A stretch of DNA of 47,150 nt from Cyanobacteria bacterium QS_8_64_29 (lineage in GTDB: Bacteria; Cyanobacteriota; Cyanobacteriia; Cyanobacteriales; Rubidibacteraceae), in NCBI GenBank assembly GCA_003022125.1, contig PXQH01000023.1, forward strand, positions 1 to 47,150. Reading direction: 5' to 3'. The notes beneath the pieces were generated by a model, which was given only the letters and a program-made list of their open reading frames with translations, had not been told where the DNA came from and ran no database searches. Position 1 is the first letter of the stretch; every line of letters starts with the position of its first letter. Below are positions 1 to 47,150 of the stretch, piece after piece. The translations under genes and the position numbers were made by a program.

Positions 1-204
1 TTGTAGCGGTAGCTCAGGACCAACACTGATAAAAGCCTAGCTACTCTTATTAAAATAGCACAGTTAGCCGCCCTAAAGGGCGGGGCTTGTATCCCCGCTA
101 GCTTCGGTCATGCTCGAATCCTTGTGATGTCACTCGCATCTCGGGCCGATCAAGCAGAGCGCACAATCGCCCGGACGCGCCCAATATAACGGAGCCAACC
201 GCCG
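1..204. other. Gene-free left edge with IS200/IS605-like end
   Basis: No convincing gene is seen here. The first bases read TAGCGGTAGCTCA, close to TGAGCGGTAGTTCAC that closes the tnpB element at about 2814-2826, so the window may open on the right end of a second tnpB-type element lying mostly outside. A GC hairpin (CCGCCC TAAA GGGCGG) follows at about 70-85; it has no T-run, so it is not a clear terminator. Similar hairpins occur near ends of such elements in cyanobacteria, but that link is inference. Confidence 0.35.
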
Positions 205-1323
205 TTAGGAACCCCCGGCTGCTACGGGGGCCAAGTTTTGCTGCAGCACGCGGGTCAGCAGCGGTGGCGAGACGCGATCGCTAACGGTAGCCGCCCCAAT
301 CTGGGTGGGCAGCACGAACCGCACCCGCCCGGCTTTGACTTTTTTATCGGCCTGTAGCGCGTCCAGAATGGCTTCCACCGAGAGCTGGCCCGGGATTTGG
401 GTGGGCAGTTGGGCCTTGCGGATCAGCGCCGTTTGGCGCCGGGCAGCCTCAGCCGACCACCAATCCAGCTCAACCGCCAGCTGGCCTGCTACTTCCATGC
501 CAATGGCCACTGCTTCGCCGTGGGCGAGCGCGCTGTAGCCGGTCAAACGCTCGATCCCGTGCCCCACCGTGTGGCCGTAGTTGAGCACGGCCCGCAGGCC
601 AGCTTCGGTCTCATCCTGGCTCACCACCTGGGCCTTGGCCTGGCAGGAGCGCACCAGCAGCGATTGCAGCTGCTCCTGCCCCATTTGGTCTGGGCTTGCC
701 AGCCCTGGGGCGCGCTCGAGCTGGGCGAACAGCTCGGCATCCCAAATGGCGCCGTACTTGATGACCTCAGCCATGCCCGAGCGCAACTCCCGCAGCGGCA
801 GCGTCTGCAGCAGTTGCGGGTCGATGAGGACGTGCCGCGGCTGGTGAAAAGCGCCGATGAGGTTTTTGCCCTGGGGGTGATTGACCCCCGTTTTGCCGCC
901 AATAGCCGCATCCACCATAGCAAGCAGCGAGGTGGGCACCTGCACCACGTTGACCCCGCGCAGCCAGGTGGCAGCGGCAAACCCGGCGGCGTCTCCCACC
1001 ACGCCACCGCCCAGCGCGACGACAGTGGAGTCGCGCTCCAGCCGGTGCTCGAAGGCAGCGTCGTAGAGCTGCTGCACCGAGGCCAAGGTCTTGTAGCGCT
1101 CGCCATCCGGCAGCAGCGCCCGGGCCACCGCCAACCCGGCCGCCTCCAGGCTGGCCATGGCGCGCTCGCCGTAGCGCTCAAACACGGTGGAATTGGAGAC
1201 CAACAGCACCCGCGCGCCCACCTCCAGCGCGCGCAGGGCCTCGCCCAGCCCATCGAGCGCGCTGGGGGCGATGGCGATGTCGTAGTGGCGTTGTGGCAGG
1301 CGGACGGGGATGCGATCGGCCAT
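205..1323 (-). CDS. aroB: 3-dehydroquinate synthase
   Basis: Second step of the shikimate pathway: it converts DAHP to 3-dehydroquinate in the cytoplasm, using NAD and a divalent metal. The 372 residues match the usual family length. The glycine-rich NAD-binding stretch [11 protein letters not shown] lies near residue 105, followed by the active-site segments [28 protein letters not shown] and the metal-site segment [11 protein letters not shown]. The start is the ATG at 1323. The gene is divergent from petL, with about 100 bp between them. Nothing looks damaged. Confidence 0.97.
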
Positions 1324-1427
1324 AGGGCAACATCGAGCGCCGCGGTACCCGTCCAGCCTACCGCTGCTGGGGCGCGCCTCTGCTAGATTGAGCCCTGAGT
1401 CGTGCTTGTAAGGGGAGGCCCATCGCC

Positions 1428-1523
1428 ATGGCTGCCGTCGCCACTTTTTTGGGCATTGCCGCCGGCCTGACCGCGATCGCCATGGGCAGCTACTTTGCCC
1501 TGCGCGCCGCCAAGATGATTTGA
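1428..1523 (+). CDS. petL: Cytochrome b6-f complex subunit PetL
   Basis: A 31-residue single-span membrane protein, starting [10 protein letters not shown] and ending [10 protein letters not shown]. PetL is a small peripheral subunit that stabilises the cytochrome b6f complex in the thylakoid membrane. The length, the single hydrophobic helix and the basic tail of the type (L/I)RxxK(L/M)I match cyanobacterial PetL. A strong ribosome-binding site (AAGGGGAGG, about 1410-1418) precedes the ATG at 1428 and supports a real gene. PetM and other small subunits have a different tail. It stands alone, with no other pet gene nearby. Confidence 0.75.
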
Positions 1524-1623
1524 GCTACCCGCCGCTTTAGCAACTTCGCGCAAGAATCCTCCGCTTGGCATCTTCGATTCAAGCGTGAGATGAATCGCGC
1601 CGACCGGTCGCTACAATAGAAGA

Positions 1624-2811
1624 ATGCTTGCCGCTGTCAAAGTCAGAATCTATCCCCACCGCCAACAGCGAACGGCGCTTGCTAAAGCCTTTGGCTGTAC
1701 TCGCTGGGCCTGGAATGAGGCTTTGGCTGAGAACCAACGGAGGTACCGAGAAACCGGCAAGGGGATTCCAATCTACCAGCTAAAGAAGCGTTTGCCACAG
1801 CTCAAGCGGGAGCACCCTTGGCTTAAAGATGCGCCCAGCCAAGCATTGCAGCAAGCGATTCTCAATCTCAAAGCAGCCTTCGACAACTTCTTCCAGGGAA
1901 GAGCTAAACTTCCCCAGTTTAAGTCCAAACGGGGACGACAGTCCATCCAGTTCCCGCAAGGCGTCAAGCTAGGGGAACGATGCATTTATCTGCCCAAGGT
2001 GGGCTGGGTCAAGGCTCGGTTCCACCGTCCGCTTGTAGGGCGGCTCAAGACGGTCACGGTGTTCCAGACGCCCCGAGAGCACTACCATGCCGCTCTGCTG
2101 TTGGAGGACGGGACTCCCCAACCAGAACCAAGCGCCGACGGCAAGGCAGTGGGCATCGACCTGGGACTGACGGAGTTTGCCGCTACCTCGGATGGTGTCA
2201 AATTGGCCAATCCGAGGCACTTGGCACGGCATGAAGCCAACCTCAAACGCAAGCAGCGGAAGTTGGCTCGCAAGACCAAGGGATCGAATGGGTGGCGCAA
2301 GCTCAAGCAGCAAGTTGCTGCCATCAATGAGCGTATCGCCAATGCACGGCGAGACTGGCTCCATAAGTGCTCTCGGCGACTGGTGGACGAGAACCAAGCC
2401 ATCTTTGCCGAGCATTTGAACGTCAAAGGCATGATGGCCAACCACAAGCTAGCCAAGTCAATCGGCGATGCCGGTTGGTCGTTATTTCGCCCAATGCTGG
2501 CCTACAAGGCTAAGCGGGAAGGGAAAATCTACCGTGAGATAGACCGTTTCTTCCCGTCCTCTAAGACCTGTAGCACTTGCGCTCGGGTTGTCGAGCACTT
2601 ACCTGTAAACGTTCGGTATTGGCAATGTCCCGATTGTGGCCAGAACCACGACCGAGACATCTGTGCTGCTATCAACATCCGCAATGAAGGGGTAAGGCAA
2701 CTCGCCTCCGGGACAGAGGCGACTGCCAGTGGAGGCGGTGTAAGTCCTTGCCGTACCGACGGTAAGGCTGCGGCCGTTGAAGTTGGAAGCCGCTCATCGA
2801 GCGCTAGCTGA
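1624..2811 (+). CDS. tnpB: TnpB, IS200/IS605 family, stand-alone
   Basis: RNA-guided nuclease of the IS200/IS605 (IS1341-like) group, ancestor-like to Cas12. In the 395 residues the RuvC-type residues are visible: Asp179 in VGIDLGLTEF, Glu263 in IFAEHLNVKGM, and the last acidic site in HDRD at about 342-345. A zinc finger is formed by CSTC (316-319) and CPDC (335-338). The N-terminus VKVRIYP is typical. No tnpA transposase is next to it, so it cannot move by itself. A -10-like TACAAT lies at about 1611, just before the ATG. The frame is intact, so the protein may be active. The 3' end of the gene should also encode the guide RNA scaffold. Confidence 0.93.
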   Translation: MLAAVKVRIYPHRQQRTALAKAFGCTRWAWNEALAENQRRYRETGKGIPIYQLKKRLPQLKREHPWLKDAPSQALQQAILNLKAAFDNFFQGRAKLPQFKSKRGRQSIQFPQGVKLGERCIYLPKVGWVKARFHRPLVGRLKTVTVFQTPREHYHAALLLEDGTPQPEPSADGKAVGIDLGLTEFAATSDGVKLANPRHLARHEANLKRKQRKLARKTKGSNGWRKLKQQVAAINERIANARRDWLHKCSRRLVDENQAIFAEHLNVKGMMANHKLAKSIGDAGWSLFRPMLAYKAKREGKIYREIDRFFPSSKTCSTCARVVEHLPVNVRYWQCPDCGQNHDRDICAAINIRNEGVRQLASGTEATASGGGVSPCRTDGKAAAVEVGSRSSSAS

Positions 2812-2822
2812 TGAGCGGTAGT

Positions 2823-2826
<4 letters not shown>
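2692..2826 (+). ncRNA. Predicted omega/reRNA scaffold of tnpB
   Basis: In IS200/IS605 elements the guide RNA of TnpB comes from the 3' end of tnpB plus the right end, with the guide read from the flanking DNA. Here the last 120 bases of tnpB and its right end contain several GC-rich hairpins, the last being CCGCTCAT (about 2790-2797) pairing with ATGAGCGG around GCGCTAGC. The element end is placed at GTTCAC (2821-2826), so the predicted guide begins at about 2827, inside the neighbouring deacetylase gene. The exact 5' limit is a guess. Confidence 0.5.
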
Positions 2827-3758
<932 letters not shown>

Positions 3759-3927
3759 GGGGATTTTCGGTGATGGCTCTACAAACAGCCTACACCAGGG
3801 CGTATCGCGGGCACTGCCGCTGCGCTAACATGAGGGCATAAGCCGCTTCATTGGGCAGTTTTGGCGCTTCCGCACCGGAACCCTCCCAGGCTGCCCCGTC
3901 GGCATTGCTGGCATCCCCATTGACCCT

Positions 3928-6477
3928 ATGACCCTAGCCGCGCGGACCATCCCGACCGAGCTGCGCAACGAGATGTCGCAGTCGTACCTCGAGTACGCCA
4001 TGAGTGTCATCGTCGGTCGGGCGCTGCCGGATGCGCGGGACGGCCTCAAGCCAGTTCACCGGCGCATCCTCTACGCCATGTACGAGCTGGGCCTGACCGC
4101 CGATCGCCCGTTTCGCAAGTGCGCCCGCGTGGTGGGTGAAGTCTTGGGTAAATACCATCCCCACGGCGACTCGGCCGTTTACGATGCCCTGGTGCGCATG
4201 GCCCAGGATTTTTCCATGCGCGACCCGCTGGTGCACGGGCACGGCAACTTCGGCTCGGTGGACAATGACCCGCCGGCGGCCATGCGCTACACCGAGTGCC
4301 GCCTGCGCGCCGTCTCTACCGAAGCCTTGCTGCAGGACATTGAGTCCGAGACGGTCGATTTTATCGACAACTTTGATGGCTCCCAACAAGAGCCCCTGGT
4401 CCTGCCCGCGCGCGTGCCGCAGCTGCTGCTCAACGGTTCCTCGGGGATTGCGGTGGGTATGGCCACCAACATCCCGCCCCACAATCTGGGCGAGCTGGTT
4501 GACGCCACCATCGCGCTCATCCGCGACCCCGACACCGACGACGCCACCCTAATGCGCTACGTGCCGGGCCCGGATTTCCCTACTGGGGGTCAAGTCCTGG
4601 GGCAGGACGGCATCAAAGAGGCCTACACCACCGGGCGGGGGTCCATGGTCATGCGCGGCACCGCCACCATCGAGACCCTGGAGCAGCACGGCAAGGCGGA
4701 CAAAGACGCCATCATCATTAGCGAGCTGCCGTTCCAGACCAACAAAGCCGGTCTGGTGGAAAAAATTGCCGAGCTGGTCAATGCCAAAAAGCTCGAGGGC
4801 ATCTCCGACATTCGCGACGAAAGCGATCGCGAAGGCATGCGGGTGGTAGTCGAGCTCAAGCGAGATGCCTACCCGCGGGTGGTGCTCAACAATCTCTACA
4901 AGCAGACGCCGCTGCAGTCCAACTTTGGCGCCAACCTGCTGGCACTCGCTGACGGCGAGCCGCAGCTGCTGACCCTCAAGCAGCTGCTGCGCTCGTTTAT
5001 TGAGTTTCGCATCGAGGCCATTACGCGGCGCACGCGCTACGAGCTGCGCAAGGCCGAGGAGCGCGATCGCATCCTGCAGGGCCTGCTGGCCGCACTAGCG
5101 GATCTGGATGCCGTCATCCGCACCATCCGGGGCGCTGCCGATACCCCCACCGCCAAGGCCCAACTGATGGCGCAATTCGAGCTGGGCGAGGACCAGGCCG
5201 ATGCCATCCTGCAGATGCAGCTGCGCCGCCTGACCGCGCTGGAGGCCGACAAAATCCAGGCCGAGCACGACGATTTGGTCGAGCGCATTGCCGATTTGCG
5301 CGACATTTTGGCGCGGCGCGAGCGCATTGAGAGCATTATCGAGCAGGAGCTGAGCGAGATCAAATCGCGCTTTGCTACCCCGCGGCGCACCACCATCGAA
5401 GCGAACGCTGGCGAGCTGGACGAGCAGGATTTGATCGCCAACGAGCAAGCGGTCATCCTGCTGACCGAGCAGGGCTACATCAAGCGCATGCCTGTGGATA
5501 CCTTCACCGCCCAGAGCCGGGCGACGCGGGGTAAATCGGCTACACGCATGCGCGAGGACGATGGCATTGCCCACTTCATCAGCTGCCGCGATCGCGACCG
5601 AGTGCTGTTTTTCAGCAATCGGGGCGTGGTGTACTCGCTGCCGGCCTACGAGATCCCGGCTGCCTCGCGCACCGCCCGCGGCACGCCCATCGTGCAGATG
5701 CTGCCCATCTCCAGCGAAGAGACCATCACCTCGGTGGTGCCGGTGGATGCCTTCAGCGAGGGCGAGTACCTGGTGATGCTGACCCAGCAGGGCTACGTCA
5801 AAAAGACCGCCCTGACTGCCTTCAGTCACATCCGTGCCAACGGCCTGATCGCGATCGCGCTGGCCGAAGGTGATCGCCTCTGCTGGGTGCGGCGGGCGCG
5901 CCGCGGTGACAGCATTGTGGTGGCCTCCCGCCAGGGCATGGCCATCCGCTTCCAGGCCGACGACCGGCAGCTGCGCCCGTTGGGGCGCGCCACGCGGGGC
6001 GTGCGGGCCATGGAGCTGCGCGGCGGCGATGCGCCAGTGGGCATGGACATCCTGCCCGAGCGCACCTCGGCTGGCCCGGATGTCGCCCACCCTGAGAGCG
6101 AGGAGGGCGCCCCCACCGAGCAGGGCCCCTGGCTGCTGGCCATTACCAGCAGCGGTTACGGCAAGCGCGTTCCGGTGTCGCAGTTTGGGCTGCAGAACCG
6201 CGCCGGTAAGGGGGTCATTGCCGCCAAGTTCCGGGCCGCTGGGGACGCGCTCTCGGCCCTGCTGGCCGTTGAGGCCGACGACGAGCTCATGCTGATTACC
6301 AACCGCGGCATTATCATCCGCCAGGCCAGCGATGCCATTCCGCAGCAGTCGCGCACGGCCACGGGCGTGCGCGTGCAGCGCCTGGACGAGCAGGATGCGA
6401 TCGCCGCCGTCGCGCGCGTGCCGCAACCGGCACAGGACGAGGTTTGGCAAGATGCCGTCGAGTCAGGTGCAGGCTAG
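3928..6477 (+). CDS. gyrA: DNA gyrase/topoisomerase IV subunit A
   Basis: Breaks and rejoins duplex DNA as part of gyrase, with GyrB, to introduce negative supercoils. The 849 residues start with [20 protein letters not shown] and carry the catalytic Tyr121 in AMRYTE. The quinolone-pocket residues Ser82 and Asp86 in [15 protein letters not shown] are the drug-sensitive type. The C-terminal part (from about 500) has the repeated beta-pinwheel blades; the GyrA-box is a divergent SRATRGKS, as in other cyanobacterial paralogues. Cyanobacteria often carry two GyrA/ParC-like genes, so ParC is the alternative. It is divergent from the deacetylase gene across about 170 bp. Confidence 0.95.
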
Positions 6478-6619
6478 TCTTATAGCCGCGGTTTGCACCT
6501 GGAACGGTTGGTAGAGCAATGTCGCATCTGCTAGTACGTTGAGATAGCCCAATGCTAGCAGGCATGCATGGCCAAGATGGATGGCCAGACAGTCATGCCG
6601 AGCATCTAGCCAACAGTTA

Positions 6620-6721
6620 TACCAATTTGAGCAGCGGATGCACGCTTGCTAAAGCGCATGACTCCTATATTGAGGGGGTTTCGGAGATCGCAATCTAGTG
6701 CACAAGCCACGAGAATTGGTA
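6620..6721 (+). mobile_element. MITE family A, copy 1 (102 bp)
   Basis: A 102-bp non-coding repeat with inverted ends TACCAATT and AATTGGTA, flanked by TTA on both sides (6617-6619 and 6722-6724). It matches the copies at 7898-7999 and 8581-8682 over its full length, in the same orientation. It has no coding capacity and looks like a miniature element moved in trans. It lies between gyrA and the MNT gene and breaks no gene. The 140 bp between gyrA and this copy show nothing recognisable. Confidence 0.9.
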
Positions 6722-6731
6722 TTAGTCCCTC

Positions 6732-7037
6732 TCATTCTAAGAGAGCAATAAAGGGATCCCCTTGCGCTTTTCGTTGCTGGTATTCTCGCTCAAGCCAACC
6801 AATGGGTTCAATTTCTGGGGTAGCATCCCGCAAGTCAAACAGCATGTCAATACGGCGTTTGACTGATTCAGGAAACTCATCACTTATAACGATTAAATCC
6901 GTGTCGCTTTCTTGAATGAAGTCTTCGCGCGCTACAGAACCAAATACGATGGCTGTGTAGTGGTATAGAGGCAGCTTGGATAAATAAAGCTTTACTCTCT
7001 GCAGCCGCAACGAGCGCTGTTGTTTCTTATTCAGCAT
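6732..7037 (-). CDS. MNT-type nucleotidyltransferase antitoxin
   Basis: Minimal nucleotidyltransferase (MntA-like) of 101 residues. Its signature GSVAREDF followed by ESDTDL (about residues 33-47) is the G-S-x-D-x-D nucleotide-binding motif. In HEPN/MNT modules this protein modifies the HEPN RNase toxin with nucleotides and silences it. It overlaps the 3' end of the HEPN gene by 11 bp, a translationally coupled arrangement. The frame is intact although its partner has been split by a MITE. The region has lower GC than the surrounding core genes. Confidence 0.85.
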   Translation of the reverse strand: MLNKKQQRSLRLQRVKLYLSKLPLYHYTAIVFGSVAREDFIQESDTDLIVISDEFPESVKRRIDMLFDLRDATPEIEPIGWLEREYQQRKAQGDPFIALLE

Positions 7038-7558
7038 TATTGACTAAATATTTGACTAAAGCAAAAATTTTTTTAGCACAATTGAGGCTCTCCAGGGCGT
7101 TTTGCTGATCGAAGAACTCCATTGGTGCTCCTGAACTATAAGCGTCCGGATATCGACTGGGAATATATACTTTATCTAGTTCTCTGGCGCATTTGCGAAC
7201 TTCTTCAGAAATATAGCAGTCATAGACCACATGTGAACGCAACTAGTTTGTTGGACGAATCTATGGGATCCCCTCAAACTGGAACTCGAAGCTATTAGGC
7301 GTAAGCACAATAATCCGTTCACGATTCAAGTGGTCTTGCTATAGTTGTTTGCTGCTGTATGTCTGCCAATAGCTTGACAACTGAATGGCCTGTAACAAAG
7401 CGATCTGAGCTGCGCAACCATCCCTTTAAAATTAGCTCTGCTGCCTGGTGAGCTTTAAAACAAGCCCAGTCGCAATCCTCCGCCTCAAAATCCCGGCGTG
7501 CGGAAGTTAACGTGTGTTCTGCTTGTTTTTGATAGCATTGCCACTCTGCTTTTTTCAT
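7027..7558 (-). pseudogene. HEPN toxin gene split by MITE-B
   Basis: HEPN-domain RNase toxin partner of the MNT gene. The N-terminal part (7342-7558) holds the helix FKAHQAAELILKGW and an R-x4-H arrangement (Arg53-His58, RFVTGH) expected of HEPN RNases. The C-terminal part (7027-7213) holds ARELDKVYIPSRYPDAY, typical of this family. Between them sits a 128-bp MITE with a TA on each side. Removing the MITE and one TA joins ...QQTT to ISEEVRK in the same frame and gives a 133-residue protein of normal length. In the present state translation stops inside the MITE after seven foreign residues. Confidence 0.88.
7214..7341 (-). mobile_element. MITE family B, copy 1 (128 bp)
   Basis: A 128-bp repeat, flanked by TA (7212-7213 and 7342-7343). 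Read on the minus strand it begins TAGCAAGACCACTTG and ends GTGGTCTATGACTGCTA. Copies 2 and 3 (45305-45432, 46878-47005) have exactly the same length and the same ends, and are more similar to each other than to this one. The TAGCA termini and TA duplication suggest mobilisation by an IS630/Tc1-mariner-type transposase; that is inference from the target site. It carries no gene and interrupts the HEPN toxin gene. Confidence 0.9.
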
Positions 7559-7598
7559 CTAGGCCTGGCTTGGGTGGTTTAGAGCGCTACCAATAGTT

Positions 7599-7865
7599 TC
7601 AGCTCAAACCGCGGCTGTGGTACTGGGATGCCAAAGGGCGAGCGTGTAGAATCTCGCGACCGTTCATCGGCCGGATTTCATCACGGCCGAGCGTTAAGAC
7701 AGACACGGTTTTGCCCTGGCCGGTCACAAATTCAACCTCGTAGGGGCCCGCTGGTGAGGAGCAATAAACGACTGCGCCGATGTCCCCGCGCGCCAAGCCA
7801 TAATCTGTGACATCGCGTAAAAGGACAACGGTTTCCAGTTCCTCGATTGGCGTTGCAGCGTCCAT
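7599..7865 (-). CDS. DUF4926 domain-containing protein
   Basis: Small protein of 88 residues of unknown function. The core PIEELETVVLLRDVTDYGL, then RGDIGAVVY, YEVEFV and SVLTLGRDEIRPM is the DUF4926 pattern, an all-beta fold. The ATG at 7865 is chosen because the longer frame above it runs into the MITE at 7898. DUF4926 genes often lie beside a DUF6883 gene, and here the upstream neighbour is a decayed DUF6883-like reading frame, which fits a pair possibly acting as a toxin-antitoxin-like unit; the role is unproven. Confidence 0.8.
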   Translation of the reverse strand: MDAATPIEELETVVLLRDVTDYGLARGDIGAVVYCSSPAGPYEVEFVTGQGKTVSVLTLGRDEIRPMNGREILHARPLASQYHSRGLS

Positions 7866-7897
7866 AAACGATCCCCATCGTCTGCTTGGCAGTTTTA

Positions 7898-7999
7898 TAC
7901 CAATTTGAGCAGCGGATGCACGTTTGCTAAAGCGCATTACTCCCATATTGAGGGAATTTCGGAGATCGCAATCTAGTGCACAAGCTACGAGAATTGGTA
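7898..7999 (+). mobile_element. MITE family A, copy 2 (102 bp)
   Basis: The second full 102-bp copy, with ends TACCAATT and AATTGGTA and flanking TTA at 7895-7897 and 8000-8002. It differs from copy 1 at only a few positions. It lies between the DUF4926 gene and the DUF6883 remnant. The right-hand TTA supplies, on the minus strand, the TAA stop of the DUF6883 frame (TAYPG then stop). Confidence 0.9.
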
Positions 8000-8190
8000 T
8001 TAGCCTGGGTAAGCCGTAACCAAATACGGCTCGCCTGTCCCCGACTCGTTACAATCCATACCGTGCGAACCTGAAATTGTTGTCCCCTGGGCGTGCTTAA
8101 AGAACCGACAAGCACGTATACGATTTTGGCGTCTATGGATTTCCTGGTGGGCGAGCCCTCGATTGCCCGCCACAGCGATTGTAGAGCCAA
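8000..8190 (-). pseudogene. DUF6883-like remnant, frameshifted
   Basis: Two overlapping frames hold the pieces of a DUF6883-like protein. One carries VLVGSLSTPRGQQFQV and RTVWIV. The next frame carries ESGTGEPYLVTAYPG and a stop. This order, ending in TVWIV...LVTAYP, is the conserved C-terminal pattern of the family, so one indel near 8055 breaks the gene. Upstream, WRAIEG and IDAK may be leftovers of the N-terminal half; a full-length family member would be longer, so the 5' part is also lost. The gene precedes the intact DUF4926 gene. Confidence 0.55.
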
Positions 8191-8219
8191 ACCGCGGCTG
8201 TCGTACTAGGTAGCAGTTC

Positions 8220-9384
8220 CTAGCGCGTCCGCCGCACAAGGCGGTAGTAGTGCAGGCTCGAAGCCAGCAGCACCAGCAGCGTTAGCGGCAGAGCGCCCCA
8301 GAACAAGGCCCGGCCAAACGCTGGTAGGAAGGGCAAATCGAGGGCATCCAGCAGCAAGTACGCCAGGTAGGCGGCGTAGTAGCTCACGAATAAGGCTCCC
8401 TCCCAGCGCGCGATCCGGCCGCCCGTCCAACAGACAGGCCAGCACGCCAGCGCGACCAACACCATCACGGGCAGATCCAGCCGGAGCGCTTCGCTAGCGA
8501 CCTCAAGGCCACCCGGGGTGAGGGCGCTCGATAGGCCCAGCACGCCTAGGATGTTGAAAATGTTGCTCCCGATCGCGTTATACCAATTTGAGCAGCAGAT
8601 GCACGCCCACCAAAGAACATGACTCCCATATTGAGGGAGTTTCGGGGATCGCGATCTAGCGCATAAACTACGAGGATTGGTATTACCCACGCTCAAATCG
8701 CGCGCGCCCCGCAGCGCCGCGACCGCCGAGGTTGCCAGCTCCGGCAGCGAGGTGCCCGGCCCAATGACGGCAATGCTGATCGCCAGCTCGCTGATGCCCA
8801 ATGCCTGCGCCAGGGCGGTTGCGCTCTCCACCAGCAATGACGAGCCCCCAACTAGCAAGCCCAAGCCTCCAGCGAGCAGGGCAACGCTGGGGAGGGGGCG
8901 TTCCTGCATCGAGCTTTGGACTGGTTGTTGGGGCTGGCGCTGCCGACCGGCCCAAAACGAGCCCACGGTATAAACTGCGCCGCCCGCCGCCAGAACGGCG
9001 CCTTCAGCGCGCTCGATGCTCCCGTTGAAGCCCAATCCCAGCGCCAGCACGGACAGGCCGATGGCGAGCGGCAGGTCGAAGCGAAGCGCGCGCGGAGCGA
9101 TCACTAGGGGGGCAATCAGGGCCGATAGGCCCAGCACAATGAGGATGTTAAAGATGTTGCTCCCGGCAACGTTGCCGATGGCAAAATCGGCCTGCCCGCT
9201 GAGGCTCGCTTGCAGGTTGACGGCCAGCTCGGGGGCGCTGTGCCGTAGCCCACCACCAGGCCGACGAGTAGCGGCGACAGCCCCAATCGGGCAGCCAGCT
9301 GGGAACCGCCCCGCACCAGCAGCTCGGCACCCGCAACCAGCAGGAGCACCCGACTGCCAGTGACCCAATCGTGGCGCCGTTCAC
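8220..9384 (-). pseudogene. Ca2+/cation antiporter (CaCA) family, broken
   Basis: Membrane exchanger of the CaCA family (YrbG-like, calcium/sodium:proton). Both alpha repeats are visible: SAPELAVNLQASL with FAIGNVAGSNIFNI, and GTSLPELATSAVAAL with AIGSNIFNILGVLG. Three lesions are seen. A frame change near 9350 separates the probable start (GTG at 9384) from LLLVAGAELLVRG. One base is missing near 9241, between VGYGT and SAPELAV. A family A MITE adds 35 codons in frame inside repeat 2, between SVGN and AIGSN. With two indels no full exchanger can be made. It lies directly downstream of flv1 on the same strand. Confidence 0.85.
8581..8682 (+). mobile_element. MITE family A, copy 3, inside the exchanger gene
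   Basis: A 102-bp copy with the same inverted ends and TTA flanks (8578-8580, 8683-8685). Element plus one TTA is 105 bp, 35 codons, and the minus-strand frame has no stop. It is read as 35 extra residues including a run of WWACICC. It is the most diverged of the three copies. Removing it with one TTA restores SVGNAIGSN, the expected family sequence, so this is a clean insertion. Confidence 0.9.
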
Positions 9385-9402
9385 GCTTGTTGTTAGCGTT
9401 CG

Positions 9403-11109
9403 CTAACTGTAACTGTCGGCTTGCAGGGCGCGCACGGCCGTTACGCCGCGCTCGTCCAGGACGCGGCCGCTGTCGACAATAGCATACACGAGCCAGCAAT
9501 CGCCGCACTCCATGTAATTGTCCGCGCGGCACTCTAGATGGGCCAGCGCCCCCTGCAACAGCGGACAGCCGCTCTCGCCGGTTGCCGTTTCCAGATTGGC
9601 CAAGCAGGCCTCGCCCTCACCGTCGGTCAAATGCTTGGGGAGTTGCGTGCCCTCGGGCAGCACGTTGAGCGCGAACCGCTCGCCCACCGCCAGCATGGCG
9701 GCGACCGGATGCGTTTGGGGAACGGCAACCGTGACCCCCGGCGGCACGAAGGTGGCCTGGGACACCCATGAGGTCAGCAGGACGCCCGTACGCTCGCCCT
9801 GGAGGGCCGTGACGGCACACAAGGAGCCAACGACGCGCCGCACGGCTTGCTCGGCGCGCGGTGCCTGGGACTCGCTGGCGAGCTGGCGGTAAGCCCGCTG
9901 CTTGCCCTGCTTGCGCACCTTTTGGGCCAGGGCGGCGCCGGCCTCCTCGCAGGATTGCAGCACTGCCTCGGTGGGTTTGAACTTGACCCGAATGGGCTCG
10001 AACCCCAGGGGGTAGCCGGCATGGCGCAATTTGCTCTCGAGCAGGTCGACTGCTTCGCCGCTCCAGCCGTAGGAGCCGAACGCGCCGGCCAGTTGGCTCG
10101 TATCCGCGGTTGAGAGCACGATTCCCAAAGCCGTCTGAATTTGAGTGGGTAGGTGACCGCCCAAGGTGGGCGAGCCGATGGCAAAGCCATCCGCTCGGGC
10201 GACGGTCGTACGCACGGTCTCGGGCTCGGCGAACTCGCAGTTGAGGGCATCGACAGCCACGCCTGCCCCCTCAATCCCGCGCGCGATCGCCTGCGCGATG
10301 GTGGCGGTATTGCCGTAGGCCGAGGCGTAGAGCAGGGCAACGCGATAGGGCTGCTCCTGCTGCTGTTGGGCCCAGCGGCGGTAGGCCGCTGTCAGCTCGC
10401 TGAGGCTGTCGCGCACCAGCGGCCCGTGGCCGGTAGCGTAAAGCTGGGCCGGCTTGGCTGCCAGCTTCTCCAGGTGGGTTGCCACCTGGCCGGCGTGCGG
10501 CGCCATCAGGCAGTCGAAGTAATAGCGCCGGTCGGGATCGTCGGCAGACCATCCCTCATCAAAGATTGCTTCCCCGCAGACGTGGGCGCCGAAGAACTTG
10601 TCCGAGAACAAAATGCGCGTAGCGGGATCGTAGCTGCAGAGCGCATCCGGCCAGCGCGGGGTGGGCGCTAGCAGAAATTCCAGCTGATGGCCTTGCCCCA
10701 AATCCAGCGCGCGATCGCCTTTGACCACCAGCGGGTCGAGCCGTTGCTCGGGCAGGATGCGCGGCAGCGCCACGGCAGCCGGATTGGAGCAGACCACCGT
10801 GGCCTGCGGCGCCTGCGCCAGTAGGGCCCGTAGCGTTTCGCCCCGGTTGGGATTGAGGTGGCTGAGGATGATGTAGTCGATCTGTTGCGGATCGATGCAC
10901 GCCTGCAAGGCCTCCAGGAAGGCATCGGTAAAGGAGGCCCCTGGCGGATCGAGCAGCGCCACCCAATCGGCCCGGATCAGGTAGGTGTTGGCGGTCGTTC
11001 CCCGCTTGCGAGCGTACTCAACCTCGAACTTTAACCGGTCCCAGGTACGCGATCGCAAAACGGTGGTATGGGGGGCAATGGAGCAAATTTGAACGTCGCG
11101 AGCGGCCAT
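9403..11109 (-). CDS. flv1: Flavodiiron protein Flv1 (non-canonical diiron site)
   Basis: A-type diflavin flavoprotein, partner of Flv3 in light-driven reduction of O2 to water (Mehler-like reaction). In the 568 residues a beta-lactamase-like domain comes first, then a flavodoxin domain (from about 255, ALLYASAYGNTATIAQAI), then a flavin reductase domain at the C-terminus. The metal-ligand positions are changed: HLNPNR (84-89) instead of HxExDH, Arg152 in PRWPD for His, and Lys171 in DKFFG for Asp. Such neutral or basic replacements mark the Flv1/Flv2 subunits that pair with Flv3/Flv4. The ATG at 11109 is used; it lies 20 bp after the flv3 stop, so both form one operon. Confidence 0.9.
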   Translation of the reverse strand: MAARDVQICSIAPHTTVLRSRTWDRLKFEVEYARKRGTTANTYLIRADWVALLDPPGASFTDAFLEALQACIDPQQIDYIILSHLNPNRGETLRALLAQAPQATVVCSNPAAVALPRILPEQRLDPLVVKGDRALDLGQGHQLEFLLAPTPRWPDALCSYDPATRILFSDKFFGAHVCGEAIFDEGWSADDPDRRYYFDCLMAPHAGQVATHLEKLAAKPAQLYATGHGPLVRDSLSELTAAYRRWAQQQQEQPYRVALLYASAYGNTATIAQAIARGIEGAGVAVDALNCEFAEPETVRTTVARADGFAIGSPTLGGHLPTQIQTALGIVLSTADTSQLAGAFGSYGWSGEAVDLLESKLRHAGYPLGFEPIRVKFKPTEAVLQSCEEAGAALAQKVRKQGKQRAYRQLASESQAPRAEQAVRRVVGSLCAVTALQGERTGVLLTSWVSQATFVPPGVTVAVPQTHPVAAMLAVGERFALNVLPEGTQLPKHLTDGEGEACLANLETATGESGCPLLQGALAHLECRADNYMECGDCWLVYAIVDSGRVLDERGVTAVRALQADSYS

Positions 11110-11129
11110 GGGAGTTCCCTGCCCTTCAG

Positions 11130-12857
11130 TCAGTAGTGATTGCCAACCTTGCGGTGGTGGACGGCGGTGCGCCCTTCGGCGTGGGAGACGCGCCCGGCTT
11201 CCACCTGGCAGTAGAGGATCCAGTGGTCGCTGCAAGCCATCCGGTCGATGACCTCGCACTCCAGGTACGCCAGGGCCTCGCTCAGAATGGGGGCGCCATT
11301 GGTCGCCGCTTGGGTGTCAACCCCTTCAAACCGGTCGGCCCCCGGCGGGAAGCGCTTGAGGAAGTGCTTCATCAAATGGCGGTAGTTACCCTCTGCCAGC
11401 ACGTTGAGCACAAAGCGATCGCCGGTTTGCAGCAACGATTCGATGGCGCGGTCTTTGGCCACGGCAATGGAGATCCCCAGCGGCTTGGCACTGGCCTGGG
11501 CGACCCAGGAGGCCAGCATGGCACTTTTGACCTCGCCCTGCTGCGCCGTAATGATATAGAGCCCGCCGCTCAAGCGGCCCATGGCCTTATCCAGCTCGCT
11601 ATCGAGCGATTTCATTTGCTTGACGCTGCGCTCGCGATTGAGCCACTGACCCACGTCCGTGCCGGCTTCTTCGCACAGTTTGAGGGTGGCTTCATCGGGC
11701 GGCGCGGTCAGGCGGATCCCCGCGAACACCTCCTTGAGCCCCAAATCCCGCAGTTGGGTCGCCAGCGGGTCGATGGGTTCGTCATCGCCACCGTGGGACT
11801 CGAACGCGCCGAACCCTTGCTTGGGGCTCACCGAGGCCAAGATCGTTGCAAGGGCGGTGGCGGCCTCCTGGCTCCGGGTGCCCGAGCTGGGCGGCATGCT
11901 GATCGCCACGCACCCTGAAGCCTCGACTACCTCGCGGATTTCTTGCGGGTCGGTCACGCTCATATCCACCATTTCCATGGCACTCCCGGCCTTGGTAATG
12001 CCGTGCGCGACGGCCTGCGAGAGGCGATCACTGTCCCCATAGTTGGAGACGTAGAAAACGGCAGCCGCGCTCTTGCTGTTAGTTTGAGCCTGGCTCCAAT
12101 CGCGGTAGCGGCGGATCAGCTCCGGCGCGTGGTGGTACAGCAGCGGGCCGTGCCCGTTGGCCACAACATCCAGCTCGCCTAGCTTGTTGATGCGCTTGAG
12201 CGCGGTCAGCACCGAGCGCGCGTTGGGCGCCATCAGGCAGTCGTAGTAAAAGCGATAGTCGCCCTCGATGGCCTGCAAGTTGCGATCGTAGAGCGACTCG
12301 GAGCAATAGTGCATGCCAAAGACATCGCAGGTGAACAGCACCTGCGTCTTCCAGTCGTAGGTGAGCATTGTGTCCGGCCAGTGCAAGTTGGGCGCATTGA
12401 CAAACTCCAGCACGTGGCCTTGACCCAAGTCCAAGCGATCGCCGCTTTTGACGGTTTTGCGCTCAAAGGGCTGGTGGACGAACCCATCTAAAAACTGAAG
12501 GCCCACTTTCGAGCCCACTACAACCGCCTGTGGGGCCAGCTCCAGGACTGCCTCCACCAAGCCGCTGTGGTCGGGCTCGGTATGGCTGACGATTAGGTAG
12601 TCAATTTGGCTGGGGTCAATCGTCGCTTTGAGCGCATCGAGATACAGCGATCCAAACTTTTCGTGCGAGGTGTCGATGAGCGCTGTTTGGTCCCCTTGGA
12701 CGACAAAGGAGTTGTAGGTGGTGCCGTTCTGCAAGCCAAATTCGATGTCAAAGCGATCCCGATCCCAATCCAGCGAACGCAGCGCTGTCGTGCCGTCAGC
12801 GATGGTGGCCGTTTGCGTCGATAGGCGTTGGTTGTTTTGGGTGAGCGCTGCAACCAT
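11130..12857 (-). CDS. flv3: Flavodiiron protein Flv3 (canonical diiron site)
   Basis: A-type flavodiiron protein of 575 residues with the full ligand set: His92, Glu94, Asp96, His97 in HTEPDH, His159 in NLHWPD, Asp178 in CDVFG and His236 in ANGHGP. A flavodoxin domain (AVFYVSNYGDSDRLSQ) and a C-terminal flavin reductase domain follow. With Flv1 it forms the hetero-oligomer that takes electrons downstream of photosystem I and protects it in fluctuating light. A strong site AAGGAGG precedes the ATG at 12857. The 190 bp upstream (12858-13048) turn AT-rich toward the far end and probably hold the promoter; no clear operator was seen. Confidence 0.93.
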   Translation of the reverse strand: MVAALTQNNQRLSTQTATIADGTTALRSLDWDRDRFDIEFGLQNGTTYNSFVVQGDQTALIDTSHEKFGSLYLDALKATIDPSQIDYLIVSHTEPDHSGLVEAVLELAPQAVVVGSKVGLQFLDGFVHQPFERKTVKSGDRLDLGQGHVLEFVNAPNLHWPDTMLTYDWKTQVLFTCDVFGMHYCSESLYDRNLQAIEGDYRFYYDCLMAPNARSVLTALKRINKLGELDVVANGHGPLLYHHAPELIRRYRDWSQAQTNSKSAAAVFYVSNYGDSDRLSQAVAHGITKAGSAMEMVDMSVTDPQEIREVVEASGCVAISMPPSSGTRSQEAATALATILASVSPKQGFGAFESHGGDDEPIDPLATQLRDLGLKEVFAGIRLTAPPDEATLKLCEEAGTDVGQWLNRERSVKQMKSLDSELDKAMGRLSGGLYIITAQQGEVKSAMLASWVAQASAKPLGISIAVAKDRAIESLLQTGDRFVLNVLAEGNYRHLMKHFLKRFPPGADRFEGVDTQAATNGAPILSEALAYLECEVIDRMACSDHWILYCQVEAGRVSHAEGRTAVHHRKVGNHY

Positions 12858-13048
12858 TGCGATTGCCTCCTTGGGGGCTTGGCGCGATTGAGCTCCGCTC
12901 GGCCGGGAAAGGGCCGCAGAGTGTTACTGAGTATTGCAAACCATGAACTTGTATTGATTACTTTAAGGGCTCTGCCGGCGAATGTGTCGTAGCATAAACA
13001 AAATTGAATCTATAAAACCAAAGCTAATTTATAAGTAAAACTTATTAA

Positions 13049-13467
13049 ATGCTGCTGCCGCCCTGGACTCGGGCTGGCAGCTTGCCTGACGGTGACGGTG
13101 GCACAGTCGGTGAGAGTTCAGGCACCTTAACGGCCCGGATTGGCCTTGGTCGCCGCATTGCCATTCGCCCCACTGTTAGCTACCCGGTCATGGGAATTGG
13201 GTTCTTGGACCATTACCTGTGCATTAGCGTGCCGGTCACCTACGAGTTCGGCAACGGGCGCTCAGTCGAGCCTTACATTGGGGGGACATCACCTACACGC
13301 CGGGCAAGCGAATGGGCGCTCTAGCCACTGCCGGAGTTGATGTCCCGGTGAGCGAGCGGGTCACGGCCAGCACTGGGGTCAATGCTAGCTTTGGGGAAGA
13401 GCGTGGGGAAGCGGCGCAGCGCGTCACCAGTGGGGGGCAGGCAGGCATCCGCTACAAACTGAACTAG
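13049..13467 (+). pseudogene. Small outer-membrane beta-barrel-like protein, frameshifted
   Basis: The first frame reads LTARIGLGRRIAIRPTVSY through PVTYEFGNGRSVEPYIGG. The next frame continues DITYTPGKRMGALATAGVDV, then VSERVTASTGVNASFG and IRYKLN with a stop. Alternating short beta strands and the closing strand suggest a small outer-membrane barrel. The frames meet at a run of six G (13280-13285); seven would restore the frame. A signal-like stretch LGLAACLTVTVAQSV sits in a third frame upstream, so there may be a second indel. The protein family was not identified. Confidence 0.5.
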
Positions 13468-13474
13468 GCCCCCC

Positions 13475-13516
13475 AGGAGAGCGCGCCGGCAACGGCGCAC
13501 TCCCCTTTGTTTTTGT
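13475..13516 (+). terminator. Rho-independent terminator
   Basis: GGAG...GCGCCG pairs with CGGCGC..CTCC around a GCAA loop, with a small internal bulge, followed by TTTGTTTTT. It lies directly after the barrel pseudogene on the same strand. Confidence 0.7.
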
Positions 13517-13905
13517 CTAAAGAATCTGGATTAACGACCGAAGCTTTTCAATCCAACTTATAGCGTGTGCCTGATAGCGCTGCACCCAGCGACTGACAGT
13601 GCCCGGGCTATGCCCAACTCCCGAACGACTTGCTGCTGGACTCGTCCTTGTTCTACTACGGCGGCGACGGCCCGCTGGCGCAAGGCTTGCTGGGTTTGAG
13701 GCAATAGGCTTAGGGCGTCTGCCAACTCCAGGCTCGCTTCCGGATTGTCCTTTGACTGCGATCTATCTTGCTTGCTTGAAGAGTAATAGCAATGGCTGGA
13801 AAAGTTGGCCACTTCTTTTGGCCACTCCAGGTGCAATACGCAGGCCTCTAATTGCGATCTATTTAGGTTTGAGGACAATACCCCTAAGCCCTGCGAACGG
13901 CCCAA
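13517..13905 (-). pseudogene. Helix-turn-helix transposase-like fragment
   Basis: The minus strand encodes ALRQRAVAAVVEQGRVQQQV then VREL, and in the next frame GHSPGTVSRWVQRYQAHAIS followed by a stop at 13517. Together they form a helix-turn-helix of the kind found at the N-terminus of IS630-like transposases. One base is missing near 13610. No catalytic domain follows. The sequence upstream of the helix-turn-helix is not recognisable. It could be the relic of an element able to move the TA-flanked MITEs, but that is a guess. Confidence 0.45.
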
Positions 13906-13931
13906 AAAAAGGGAGGGGCCCTAGGCCCCTC
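13904..13931 (-). terminator. Rho-independent terminator of sodB
   Basis: A perfect 8-bp stem GAGGGGCC/GGCCCCTC with a three-base loop, followed on the minus strand by CCTTTTTTT. It lies 40 bp after the sodB stop codon. Confidence 0.85.
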
Positions 13932-13970
13932 AGCGATCGCTTCAACGGACAGGACGCATTCGGAAACGGG

Positions 13971-14591
13971 TTAGACTCGGGCGGTTTGGCGGGCTTGCTC
14001 TAGTTGCTGCCCGACAAACGCCCAATTGACGAGTTCGTTGAGAAAGGCATCGAGGAAGTCGGGCTTGCGGTTTTGATAGTCCAAATAATAGGCATGCTCC
14101 CAAACGTCGCAGGTCAGCAGCGGCGTTTCGTTCGTGGGGAGCGGATTAATGGCATTGGGCGTTTGGGTCACTTTGAGGTTACCGCCCTCATCCATGACCA
14201 GCCAGGCCCAACCGCTGCCAAACTGCGTGGCACCGGCTTGTTTGAACTCGGCCTTAAAATTGTCAAAGTTGCCAAAATCGGCGGCAATCTTATCGCCTAG
14301 CGACCCGCTAGGCGCACCGCCCCCATCGGGCGACATGCAGTTAAAGAAAAAGGTGTGGTTCCAGGCTTGAGCAGCATTGTTGAACAGGCCAGTTCTTGAG
14401 CTGTCGTTGTAGGTGGCCTTGATGACCTCCTCGATGGGCCGATCGACCATACCCGCTTCTTGAGAGAGCTGATTGTACTGATTGACGTATTTGGCGTGGT
14501 GCTTGTCGTGATGGAACTCGAGCGTCCGGGCCGACATGTGCGGCTCGAGCGCATCGTGATTGTAAGGCAGCGGCGGCAACTCGTAACTCAT
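13971..14591 (-). CDS. sodB: Iron superoxide dismutase
   Basis: Converts superoxide to O2 and H2O2 in the cytoplasm. The 206 residues start MSYELPPLPYNHDALEPHMS. The metal ligands are His27, His79, Asp162 and His166 (DVWEHAYYLDY). Gln123 in ATQFGSGWAWL together with the residues around HTFFFNCM indicates the iron rather than manganese type. The ribosome-binding site GGAGGAG precedes the ATG at 14591, and a good terminator follows the stop. It is divergent from the nickel/cobalt operon and seems to be a single-gene unit. Confidence 0.96.
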   Translation of the reverse strand: MSYELPPLPYNHDALEPHMSARTLEFHHDKHHAKYVNQYNQLSQEAGMVDRPIEEVIKATYNDSSRTGLFNNAAQAWNHTFFFNCMSPDGGGAPSGSLGDKIAADFGNFDNFKAEFKQAGATQFGSGWAWLVMDEGGNLKVTQTPNAINPLPTNETPLLTCDVWEHAYYLDYQNRKPDFLDAFLNELVNWAFVGQQLEQARQTARV

Positions 14592-14678
14592 GGCGTTCTC
14601 CTCCTGCTAATTGCTAAAAGCGCAATCTCGTTTCCTAGTTTTGAGCGATTGAGGGGTCCCTTCAATGCCCACAGGGGG

Positions 14679-14757
14679 GACAACCCCATGGGGATTGCCG
14701 GATCGACTGCAATGCTCTTACCAGCAGCAACTGACAATCCCCCCGACGGGGATTGTC
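14679..14757. promoter_or_regulatory. Two G-tract inverted repeats, possible metal-sensor operator
   Basis: Upstream of the nickel/cobalt operon two related palindromes lie about 35 bp apart: GACAACCCCATGGGGATTGC (14679-14698) and GACAATCCCC, five bases, GGGGATTGTC (14733-14757). Both share GACAA(T)CCCC...GGGGATTG. CsoR/RcnR/InrS repressors bind inverted repeats with central G/C tracts, and InrS controls nickel handling in Synechocystis. The place and form fit such a site, but the second repeat could also act as a hairpin in the leader RNA. No regulator gene is nearby. Confidence 0.45.
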
Positions 14758-14808
14758 GCTCCCAAGCGATTTCCAGATCATTGGCGTTTGAATGTTCTAG
14801 TGCTGTCG

Positions 14809-15672
14809 ATGGGGAGAAAGCTAATCCTAGCCAGCTTGCTGCTGGGCGCGCCCGTTCTGGTGCTGGGGTGCCGCGCTCAAACAGGCGGCGATCGCCAAAC
14901 CAATCCAGCCGATGCGAATGGCGCTGGCGGCCAAACGGGCGAGTTGCGGCTAGCGGCCAACGGCGAAGATTTCGTTCGCCAGGGCTTTACCAGCAAAAAC
15001 GGCTGGCAGATCGCGTTCGAACGGGTAGCCGTCACTTTGGGTGACGTGACGGCCTACCAGAGCGATCCGCCCTTCGATCCGGACCAAGGCGGCGACATTC
15101 AGGCGGTTGAGACGGTCAAGCTTGTAACCGAGCCCGTCACAGTGGACCTGGCCGAAGGCCCCGAGGATGCCGATCCCATTGAGGTGACCGGCCAGCAAGC
15201 ACCAGCAGGCGAGTACGACGCCCTGGCTTGGTCGCTCGTTACGGCCAACAATGCCACCATCGCCATGGAGGGCACGGCGCAAAAGGACGGGCGCACGATC
15301 GACTTTCAAGTTTCGCTCGCACGCCAGATGCGCTACCGGTGCGGCGCCTACGTGGGCGAGCAGCGCAAGGGAATTCTGGAGCCAGGCGGCACGGCCGCAG
15401 TCGAGGCAACCTTTCACTTCGACCACCTCTTTGGCGATGCAGAAGCGCCAGCTGACGGCGATCTCAATCAGAACGCGCTCGGCTTTGAGCCGCTCGCTGC
15501 ACTCGCCGAGGATGGACAGCTCCAGGCCGATGCCAACAGGCTGCGATCACAGCTATCGGATGCCGACTACCAAACCCTGCAAAATGCGCTGCAGGGACTG
15601 GGTCACGTCGGTGAAGGACACTGCCGAGTCAATGAGGTGACGGCATCTGCCGGCGATGGCAACCCGAGCTAG
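14809..15672 (+). CDS. Secreted lipoprotein heading the Ni/Co uptake operon
   Basis: The ATG at 14809 starts a lipoprotein signal, MGRKLILASLLLGAPVLVLG followed by Cys (lipobox LVLGC). The mature part, about 265 residues, is acidic and probably all-beta; it holds GWQIAFERVAVTLGDV, an aromatic FHFDHLFGD with two histidines, and GHCRVNE near the end. I do not recognise the family. It is 12 bp upstream of the CbiL/NikL-like gene and in the same direction, so it is likely a periplasmic part of metal uptake, for example a metal-binding or sensing protein. That role is inferred from position only. Confidence 0.75.
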   Translation: MGRKLILASLLLGAPVLVLGCRAQTGGDRQTNPADANGAGGQTGELRLAANGEDFVRQGFTSKNGWQIAFERVAVTLGDVTAYQSDPPFDPDQGGDIQAVETVKLVTEPVTVDLAEGPEDADPIEVTGQQAPAGEYDALAWSLVTANNATIAMEGTAQKDGRTIDFQVSLARQMRYRCGAYVGEQRKGILEPGGTAAVEATFHFDHLFGDAEAPADGDLNQNALGFEPLAALAEDGQLQADANRLRSQLSDADYQTLQNALQGLGHVGEGHCRVNEVTASAGDGNPS

Positions 15673-15684
15673 CGGAGGGCGACA

Positions 15685-16185
15685 ATGCAGAGCCACGCGT
15701 CCGGGCCTTTAGCACCCCAGCGGAGGTGGCACCTCGGGCATGCTGCCCTCGCCCTCCTGGCCGTACCGGTGGCCCTAGCCCCCTTACGAGCGGCGGCGCA
15801 CGGCACAGTCGTGGAGTACCGCCGCACTGAGGCGATTGCGATTCAAGCCCGCTACGAGGGCGGCGACCCCATGGCCAACGCCCAAGTCACCGTTTACGCA
15901 CCTGATGAGCCATCAAATCCCTGGCGCCAGGGCACCACGGACAGCAAGGGCCGGTTTGCGTTCGTACCGCCGGGGTCCGCGAGCGGTAACTGGGAGGTGC
16001 GCGTGCGCAAGGCCGGTCACGGCGAGATCGCCAACATTCCCCTCGGGCAAAAGACCGGATCGGCAGCCGCAAGCGGTCTGGCCGGTAGCACGGGCTATAC
16101 CCCGTTGCAAAAAGCCCTCATGGGCGCGGTTGGCGTTTGGGGCTTTGTGGGCACAGCCTTGTTTTTTGCACAGCGGCGGAGCTAG
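15685..16185 (+). CDS. CbiL/NikL-like periplasmic transporter subunit
   Basis: A 166-residue protein with an N-terminal signal (ALALLAVPVALAPLRAAAHG), a beta-sandwich domain of the carboxypeptidase-regulatory type (DPMANAQVTVYAP, DSKGRFAFVPP) and one C-terminal membrane helix (AVGVWGFVGTALFFA). The mature protein begins near AHGTVVEY; an early histidine after cleavage is typical of CbiL/NikL accessory subunits of ECF nickel/cobalt transporters. A GGAGG site precedes the ATG. It is followed by cbiM after 4 bp. Confidence 0.75.
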   Translation: MQSHASGPLAPQRRWHLGHAALALLAVPVALAPLRAAAHGTVVEYRRTEAIAIQARYEGGDPMANAQVTVYAPDEPSNPWRQGTTDSKGRFAFVPPGSASGNWEVRVRKAGHGEIANIPLGQKTGSAAASGLAGSTGYTPLQKALMGAVGVWGFVGTALFFAQRRS

Positions 16186-16189
16186 TGCC

Positions 16190-16828
16190 ATGCACGTCCC
16201 CGATGGGATCGTTCCCCCTAGCGTTGCCATTGCCGGGTACGCCCTGACAGGGGGCATGACCTGGTACTCGCTGCGCCAGATCGATCACGATCCGCAGGCA
16301 ACGGCCAAAATGCCCAAAGCCTCGCTGCTAACGGCCGCATTTTTTGTCGCCTCGTTGATTCACATCCCCATTCCGCCCTCGAGCGTGCATTTGGTGCTCA
16401 ACGGCCTGGTGGGGATCGTGCTGGGCTACTTTGCCTTTCCGGCCATTGCCATTGGGTTATTCTTTCAGGCCGTGTTTTTTCAGCACGGCGGGCTATCCAC
16501 GCTGGGCATCAACGCGGCCATGATGGGCATTCCGGCCGTTGGGGCTTACTACACCTTTCAGTTGCGCGAACGCTTGGGCCGCTCGCAGCGCTTGCAGCAG
16601 GTGCTGGCATTTGGCGCCGGCGCAGGGGCACTGGCAACTTCAGCGTTGGTCTTTACGGTTTTGATCGTCACCACCGTGCCAGCCGAGCTGAATGCCCAAC
16701 TGGAGCAGACCGCAACCTTAATCGCGCTGGGTGGCTACGCCGTCCAAGCCGTCATTGAAGGACTGTTTACGGTCATGCTGGTGTCGTTTTTCCAGCGGGT
16801 TAAACCCGAGCTGCTTGAAGAATCGTGA
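16190..16828 (+). CDS. cbiM: Ni/Co ECF transporter substrate-binding subunit CbiM/NikM
   Basis: Integral membrane protein that binds the metal and gives the ECF complex its specificity. The 212 residues begin MHVPDGIVPPS; the N-terminal Met-His and the later His in HIPIPPSSVHL are the known metal-binding region of CbiM/NikM. The ATG at 16190 is set by this N-terminus, because the metal site needs His2 next to the free amino group. About six membrane segments follow. The last codons overlap the GTG start of cbiQ. Nickel or cobalt preference cannot be read from the sequence. Confidence 0.92.
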   Translation: MHVPDGIVPPSVAIAGYALTGGMTWYSLRQIDHDPQATAKMPKASLLTAAFFVASLIHIPIPPSSVHLVLNGLVGIVLGYFAFPAIAIGLFFQAVFFQHGGLSTLGINAAMMGIPAVGAYYTFQLRERLGRSQRLQQVLAFGAGAGALATSALVFTVLIVTTVPAELNAQLEQTATLIALGGYAVQAVIEGLFTVMLVSFFQRVKPELLEES

Positions 16829-17601
16829 AGCTAGCGCTCGATCGCTACGCCCACTTGCACTCGCCCATCCACGCCTGGGAGCCGCGGCCCAAATTCGTGG
16901 CCCTGCTGGCCTTGATTCTGGCGTTTGCCTTTATCGAGCAGCTGGTACTGCTGCCGGCCGCGATTGCCGTTACTGCCATCCTGTACAAGATCTCGCGCCT
17001 GCCCCTGGAGTTTTTGTTGGCGCGCCTGCGCTATCCGGGGGTGTTTGTGGCGGCGGTGGTGGCGTTGCTGCCCTTTGCCGCGGGCGAAACCGTGCTGGTC
17101 GCGTGGGGGCCACTTGCGCTCAAGCAGGAGGGGACGCGGGCCGCCTTGCTGGTTGCAGGCCGCTTTGGCTGCATCCTGACCGTGAGCCTGGTGCTGTTTG
17201 GCACGGCCCCGTTCCACACCAGCGTCAAGGCCCTGCGAGCGCTGGGGGTTCCCGCTACCCTGACCGACATGACGCTGCTGGCCTACCGCTACCTGGAAGA
17301 GCTGGGCAGCACCCTGGTGACCGTGCAGCGCGCCATGCGGCTCCGCGGCTTCCGCCCTCGCCAGCTCAGCCGCCGCAACCTGCGGTTGCTTGCGGCTGCC
17401 ATCGGCACGTTGGTGGTGCGCAGCTACGAGCGCTCCCAGCGGCTCTATCAGGCCATGCTGCTGCGCGGCTACGGGCAAGCGCCTCGCACCCGAGCGCCCT
17501 TTTTCCTGGCGCGCGGCGAGCTGGATGCGCGCAGCCGGATCGCCTTTGGGGTCACTGTGACCGTCGCAGCTGCCTTGCTAGGGGCTCAAATGGGCGCCTA
17601 A
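16825..17601 (+). CDS. cbiQ: ECF transporter transmembrane subunit CbiQ
   Basis: The 258-residue T component couples the ATPase to CbiM. It starts at the GTG overlapping the cbiM stop (GTGA). It has several membrane helices and the two coupling motifs of the family, AMRLRGF and AMLLRGYG, which contact the ATPase. The 4-bp overlap with cbiM shows tight translational coupling. Confidence 0.92.
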   Translation: MKLALDRYAHLHSPIHAWEPRPKFVALLALILAFAFIEQLVLLPAAIAVTAILYKISRLPLEFLLARLRYPGVFVAAVVALLPFAAGETVLVAWGPLALKQEGTRAALLVAGRFGCILTVSLVLFGTAPFHTSVKALRALGVPATLTDMTLLAYRYLEELGSTLVTVQRAMRLRGFRPRQLSRRNLRLLAAAIGTLVVRSYERSQRLYQAMLLRGYGQAPRTRAPFFLARGELDARSRIAFGVTVTVAAALLGAQMGA

Positions 17602-17629
17602 CGACGCTGAAGCTGGAGTGAAAGCAACT

Positions 17630-18400
17630 ATGGCCCAGCTACTGCAATCGCAGCTCGAAACCGCCCGGGCCGATGCGATCGCCATCGCCAACTTACATTT
17701 GCGCTACCCCGATAGCGGGGCGGTGCTGCACGATCTGACGCTGCAGATCCGGCCGGGCGAGCGCGTGGGCCTGATCGGTCCCAATGGGGCAGGCAAAACG
17801 ACGCTGTTTTTGGCTGTCTGCGGCGTTTTGCCGGTCACGGCCGGCGAGATTGCGCTCTTTGGCGACCCGGTGGTGCCGGGCCAATTTCGCCCCGACATTG
17901 GCTTGGTCTTTCAGAACCCCGACGATCAGCTATTTTGCCCCACCGTCCGCGAGGACATTGCCTTTGGCCCGCAGAACATGGGCCTCTCGGCGCCAGCGGT
18001 CGAGGAGCGCGTCCGCGAAGCGCTCAGCCTGACCGGCACGCAGGCGCTCGCCGAACGCATGCCGCACAACCTCTCGGGTGGGGAGAAACGCATGGTGGCG
18101 ATCGCTGCCATCCTGGCCATGCACCCCCACCTGGTGCTGTATGACGAACCCAGCGCCAATTTGGACTTTCGCGCACGGCGGCGCCTGATCCGCTTTTTGC
18201 AGGGCTCGCAGGGAACCCTGGCCTTGGCGTCCCACGATCTGGAGCTAATTTTGGAGGTTTGCGATCGCGTGCTGCTGCTCGAGGGCGGTCAGCTCGCAGC
18301 CGATGGCAACCCCCGCGATGTCATGAGCGATCGCGCCCTAATGGAAGCCCACGGGTTAGAGAAACCCCACTCGCTACTACCGCACCATAGCGGCCCCTAG
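17630..18400 (+). CDS. cbiO: ECF transporter ATPase CbiO
   Basis: ABC ATPase that powers metal uptake. It has Walker A GPNGAGKTT, the Q-loop VFQNPDDQLF, the signature LSGGEKR, Walker B HLVLYDEP and the H-loop LASHDLEL. Start choice: the ATG at 17630 gives 256 residues; a GTG at 17618 is possible and adds four residues, but then the GGAG at 17613-17616 would be too close. It is the last gene of the five-gene operon. One ATPase gene is enough for a homodimer. Confidence 0.93.
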   Translation: MAQLLQSQLETARADAIAIANLHLRYPDSGAVLHDLTLQIRPGERVGLIGPNGAGKTTLFLAVCGVLPVTAGEIALFGDPVVPGQFRPDIGLVFQNPDDQLFCPTVREDIAFGPQNMGLSAPAVEERVREALSLTGTQALAERMPHNLSGGEKRMVAIAAILAMHPHLVLYDEPSANLDFRARRRLIRFLQGSQGTLALASHDLELILEVCDRVLLLEGGQLAADGNPRDVMSDRALMEAHGLEKPHSLLPHHSGP

Positions 18401-18493
18401 CCTTGGGCGGTTTCCCCAACTGGGCGCGCAAGGGCAACATCGGGGATAATGGCGGGCGGAAGTTGTTGGCGTTCGCCCAAGGAGCAAGCCGCC

Positions 18494-19219
18494 ATGAGCA
18501 ACACGTTTGACTTTCGTCGGGCCATGCAGGAGGCCCAAGGCCAAGCCCTGGTTGGCCCAAACGTAATCCGCAATGCTCTTCCGTTTTTGGGGGGCGGACT
18601 CGTCCTGACCGCCATGGGCGTTTACGGCGGCCTGGGGGTAATGTCGAACTACCCGCAGGCGTTCATGCCCACCTTTTGGGTCGCGCTCATTGGCAACTTG
18701 GTACTGTTTTTTGTCTCGCGCGGCGTTGCCGAGCGGGGCAATAACGAGACAGCGCTGCCGCTGCTGGGTCTCTACAGCTTGCTATCGGGCTACACGCTCA
18801 GCGCCATTATCTTTATGGCCCTTAGCACTTCGGGGGTGGGCGTTCAAGGCATTGGCATCGCTGCGCTGGGCTGCGGCGTCACGTTCATGGCAGCGCGGCC
18901 CATTGGCTCCAACCTCTCGGATGAAGACGGCATGGCGCTGACCAAAACCGTTCAGCTAGGGCTCATTGCCCTCGTGGTCGTCCTGGTCGGTCAGCTGTTA
19001 TTCAGCTTCTTTGGGGTCATAACGCCCAGTTGGCTGGAGGTGGGCATCTCCAGCATGGGCGTATTGCTGTTTGCCGGCATGGCGGTGGTCGATTTCTACC
19101 TGCTGCCGCGTACCTACCGCGACGACCAGTACTTGCCGGCTGCCCTGTCGATGTATTTGACCTACATCAACCTGTTTATCTTTATCCTGCGCCTGCTGAT
19201 TGCCCTCAACCGCGAATGA
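18494..19219 (+). CDS. Bax inhibitor-1/YccA family membrane protein
   Basis: A protein of 241 residues with about seven membrane helices. The C-terminal part SMYLTYINLFIFILRLL is the characteristic end of the BI-1/YbhL family, whose members leak Ca2+ in a pH-dependent way. The ATG at 18494 follows AAGGAG at 18479-18484; a longer frame upstream lacks such a site. A -10-like GATAAT lies at about 18442. A strong terminator follows at 19247, so it is probably a single-gene unit. The substrate in cyanobacteria is unknown. Confidence 0.85.
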   Translation: MSNTFDFRRAMQEAQGQALVGPNVIRNALPFLGGGLVLTAMGVYGGLGVMSNYPQAFMPTFWVALIGNLVLFFVSRGVAERGNNETALPLLGLYSLLSGYTLSAIIFMALSTSGVGVQGIGIAALGCGVTFMAARPIGSNLSDEDGMALTKTVQLGLIALVVVLVGQLLFSFFGVITPSWLEVGISSMGVLLFAGMAVVDFYLLPRTYRDDQYLPAALSMYLTYINLFIFILRLLIALNRE

Positions 19220-19246
19220 CGGCAGCCCTGCACGGGGCACGTCTCG

Positions 19247-19277
19247 GGGCCGCTGGCACGCCAGCGGCCCTTGTTTG
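19247..19277 (+). terminator. Rho-independent terminator after the BI-1 gene
   Basis: A perfect 10-bp stem GGGCCGCTGG/CCAGCGGCCC with a CACG loop, then TTGTTTG. It lies 28 bp after the stop of the BI-1 gene. Confidence 0.85.
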
Positions 19278-19391
19278 TGGGCAGCCAGTGGGGGTAGCGC
19301 CGTTGTGTCGATGGGTGGTATAACTAGCGCGGAAGCGTCCCAGCAGTGCATCTGGCTGCGGACGAATTGAGGTAGGAGCGTGAGGAGTACC

Positions 19392-20309
19392 ATGTCGGTT
19401 CGACCGCGTTGGTCGCAATGTCTGGCTGCTGCAGCCATCGCAGTTGCCTCGCTGGGATTGAGCGCAGGCCCAAGCGGTCCAACGCGCTCGGTCGCGCAAG
19501 CTGAATCGATTTCCCTAGAGGTACCGCCGCCAGCGCGGCAGGCGAGCGGAACCTGTCGCGCCCAATTGGGCCAGGGCCTGGATGCCACCCTCGATAGCTT
19601 TGGCGTGGCCAACAGCGAGTGGGGCATTGCCGTCAAGTCCTTGCAAACCGGCCGGACGCTCTACCGGCACAACGCCCAGCACCCCCTCATTCCGGCTTCC
19701 AACACCAAACTGCTAACCGTAGCAGCGGCCTTCCGGCAGTGGGACCCGCCCCTCAACGACCGGCACCGCGCGCGGGTAAAGCGCATCCTGCGTTATAGCG
19801 ATAATAGCCTGGCCGATAGCCTGCTGAGCGGCTTGGGCGGTCCCCAAGTGGCCAGCCGCTCGCTCAGCCAGCTGGGCTTGACCGAAGCCAACTACCGCCA
19901 GGCCGACGGATCCGGCCTATCCCGCCGCAATGCCGTCACGGCCTCGAGCCTGGTTTCGCTACTGGCTGCCATGCCCGATAGCAACCACTGGGCTCTGTTC
20001 TACAGCTCGCTGCCAGTGGCCGGTCAAAGCGGGACGCTCAGCCATCGCCTGCAAGATACCGCTGCAAGCGGCCAAATCCGGGCCAAAACGGGCACCCTGC
20101 ACGGGGTCAGAGCCCTCTCAGGTTACGCCGAGACGGCCGATTTTGGGCGGGTAGCGTTTAGCATTTTGGCCAATAATCCCAACGGGGCCGGATCCCGCCT
20201 AGTGGCGGCGATTGACAAAATCGCCCTGCAATTGGCCCAGCTGCAACAGTGCCAGCAACCGCTAGCCGAATCCGCCCAAGATGTGGGTACTGGCAAGGGC
20301 GAAAGCTAG
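19392..20309 (+). CDS. dacB: D-alanyl-D-alanine carboxypeptidase, S13 (PBP4) type
   Basis: A periplasmic peptidoglycan peptidase of 305 residues. The penicillin-binding motifs are SNTK (active-site Ser, S-x-x-K), SDNSLAD (S-x-N) and KTGTLHG. A signal peptide (AAAIAVASLGLSAGP) stands at the N-terminus. The protein is short for the S13 family, whose usual members have a large insertion between the first two motifs; that insertion is missing here. The ATG at 19392 is preferred, since GAGGAG sits 5 bp upstream. The 3' end overlaps the convergent AEC-transporter remnant by 48 bp, so the end of one of them may be altered. Confidence 0.85.
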   Translation: MSVRPRWSQCLAAAAIAVASLGLSAGPSGPTRSVAQAESISLEVPPPARQASGTCRAQLGQGLDATLDSFGVANSEWGIAVKSLQTGRTLYRHNAQHPLIPASNTKLLTVAAAFRQWDPPLNDRHRARVKRILRYSDNSLADSLLSGLGGPQVASRSLSQLGLTEANYRQADGSGLSRRNAVTASSLVSLLAAMPDSNHWALFYSSLPVAGQSGTLSHRLQDTAASGQIRAKTGTLHGVRALSGYAETADFGRVAFSILANNPNGAGSRLVAAIDKIALQLAQLQQCQQPLAESAQDVGTGKGES

Positions 20310-21049
20310 CGTGAGCGTCAGCGGACTCACCAGGGTTGAGAGCGCAACAATACGCGCCACCTCGCTGGGATCCCCGCCGAACTCGCTGACCAACACCATG
20401 CAGCCAGCTCGTACGCACCAACGGCCAAGCGCGTTGTAGCCAGCTGCATGCCCAGCCCGATCAAGGCAACGGGAATGGCAGCCTGACCGAGCTGTCGCAG
20501 CGTCTCGCCCAACTGCAGCGGCAGCTCCACGACCGCCACGTTGAGCGCCAACCCCACCAGCATGGCCCAAAATAGCGGCAGCCTGAGCACTAACGTCAGC
20601 CCGCGCGCAAGGCCTGCGCCTTGCAAAAAAGCCGGTCCCAAACCAAACAGCGCGATCGCCGAGGCAACCAAATAAATGGCAGCCCGCTCCAACCCTGCAT
20701 CGCCCAAGGTGAAGGCAACGAACGGCAAGCCCAAATTGCCGGCGTTAGAAAACAGCCCGATCGCCACCAACTCTTTCTCGCGCGCCAGCGAGAGCGACAG
20801 CAGCCGGCTTATCCCCCAAACCAACAAATAGAGCAACCCCGAAACGGCGGCAAACCCTGCCAGCAAGCCCAGGGCACTCTGCAGCGATAGCGTGGTGCGA
20901 TAGAGCTTGTCCGCAATGAGCGCCGGTGCCAGCACGTACAGCGCGAGCTGGGCGAGCGTGCGGTGCTCGAGCTGCAACCAGCGACCGGCAACAAAGCCAA
21001 TTGCCGCAATGGCGCTCACCGAGACAAACGCGGCGACAATACTGCTCAT
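20262..21049 (-). pseudogene. AEC-family (auxin efflux carrier-like) transporter with internal deletion
   Basis: A membrane transporter of the AEC/BASS type. The N-terminal helices and the conserved FSNAGNLGLPFVAFTLG are present. At AVGAYELAA (about 20405) the frame changes and continues with MVLVSEFGGDPSEVARIVAL and PLTLTLAFAL to the stop at 20262. Family members normally have about 40 residues between these blocks, so I infer a deletion of about 120 bp that also shifted the frame. The start is taken at the ATG at 21049 (MSSIVAAFVSV). The remnant overlaps the end of dacB. Confidence 0.8.
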
Positions 21050-21129
21050 GGCAGGCACCCGCTGCGGCGATGGACATTGCACGCTGGCGCAGCCTTAAAG
21101 TGGAAGCCCGCCAGAGAACCTAAGCCGCG

Positions 21130-21810
21130 TTAACTGCCAAATGCCCGAGGCAAGCTCCCTTTGTGGCCGGATCGGGCTGGGGCAACGTAGGGCGGCCCTT
21201 CCATGGCAATGGGTTCAGGCCGAGGCCACTCCCCGCGGCGTCCGGCTGCCAGGATGCGGTCGGCCTGCTGGGCCGTAATGCCGTAGGTGGCGCGCACCTG
21301 TCGCTGGTAGCGCCGCTTCAGCTGCTCGATGCGATCGATGCGCCTGAGGCTGTAGCGCCGTGGGTTGCTGGCATTGGGACGGCGCGGGTATTGCTCCCAT
21401 CCCTGCCGCCTGGCGCGTTTCGCAGCTGCCTCGAGCGCCCGGTAAATCTCGCGTTGCTGCGATTCGCCAACAGCTACTGCTGCCGCGTCCTGCTGGCGCG
21501 CTTGCAAGCGTTGCAGGTAAGCAGCTGCTTCCTCTAGCGTCTGATTTTCAACTAAGGGGGCCTGGCGCTGGAGGTAATCGGCTGCCTCCTCGAGGGTATC
21601 TTCAGCAATCAAGGGCTGGCGGCGCTCGCCCTCCTCCGCCTCCGATTGCGCCTGCTCGCTGCTGTCCGAGCGGTTGAAGGTGGCAGCAATCTGCTGCCAC
21701 AAGCCCGGCTTGAGGGTAACCATGGCCCAACCTGCCAGTCCCAGACCGGCCACGGTTGCGCCGAGCGATGCAGCAATCGCGATCACCGTCTTAGCCCGTT
21801 TGGATGCCAT
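21130..21810 (-). CDS. Membrane-anchored protein of unknown function with TLEEAAxYLQR repeats
   Basis: I do not recognise the family. The 226 residues begin with a basic MASKRAKT and one membrane helix (about 8-32), then a charged region on the far side. A short motif occurs twice, DTLEEAADYLQRQAPL and QTLEEAAAYLQRLQA (about residues 70-105), predicted helical. The C-terminal half is rich in arginine and tyrosine, with a helical IDRIEQLKRRYQRQVRATYG that recalls a DNA- or membrane-binding helix. It precedes the DUF4168 lipoprotein gene on the same strand's downstream side, with 36 bp between them. Codon use looks native. Confidence 0.7.
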   Translation of the reverse strand: MASKRAKTVIAIAASLGATVAGLGLAGWAMVTLKPGLWQQIAATFNRSDSSEQAQSEAEEGERRQPLIAEDTLEEAADYLQRQAPLVENQTLEEAAAYLQRLQARQQDAAAVAVGESQQREIYRALEAAAKRARRQGWEQYPRRPNASNPRRYSLRRIDRIEQLKRRYQRQVRATYGITAQQADRILAAGRRGEWPRPEPIAMEGPPYVAPARSGHKGSLPRAFGS

Positions 21811-21846
21811 ACGCAGTTAGTTGGTCGCGGCTGCAATGCCAAGCAG

Positions 21847-22431
21847 CTAGCCCTGCAGCTTTTGGCGCAGTTTTTGTCGCAGCTCCGGATCTTGCTGCAC
21901 TGCCTGGCTGATTTGCTGGAAGCGCTTGGGCTCTAGCCCTGCCTCCTGAATCGCCTGCTTTTGTTGGGCGCGCATTGATTCTTGCATGCTTTTGAGCTTT
22001 TGGCGCGCGCGATCGAGCTGCTGTTGCTCCTGTTGCGACAGGGATTGCGAACCATCCTGGCCGCTAGCCGAGCGGTTCAAGTCTTGAAACTGTTTGGGCG
22101 TTAGCCCCACTTCCTTGAGCGCTTTCGCCATCTTCTGCTGGCTCTGCGCGCGCTGCTTTCTGAGCGTTTGCACGGCCTTGGCAAACTTGTCTAGCTCTTG
22201 CTCGCTGACATCAGTCGCCGCCTGCGTGGCCTTCTGTTGGGGTTGGCTCGGTTGCGTTTGCGGATTGGACCGATCGGGGTTGGCTTGCGTTGGCTGCTGT
22301 TGCTCGTTGGGGGCCTGGGAAGAATCCGGCATGCCAGGCAGGCGCTCCTGCAGCGTGCTGCAAGCGCCGAGCGCAAGGGCAGCAGCTGCGGCAGTGCCAA
22401 CTCGAAGGGCGTGAATGCGGCGGCGTGGCAT
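21847..22431 (-). CDS. DUF4168 lipoprotein
   Basis: The N-terminus is a lipoprotein signal (VGTAAAAALALGAC, lipobox LGAC), followed by a Gln/Pro/Asn-rich linker. The rest, SEQELDKFAKAVQTLRKQRA and then GLTPKQFQDLNR and GLEPKRFQQISQAVQ with DPELRQKL, is the DUF4168 pattern: two helical halves each ending in GLxPxxFxxI/L. These proteins are common in cyanobacteria and their role is unknown. It is transcribed toward the membrane-protein gene at 21130-21810 and may share its mRNA. It is divergent from the O-antigen ligase-like gene. Confidence 0.82.
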   Translation of the reverse strand: MPRRRIHALRVGTAAAAALALGACSTLQERLPGMPDSSQAPNEQQQPTQANPDRSNPQTQPSQPQQKATQAATDVSEQELDKFAKAVQTLRKQRAQSQQKMAKALKEVGLTPKQFQDLNRSASGQDGSQSLSQQEQQQLDRARQKLKSMQESMRAQQKQAIQEAGLEPKRFQQISQAVQQDPELRQKLRQKLQG

Positions 22432-22548
22432 GGACTAGAGACTCCTGGCGCTCAATAGCGATCGGCATGAGATTGGCGCCGATCCGTTTGAGGTTAACAT
22501 GGCTGGGCTCGGGCAGGCTGCCGCCTGCCGCGACTGGCGCAGACTGCG

Positions 22549-23883
22549 ATGGAACGATCGCCACTGGCCTGGCAAAACTTACCCTGGCAGGGCTGGCAGG
22601 GCGCCCTACTGGTCTTCCCGGTCGTACCTGTTTGGGGCGGTGCCATGCTGCTAGTGGCTGCCACTGCCCTGGGCTGGCAGTATCGCGGCGCGATTGGGGC
22701 GCGGCCGCTGAACTGGGGGTGGGCGCTCTGGAGCGTGGGCGTGCTCGCGAGCTGCGCCTTGGCTGCTCGGCCGCTAACGGCCTTGTTGGGAGCGGCCAAT
22801 TTTCTGCCGTTTGTGGCGCTGTTTGCCATCTTGAGCGCCGTTTTGCAAGTCCCGGCCCAGCTGCGGCGGCTGGCCTGGCTCCTGGCGCTCGGGTCCGTGC
22901 CGGTTTTTGGTTTGGGCCTGGGTCAAATGTGGGGCGGTTGGACGACCCCAACGGCCTGGAGCACCCCATGGCTGCTGGGGTGGGACTTGGATGCTGGCGG
23001 CGACCCAGTGGGGTGGATGGCCTCGGTGTTTACCAATGCCAACCACCTGGCTGCCTATGCGTTTCCCATTGGGTTGTTGGCCCTGGAGCTGGCGCTAGAG
23101 GCCTATCGCGACTGGCGGCGGCATAGCAGCAGCGGGGGCGCCCTCCGGCTGTTGGGGGCGAGTGCCATTGCCCTCGGCAATGGGAGTGCCGTAGTGCTAT
23201 CCCAATCTGATAGCGCGCTGGCCCTTGCCGTGCTGGGGGGGCTCGCGTTTGCCCTCTACCTGGGCTGGACGCGGCTGGCGATCTGGAGCGCTGGGGCGCT
23301 GGTGAGCCTCGCTGGCCTCGTCACCGGTGCCGCCTTGGCGCCGCCGCCGCTGCAGTCCGGGCTGCGCGTGATCGCTCCAGCCTACTGGTGGCAGCGGGTC
23401 ATGGCGGCGTTCTACCCCGACCGGCCGCCGGCCCGCCTGCGCACGAATCAATGGGCGTTTGCCTGGGAGCGCTGGCTCGATCGCCCCTGGTTGGGCTGGG
23501 GGCTGCGCCACTTCTCGCCCCTCTACGAAGCGCAAACCGGTCACTGGCTGGGCCATCCCCACGACTTGGTCTTAATGCTGGCCATGGAGGTAGGGGCGCC
23601 CTTGACGCTGCTGCTGCTGGCCCTGGTGGGGGTGGCGATCGTGCGCGCCGTTTGGCTGCTGCGCGCCTGGCCGCTGGCTGCCCCCGTGCCGGGGGCGTTT
23701 CAGTGGCACCAAGACCGCCTGCTGCTGTTTGGGTATGGGGTTGCCTTTGGCGGGTGCACCCTATTTAGTGCCTTTGACGTCCCGCTGTTCGATCCGCGCA
23801 CCAACCTGGTGGGCTGGCTGCTGCTGGCCGGGCTCGCTGGCGTCACGCACCGCTACCGGGCGCTGCTGCGCTGGCGGCCCTAA
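22549..23883 (+). CDS. O-antigen ligase/polymerase-like membrane protein (IctB/Wzy type)
   Basis: The 444 residues contain about ten membrane helices. The long periplasmic loop carries RTNQWAFAWERWLDRPWLGW and GWGLRHFSPLYE, with HPHDLVLMLAMEVG, which is the WaaL/Wzy/IctB signature with its conserved Arg and His. The likely job is transfer or polymerisation of a surface glycan; the name IctB from an old bicarbonate-transport claim should not be used as a function. The ATG at 22549 is taken. Trp content is high, as often in this family. Confidence 0.82.
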   Translation: MERSPLAWQNLPWQGWQGALLVFPVVPVWGGAMLLVAATALGWQYRGAIGARPLNWGWALWSVGVLASCALAARPLTALLGAANFLPFVALFAILSAVLQVPAQLRRLAWLLALGSVPVFGLGLGQMWGGWTTPTAWSTPWLLGWDLDAGGDPVGWMASVFTNANHLAAYAFPIGLLALELALEAYRDWRRHSSSGGALRLLGASAIALGNGSAVVLSQSDSALALAVLGGLAFALYLGWTRLAIWSAGALVSLAGLVTGAALAPPPLQSGLRVIAPAYWWQRVMAAFYPDRPPARLRTNQWAFAWERWLDRPWLGWGLRHFSPLYEAQTGHWLGHPHDLVLMLAMEVGAPLTLLLLALVGVAIVRAVWLLRAWPLAAPVPGAFQWHQDRLLLFGYGVAFGGCTLFSAFDVPLFDPRTNLVGWLLLAGLAGVTHRYRALLRWRP

Positions 23884-23894
23884 GTCCGAGGGCA

Positions 23895-24908
23895 CTACTG
23901 CTGCTGCGACAGGACTAGCGACAGGTTGTCGGCGTAGCCATCGTTGGAGGTCCCTTCACTGCGAACGCTTTGCACCTGCACCTCAACCTTGCGGGTGCCG
24001 CTGGGGACCTGACCGCTTGCCTGGCGGCGCAGCAAGCCCGTTTGTCCGTCTCGGTCGGCAGCCCGGACAGCGTTGAGCCGGGCACAGTCCAGCACTCGAC
24101 CGTTGCCGTCCATAAAGCGAGCTACAACCGTAGCGCGATCGGCTTGGTCTTTCCAGCCCCCTAAGTAGCCGGCAAGCTCGTACTGCAACTCGCCGGCGTC
24201 GATGGCATCGGCCCGGCCCGCCAGATCCACGGTTTGCCTGGCCTCAGAGTTGGCAACGCGGCCGCCGTAGAAAAACCGGTCGCCGTGATCGCTCGGTCCG
24301 GGCGCGCTGGCGCTGGGATATTCGCTGTTGCCGTAGGTCTTAGTGCTAAAGCCGCCGCTAGTAACCCAACCGCGTACAGGGCTGCCGAGCGGTCCAGCTT
24401 CGGCATTGCCGTTGGCTAGCAAATTGCGACCCAACAGCGAGTCGGCTGCGTCCGCTGCCTCAACGCGAAAGCGAGCGCGATCGCGGACCTCATAGCCCCC
24501 GTTCTCTTCCCAATTGAAATAAACGCGCGCTTCGTACTCGCCCGGGGGCAAGCCGTCGAAGGCCATCGTCCCTTGCTTGCGGCCCTCGGTATAGGCCCAG
24601 CGCTGCTCGTCGTAGCTGTCATCGGCTGCATCGGCCCGAACGACCGTAATCCAGTCGCTATCGTTGCCGGGCAACCCGAAAAACTGCATGCGGACGGGCT
24701 CGCCGGACGCGTAAACGGCCTGAGCGCTGCGTACGGTTGCCGACTGCGCGCTTGGCTGGGCCAGCGAAGGCGGACGCTGCGGGCTGAGGCTGATGGGGCT
24801 TGAGGGATGGAATTGAGCAGACTCAGACTGGGAGCGGGCTGCCGCAGTCCCCAACGTTCCCAAAAGCGCGAGCGAGACGACCAGTGGCAAACGGCGCGGC
24901 AATGGCAT
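23895..24908 (-). CDS. Secreted protein with Ig-like and jelly-roll-like domains
   Basis: The family was not recognised. The ATG at 24908 starts a signal peptide (LPLVVSLALLGTLGTAAARS); a TTG 18 bp upstream is possible. Residues of about 60-150 look like an Ig-type fold (VRMQFFGLPGNDSDWITVV, then FDGLPPGEYEARVYFNW). Residues of about 165-337 resemble a carbohydrate-binding or jelly-roll domain (NLLANGNAEAGPLGSPVRGW, ATVVARFMDGNGRVLD, TRKVEVQVQSVR). It is convergent with the O-antigen ligase-like gene. A surface glycan-binding role is possible but not shown. Confidence 0.7.
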   Translation of the reverse strand: MPLPRRLPLVVSLALLGTLGTAAARSQSESAQFHPSSPISLSPQRPPSLAQPSAQSATVRSAQAVYASGEPVRMQFFGLPGNDSDWITVVRADAADDSYDEQRWAYTEGRKQGTMAFDGLPPGEYEARVYFNWEENGGYEVRDRARFRVEAADAADSLLGRNLLANGNAEAGPLGSPVRGWVTSGGFSTKTYGNSEYPSASAPGPSDHGDRFFYGGRVANSEARQTVDLAGRADAIDAGELQYELAGYLGGWKDQADRATVVARFMDGNGRVLDCARLNAVRAADRDGQTGLLRRQASGQVPSGTRKVEVQVQSVRSEGTSNDGYADNLSLVLSQQQ

Positions 24909-24959
24909 ATTGGGAATGGCTCTCAACTCGATACAGCGATTTTACCACCGGTACCAGGC

Positions 24960-25535
24960 CTAGGCGCGAGAGCGCGGCTTGCCGCCGTTAAGGGGGTAGC
25001 GCGCCCGTTTGCGGCTGCCCGAGCGGGCGCGGCGCAGGCGCGGAACCACCCAAAGGGCAGTCAAGTACGCCAGGACGGCGCAGATAGCGCCCACAATGGC
25101 ACACCCCACAAACAGCGTGCTCAAAAATTGCGCGCCTAGCTGGGTGAGCTCGCGCCAGGACTCGACATCCACCCGCTGGGCGGCGAGCTGCTCGGTGCCC
25201 AGCAACCACTGGCCCACTTTGAAGTTGAAGATGTAGATGGGGACATAGGTCAAGGGATTGCTAATCCAAGTCCCTACGGCCGCTGCAATTTTGTTGCCGC
25301 GCAGCGGCGTGGCGATGGCTAGCCCAATGAGGGTTTGAGCGCCAAACAGCGGAAACAACCCGGCAAAGACGCCCGCCGCGCACCCCCGCGCGATCGCGGC
25401 TGGGGTGCCTTCCATGCGGGCCAAGCGCCGGTAGTAGTAGCGCAGGCGCCGCTGGCAGCGGCGCCGCTTGGGCTGGCGGCGGGGCCTGGTCTGCTCAGCA
25501 ACGGGCGAACGCTGCATGGCCCTCAAGGGCGTCAT
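24960..25535 (-). CDS. DUF2062 membrane protein
   Basis: A protein of 191 residues with a basic N-terminus, then the DUF2062 core: GCAAGVFAGLFPLFGAQTLI, RGNKIAAAVGTWISNP and LTYVPIYIFNFKVG, with two to three membrane helices. DUF2062 proteins are often linked to cell-envelope glycosyltransferase genes; the function is unknown. The start may be at 25535 or at the ATG 18 bp further in; both are in frame. It is divergent from the hydrolase gene at 25635. Confidence 0.85.
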   Translation of the reverse strand: MTPLRAMQRSPVAEQTRPRRQPKRRRCQRRLRYYYRRLARMEGTPAAIARGCAAGVFAGLFPLFGAQTLIGLAIATPLRGNKIAAAVGTWISNPLTYVPIYIFNFKVGQWLLGTEQLAAQRVDVESWRELTQLGAQFLSTLFVGCAIVGAICAVLAYLTALWVVPRLRRARSGSRKRARYPLNGGKPRSRA

Positions 25536-25634
25536 TGGCCGCAGGCCGGATTGCTACGCCTGCATTGTAAGGCAACCGTGCCACCCCCATCGGCTAAAAT
25601 GCGCCTGCACGCAGCCCTGCGAGGGAGTCAAGCA

Positions 25635-26543
25635 ATGCCAGCCACCGTGGCAGAAGGCGGTTATTGGTACTGGCGGGACCAGCCCATTTACTACTGCCAG
25701 GCTGGCGATCCGGGAGGAGCACCCCCCTTGTTGCTGGTTCACGGCTTTGGCGCCTCAACCGAACACTGGCGCAAAAACATTGCCGAGCTAAGCGCCGAAT
25801 TTGAGGTCTGGGCGATTGACTTGCTGGGTTTTGGGCGCTCGGCCAAGCCCCCTTGGCACTACAGTGGCGACCTCTGGCAGGCGCAACTGCGCGACTTTAT
25901 CAACAGCCGGCTCGAGCGCCCGGCGGTGCTCGTGGGCAACTCGCTGGGCGGCTATGCGGTGCTGCGTGCGGCAGCTCATCACCCCGAAACGGCAGCCGGC
26001 GTGGCGCTGCTCAATAACGCCGGTCCGTTTGCCCATAACCTCGAAACGACGCTTCCCACCCAGGCCGATCAGCCCCTAAAGCGGTTTGCGCGCGACTGCG
26101 TGCGCTCGCTGCTGCGGCAGCCCTGGGCGAGCTATTTGCTATTTTGCTACCTGCGCCGCCTCGCCCAGATCCGCCGCACCCTCAAGCGGGTTTATTGGGA
26201 CCCGAGCGCTGTGACGGAGGAACTGGTCGAGGCCATCCGCCGCCCCGCCCACGATCGCGGTGCTTTCCACGTGTTTCGCTCGGTCTTTACCACACCGCCC
26301 GGCGATCCGCTGGACGAGCTATTGCCCAAGCTGCAATGTCCGCTGTTGGCGCTCTGGGGCGAGGCCGATCCCTGGATGGATGCGAGCGAGCGCGCGACCA
26401 AGTTCCGGCAGCATTGCCCGCCGTTGAGCGAGGCGTTCGTACGGGCCGGTCACTGCCCTCACAATGAAGCGCCCCAACAGGTCGATGCCGAGCTGCGCGC
26501 TTGGATGCGCGCGGCAGTTTTGCCGGCCCAGCAGCCGGTGTAA
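25635..26543 (+). CDS. Alpha/beta-fold hydrolase
   Basis: A cytoplasmic hydrolase of 302 residues. The oxyanion region is LLLVHGFGASTEHW, the nucleophile elbow is GNSLGG, the acid is expected in LWGEADPWMD and the catalytic histidine in AGHCPHNEAP. It belongs with the cyanobacterial chloroplast-type hydrolases related to pheophytinase and haloalkane dehalogenase-like enzymes, but the substrate is not known. The ATG at 25635 follows GAGGGAG; a -10-like TAAAAT lies at 25595-25600. A second, unrelated-looking hydrolase of the same fold lies 0.9 kb downstream. Confidence 0.85.
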   Translation: MPATVAEGGYWYWRDQPIYYCQAGDPGGAPPLLLVHGFGASTEHWRKNIAELSAEFEVWAIDLLGFGRSAKPPWHYSGDLWQAQLRDFINSRLERPAVLVGNSLGGYAVLRAAAHHPETAAGVALLNNAGPFAHNLETTLPTQADQPLKRFARDCVRSLLRQPWASYLLFCYLRRLAQIRRTLKRVYWDPSAVTEELVEAIRRPAHDRGAFHVFRSVFTTPPGDPLDELLPKLQCPLLALWGEADPWMDASERATKFRQHCPPLSEAFVRAGHCPHNEAPQQVDAELRAWMRAAVLPAQQPV

Positions 26544-26647
26544 TGGCAGCCATAAGCTTTTGTCATTGCCGCAGGCAAGCCAGCAATTGCCGGGAGCTTA
26601 ATATTTTGTTACAAGGGAGGCAATCGCTGGGATAGTTTGCCAGTTCT

Positions 26648-27442
26648 ATGGTGGGTGGCTTCGCGCAACTTCAAAACCGTCAGGGTGCCGATTGGGGGCA
26701 GAACCTGCTCAACTCGGTGGCGACCAAGACGCTGCGCCACCTGTTTTCCCAGTGCGAGGCCATCGACGTTTCGGTGGAGTGCAGCCCCTCCAACAAGCTG
26801 CTCCAGGGCAGCATCGACAGCTTCAAAATGAGCGGTCGGGGGCTGGTCATCCGCAAGGTGTTTCGCACCGAGGCCATGTCGTTCGAGACCGATGCCGTCT
26901 CGATCGACTTTAGCTCCGCGCTCAAAGGCAAAATTGCCCTCAAGCAGCCCACGCAGGCGATCGCGCAGGTCAAGCTGACCGAGCACGACATCAACCAAGC
27001 CTTTCAAGCGCAGCTGGTGCGTAAGCGCCTGGATAACCTAACCGATCCCAACCTGACAGCCCTGTCGGGCGGCCAGCCGGTTTCGTTTACCAACGTGCAA
27101 GTTGAGCTGCTGCCGCACAACCGCATCCAGCTTTGGGCCCACGCTGAACTGTCGCAGGGAGAGCCCATTCCCGTTTGCTTGAGCTGCACGCTGAGCGTCG
27201 AGCGCCGCCGCCGCATCCGGTTCAAAGACATTCAGTTTGAAGCCGATGGCGTGCCGCAAGCGCAGCAAGCGAGCGCGCAGCAGCTGGTACCGGTGCTGGG
27301 CGAGATCCTCAACGATATGGTGGACCTCGATCGCTTCGATTTGGATGGGGTTACCATGCGGCTCAACCGGCTGGAGACCGAGGGCAAAACCATGCTGTTT
27401 AGCGGCTACGCCCAAATCGAGCGCGTGCCGCAGTCGGGGTAA
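26648..27442 (+). CDS. DUF2993 (LmeA-like) lipid-binding protein
   Basis: A protein of 264 residues. Its N-terminus (GADWGQNLLNSVATKTLRHL) and the pattern VECSPSNKLLQGSIDSFKM, then FETDAVSIDFSSAL and LTEHDINQAF match DUF2993, a family with phospholipid-binding members such as mycobacterial LmeA. No signal peptide is evident, so it may act at the inner face or be exported by other means. It is followed after 24 bp by the next hydrolase gene, likely in one operon. Confidence 0.88.
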   Translation: MVGGFAQLQNRQGADWGQNLLNSVATKTLRHLFSQCEAIDVSVECSPSNKLLQGSIDSFKMSGRGLVIRKVFRTEAMSFETDAVSIDFSSALKGKIALKQPTQAIAQVKLTEHDINQAFQAQLVRKRLDNLTDPNLTALSGGQPVSFTNVQVELLPHNRIQLWAHAELSQGEPIPVCLSCTLSVERRRRIRFKDIQFEADGVPQAQQASAQQLVPVLGEILNDMVDLDRFDLDGVTMRLNRLETEGKTMLFSGYAQIERVPQSG

Positions 27443-27466
27443 GCGCCCTTAGGTTGCAAACGACCC

Positions 27467-28306
27467 ATGCCGCCGGTGCGCCGCACGCTCGCGCTGCCCC
27501 AGCTCCGGCTCTCCTACCTGGAGTGGAACCCGGGCGGCGTACCGTTGCTGCTGCTGCACGGCCTGGCAGACTGCGCCGCCGTTTGGTGCTGCCTGGGCGA
27601 AGCGCTAGGCGATCGCTACCACGTCGTCGCGCCGGACCTACGCGGCCATGGCGATAGCGACAAGCCGGCCCGCGGCTACGGCTTTGCCGAGCTCATGGGC
27701 GATTTGGAGGCCCTGTTTGATGCCTTGGGCTGGTCGGCGGCCGATGCGCTGGGCCACTCCTGGACGGGCAAGCTGCTGCCGCTCTGGGCGCAGCGATCGC
27801 CGCACCGGCTGCGCCGGCTCGTGCTGGTCGATCCGTTCTACATCGGGCGGCTGCCCGGCTGGCTCCGCCTGACGTTTCCGCTGCTGTACCGCACGCTGCC
27901 GTTTTTGCAAGGCTTGGGGCCCTACGCTAGCTACGAGCGCGCCCAACAACAGGCGCGGCGAATGAAACAATACCGCGGTTGGTCCTGCTGGCAGCAGCAG
28001 GCGTTTCGCGCCAGCCTCGAGCGCGGAACCGATGGCTGGTGGCGGCGCAAGTTTGCCCTTGCCGCGCGCGATGAGGCCTTTGCCGAGGTCCTGCAGGTAG
28101 CGGGACTGCGCGCGCCACTGCCCCATCCCACCCTCTTGCTGATCCCCGAGCGCGGGCTCAACCGCATGGTGTGGCAGCTCGCCCCCTTGCGGCGCCACGC
28201 CGATAAGCTGCAGGTCCGCTCGGTGCCGGGCAACCATTGGGCGTTCCTGGTTGCGCCGGCTGCCTTCGAACAGGCGGTCCGTTCGTTTCTGGAGGGCGGC
28301 CGCTAG
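27467..28306 (+). CDS. Alpha/beta-fold hydrolase
   Basis: A protein of 279 residues. It has the oxyanion region LLLLHGLADCAAVW, the strand-4 turn APDLRGHGDSDKP, the nucleophile elbow GHSWTGK, and a late histidine in VPGNHWAF. The usual G-x-S-x-G becomes GHSWTG, which fits the fold. The substrate is unknown. The stop overlaps the convergent serine hydrolase gene in a shared CTAG (28303-28306). It lies 24 bp after the DUF2993 gene. Confidence 0.83.
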   Translation: MPPVRRTLALPQLRLSYLEWNPGGVPLLLLHGLADCAAVWCCLGEALGDRYHVVAPDLRGHGDSDKPARGYGFAELMGDLEALFDALGWSAADALGHSWTGKLLPLWAQRSPHRLRRLVLVDPFYIGRLPGWLRLTFPLLYRTLPFLQGLGPYASYERAQQQARRMKQYRGWSCWQQQAFRASLERGTDGWWRRKFALAARDEAFAEVLQVAGLRAPLPHPTLLLIPERGLNRMVWQLAPLRRHADKLQVRSVPGNHWAFLVAPAAFEQAVRSFLEGGR

Positions 28307-29196
28307 CGCTGCGCCAGCTCGCCCATGGCCGCCGCCACGGCGCTGGAGACAAACGGCAAGATGCCGCGATCGAGATCGGTACCTTCAGTGAAAGCGACCA
28401 GCACGTAGGGCGGGCAGCCGGGCAGCTCGATGTAGGCCGCATCGTGGCGCACGTGCGAAGTCCAGCCGCCTTTGGCGTACAAGCGCGCGCCGGCCGGGAG
28501 TCCCTCACCCAAAAAACCGCTAACTTGGTCCTCGCCATCGTGTTGGGTGCGCTCGCTGGGATCGAGGCTGCGGGCCAGCAGCGCGCGCAGGTGCTGCGCC
28601 CGCTGGGGTGAGACAGCCATCCCGCTGGCAATGCAGTAGAGCAACCGAGCCGTGGCATCGGTGGTAAGCCGGTTGCGATTCTCGAGGTTGCGACCCACAA
28701 AGGTCCGCTCGCGGCCGTAGGGGCCATCGGACCAGGTTTTTTGGTTGAGGTTGGTGCCTGCTAGCGCCGGCCAACCGAATGAGCCAAAGTAGCGGTTGAT
28801 GCGGTTGCGCTGCCACTGCCACTGCTCGAAGGCCTCGGGCGGCAGGTCGGGGCCGCTGGTGGTATCGGTGAGCAGATCCACCAGCAGGCTGGTGGCATCG
28901 TTGCTGGAAGGCCCCAGAGCATCTCGAAGTGCGCGCTCGAGCTCGGCTGAGGGGGCGAGCCGATCCTGCTGCAACCACTGCTGGATGGCGGTGGCGTAGA
29001 ACAGCTTGATGAGGCTGGCCGGGTAGATGGGCTCGCGCCCGCGGTGGCTGAAGCTGCGCAAGGGCGGATCGCCATCCGCAATCAGCCAACTCAGGGCCAG
29101 GCGATCGGCGGTGAGGCTAGCGAACTCGGCCCGCGCGCGAGCAATGATGTCGGTACCCAAGGGCACGAGCGCGGCATCGCGGCGAAAAAACGGCAT
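28303..29196 (-). CDS. Class A beta-lactamase-like serine hydrolase
   Basis: A protein of 297 residues with the penicilloyl-serine hydrolase motifs S-x-x-K in YPASLIKLFY, SSNDATS (S-x-N) and KGGWTSHVRHD (K-x-G type). It has no clear signal peptide, so a cytoplasmic or atypically exported location is possible. Whether it hydrolyses beta-lactams or modifies peptides is not visible; the general Glu of true class A enzymes (ExxLN loop) was not found, so a DD-peptidase-like or esterase role is likely. Confidence 0.8.
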   Translation of the reverse strand: MPFFRRDAALVPLGTDIIARARAEFASLTADRLALSWLIADGDPPLRSFSHRGREPIYPASLIKLFYATAIQQWLQQDRLAPSAELERALRDALGPSSNDATSLLVDLLTDTTSGPDLPPEAFEQWQWQRNRINRYFGSFGWPALAGTNLNQKTWSDGPYGRERTFVGRNLENRNRLTTDATARLLYCIASGMAVSPQRAQHLRALLARSLDPSERTQHDGEDQVSGFLGEGLPAGARLYAKGGWTSHVRHDAAYIELPGCPPYVLVAFTEGTDLDRGILPFVSSAVAAAMGELAQR

Positions 29197-29349
29197 GGCT
29201 TAGGCTCAAAAACTCCCTGCCGGCGGCGTTGGCGTTTACGATTTGGGCTGGATGCATCCGCTCGATGGCCGTTGCCCCATCACCTGCCCGCCAGCCAAGC
29301 GCCCCCGGCCAGTACCGAGCCAGATGGGGATGCTCGGGAGAGCAAGCTC

Positions 29350-30297
<948 letters not shown>

Positions 30298-30311
30298 GTA
30301 GCCATCGCTGA

Positions 30312-31574
30312 ATGGGGCGCTCCCCAACCGTGCAACCTGCGGCCAACAGCCTCCGCGAGCTTCAACCGGCACAACTCAAAAACCTGCTGTTTCTGTTCGT
30401 TGCCGGCCTCTCGTTTTGGATCGGCCTGACGGCAATGCTGCCCACGCTCCCGGCCTACATCAGCGATGTGGGCGGGAGCAAGCAGCAGGTGGGGCTGGTC
30501 ATGGGCAGCTTTGCAGCCGGGTTGCTGCTGTTTCGGCCCTGGCTGGGCCGGCTGGCGGATCGGCGCAGTCGCAAGCTGGCTGTCGCCATTGGGACGGCGG
30601 TGGGGGGCGTGGCGCCGCTGGGGTATTGGGCCGTTGACTCGATTCCGCTATTAGTGGCGATCCGTGGCTTCCACGGCATCAGCATTGCTGCATTTACCAC
30701 TGGCTACAGCACCCTGGTGGTCGATTGGTCCCCACCCGATAAAAAAGGCGAGCTCATCGGCTACATGAGCCTGGTGGTCCCCATCGGCATGGCGATCGGC
30801 ACGGCGGGCGGCGGTTACTTGCAAGCGCAGGTGGGCTACGGCCCCTTATTCGGCCTAGCAGGTGCTATTGGCCTGGTGGGATTCGCGCTCTCCAGCCAAG
30901 TGGCCGATGCCCCGAGTTGCGATCGCGGCGGTGCCGGCGGCTCGCAGAGGTTCTGGCAGCTGCTGGCCAGCCCGCGGCTGCGGGTGCCGACGGCGGTACT
31001 GTTTCTCATGGGGCTGGTGTTTGGGGCCATTGCCAGCTTCCTGCCGCTTTTCATCCGAGATTTGGGCGTTGCGCTCAACCCGGGGCTGTACTACACCATC
31101 GTGGCGCTGGCGAGCTTTATCGTCCGGACCTTTGCCGGGCGCGCCTCCGATCGCTACGGGCGCGGCGCCTTCATAACCGGGAGCCTGCTCTGCTACGCCA
31201 CAGCCATGGTGCTGCTGGCGGGCGCGCGCACGCCCGCTGACTTTATCCTGGCCGCGCTGGTGCAGGGGGTGGGAGCTGGAACGCTGCTCCCCATGTCGAT
31301 TGCGCTCATGGCGGATCGCTCGGCAGCCAACGAGCGCGGTCGCGTCTATTCCATCTGCGTGGGCGGCTTCGATTTAGGCATCGCCCTGGCCAGCCCGTTT
31401 GTGGGCGTCCTGGCGCAAGCGCTAGGCTATCGCGGCTTGTTTGCGCTGGCCGCTGGCTTGGTCGCAGTGGCGCTGCTGGTGTTCGTTACGCGCGCCAACC
31501 GCAATCTGGCACACTCGTTGCGGTTTGCCACCGGCCGCAGCCGGGACGCCTACGCCCTAGAGCAAACGCAGTGA
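30312..31574 (+). CDS. Major facilitator superfamily transporter
   Basis: A protein of 420 residues with about twelve membrane helices. The loop motif GRLADRRSRKLAVAIG after helix 2 is the MFS motif A, and a second copy GRASDRYGRGAF follows in the other half. The substrate is unknown; the length and pattern fit multidrug or sugar efflux type members. It lies 14 bp after the glycosyltransferase gene and probably shares its transcript. Confidence 0.88.
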   Translation: MGRSPTVQPAANSLRELQPAQLKNLLFLFVAGLSFWIGLTAMLPTLPAYISDVGGSKQQVGLVMGSFAAGLLLFRPWLGRLADRRSRKLAVAIGTAVGGVAPLGYWAVDSIPLLVAIRGFHGISIAAFTTGYSTLVVDWSPPDKKGELIGYMSLVVPIGMAIGTAGGGYLQAQVGYGPLFGLAGAIGLVGFALSSQVADAPSCDRGGAGGSQRFWQLLASPRLRVPTAVLFLMGLVFGAIASFLPLFIRDLGVALNPGLYYTIVALASFIVRTFAGRASDRYGRGAFITGSLLCYATAMVLLAGARTPADFILAALVQGVGAGTLLPMSIALMADRSAANERGRVYSICVGGFDLGIALASPFVGVLAQALGYRGLFALAAGLVAVALLVFVTRANRNLAHSLRFATGRSRDAYALEQTQ

Positions 31575-31577
31575 AAG

Positions 31578-31650
31578 CGGGCTTGGGAGGATTCGAACCC
31601 CCGACACCGTGGTCCGTAGCCACGTGCTCTGTCCCCTGAGCTACAAGCCC
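31578..31650 (-). tRNA. tRNA-Arg (anticodon ACG)
   Basis: A cloverleaf on the minus strand of 73 nt. The acceptor stem is GGGCTTG/CAAGCCC with a G discriminator. The anticodon stem is CGTGG/CCACG with loop CTACGGA, giving the anticodon ACG. The T-loop GGTTCGAATCC is regular. The 3' CCA is not encoded. It lies three bases after the MFS gene, on the other strand. Confidence 0.95.
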
Positions 31651-31691
31651 TGGCAATCTGCCGGCTTCCTACGCTATCACAGGCCCACATC

Positions 31692-32189
31692 ATGGAACAA
31701 TCGCGCTCCGATGAGGCGCTCTCGCACCTGAATGCCAGCGGCGAGGCGCAGATGGTGGATGTCTCGCGCAAGCCCGAGCAGGCGCGCCAGGCCGTTGCGG
31801 CCGGTTGCGTCCGGATGCGAGCGGCCACGCTCGAGGCGATCGCGGCAGGCAACGCGCCCAAAGGCGATGTCCTGGCAACGGCCCGGCTAGCGGGCATCAT
31901 GGCCGCCAAACAAACCGATCGGCTCATTCCGCTCTGCCACTCGCTGCCGCTGCATCACGTCGAGGTAACCCTGACAGCCGATCCGCAGCTGCCGGGCTAC
32001 CACATCCAGGCCAGCGCGAGCACCCAAGCGGCCACGGGCGTGGAAATGGAAGCCCTGACGGCCGTTTCGGTGGCAGCCCTGACGCTCTACGACATGGCCA
32101 AAGCCCTAGAGCAAACCATGGAGATCGGCTCGGTGCGCTTGCTGCACAAAACGGGAGGCCGCTCCCAGAGCGCGCGCGAGGGGGAGTGA
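31692..32189 (+). CDS. moaC: Cyclic pyranopterin monophosphate synthase MoaC
   Basis: With MoaA, it makes cyclic pyranopterin monophosphate, the first intermediate of molybdenum cofactor. The 165 residues contain [37 protein letters not shown], the catalytic [15 protein letters not shown] and [19 protein letters not shown] with LYDMAKAL. The length and all blocks are normal. No other moa gene is seen in the window. Confidence 0.96.
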
Positions 32190-32230
32190 CGCCTTACAAT
32201 TGAATTGACAAGCGATTGCGAGGAGCTGCC

Positions 32231-32488
32231 TTGCCACCGCGCTGGTCGCGCCCGCCCACTCGCACCGACCCCGATTACCGACGCTTGGCCGATCGCATCA
32301 ACTGGGTCGTTCACTTGGGCGCGTTCGCTGCAACCAACTCGGGGCTGTGGTTCTTTCACAACCTGCAGCAGGCCCACTGGGCTTGGGCACCGTGGCTCAC
32401 CGGCGGGTGGGGCTTGGCCGTACTCGCGCATGCAGTCTATGCCTTCGCGCTTGCCGAGCGCGCTCGGAGCTCCCATGGCCGATTCTGA
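32231..32488 (+). CDS. 2TM domain-containing small membrane protein
   Basis: A protein of 85 residues from a TTG start preceded by GAGGAG at 32219-32224. Two membrane helices (NWVVHLGAFAATNSGLWFF and WLTGGWGLAVLAHAVYAF) with YRRLADRI before the first match the 2TM (PF13239) pattern seen in histidine-kinase-like and stand-alone proteins. The function is unknown. A TACAAT -10-like site lies at about 32194. Its end overlaps the start of the DUF3181 gene by 14 bp. Confidence 0.65.
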   Translation: MPPRWSRPPTRTDPDYRRLADRINWVVHLGAFAATNSGLWFFHNLQQAHWAWAPWLTGGWGLAVLAHAVYAFALAERARSSHGRF

Positions 32489-32783
32489 AACCACGCAAGC
32501 CATCGAGGCCCTGGCAGCCGAAATTGGCGAAGCGGCCTACATCGATGTTGCCAACTGGCACCTCTACCTATCGGACGCGCGCCTGCATCGGCCGCTAGCC
32601 GAGCAGCTCTATCCGGTGCTGGAGCAGCAGGCCATTAGCGAACGCGACGTGCAAGCTGCGCTGCGCCAGGTCACCGTCCGACTGGGGGGCGGCCAGCGAG
32701 AACTCTCCCTAGCAGAGCTAATTCCTCCGCAAAGTCAAACCGATCTGGTGGAGCAGCTCGAAGACTACCAGCGCCGGCTGTAG
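32475..32783 (+). CDS. DUF3181 family protein
   Basis: A protein of 102 residues, starting at the ATG at 32475 within the end of the 2TM gene. The sequence IEALAAEIGEAAYIDVANWH, then LYLSDARLHRPLAEQLYP and TVRLGGGQRELSLAELIP is the cyanobacterial DUF3181 family. The function is unknown. It is 13 bp before the LpxB-like gene and probably lies in one operon with it. Confidence 0.85.
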   Translation: MADSETTQAIEALAAEIGEAAYIDVANWHLYLSDARLHRPLAEQLYPVLEQQAISERDVQAALRQVTVRLGGGQRELSLAELIPPQSQTDLVEQLEDYQRRL

Positions 32784-32796
32784 CCGCTACTCGGCT

Positions 32797-34035
32797 GTGT
32801 CGGTTCCGCCCGCTGACATTCTCATCCTCTCCAATGGGCCGGGCGAGATTGCGACGTGGGTGCGGCCGGTGATGGAGTGCCTGCGGCAGCGCCTAGGCGA
32901 TCGCGCCCGCCTGTCGCTGGTGCTGGCCCCTTGCCGCAACGCCACCGGCACTGAGGCGCAGATGGCGCGCCAGTTACTGCCGCTCGATCGGGTGCAGGGG
33001 CCGCAGCACTTTTGGCCATTTCTGCTCTGGGGGCGTACCGCTGAGGGATGGGACTGGCGCGATCGCGGCGTCGTACTGTTTTTAGGCGGCGACCAGTTCT
33101 TTCCGCTGCCCATTGGCAAGCGCTTGGGCTATCCCACTGTCGTTTATGGGGAATGGGAAACCCGCTGGCTGCGCTGGCACGACCGCTTTGGCGTCCCGCG
33201 CCCCGAGGTTGCCGCGCGCGCGCCACGCCACCATCGCGCCAAAATCGCGGTCGTGGGCGATTTGATGGCTGATGTCAGCGCGGGGGCCGGCCCGCCGGCA
33301 CCACCGAGCCAGCCGCTAGTGGGGCTGCTACCCGGATCGAAACCCGCCAAACTCGCGCAGGGGCTGCCGCTGATGTTGGCCAGCGCCGAGGCCATTCAGG
33401 CTCAATGCCCGCAGGCCCGGTTCGCTCTCCCCGTGGCGCCCACGCTGGACCCGGCGGCGCTGGCGCGCTTTGGCGATCCCGCGCGCAATCCCCTGGTTTC
33501 GCGCGTTGGGGGCACCAGCGCCACGCTGGAGCGCGCGGGCGACGAACTAATCCTCACCACCGCGCGCGGCACGACGGTGGCCCTATGGACTCACTTTCCC
33601 GCCCACCCGCAACTGGCGCATTGCACGTTCTGCCTGACCACGGTTGGGGCCAATACGGCCGAGTTGGGCGCGCTGGGCGTGCCAGCCATTGTCTTGTTGC
33701 CCACGCAGCAGCTGGATGCCATGCGCGCCTGGGATGGCGTGCCGGGCTTGCTAGCCAACTTGCCGGGGGTGGGCGCGCCGCTGGCCAAGCTCATCAACGC
33801 CTGGGTCTTGCGGCAAAAGCGCGCTTTTGCCTGGCCCAATATTTGGACGGGAGAAACCGTCATGCCTGAGTTAGTCGGGCAGCTTACCCCCGAGCGCGTG
33901 GCAGCGCTGGCGCTGGCTTGGTTGCAGCAATCGGAGGAGCTGGCCCAAAGGCGCCAGCGCCTGCAGCAAGCGTGCGGTCAGCCCGGGGCGGCCGAGCGCC
34001 TGGCCGATCTCGCCATTGCCGCGATCGCGCGCTAG
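32797..34035 (+). CDS. Lipid-A-disaccharide synthase-related protein
   Basis: A protein of 412 residues from a GTG start. The opening DILILSNGPGEIATWVRPV and VVYGEWETRW, then VGDLMADV, GLLPGSKPAKLAQGLPLML and TTVGANTAELGALGVPAIVL follow the LpxB-like glycosyltransferase pattern. Many cyanobacteria carry this LpxB-related protein without a standard lipid A pathway, so a different glycolipid substrate is possible. It overlaps the convergent small membrane protein gene at a shared CTAG (34032-34035). Confidence 0.82.
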   Translation: MSVPPADILILSNGPGEIATWVRPVMECLRQRLGDRARLSLVLAPCRNATGTEAQMARQLLPLDRVQGPQHFWPFLLWGRTAEGWDWRDRGVVLFLGGDQFFPLPIGKRLGYPTVVYGEWETRWLRWHDRFGVPRPEVAARAPRHHRAKIAVVGDLMADVSAGAGPPAPPSQPLVGLLPGSKPAKLAQGLPLMLASAEAIQAQCPQARFALPVAPTLDPAALARFGDPARNPLVSRVGGTSATLERAGDELILTTARGTTVALWTHFPAHPQLAHCTFCLTTVGANTAELGALGVPAIVLLPTQQLDAMRAWDGVPGLLANLPGVGAPLAKLINAWVLRQKRAFAWPNIWTGETVMPELVGQLTPERVAALALAWLQQSEELAQRRQRLQQACGQPGAAERLADLAIAAIAR

Positions 34036-34373
34036 GCATCGGAGCGGTAAGACTGGCGGCCCAGCTCGTAAATGCCGCATGCCGCGCAGGCCAGCAGGCT
34101 GACCGCTACCGACCAACGCGCGCCCAAGGTATGCGCGATGCCCCAGTTGCAGAGCGCGCCTGCCAGCAAAAAGGGAACGATGCTCAAAACCGAGGCACCC
34201 AAGGCATGGGGAGCAGCCGGTTCCGAGCGGCGCAGCGCGCATTCGATGGGCCCAAGCCGCCGCTCGAGCCATACAGTCAGCCGCTCGCGCGGGGATTCGC
34301 CACCTAAATAAAGGGCAAACGACCAGAGGCAGGCAGCGGCAAGGGCCGTTGTATCGATGGGGAGCGCAAGCAT
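34032..34373 (-). CDS. Small membrane protein of unknown function
   Basis: The family was not recognised. The ATG at 34373 gives 113 residues with about three membrane helices: TALAAACLWSFALYLG, GASVLSIVPFLLAGALCNWG and WSVAVSLLACAACGIYELG. A basic loop (RERLTVWLERRLGPIE) connects the first two. A longer start at 34412 is possible. It is convergent with the LpxB-like gene and divergent from the M23 peptidase. Confidence 0.6.
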   Translation of the reverse strand: MLALPIDTTALAAACLWSFALYLGGESPRERLTVWLERRLGPIECALRRSEPAAPHALGASVLSIVPFLLAGALCNWGIAHTLGARWSVAVSLLACAACGIYELGRQSYRSDA

Positions 34374-34441
34374 GGCTGGACCCAGCAAGTGGCTTGCCTG
34401 CAAGCTTAACAATTTGTAACAGCAAGGCGCGAGCGCTTGTC

Positions 34442-34469
34442 TTGACGCTATGGAGAGCGAGGCTAAAAT
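34442..34469 (+). promoter_or_regulatory. Sigma-70-type promoter for the M23 peptidase gene
   Basis: TTGACG (34442-34447) and TAAAAT (34464-34469) are separated by 16 bp, close to the -35 and -10 consensus, about 30 bp before the ATG of the peptidase gene. Confidence 0.6.
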
Positions 34470-34498
34470 CGCGCCGGTGCGAGGAAGGGAACGGCAGC

Positions 34499-35056
34499 AT
34501 GCGCGAGGTTATCCGCTACGGACTGGCCGCTTGGGCTGCATTGGCTGCAGCGGCCTCGACTGCGCCGCCAGCTGCGGCATCAGTTTGGCAGGAGGCCTCA
34601 TTTCCAATTGAGGCCTTTCAGGGCTATACCTCCCCTTACGGCTATCGCAACGCCCCCAATGGGGCCAGTGGCGGCGGCGGCCGAGACTTCCACCACGGGC
34701 TAGACATGGCCGCGCCCCAAGGCAGCTACGTCCGCAACTGGTGGGCCGGCCGCGTGGTCAAGGTGGCCGAGCGCCCCGCTTGCGGCACCATGGCGATCGT
34801 GCGCTCGGGGGACTGGAAGCACATCTACTGCCACCTGCAAGGCAGCGTCGAGCACGATCACAACGGCGCTTACTACCGCACGCGCGGCATCCGGCTGCGG
34901 CAAGGGCAGACCGTACCCACCGGCGCCCGCATTGCCCGCGTCGGCACAACCGGCAACACCACGGGTCCCCACCTGCATTGGGGGCTCAAGTATCAGGGGC
35001 AGTTCGTCAATCCGGCGCGCGTGCTGCGCAAGATGGAAGCTGCTGGCGCAGGCTAG
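34499..35056 (+). CDS. M23 (LytM) family metallopeptidase
   Basis: A secreted peptidoglycan-type peptidase of 185 residues. A signal peptide ([20 protein letters not shown]) precedes the LytM domain. The zinc ligands are in [11 protein letters not shown] (H-x-x-x-D) and in GPHLHWGL (H-x-H). SPYGYR near residue 45 is also typical. The ATG at 34499 has GAGGAAGGG upstream and a good promoter. No SH3 or LysM domain is present. The stop is nested with that of ftsH in CTAG (35053-35056). Confidence 0.88.
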
Positions 35057-36933
35057 CGCGACGGGGCGAGCTGCTTTTGGCGCGCCGGTAGCTGGGTGTA
35101 AGCCGCTACAATCTGGCGGAAGCGCTCGCCGTCGATGGTTTCTTCGTAGATCAAAATATCGACTAAGTCGTCCACGAGCTGCCGGTTTTCGCGGATCAGG
35201 CGGCGCGCTTTGTCGTAGCAGTGGGTAGCGATCGCGCGCACTTGCCGATCAATTTGGGCAGCCACCTCTTCCGAGTACTCGGACCCGTTGCCCCAGTTGC
35301 CCCCCAAAAAGACGGGGACACTTTCACTCTCAAAGGCTTGCGGTCCCAGATCGGACATGCCGTAGCGCGTCACCATCTCGCGCGCCAGGTTGGCGACCGC
35401 GCGCAAGTCGTTGCTGGCGCCGCTGGTTGCCTCGGCCTCGCCAAACACTTCTTCCTCAATCGCTCGACCGCCTAACGCGATCGTTACTTGGTCGAGCAGC
35501 CATGCGCGGCTGTAGAGGCCGCTATCGATCACATCTTCATCGGGAGTGGCTTGGGAGAAGCCGCCGACGCCGCCCGAGCGCGGGATGATGGTGACTTTGT
35601 TGAGCGGATCGGCATGCTCCAGCAGCGTCATCAGCAGGGCATGGCCCACTTCGTGGTAGGCGATCAGGCGCTTTTTCTTGCTGTTGAGCAGCGGATTGAG
35701 TGTCATGCCGATGGTGATGCGATCGATGGCATCATCAATATCGCGCATCGAGATGGCATCCTTTTGGCGCCGTCCGGTGAGGATGGCAGCTTCGTTGAGC
35801 AAGTTGGCCAAATCCGCGCCGGAAAAGCCGGGCGTTCGGCGGGCGACGTTGGCTAGCGATACCTCGGGAGCCAGTTTTTTATCGCGCGCGTGGACCTCCA
35901 GAATGCCCAGGCGTCCGGCGTAGCTAGGCAGATCGATGGTGACTTGACGGTCGAAGCGTCCCGGGCGCAGCAGCGCCCCATCCAGCACGTCGGGCCGGTT
36001 GGTGGCAGCGATCACCACCACGCCGGTGTTGGCTTCAAAGCCATCCATTTCGGTGAGCAGCTGGTTGAGCGTCTGCTCGCGCTCGTCGTTGCCGCCCCCA
36101 ATGCCGCTACCGCGCTGGCGCCCGACGGCGTCGATTTCGTCCACAAACACCAGGCAGGGGGCATTTTCCTTGGCCTTTTTGAACAAATCGCGCACGCGGG
36201 AGGCCCCCACGCCGACAAACATCTCGACGAACTCCGATCCCGAGATGCTAAAAAACGGCGTGCCAGCTTCGCCGGCGACTGCCTTGGCCAGCAGGGTTTT
36301 GCCCGTTCCGGGCGCTCCCACCAACAGCGCCCCTTTGGGGATTTGCGCGCCCACTGCCGTAAACCGCTCGGTTTCTTTGAGAAAGCTCACCAGCTCCTGC
36401 AGCTCTTCTTTAGCTTCCTCAATGCCGGCGACATCGTCAAAGCTCACCCCGGTTTGGGGTTCCATGTGAAACCGGGCCTTGGTTTTGCCAAAGCTCATGG
36501 CCTGGCCCGAGGACTTGCTGGAGCGGCGCACGAACCACACCAGCCCGCCGATCAAAATGGCAAACAGCAGCAGGTTGATGGCTAGCCCAATGGCCAGCGA
36601 GTTATCCGAGCCGTTTTTGACGGCAATGGCGACATCCTGCTTTTGCAGCCGGGTAATGAGATCCTGATTGTCCTGGAAAAGCCGAACTTGACGGGGCTCG
36701 GCCCGACCGCTCAGCTTGACTTGGGCCGTTTGGTCGTTTTTGTTGAGGGTGACCTTTTCCACATTGCCCTGCTCGAGCTGCTGGAGCAGGTCCCCGTAGT
36801 TGAACTGGTTGCGCTTGTCTTGGGCTTGGGTGGCGCTGGCACTGCCGAGCAGAACGGCAGGAATGGCGGCGAGGCCCGCCGCTAGCGACAGCCAGCGTTG
36901 CTTGCGCGGCCGGGTGGGGAGCAATCCTGTCAT
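35053..36933 (-). CDS. ftsH: ATP-dependent zinc metalloprotease FtsH
   Basis: A membrane AAA protease of 626 residues that removes damaged membrane proteins; in cyanobacteria FtsH complexes drive photosystem II repair. Seen in order: N-terminal membrane signal, a lumenal/periplasmic domain (to about 110), a second helix ([18 protein letters not shown]), Walker A GAPGTGKT, Walker [10 protein letters not shown], second region of homology in [19 protein letters not shown], and the zinc site HEVGH. All key residues are present. Which of the four cyanobacterial FtsH paralogues it is cannot be fixed from the sequence alone. Confidence 0.95.
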
Positions 36934-37013
36934 GACCCTAGAATGGGGGATCGCGTGGGCAACTAAGGAACGCTATGCGCCTTAGCTCCCAGTCTAACGC
37001 CGCCATTGCCGGG

Positions 37014-38705
37014 CTATTTTTGCTGCTCTTGCTCCTGGCTGCGGCGCTGTCGCGCCTCTTGCAGCGCGCTCCCTGCTTGCTGGATGACGCCGCGCACGAT
37101 CAGCCCGATCCCGCGCCCCAGAATTTGGGTCAGCACGTAAACCGCACCGCCGCCGATAAAGCTGGCGATCACGCGCACCCGCGGCGCTAGCGCATCGCGG
37201 ATCTCCCAGGCCAGGGTTACGCCCCAGCGAATGCCGCGCAGCTGGGCTAGCTCGGCCTGGCGCCGGCCGTAAATCTCGACCGTTTGGATGCCGTTGGGCC
37301 CAAAGGCCAGCAGGCGATACTTGCTCTCGAATATGGCGCGCGGCTCGGACAGGTAGTAGTCCTGGCGGTACTGCCAGGAGAGGCTGTTGCGGAAACGCCC
37401 GATCGCGCGCGAGGACCAAAACTCGCGCCGGTAGAGCGCTTTGACGACCGCATCCGTCTCGGAGAAGGTATTGGCAATGGCGTGCATGACGCCGTTGCCA
37501 ACCTGGATGGTGAGATTCTGCAGCAGCAGCTCGGCCCGCTGCTGTGGTGTGGGCGGGGTTTGCGAGGCATCGACCCGCTCGAAGGTCGGCGGCTGCTCGA
37601 ACAGCAGGTAGGCAAACAGCTCGCTCACCAGCGGGAGGCGCTCCAGAATGTCGCGCTCGACGCGAGCCGCATTTTGCAGGATCAGATCGAAGCTGGGCGG
37701 ATCGCCGGTAGGCGTGCGGTTGGGATGGTATTTGCCGAAAAAATGCAGCAGCGAATTTTGCCACAGCTCGCGCAGCAGCCGCGATTGCGCCTCGGGCAGC
37801 TGCTCGGGGGCCAGCTCCAGAAAGCGCAGCTCCGCTAGCTGGGCTTCCAGGCGCTTGAGGATCGTATAGAGCAGTTCCCGCCGCCGCTCCGGGGTTAGCA
37901 GCTCGATCTCGAGCGGGCGATCGGTGGCATTGGCCGTGCTGGCGCGGACGCGCTCGAGCGTTGCAGCAATGGCAATTTGGGCTGCATCTTGAGGCTCGGT
38001 GTCCCCCGTTGAGGGACGCTCGCCGGACTGCAAGGCCGGCCTAGGCGGCTCGGGGGTCGCGCCGCCTGTCCCGAGCGGCAGCAGCTGGCCGATCAGCCAG
38101 CGGGCCGCGAGCAACTCGCGCTGCACGCCCTGCCAAAACAACCAGTCCGGCAGGCGCAAGCGCGGGTCGCTCAGGCGAAGCCGAACGCCAGCCAGCTCGG
38201 CATCGATCTGGCGCACTCCCGAGCGGCGCTGTCGGTAGAGCCAGTTGGCCGAGGGGGTTGGGCCCTCTAGCTGGGCCTGCGACCAAGACGGACGGCCGGC
38301 TGCCACTTCCCGCATGGCGGCTGCCAGCGTTGCGGCCGAGCTTCCCTTACGGCAGTAGCCTTCAATGCCGCAGGCTTGCGCCGCTGCCAGCCACCTCGGT
38401 TCAGCGATCGCGCTCAACAGCAGAACGGGAATGCGCGGGAAGTCGCGCTTGAGCTGCCGGCAGCGCTGCAGGCTGGCGTCTGCTGCCTCTGTCGGGTCGC
38501 CCGAGTGAGGCTCCAGCACGACCAGATCGGGCGGTGCCGTCCCTGCCGGCGGTTGCAGATAATCCCACGCCGCTGCCAGCGATTCGAGCTGCGCGACGAT
38601 GGCAATGCCACTATCGTCCTCCAGTACCGAGGCGAGCCCCCACCGAAAGACCTGATCGGCATCGACCGTTACAATGCGGAGGGGGCGATCACCAGCGGAT
38701 GTCAC
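37014..38705 (-). CDS. DUF3685 protein with a degenerate response-regulator domain
   Basis: A protein of 563 residues. The first 130 form a receiver domain (LRIVTVDADQVFRWGLASVL, then PVLLLSAIAEPRWLA and GYCRKG). The phospho-acceptor position reads LVVLEPHSG, with Glu where Asp is normal, so it probably cannot be phosphorylated in the usual way. The rest is the long helical DUF3685 domain (ELLYTILKRLEAQLAELRF, HFFGKYHPNRTP, FWSSRAIGRFRNSLSWQYRQ) with a hydrophobic end (VIASFIGGGAVYVLTQIL). The family is cyanobacterial and of unknown role. It lies upstream of ftsH on the same strand, 80 bp apart. Confidence 0.85.
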   Translation of the reverse strand: MTSAGDRPLRIVTVDADQVFRWGLASVLEDDSGIAIVAQLESLAAAWDYLQPPAGTAPPDLVVLEPHSGDPTEAADASLQRCRQLKRDFPRIPVLLLSAIAEPRWLAAAQACGIEGYCRKGSSAATLAAAMREVAAGRPSWSQAQLEGPTPSANWLYRQRRSGVRQIDAELAGVRLRLSDPRLRLPDWLFWQGVQRELLAARWLIGQLLPLGTGGATPEPPRPALQSGERPSTGDTEPQDAAQIAIAATLERVRASTANATDRPLEIELLTPERRRELLYTILKRLEAQLAELRFLELAPEQLPEAQSRLLRELWQNSLLHFFGKYHPNRTPTGDPPSFDLILQNAARVERDILERLPLVSELFAYLLFEQPPTFERVDASQTPPTPQQRAELLLQNLTIQVGNGVMHAIANTFSETDAVVKALYRREFWSSRAIGRFRNSLSWQYRQDYYLSEPRAIFESKYRLLAFGPNGIQTVEIYGRRQAELAQLRGIRWGVTLAWEIRDALAPRVRVIASFIGGGAVYVLTQILGRGIGLIVRGVIQQAGSALQEARQRRSQEQEQQK

Positions 38706-38778
38706 AACCTAAGCGCCCGTTGCGCGCAGCGCGATCGCGTTAAGCCTAACTGACGGCCCAGGCGCATTCCAAGCGGCC

Positions 38779-39315
38779 TTACTCGCCGGAGGAGGCGCTT
38801 TGAGCGCGAACGACCGGTGGCAGCGGGCCGCCGCCGGCTTGGGTGGGCCGTTCGGCTTTGTAGCGGCCGTAAAAATCGATGCGGTAATCGGAGATTTCGA
38901 TGCCCGTTTGGGCCTCGATTTGGCGGATTAGCTCCGGCGGGAGTTCGACGTGGATGTCCACGATTTGATCGGTATCCAGGCAGTTGATGTGGCTGTGCGC
39001 CTCGCTGATGTTGCCGTAGAGGCGGCCGTCGCAGTGCTCGACGCACTCGATAATGCCGTGGCTGGAGAGCGCCTCGAGGTTTTGATAAACCGAGGTGTGG
39101 CCGATCTCTTTGCCCTGATAGTTGAGGCGATCGTAAATTTCGCGGGCCGATAGGTGCTTGTCTGCTTCCCAAAGCAGCTCCAGAATGGAGCGCCGCTGGC
39201 GGCTCAGGCGCATGCCGCGCTTCTGGCACTGCTGCAGGGCATCTTCTAGCGAGCGGATGGGCGCTTCGCGGCGCTCGCTCTCATTAGCCTGCTGCTGGCG
39301 GTTGCTTTGACTCAT
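38779..39315 (-). CDS. Fur-family repressor, PerR/FurC-like
   Basis: A DNA-binding metalloregulator of 178 residues. The winged helix is in MRLSRQRRSILELLWEADKH and GHTSVYQNLEALSSHGIIE. The metal-site region reads YGNISEAHSHINCLDTDQI. The two CxxC zinc motifs of typical Fur/Zur proteins are absent, as in Anabaena FurC (PerR), which it resembles most. PerR proteins sense peroxide and repress peroxidase genes; katG lies 3 kb away. The N- and C-terminal tails are low-complexity extensions. An AT-rich region upstream (39409-39435) could be its own operator. Confidence 0.82.
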   Translation of the reverse strand: MSQSNRQQQANESERREAPIRSLEDALQQCQKRGMRLSRQRRSILELLWEADKHLSAREIYDRLNYQGKEIGHTSVYQNLEALSSHGIIECVEHCDGRLYGNISEAHSHINCLDTDQIVDIHVELPPELIRQIEAQTGIEISDYRIDFYGRYKAERPTQAGGGPLPPVVRAQSASSGE

Positions 39316-39588
39316 GGGCCCTAATGCTTGCCTTGGGCAGAAATGGTGCGTTGCGCTCTGCCGCTAGCAACCGCAGTCCAAGCTGCCCCGATTGCAACCG
39401 GCTCGGCTTTTAACATTATTCATACTCATTACCAGTTTAGCTTGCATGCCTTGCAAGCAGCGACCGCCTATCGGCGTGCAGGTGCGGCGAAGGCTGCCAC
39501 TGCCCAGACTTAGCATATGCCAGGATCGATGAGCGCGTTGTCCCCTTGAGCTAGCGCTGGAGCTGCTGCCGGCAGCCAAGACGGTGCC
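39316..39588. promoter_or_regulatory. Divergent intergenic region with a possible Fur-type box
   Basis: This region separates the Fur-like gene from the replication-like gene. It has an AT-rich island, TAACATTATTCATACTCATT (about 39411-39430), in otherwise GC-rich DNA, which has the look of a Fur-family box. The match to the consensus is loose. No RNA gene or repeat was seen. Confidence 0.35.
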
Positions 39589-40767
39589 ATGCAGCTAGGA
39601 GCATTACTGCAAGCCTTAGGGCCTGCGGCCAGCTACTATCCCGCCTTGGCGCGCGCCACAGGGGGAGCGACCGCCGCCATTTTCTATACCATCCTGTTGC
39701 AGTGGCAGGCCCGCCAGGGTGGGGGTGGGGTGAGCTGCACGCCAGCCGAGCTCGAAGCCGCAACCGGTCTAAATGCCGACGAGCAGCAACTTGCGCGGGC
39801 GCTGCTCGAGGCCCGCTCGCTGCTGCAAGCGCGTTCGCAGCAAGGTCAGAGCTGCACGTTTTATCCCGAAACGGCGCCCCTAGCCGAGCGGTTGGATGCG
39901 CCGGCGGCGGATGGTGCTGCCGGTCCCCCTGAGCGAGCTCCCGCCGCACCTGCTGACCCGCACTTCCCGGTCCGCCGCCCGACGGCTGGCGTTCCCGTTA
40001 GCCCGGACTATCGCTTCCAGGGGCCGTGGCAGTCCGAGCAACAGTTGCAGGCATTCCAGCGCGCGCTGCTCGAGTATGCCAAGCAGCAGGGCATGCGCAA
40101 CCCCTCGGCTTGGGCCTTTAAGGTGATCGATGGGCTGACCAAAGGCATCCACTCGCCGTTTTGGGACGAGTTTGCGGCCGGGCGCCCGCTGGGCGAGTCG
40201 CAACAGGTCCAGCGCGAGTGGGAAGTGGCGCCGGGGGTGCCCTATCCCGCTTTTGAGGAGGAGCGCATTCAGTACTACCGCCACAAGGGCGAACCGCTGG
40301 AAGCTGCTGTTGCCAAGGCGCGCGCCGACCTGCGGGACCCGGTTTTGGGGCAAGATTTGTGGGATGGCTTTTTGCGCAAGTGCGATCGCCTGGCGGATGA
40401 GGCGATCACGGCCCGCGAAGCCGGCGTCTCGCACCCGGCCCTGCCCTCGTCCTTTACCGAGCGGCGCCAGGTCACCAAAGAAAGCGTCATGGAAAAGCTT
40501 GCCCGCGCAGGTTCTCCGGCAGCTAGCCTCACCGCCGAAACCAGCAGCGAAGGTGGCGGCGAGGACACCGCTCAGGCGTCCCAGCGCGGGACCGATGGCG
40601 GCAGCGATACCCCTGCCGATGAGGCCGAGGTTCCCAGCTTGGAGGCATTGCGCCGCGCCTACCGAACCCCCATGGGCCGCGAGTACGTCGAGCGGCAAAT
40701 TGCGGCCCATCCCGAGTGGGGGTATGCCATTGAAGGCGGCGAAGTGGTCGATCGCTACCCGTTTTGA
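39589..40767 (+). CDS. Replication-protein-like winged-helix protein
   Basis: A protein of 392 residues. Its start, LGPAASYYPALARATGGATA followed by IFYTILLQWQ, resembles the N-terminal winged helix of plasmid and phage replication or DnaD-like proteins (Y-P-x-L-A...G-x-x-x-A...L-x-x-W). The middle has a second helical domain (FQRALLEYAKQQGMRNPSAW). The end carries HPEWGYAIEGGEVVDRYPF. The small gene just downstream ends in a matching motif. A chromosomal role in replication or segregation is possible; the function is not known. Confidence 0.6.
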   Translation: MQLGALLQALGPAASYYPALARATGGATAAIFYTILLQWQARQGGGGVSCTPAELEAATGLNADEQQLARALLEARSLLQARSQQGQSCTFYPETAPLAERLDAPAADGAAGPPERAPAAPADPHFPVRRPTAGVPVSPDYRFQGPWQSEQQLQAFQRALLEYAKQQGMRNPSAWAFKVIDGLTKGIHSPFWDEFAAGRPLGESQQVQREWEVAPGVPYPAFEEERIQYYRHKGEPLEAAVAKARADLRDPVLGQDLWDGFLRKCDRLADEAITAREAGVSHPALPSSFTERRQVTKESVMEKLARAGSPAASLTAETSSEGGGEDTAQASQRGTDGGSDTPADEAEVPSLEALRRAYRTPMGREYVERQIAAHPEWGYAIEGGEVVDRYPF

Positions 40768-40770
40768 GCC

Positions 40771-41013
40771 ATGGAGCAGCTCGGTCAGTTCTCAGCTTGG
40801 GATCCCGGGCGCCGCGCCCCCTCAAAAGCAGAGCGGGCTGCCTGGCAGCGCGAGCGGCAGCGGCGCGAGGTCGAAGCCGGCTACCGCCAGCTTGCCGAGC
40901 TGTGCCGCTTGGGCGAGACGGCAGCTGCCCGGCGCCTAGCCCAGCGCAATCCGCACTGGGGCTACGCCATCGCCGATGGCGAGGTCATCGCGGCAAGCGA
41001 GGCGCCCTATTAA
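40771..41013 (+). CDS. Small protein sharing the WGYAI-GEV tail motif
   Basis: A protein of 80 residues with no recognised domain. It is highly charged and helical (RAAWQRERQRREVEAGYRQL). Its end NPHWGYAIADGEVIAASEAP matches the tail of the upstream protein (HPEWGYAIEGGEV), so the two share a C-terminal module. It is 3 bp after that gene. The stop is nested with the stop of the convergent ParA gene in TTAA (41010-41013). Confidence 0.55.
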   Translation: MEQLGQFSAWDPGRRAPSKAERAAWQRERQRREVEAGYRQLAELCRLGETAAARRLAQRNPHWGYAIADGEVIAASEAPY

Positions 41014-41597
41014 GCCAACACTTGCTCGCCCACGGCTTCGTACTTTTTCCAAGCCAGGCGGGCGCGTGCTCCAGTGTAGTCGCGAACGGCAACCCCGCGC
41101 TCGGCGGCCCGCTCGTAGGCCACCAGTAGCGGAATCTCGACCGAAAACAGCGGCACGTTGCGCGCCTCCAGCTGCGCGCGGGCTTCGCGCCCGCTTCGGG
41201 TGCGCGGATCGACTTTGGTCAGCAAGACCCGAAAAGCCACCCCTAGCGGTTCCAGTAGCTCCAGGGTTTTGAAGGTGGCATCCATATCCAGCGAGTTGGG
41301 CGTGGTGGGCAGGACCGTCAGGTCGCTGCCTTGGGCCAGATCTTTAAGGTCGTCGGGCTCGGGCCGCGGTTGCGTGTCAATGACGATGTGGTTGTACTTG
41401 CGGATGACAGCATGGGAGCCGGCCTCAGAGGCCACGCGAAACGGGAGCTTTTCCTCTTTAGCCCACACCAGCGCCGAGCGGTTGCGATCGGCATCGACCA
41501 GTAGCGTTGGGGCTTGCTGCTGCAGGTAAGTTGCCAGGTGAATGGCGGTAGTAGTTTTGCCGACGCCGCCTTTGAGTGCCGTAACGGTTACGAACAT
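41010..41597 (-). CDS. ParA/MinD-like ATPase
   Basis: A P-loop ATPase of 195 residues. The deviant Walker A is KGGVGKTTTA (residues 9-18), followed by LLVDADRN and the Walker B-like HIVIDTQPRP. It is short, as in plasmid-type or small chromosomal ParA proteins without an N-terminal helix-turn-helix. Partition proteins of this type position DNA or protein cargo. No parB is next to it; the convergent replication-like gene may be functionally linked. Confidence 0.85.
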   Translation of the reverse strand: MFVTVTALKGGVGKTTTAIHLATYLQQQAPTLLVDADRNRSALVWAKEEKLPFRVASEAGSHAVIRKYNHIVIDTQPRPEPDDLKDLAQGSDLTVLPTTPNSLDMDATFKTLELLEPLGVAFRVLLTKVDPRTRSGREARAQLEARNVPLFSVEIPLLVAYERAAERGVAVRDYTGARARLAWKKYEAVGEQVLA

Positions 41598-41656
41598 ACG
41601 GGAGCCTCGAGAATGTCAGGTAGGAACGAGTCGGCTGCAAATCGAGAGGCATTCTA

Positions 41657-42139
41657 ATGACGGCAACGGTTTCTCTCAATGCAACCCAGATCCGCAACCT
41701 CGATCTAGCCCCGATTCGCGAGGTTGTGGACGAGCCGCTTCGGCGCGGTGCCATTGCCGATCTCGAGCAGCAGCTCAGCTTTGACATTGACTTCCCGCGC
41801 GAGCAAACCGATCCGCGCGAGCTCTCCGAGGTCCCCGAAGTCCGGCTGTGGTTCGTCAGCCTCGATGCCCGCTATCCGTGGTTGCCGTTTGCGCTGGATT
41901 GGCGCTCGGGCGAGCTGGCGCGCTACGCCGCCATGCTAGTGCCGCATCAGTTCAGCCGCTCGGAGGGCATCCAGTACAACCCCGAGGCCCTGGAGATCTT
42001 TGTCATGCGCAAGATCTTCGTGCTGACCGACTGGCTGGGCGCGCAGGGCCTATCCAGCACCTCGCGCGTCAAGTCCATGGCGCAGATGTTAGGCTACGAG
42101 CTCGACGATACGTTTTTCGATCTGGCGGCGCAGTCCTAG
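41657..42139 (+). CDS. CRR6-family NdhI maturation factor
   Basis: A protein of 160 residues. It contains SEVPEVRLWFVSLDARYPWL, PFALDWRSGELARYAAMLVP and HQFSRSEGIQYNPEALEIFV, the conserved CRR6 (DUF1817) pattern. CRR6 is needed for assembly of the NdhI subunit of the photosynthetic NDH-1 complex, acting in the stroma or cytoplasm. The ATG at 41657 is taken. The gene is divergent from parA, with 59 bp between. Confidence 0.82.
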   Translation: MTATVSLNATQIRNLDLAPIREVVDEPLRRGAIADLEQQLSFDIDFPREQTDPRELSEVPEVRLWFVSLDARYPWLPFALDWRSGELARYAAMLVPHQFSRSEGIQYNPEALEIFVMRKIFVLTDWLGAQGLSSTSRVKSMAQMLGYELDDTFFDLAAQS

Positions 42140-44694
<2,555 letters not shown>

Positions 44695-44695
44695 G

Positions 44696-44709
44696 GGCCT
44701 GCAGGCCCA
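44696..44709 (+). terminator. GC palindrome after katG
   Basis: The palindrome GGGCCTGCAGGCCC starts two bases after the katG stop codon. It has no T-run behind it, so it may stop or stabilise the transcript but is not a classical terminator. Confidence 0.3.
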
Positions 44710-44788
44710 GCTGCGCTTGCAGCTCGGGTCTGGTGCGGCTCCGCGCTACAGTCGAGCCCGTGCCAGTTTGACGTGCTAGGCTGCCAAT

Positions 44789-45012
44789 ATGGCAAGCGAA
44801 GCACGACTCATGGGAACGTCTGCGCAAGCGGAATATGCGGGAATCCTCGAGAGCTTTGGCCGCTCGGCCGACTCGGGGGTGCAGTCGGTTCTAGACGTGC
44901 ATCGGCTGCTTTTGGCGGGAATTGAGGGCACGGCAATCCGCCGGTTCGCGGCTTACTACAATCTCTCTAATGATGACCTGACGCAGTAAAGTCACTCCTG
45001 GGCATTCCGGTG
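44789..45012 (+). pseudogene. Truncated Xre/MbcA/ParS-like antitoxin
   Basis: The frame gives 66 residues ending HRLLLAGIEGTAIRRFAAYY and NLSNDDLTQ with a stop at 44987-44989. In the next frame VKSLLGIPV follows. This resembles the N-terminal helix-turn-helix of Xre/MbcA/ParS antitoxins (x-x-G-x-x-x-x-A-L-x-R-L...LSxxEL...LLGIxxRTL). After LGIPV the family sequence stops and AT-rich DNA begins, so the gene seems frameshifted and cut off there. The partner toxin (RES type) is not seen. Assignment by pattern only. Confidence 0.45.
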
Positions 45013-45751
45013 GTAAATTTAGACGGTATAACAGCCACGGTATCAATAGCACAAAATAGCGAACTTAATAGATCCGAAACAGCAGAACAAGTTTTTATGG
45101 GGAGTTATGATAAAATGATTGATTCTAAGAGTGAAATATTGCAATACAAGAAACAAGTTAACAAGAAAAACAATAGGATCGAAACATCTGTGAATCCTAA
45201 CGAGCGAATACTCGTTACAGTTACTTTGTCTAAACCTTTATCGGAAAAAGCAGTTCAAAAATTATCAGAAAAATCTAGTTTAGAGATAAAACAAGCAAAA
45301 TCTATAGCAAAAACACGTGGATCGTGAACAGATAGGTAGAGTTGTCTCTGAGAGCTTTAACTCCCAGTTCGAGAGAGTCCCAGAGTTTTGGCCAACAAGC
45401 TAGCTCCGTTCACATGTGGTCTACGACTGCTATAGATTAAAGGAAAGCGATGGCGAGAGAAGTACACTTGGTTCACAGCCAAGATCGAAAGATGACTTAT
45501 TAAGTGACATGGCTGTCGAACATTTAACTAAAATGGAGGATCGTGTTTATGTGGGAATTATAGAGTTAGTTGGAAACATGCCAGCCAATAAAATACAGCC
45601 CTTGAGTAGCAGTAAGTTAACGTTTCTAGTAGATCCTTCTGCAGATAATTATTTTACTAGCAGCAATCCCGAAAACGATCAGGTTCCAGGATTTTATTGG
45701 AGCTTAGAAAGCTATAATATGCTTCCCAAAGCTAATGCTTCGCAATCGTAA
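45010..45751 (+). pseudogene. AT-rich gene of unknown function split by MITE-B
   Basis: Two open frames flank a MITE. The first (45010-45302) is rich in Lys, Ser and Asn, and the second (45435-45751) holds RVYVGIIELVGNMPANKIQP and KLTFLVDPSADNYFTSSNPE. Removing the MITE and one TA joins KQAKS to RLKESDGE in frame and gives about 203 residues. The start is uncertain; GTG at 45010 is used. Base composition is far more AT-rich than the surrounding chromosome, suggesting acquisition from elsewhere. The protein was not recognised. Confidence 0.6.
45305..45432 (+). mobile_element. MITE family B, copy 2 (128 bp)
   Basis: A full 128-bp copy, flanked by TA at 45303-45304 and 45433-45434. It begins TAGCAAAAACACGTGG and ends GGTCTACGACTGCTA. 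It matches copy 3 (46878-47005) with only scattered differences. It splits the AT-rich gene described above and supplies IAKTRGS to its first part and VYDCY to its second. Confidence 0.92.
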
Positions 45752-45886
45752 GTAAGCGTTTTGGTTTCCCGTTTTGCGGTCATTCTGCGCCCGCTTTTCA
45801 TAGAGCTGCGTGCGAACATCGCGCGTAGTGGCCAGGCAAAGGTATTCCTTAAAACGGCTGAAAGTACGCTCAATGCGATTGCGCTG
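45718..45886 (-). pseudogene. Possible transposase C-terminal remnant
   Basis: On the minus strand a frame reads QRNRIERTFSRFKEYLCLAT, TRDVRTQLYEKRAQ and NDRKTGNQNAYLRLRS without start. RNRIERTFSRFK recalls the last catalytic region of IS5-type transposases, but the following residues do not match well. It overlaps the end of the AT-rich gene on the other strand. A relic of an insertion sequence is the best guess. Confidence 0.3.
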
Positions 45887-45945
45887 CTAGTAGCTGCTTG
45901 GCTTGAACAGTCCACTCAGGGACTCGTTGCGCTATTACAGGGTAG

Positions 45946-46434
45946 TCAGGCGGATAGCTGCTGCCGATGAGCTTGGAAGGCCTGCTTCGGAGATTGCACT
46001 GAATTGACGAATGCCTCCGTTGGCTCCTCCTCGGGAGACTGACTAGCGAGCAGTTGAAGTGCCGCCGCCGTCAGCGCTCCCGAGCGGGAAGTGCCATGCC
46101 GGTTAGCGTAAGCATCAATTCGTTCCAGCACTCGTTCGGGAATGGTGACGTTAACGCGCCGCACCTGACCGGAGAGTTTCGAGAGGTCAACCTCAACTAG
46201 CGCCCACGTGCCACCTGCTAGCTCAGGGTTGCGAGCATGTTGCTCGATAGACCCGCTAGTCGGGAAGTCCTCGCCATCGAGCAGGAGGCCTTCAACATGG
46301 CACTCGATGGCCTCAACCGCACTCTGGAGGGCCTCGTCCGTAGTGCTGCCGGCTGAGAAGCAGCCGGGCAGATCGGTGACGGTAACCCCGTAGGTTGCTT
46401 GCGAGTCGGCATGAATGACGATTGGGAAATGCAT
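45946..46434 (-). CDS. hicB: HicB-type antitoxin
   Basis: An antitoxin of 162 residues. The N-terminal partial RNase-H-like fold reads FPIVIHADSQATYGVTVTDL and PGCFSAGSTTDEALQSAVEA; the C-terminal ribbon-helix-helix (about 92-130) reads RRVNVTIPERVLERIDAYAN and RHGTSRSGALTAAALQLL. HicB neutralises the HicA mRNA interferase and represses the operon. Only the last 18 codons of hicA remain upstream, so this is an orphan antitoxin. The start ATG is at 46434. Confidence 0.9.
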   Translation of the reverse strand: MHFPIVIHADSQATYGVTVTDLPGCFSAGSTTDEALQSAVEAIECHVEGLLLDGEDFPTSGSIEQHARNPELAGGTWALVEVDLSKLSGQVRRVNVTIPERVLERIDAYANRHGTSRSGALTAAALQLLASQSPEEEPTEAFVNSVQSPKQAFQAHRQQLSA

Positions 46435-46444
46435 TAGGAAAGCC

Positions 46445-46498
46445 TCATCGACGAGGGGTCCATGACCAACCGGCTTGGCGGAAGATGCTTTTGAGCGT
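46445..46498 (-). pseudogene. hicA relic: last 18 codons only
   Basis: Directly upstream of hicB the frame reads TLKSIFRQAGWSWTPRR and stops 10 bp before the hicB start. HicA toxins end in (G)TLKSILRQAG, so this is the last part of hicA. A TAA stop lies just before it in the same frame and the sequence beyond belongs to the neighbouring XRE gene region, so the first about 45 codons of the toxin are gone. Confidence 0.8.
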
Positions 46499-46512
46499 TT
46501 AGATGAGGAGCA

Positions 46513-46845
46513 CTATCGTTCGTCGTGTTGCTGACTTCCGGCGAAATCGTTAATTTTGACCTCTCCTTCAGGGAAGCGAGCAACTAAGTCGAGTTCACCG
46601 CCCATCGCCTCGATGATGGAGCGCAGATGAGAAACACTAACATCATCCCGCTGTTCTGTTCTAGCAATAGCTGGTTGCTTGACCGATAGCCTTTCGCCTA
46701 GCTGTGACTGGGTCATTTGGAGGGCTTCTCTCAGCTCGCTTAGCGCCATTTCGGTTCTTAAGCGAGCTTTTTTGTCCTCAACAATATCTTTCTGGCTTTT
46801 GGTGAACTTTTGGGTCAGGTCATGGAATTTTTTGTGTCCGCTCAT
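46513..46845 (-). CDS. HigA-like XRE antitoxin
   Basis: A protein of 110 residues with a helix-turn-helix of the XRE type (QMTQSQLGERLSVKQPAIAR, then VSHLRSIIEAMGGELDLVAR, about 43-90). The sequence LRSIIEAMGGELDLVARFP is typical of antitoxins paired with HigB/Gp49-like toxins. Its ATG overlaps the stop of the disrupted toxin gene (ATGA), as in an intact higBA operon. The antitoxin gene itself is undamaged. Confidence 0.85.
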   Translation of the reverse strand: MSGHKKFHDLTQKFTKSQKDIVEDKKARLRTEMALSELREALQMTQSQLGERLSVKQPAIARTEQRDDVSVSHLRSIIEAMGGELDLVARFPEGEVKINDFAGSQQHDER

Positions 46846-47117
46846 ATCAGCCCCTCTTGCCTTATCTCCTCCAGATATAGCAAAAACACGTGGATCGTGA
46901 ACAGATAAGTGGGCTTGTCTCTGAGGGCTTCAATCCCCAGTTTGAGAGAGTCCCAGAGTTTTGCCCAACAAGCTAGCCCCGTTCACGTGTGGTCTACGAC
47001 TGCTATAGATTTCGTACAGTCTCTCCGCTAGTGGCACAAGTCGTTCGTGAAATCTTTTGTCCCCAGTTTTGTCTCCACCCATAAAAGAATAGCGACCCGT
47101 CCCCCACTGTCAGGATA
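46842..47117 (-). pseudogene. HigB/Gp49-like (DUF891) toxin gene, broken by two MITE-B copies
   Basis: Minus-strand pieces of a HigB-type toxin: PDSGGRVAILL, then in the next frame MGGDKTGDKRFHERLVPLAE and RLYEI up to the MITE at 47005, and LEEIRQEGLI with a stop beyond it (46842-46875). Removing copy 3 and one TA gives RLYEIYLEEIRQEGLI, a typical end of this family. One base is missing near 47078, between AILL and MGGDKTG. Copy 4 starts at 47120 and cuts the gene again; the 5' part, if present, lies outside the window. Confidence 0.85.
46878..47005 (+). mobile_element. MITE family B, copy 3 (128 bp)
   Basis: A full 128-bp copy, flanked by TA at 46876-46877 and 47006-47007. Its ends are identical to copy 2. 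It sits in the last codons of the HigB-type toxin gene, 34 bp before the antitoxin start. Confidence 0.92.
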
Positions 47118-47119
47118 TA

Positions 47120-47150
47120 TAGCAAGATCACCTGAATCGTGAACAGGAGG
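47120..47150 (+). mobile_element. MITE family B, copy 4, cut by the window end
   Basis: The last 31 bases, TAGCAAGATCACCTGAATCG and GTGAACAGG, match the left end of family B, most closely copy 1. A TA precedes it at 47118-47119. It borders the HigB-type fragment on its other side. Confidence 0.8.

Follow-up and report, generated by a model that had tools for sequence, protein, structure and literature searches.

A conserved cyanobacterial gene pair with a shared WGY tail and a possible origin among plasmid- or phage-type replication proteins

The window, by which we mean the whole analysed stretch of 47,150 nucleotides from Cyanobacteria bacterium QS_8_64_29, carries two adjacent genes on its plus strand, called BIG and SMALL here. 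BIG (39589..40767, plus strand) encodes a 392-residue O-like or initiator-like protein with a C-terminal WGY tail and has orthologues in 28 of 100 related genomes. SMALL (40771..41013, plus strand), delineated from its open reading frame, synteny and a structure model, encodes an 80-residue partner that consists of an N-terminal helix and a WGY tail. The two genes are spaced by 3 nt and form an operon. They are followed by the gene for a solo ParA-family ATPase of 195 residues on the opposite strand (41010..41597, minus strand), and the convergent stop codons of SMALL and ParA overlap in TTAA at 41010-41013. The nested stops noted in the preliminary description of this DNA are thus confirmed, and so is the common tail of the 392- and 80-residue proteins, which reads WGYAIEGGEV in BIG and WGYAIADGEV in SMALL (common motif WGYAIxxGEV). 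On the basis of family matches and synteny, BIG is flanked by a gene for a Fur-family regulator (38779..39315, minus strand), which several lineages have next to BIG in divergent orientation, and crr6 (41657..42139, plus strand), coding for an NdhI maturation factor, lies beyond ParA.

Lineages sharing the window arrangement (e.g. Cyanobacteria bacterium QS_4_48_99 and Spirulina species) have fur divergent from BIG-SMALL, with crr6 as the usual gene after SMALL and no ParA; in the window genome, ParA is placed between SMALL and crr6. Of 53 further cyanobacterial loci, 48 keep BIG and SMALL adjacent. The chromosomal site varies by lineage, only BIG and SMALL move as a pair, and the other neighbours of BIG are conserved only lineage by lineage. 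As a separate observation, loci of the Microcoleus group (L132, L140, L164 and similar ones) carry convergent rbcL and probable rbcX about 2-4 kb downstream of BIG, a proximity that is probably just positional.

BIG was present in all nine genomes searched from the window's family, its occurrence in the order is patchy (28/100 genomes with a strong match), and a sample of the phylum revealed it in 16 of 386 genomes, all from that same order. Nearly all hosts carry one uninterrupted copy, and the gene has been kept over many genera. Median dN/dS values for close pairs were 0.18 for BIG and 0.26 for SMALL, and both genes are under purifying selection. SMALL never occurs without BIG, being present in full in 22 of the 28 genomes with BIG versus none of the 72 others (p 5e-17). 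In six genomes with BIG, a complete SMALL is lacking. All six fall into a single group at genus level (g3), of which a named Halothece MAG is a member; four of them keep the N-terminal half of SMALL minus the tail, and two have no SMALL downstream. As either the tail is lost or the gene is missing there, SMALL is dispensable in this group.

We compared the tails of the two proteins by hhalign, using a BIG-tail profile built from 37 sequences and a SMALL profile built from 29. The match had a probability of 97.8%, an E value of 8.5e-13 and a score of 59.5, with column shuffles reaching at most 16.7 (n=100), the reversed tail 14.6, and those segments of BIG that stop short of the tail scoring below 20 against SMALL. 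Because the score lies so far above the shuffled and reversed controls, the likeness is, at the level of sequence profiles, true homology beyond chance. Together with the tail profile and structure models, this comparison delimits the WGY tail to residues 349-392 of BIG (40633..40764, plus strand), predicted as a helix-helix-beta hairpin unit, and to residues 37-74 of SMALL (40879..40992, plus strand). AlphaFold predicts an α-α-β-β arrangement for the tail of BIG, with a mean pLDDT of about 94 over residues 351-390, and the predicted model of SMALL closes with the same helix-hairpin arrangement (residues 19-74). When the tail profile was run over the 100 genomes, the confident matches were BIG and SMALL only, in 28 genomes, and two additional matches were weak (E 0.003 and E 0.005). 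Moreover, in the Spirulina lineage (L117 and L118), SMALL lies beside crr6 and carries two tandem copies of the tail, with BIG located elsewhere; these double-WGY proteins of the Spirulina subsalsa lineage are encoded at L117:5016-5369 and L118:3565-3903. Homology, restricted occurrence, predicted fold and tandem duplication, taken together, argue that the tail is a portable mini-domain rather than a chance motif. This mini-domain carries no name so far, and its binding target is open to a direct search. No relative of SMALL was found in a fold search with its model, in which every match had Z below 4.2. A match of the SMALL profile to 7rdr (E 7e-4) was judged to be due to chance, since we take 7rdr to be a designed helical repeat protein.

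The remainder of BIG is built of two parts. Residues 1-103 (39589..39897, plus strand) are predicted to form a winged-helix DNA-binding domain, as indicated by the structure model, by structural matches that include initiator and Rep entries, and by the 'replication initiation O-like' profile phrog_9773, which matches about 90 N-terminal residues in 27 of the 28 members (best E 5e-17). The preliminary description called BIG a chromosomal replication-like protein, and this holds for the N-terminus of the 392-residue protein only. The winged-helix model aligns with the plasmid initiators 4pql, 4pt7, 4pta and 5kbj and with primosomal DnaB (5wtn) at Z of 8-9. However, many transcription regulators match it at similar Z (8-9), and thus the modelled fold by itself does not separate an initiator from a regulator. 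The second part is a conserved helical core, defined from relatives and the model as residues 150-277 (40036..40419, plus strand; about 120-310 in the wider delimitation), which is common to tail-less cousins on plasmids and other mobile elements. The core has no Pfam match, no Pfam or NCBIfam family spans BIG, DnaD and DnaB_2 of Pfam matched none of the 28 members, and the BIG sequence, core included, matched no solved structure. We found no iterons at 39200-41700, just short repeats in two copies. Neither 50,697 phage records nor viral contigs yielded a BIG relative, although viral HTH and replication proteins do match in structure, at weak E values.

The core has distant relatives elsewhere in the cyanobacteria, and two cyanobacterial plasmids encode one each: BAZ47394.1 (Chondrocystis plasmid6) and WP_015195619.1 (Stanieria pSTA7437.02), both annotated as 'hypothetical', with 27-33% identity in the homologous core. 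The match of these plasmid cousins to BIG is confined to the core, and the N-termini of the cousins match 'DnaD-like helicase loader' (a phage DnaD-like profile) and 'replication initiation' profiles. The WGY tail was not seen in genome-borne cousins read full length, and SMALL was not found on any plasmid. As no other gene of the 11.5-kb Chondrocystis plasmid is annotated as a replication protein, the cousin may be the initiator of that plasmid, which is a suggestion and no proof. The same core is shared by a cyanobacterial family of 530-610-residue proteins with DnaD-like N-termini and no Pfam assignment (L113:6573-8168, L114:6904-8733, L115:5936-7660); these proteins occur also on plasmids and are candidate plasmid initiators.

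What has been computed, then, is a winged-helix N-terminus, a conserved helical core that has cousins on plasmids, a tail confined to the two proteins, strict co-inheritance of SMALL with BIG, and purifying selection. The explanation we favour, to which we assign a probability of about one half, is that BIG-SMALL is a two-gene chromosomal module of cyanobacteria derived from plasmid- or phage-type replication proteins, to which the tail was added, with SMALL as a tail-only partner. The source of BIG would then be the class that comprises winged-helix, O-like, DnaD-like and RepA-type initiators and helicase loaders. The O-like match in 27 of 28 members, the profiles of the cousins, the initiator folds, the adjacency and co-inheritance of SMALL, dN/dS, the restriction of the tail and the tandem-tail SMALL all point to such a derivation; the ties in Z with regulators, the unmatched core, the lack of a phage relative and of iterons, and the loss of SMALL in one genus point away from it. 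In this explanation, the winged helix of BIG may bind DNA, its core may contact the replication or recombination machinery, and the WGY tail could serve as a protein-docking module. SMALL, resembling a tail mounted on a helical handle, could either pair with BIG or compete for the target of the tail, and such pairing or competition might tune BIG activity. In general terms, SMALL probably regulates BIG or shares its binding target.

The main rival idea is that BIG, with the same architecture, is a transcription regulator that binds promoters by its winged helix, SMALL acting as a co-regulator or anti-regulator through the common tail. On one hand, winged helices of the MarR, ArsR and CRP types fit the BIG model about equally well, and the divergent Fur regulator gene accompanies BIG in several lineages. 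On the other hand, the N-terminal sequence matches O-like replication families rather than regulators, and the cousins found on plasmids have matches among DnaD-like and replication families. We regard a regulatory function as possible, though on balance unlikely.

The replication-derived reading also has a more specific form, which we consider doubtful: a domesticated plasmid- or phage-type protein might have a role in replicating the chromosome or setting its copy number, under the control of its tail-only partner via the previously undescribed WGY mini-domain, and in hosts that, like this one, lack dnaA, it could help to start chromosome replication. Published work shows replication in several free-living cyanobacteria that either lack dnaA or make no use of it, and which alternative replication factors operate in them is an open question (PMC7198777). 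In the window genome (G000; 2.2 Mb, 99.95% complete), dnaA was not detected by either TIGR00362 or PF00308. By TIGR00362 it is also lacking in two relatives, the near-complete G002, which carries BIG, and G008 (85% complete), and other members of the family retain it. The occurrence of BIG without dnaA in the window genome and in G002 might suggest that BIG is a chromosomal initiator replacing DnaA; this is very improbable, however, and BIG as a general DnaA substitute is rejected, as 25 of the 28 BIG genomes keep dnaA and BIG is missing from 15 of the 18 dnaA-less ones, which amounts to no association (p 0.38). Neither is there help from GC skew, which in G002 was flat over 80 sample points (permutation p 0.57) and places no origin near BIG; irregular skew has also been reported for other dnaA-less cyanobacteria (PMC7198777). 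For the question of alternative replication, BIG-SMALL provides a concrete gene pair that is conserved, under selection, of replication type and equipped with a dedicated small partner.

It might also be assumed that BIG-SMALL is what remains of an integrated plasmid or prophage and is decaying, as the family is of replication type and its chromosomal sites are lineage-specific, but a nearly always single-copy, uninterrupted gene with dN/dS of about 0.2 in many genera is hardly decaying, and this conservation refutes the idea.

In the preliminary description, the locus was likened to a domesticated plasmid maintenance locus, and the shared tail was suggested as a signal that ParA could recognise, as in cargo-positioning systems. 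The neighbour is indeed a ParA, as judged from its match to CbiA (6e-15), from 3cwq, a solved ParA and its closest solved structure (E 1.5e-49), and from the deviant Walker A motif KGGxGK[ST], present as KGGVGKTT. We searched other genomes for linkage of the tail motif to ParA and found the motif in places where no ParA gene is nearby, an outcome that the preliminary description itself had named as refuting its idea: ParA was near BIG at none of 53 named loci (flank up to 8 kb) and none of 27 whole-genome loci, the two sets overlapping. Close ParA orthologues (about 55-68% identity) occur in 24 of the 100 genomes, mostly in those devoid of the tail, 20 of them being without BIG. Co-occurrence in 4 of 28 BIG genomes versus 20 of 72 others (Fisher p 0.20, odds ratio 0.43) is not significant, and its direction is opposite to linkage. 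No partner or neighbour gene of solo ParA orthologues recurred across lineages. Because ParA is lacking elsewhere in both synteny and co-occurrence, it is a coincidental, unrelated gene that arrived between SMALL and crr6 in this genome. Domestication itself remains plausible, as BIG is initiator-like, has plasmid relatives and is a conserved chromosomal gene; maintenance with ParA does not. The idea that ParA reads the common tail, be it for plasmid maintenance or for cargo positioning, is thus largely refuted and retains a minimal probability, given that gene adjacency and the overlap of the convergent stops, both seen in a single genome, and a shared genome in the 4 cases stand against the absence of ParA near BIG at every other locus examined, the lack of association, and the fact that the plasmids with BIG cousins do carry ParA (in one case beside an annotated ParB gene) but have a cousin matching over the core alone.

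A small ParA beside a protein whose C-terminus bears a tryptophan motif is nonetheless reminiscent of McdAB/ParA cargo positioning. McdB requires its invariant C-terminal tryptophan to associate with the carboxysome, i.e. the cargo (PMC11321042), so that there, unlike in the recognition by ParA proposed for this locus, the tryptophan serves cargo binding; moreover, conserved linkage to or co-occurrence with ParA is not a feature of BIG-SMALL. BIG resembles phage O-like initiation proteins (phrog_9773, phrog_678) in its N-terminal winged helix, but differs from them in its core, its WGY tail, its chromosomal site and the lack of phage relatives in the collections searched. With RepA-type initiators (4pql, 4pt7, 4pta, 5kbj) and DnaD/DnaB primosome proteins, it shares a similar winged-helix N-terminal fold (Z 8-9), and its core has cousins on plasmids, whereas it has no sequence match to solved initiators and no iterons at the locus, and possesses an additional tail and a partner. 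The cyanobacterial plasmid cousins BAZ47394.1 and WP_015195619.1 have a homologous core, but they match over that part only, the related genome-borne cousins that were read showing no WGY tail and no plasmid yielding a SMALL.
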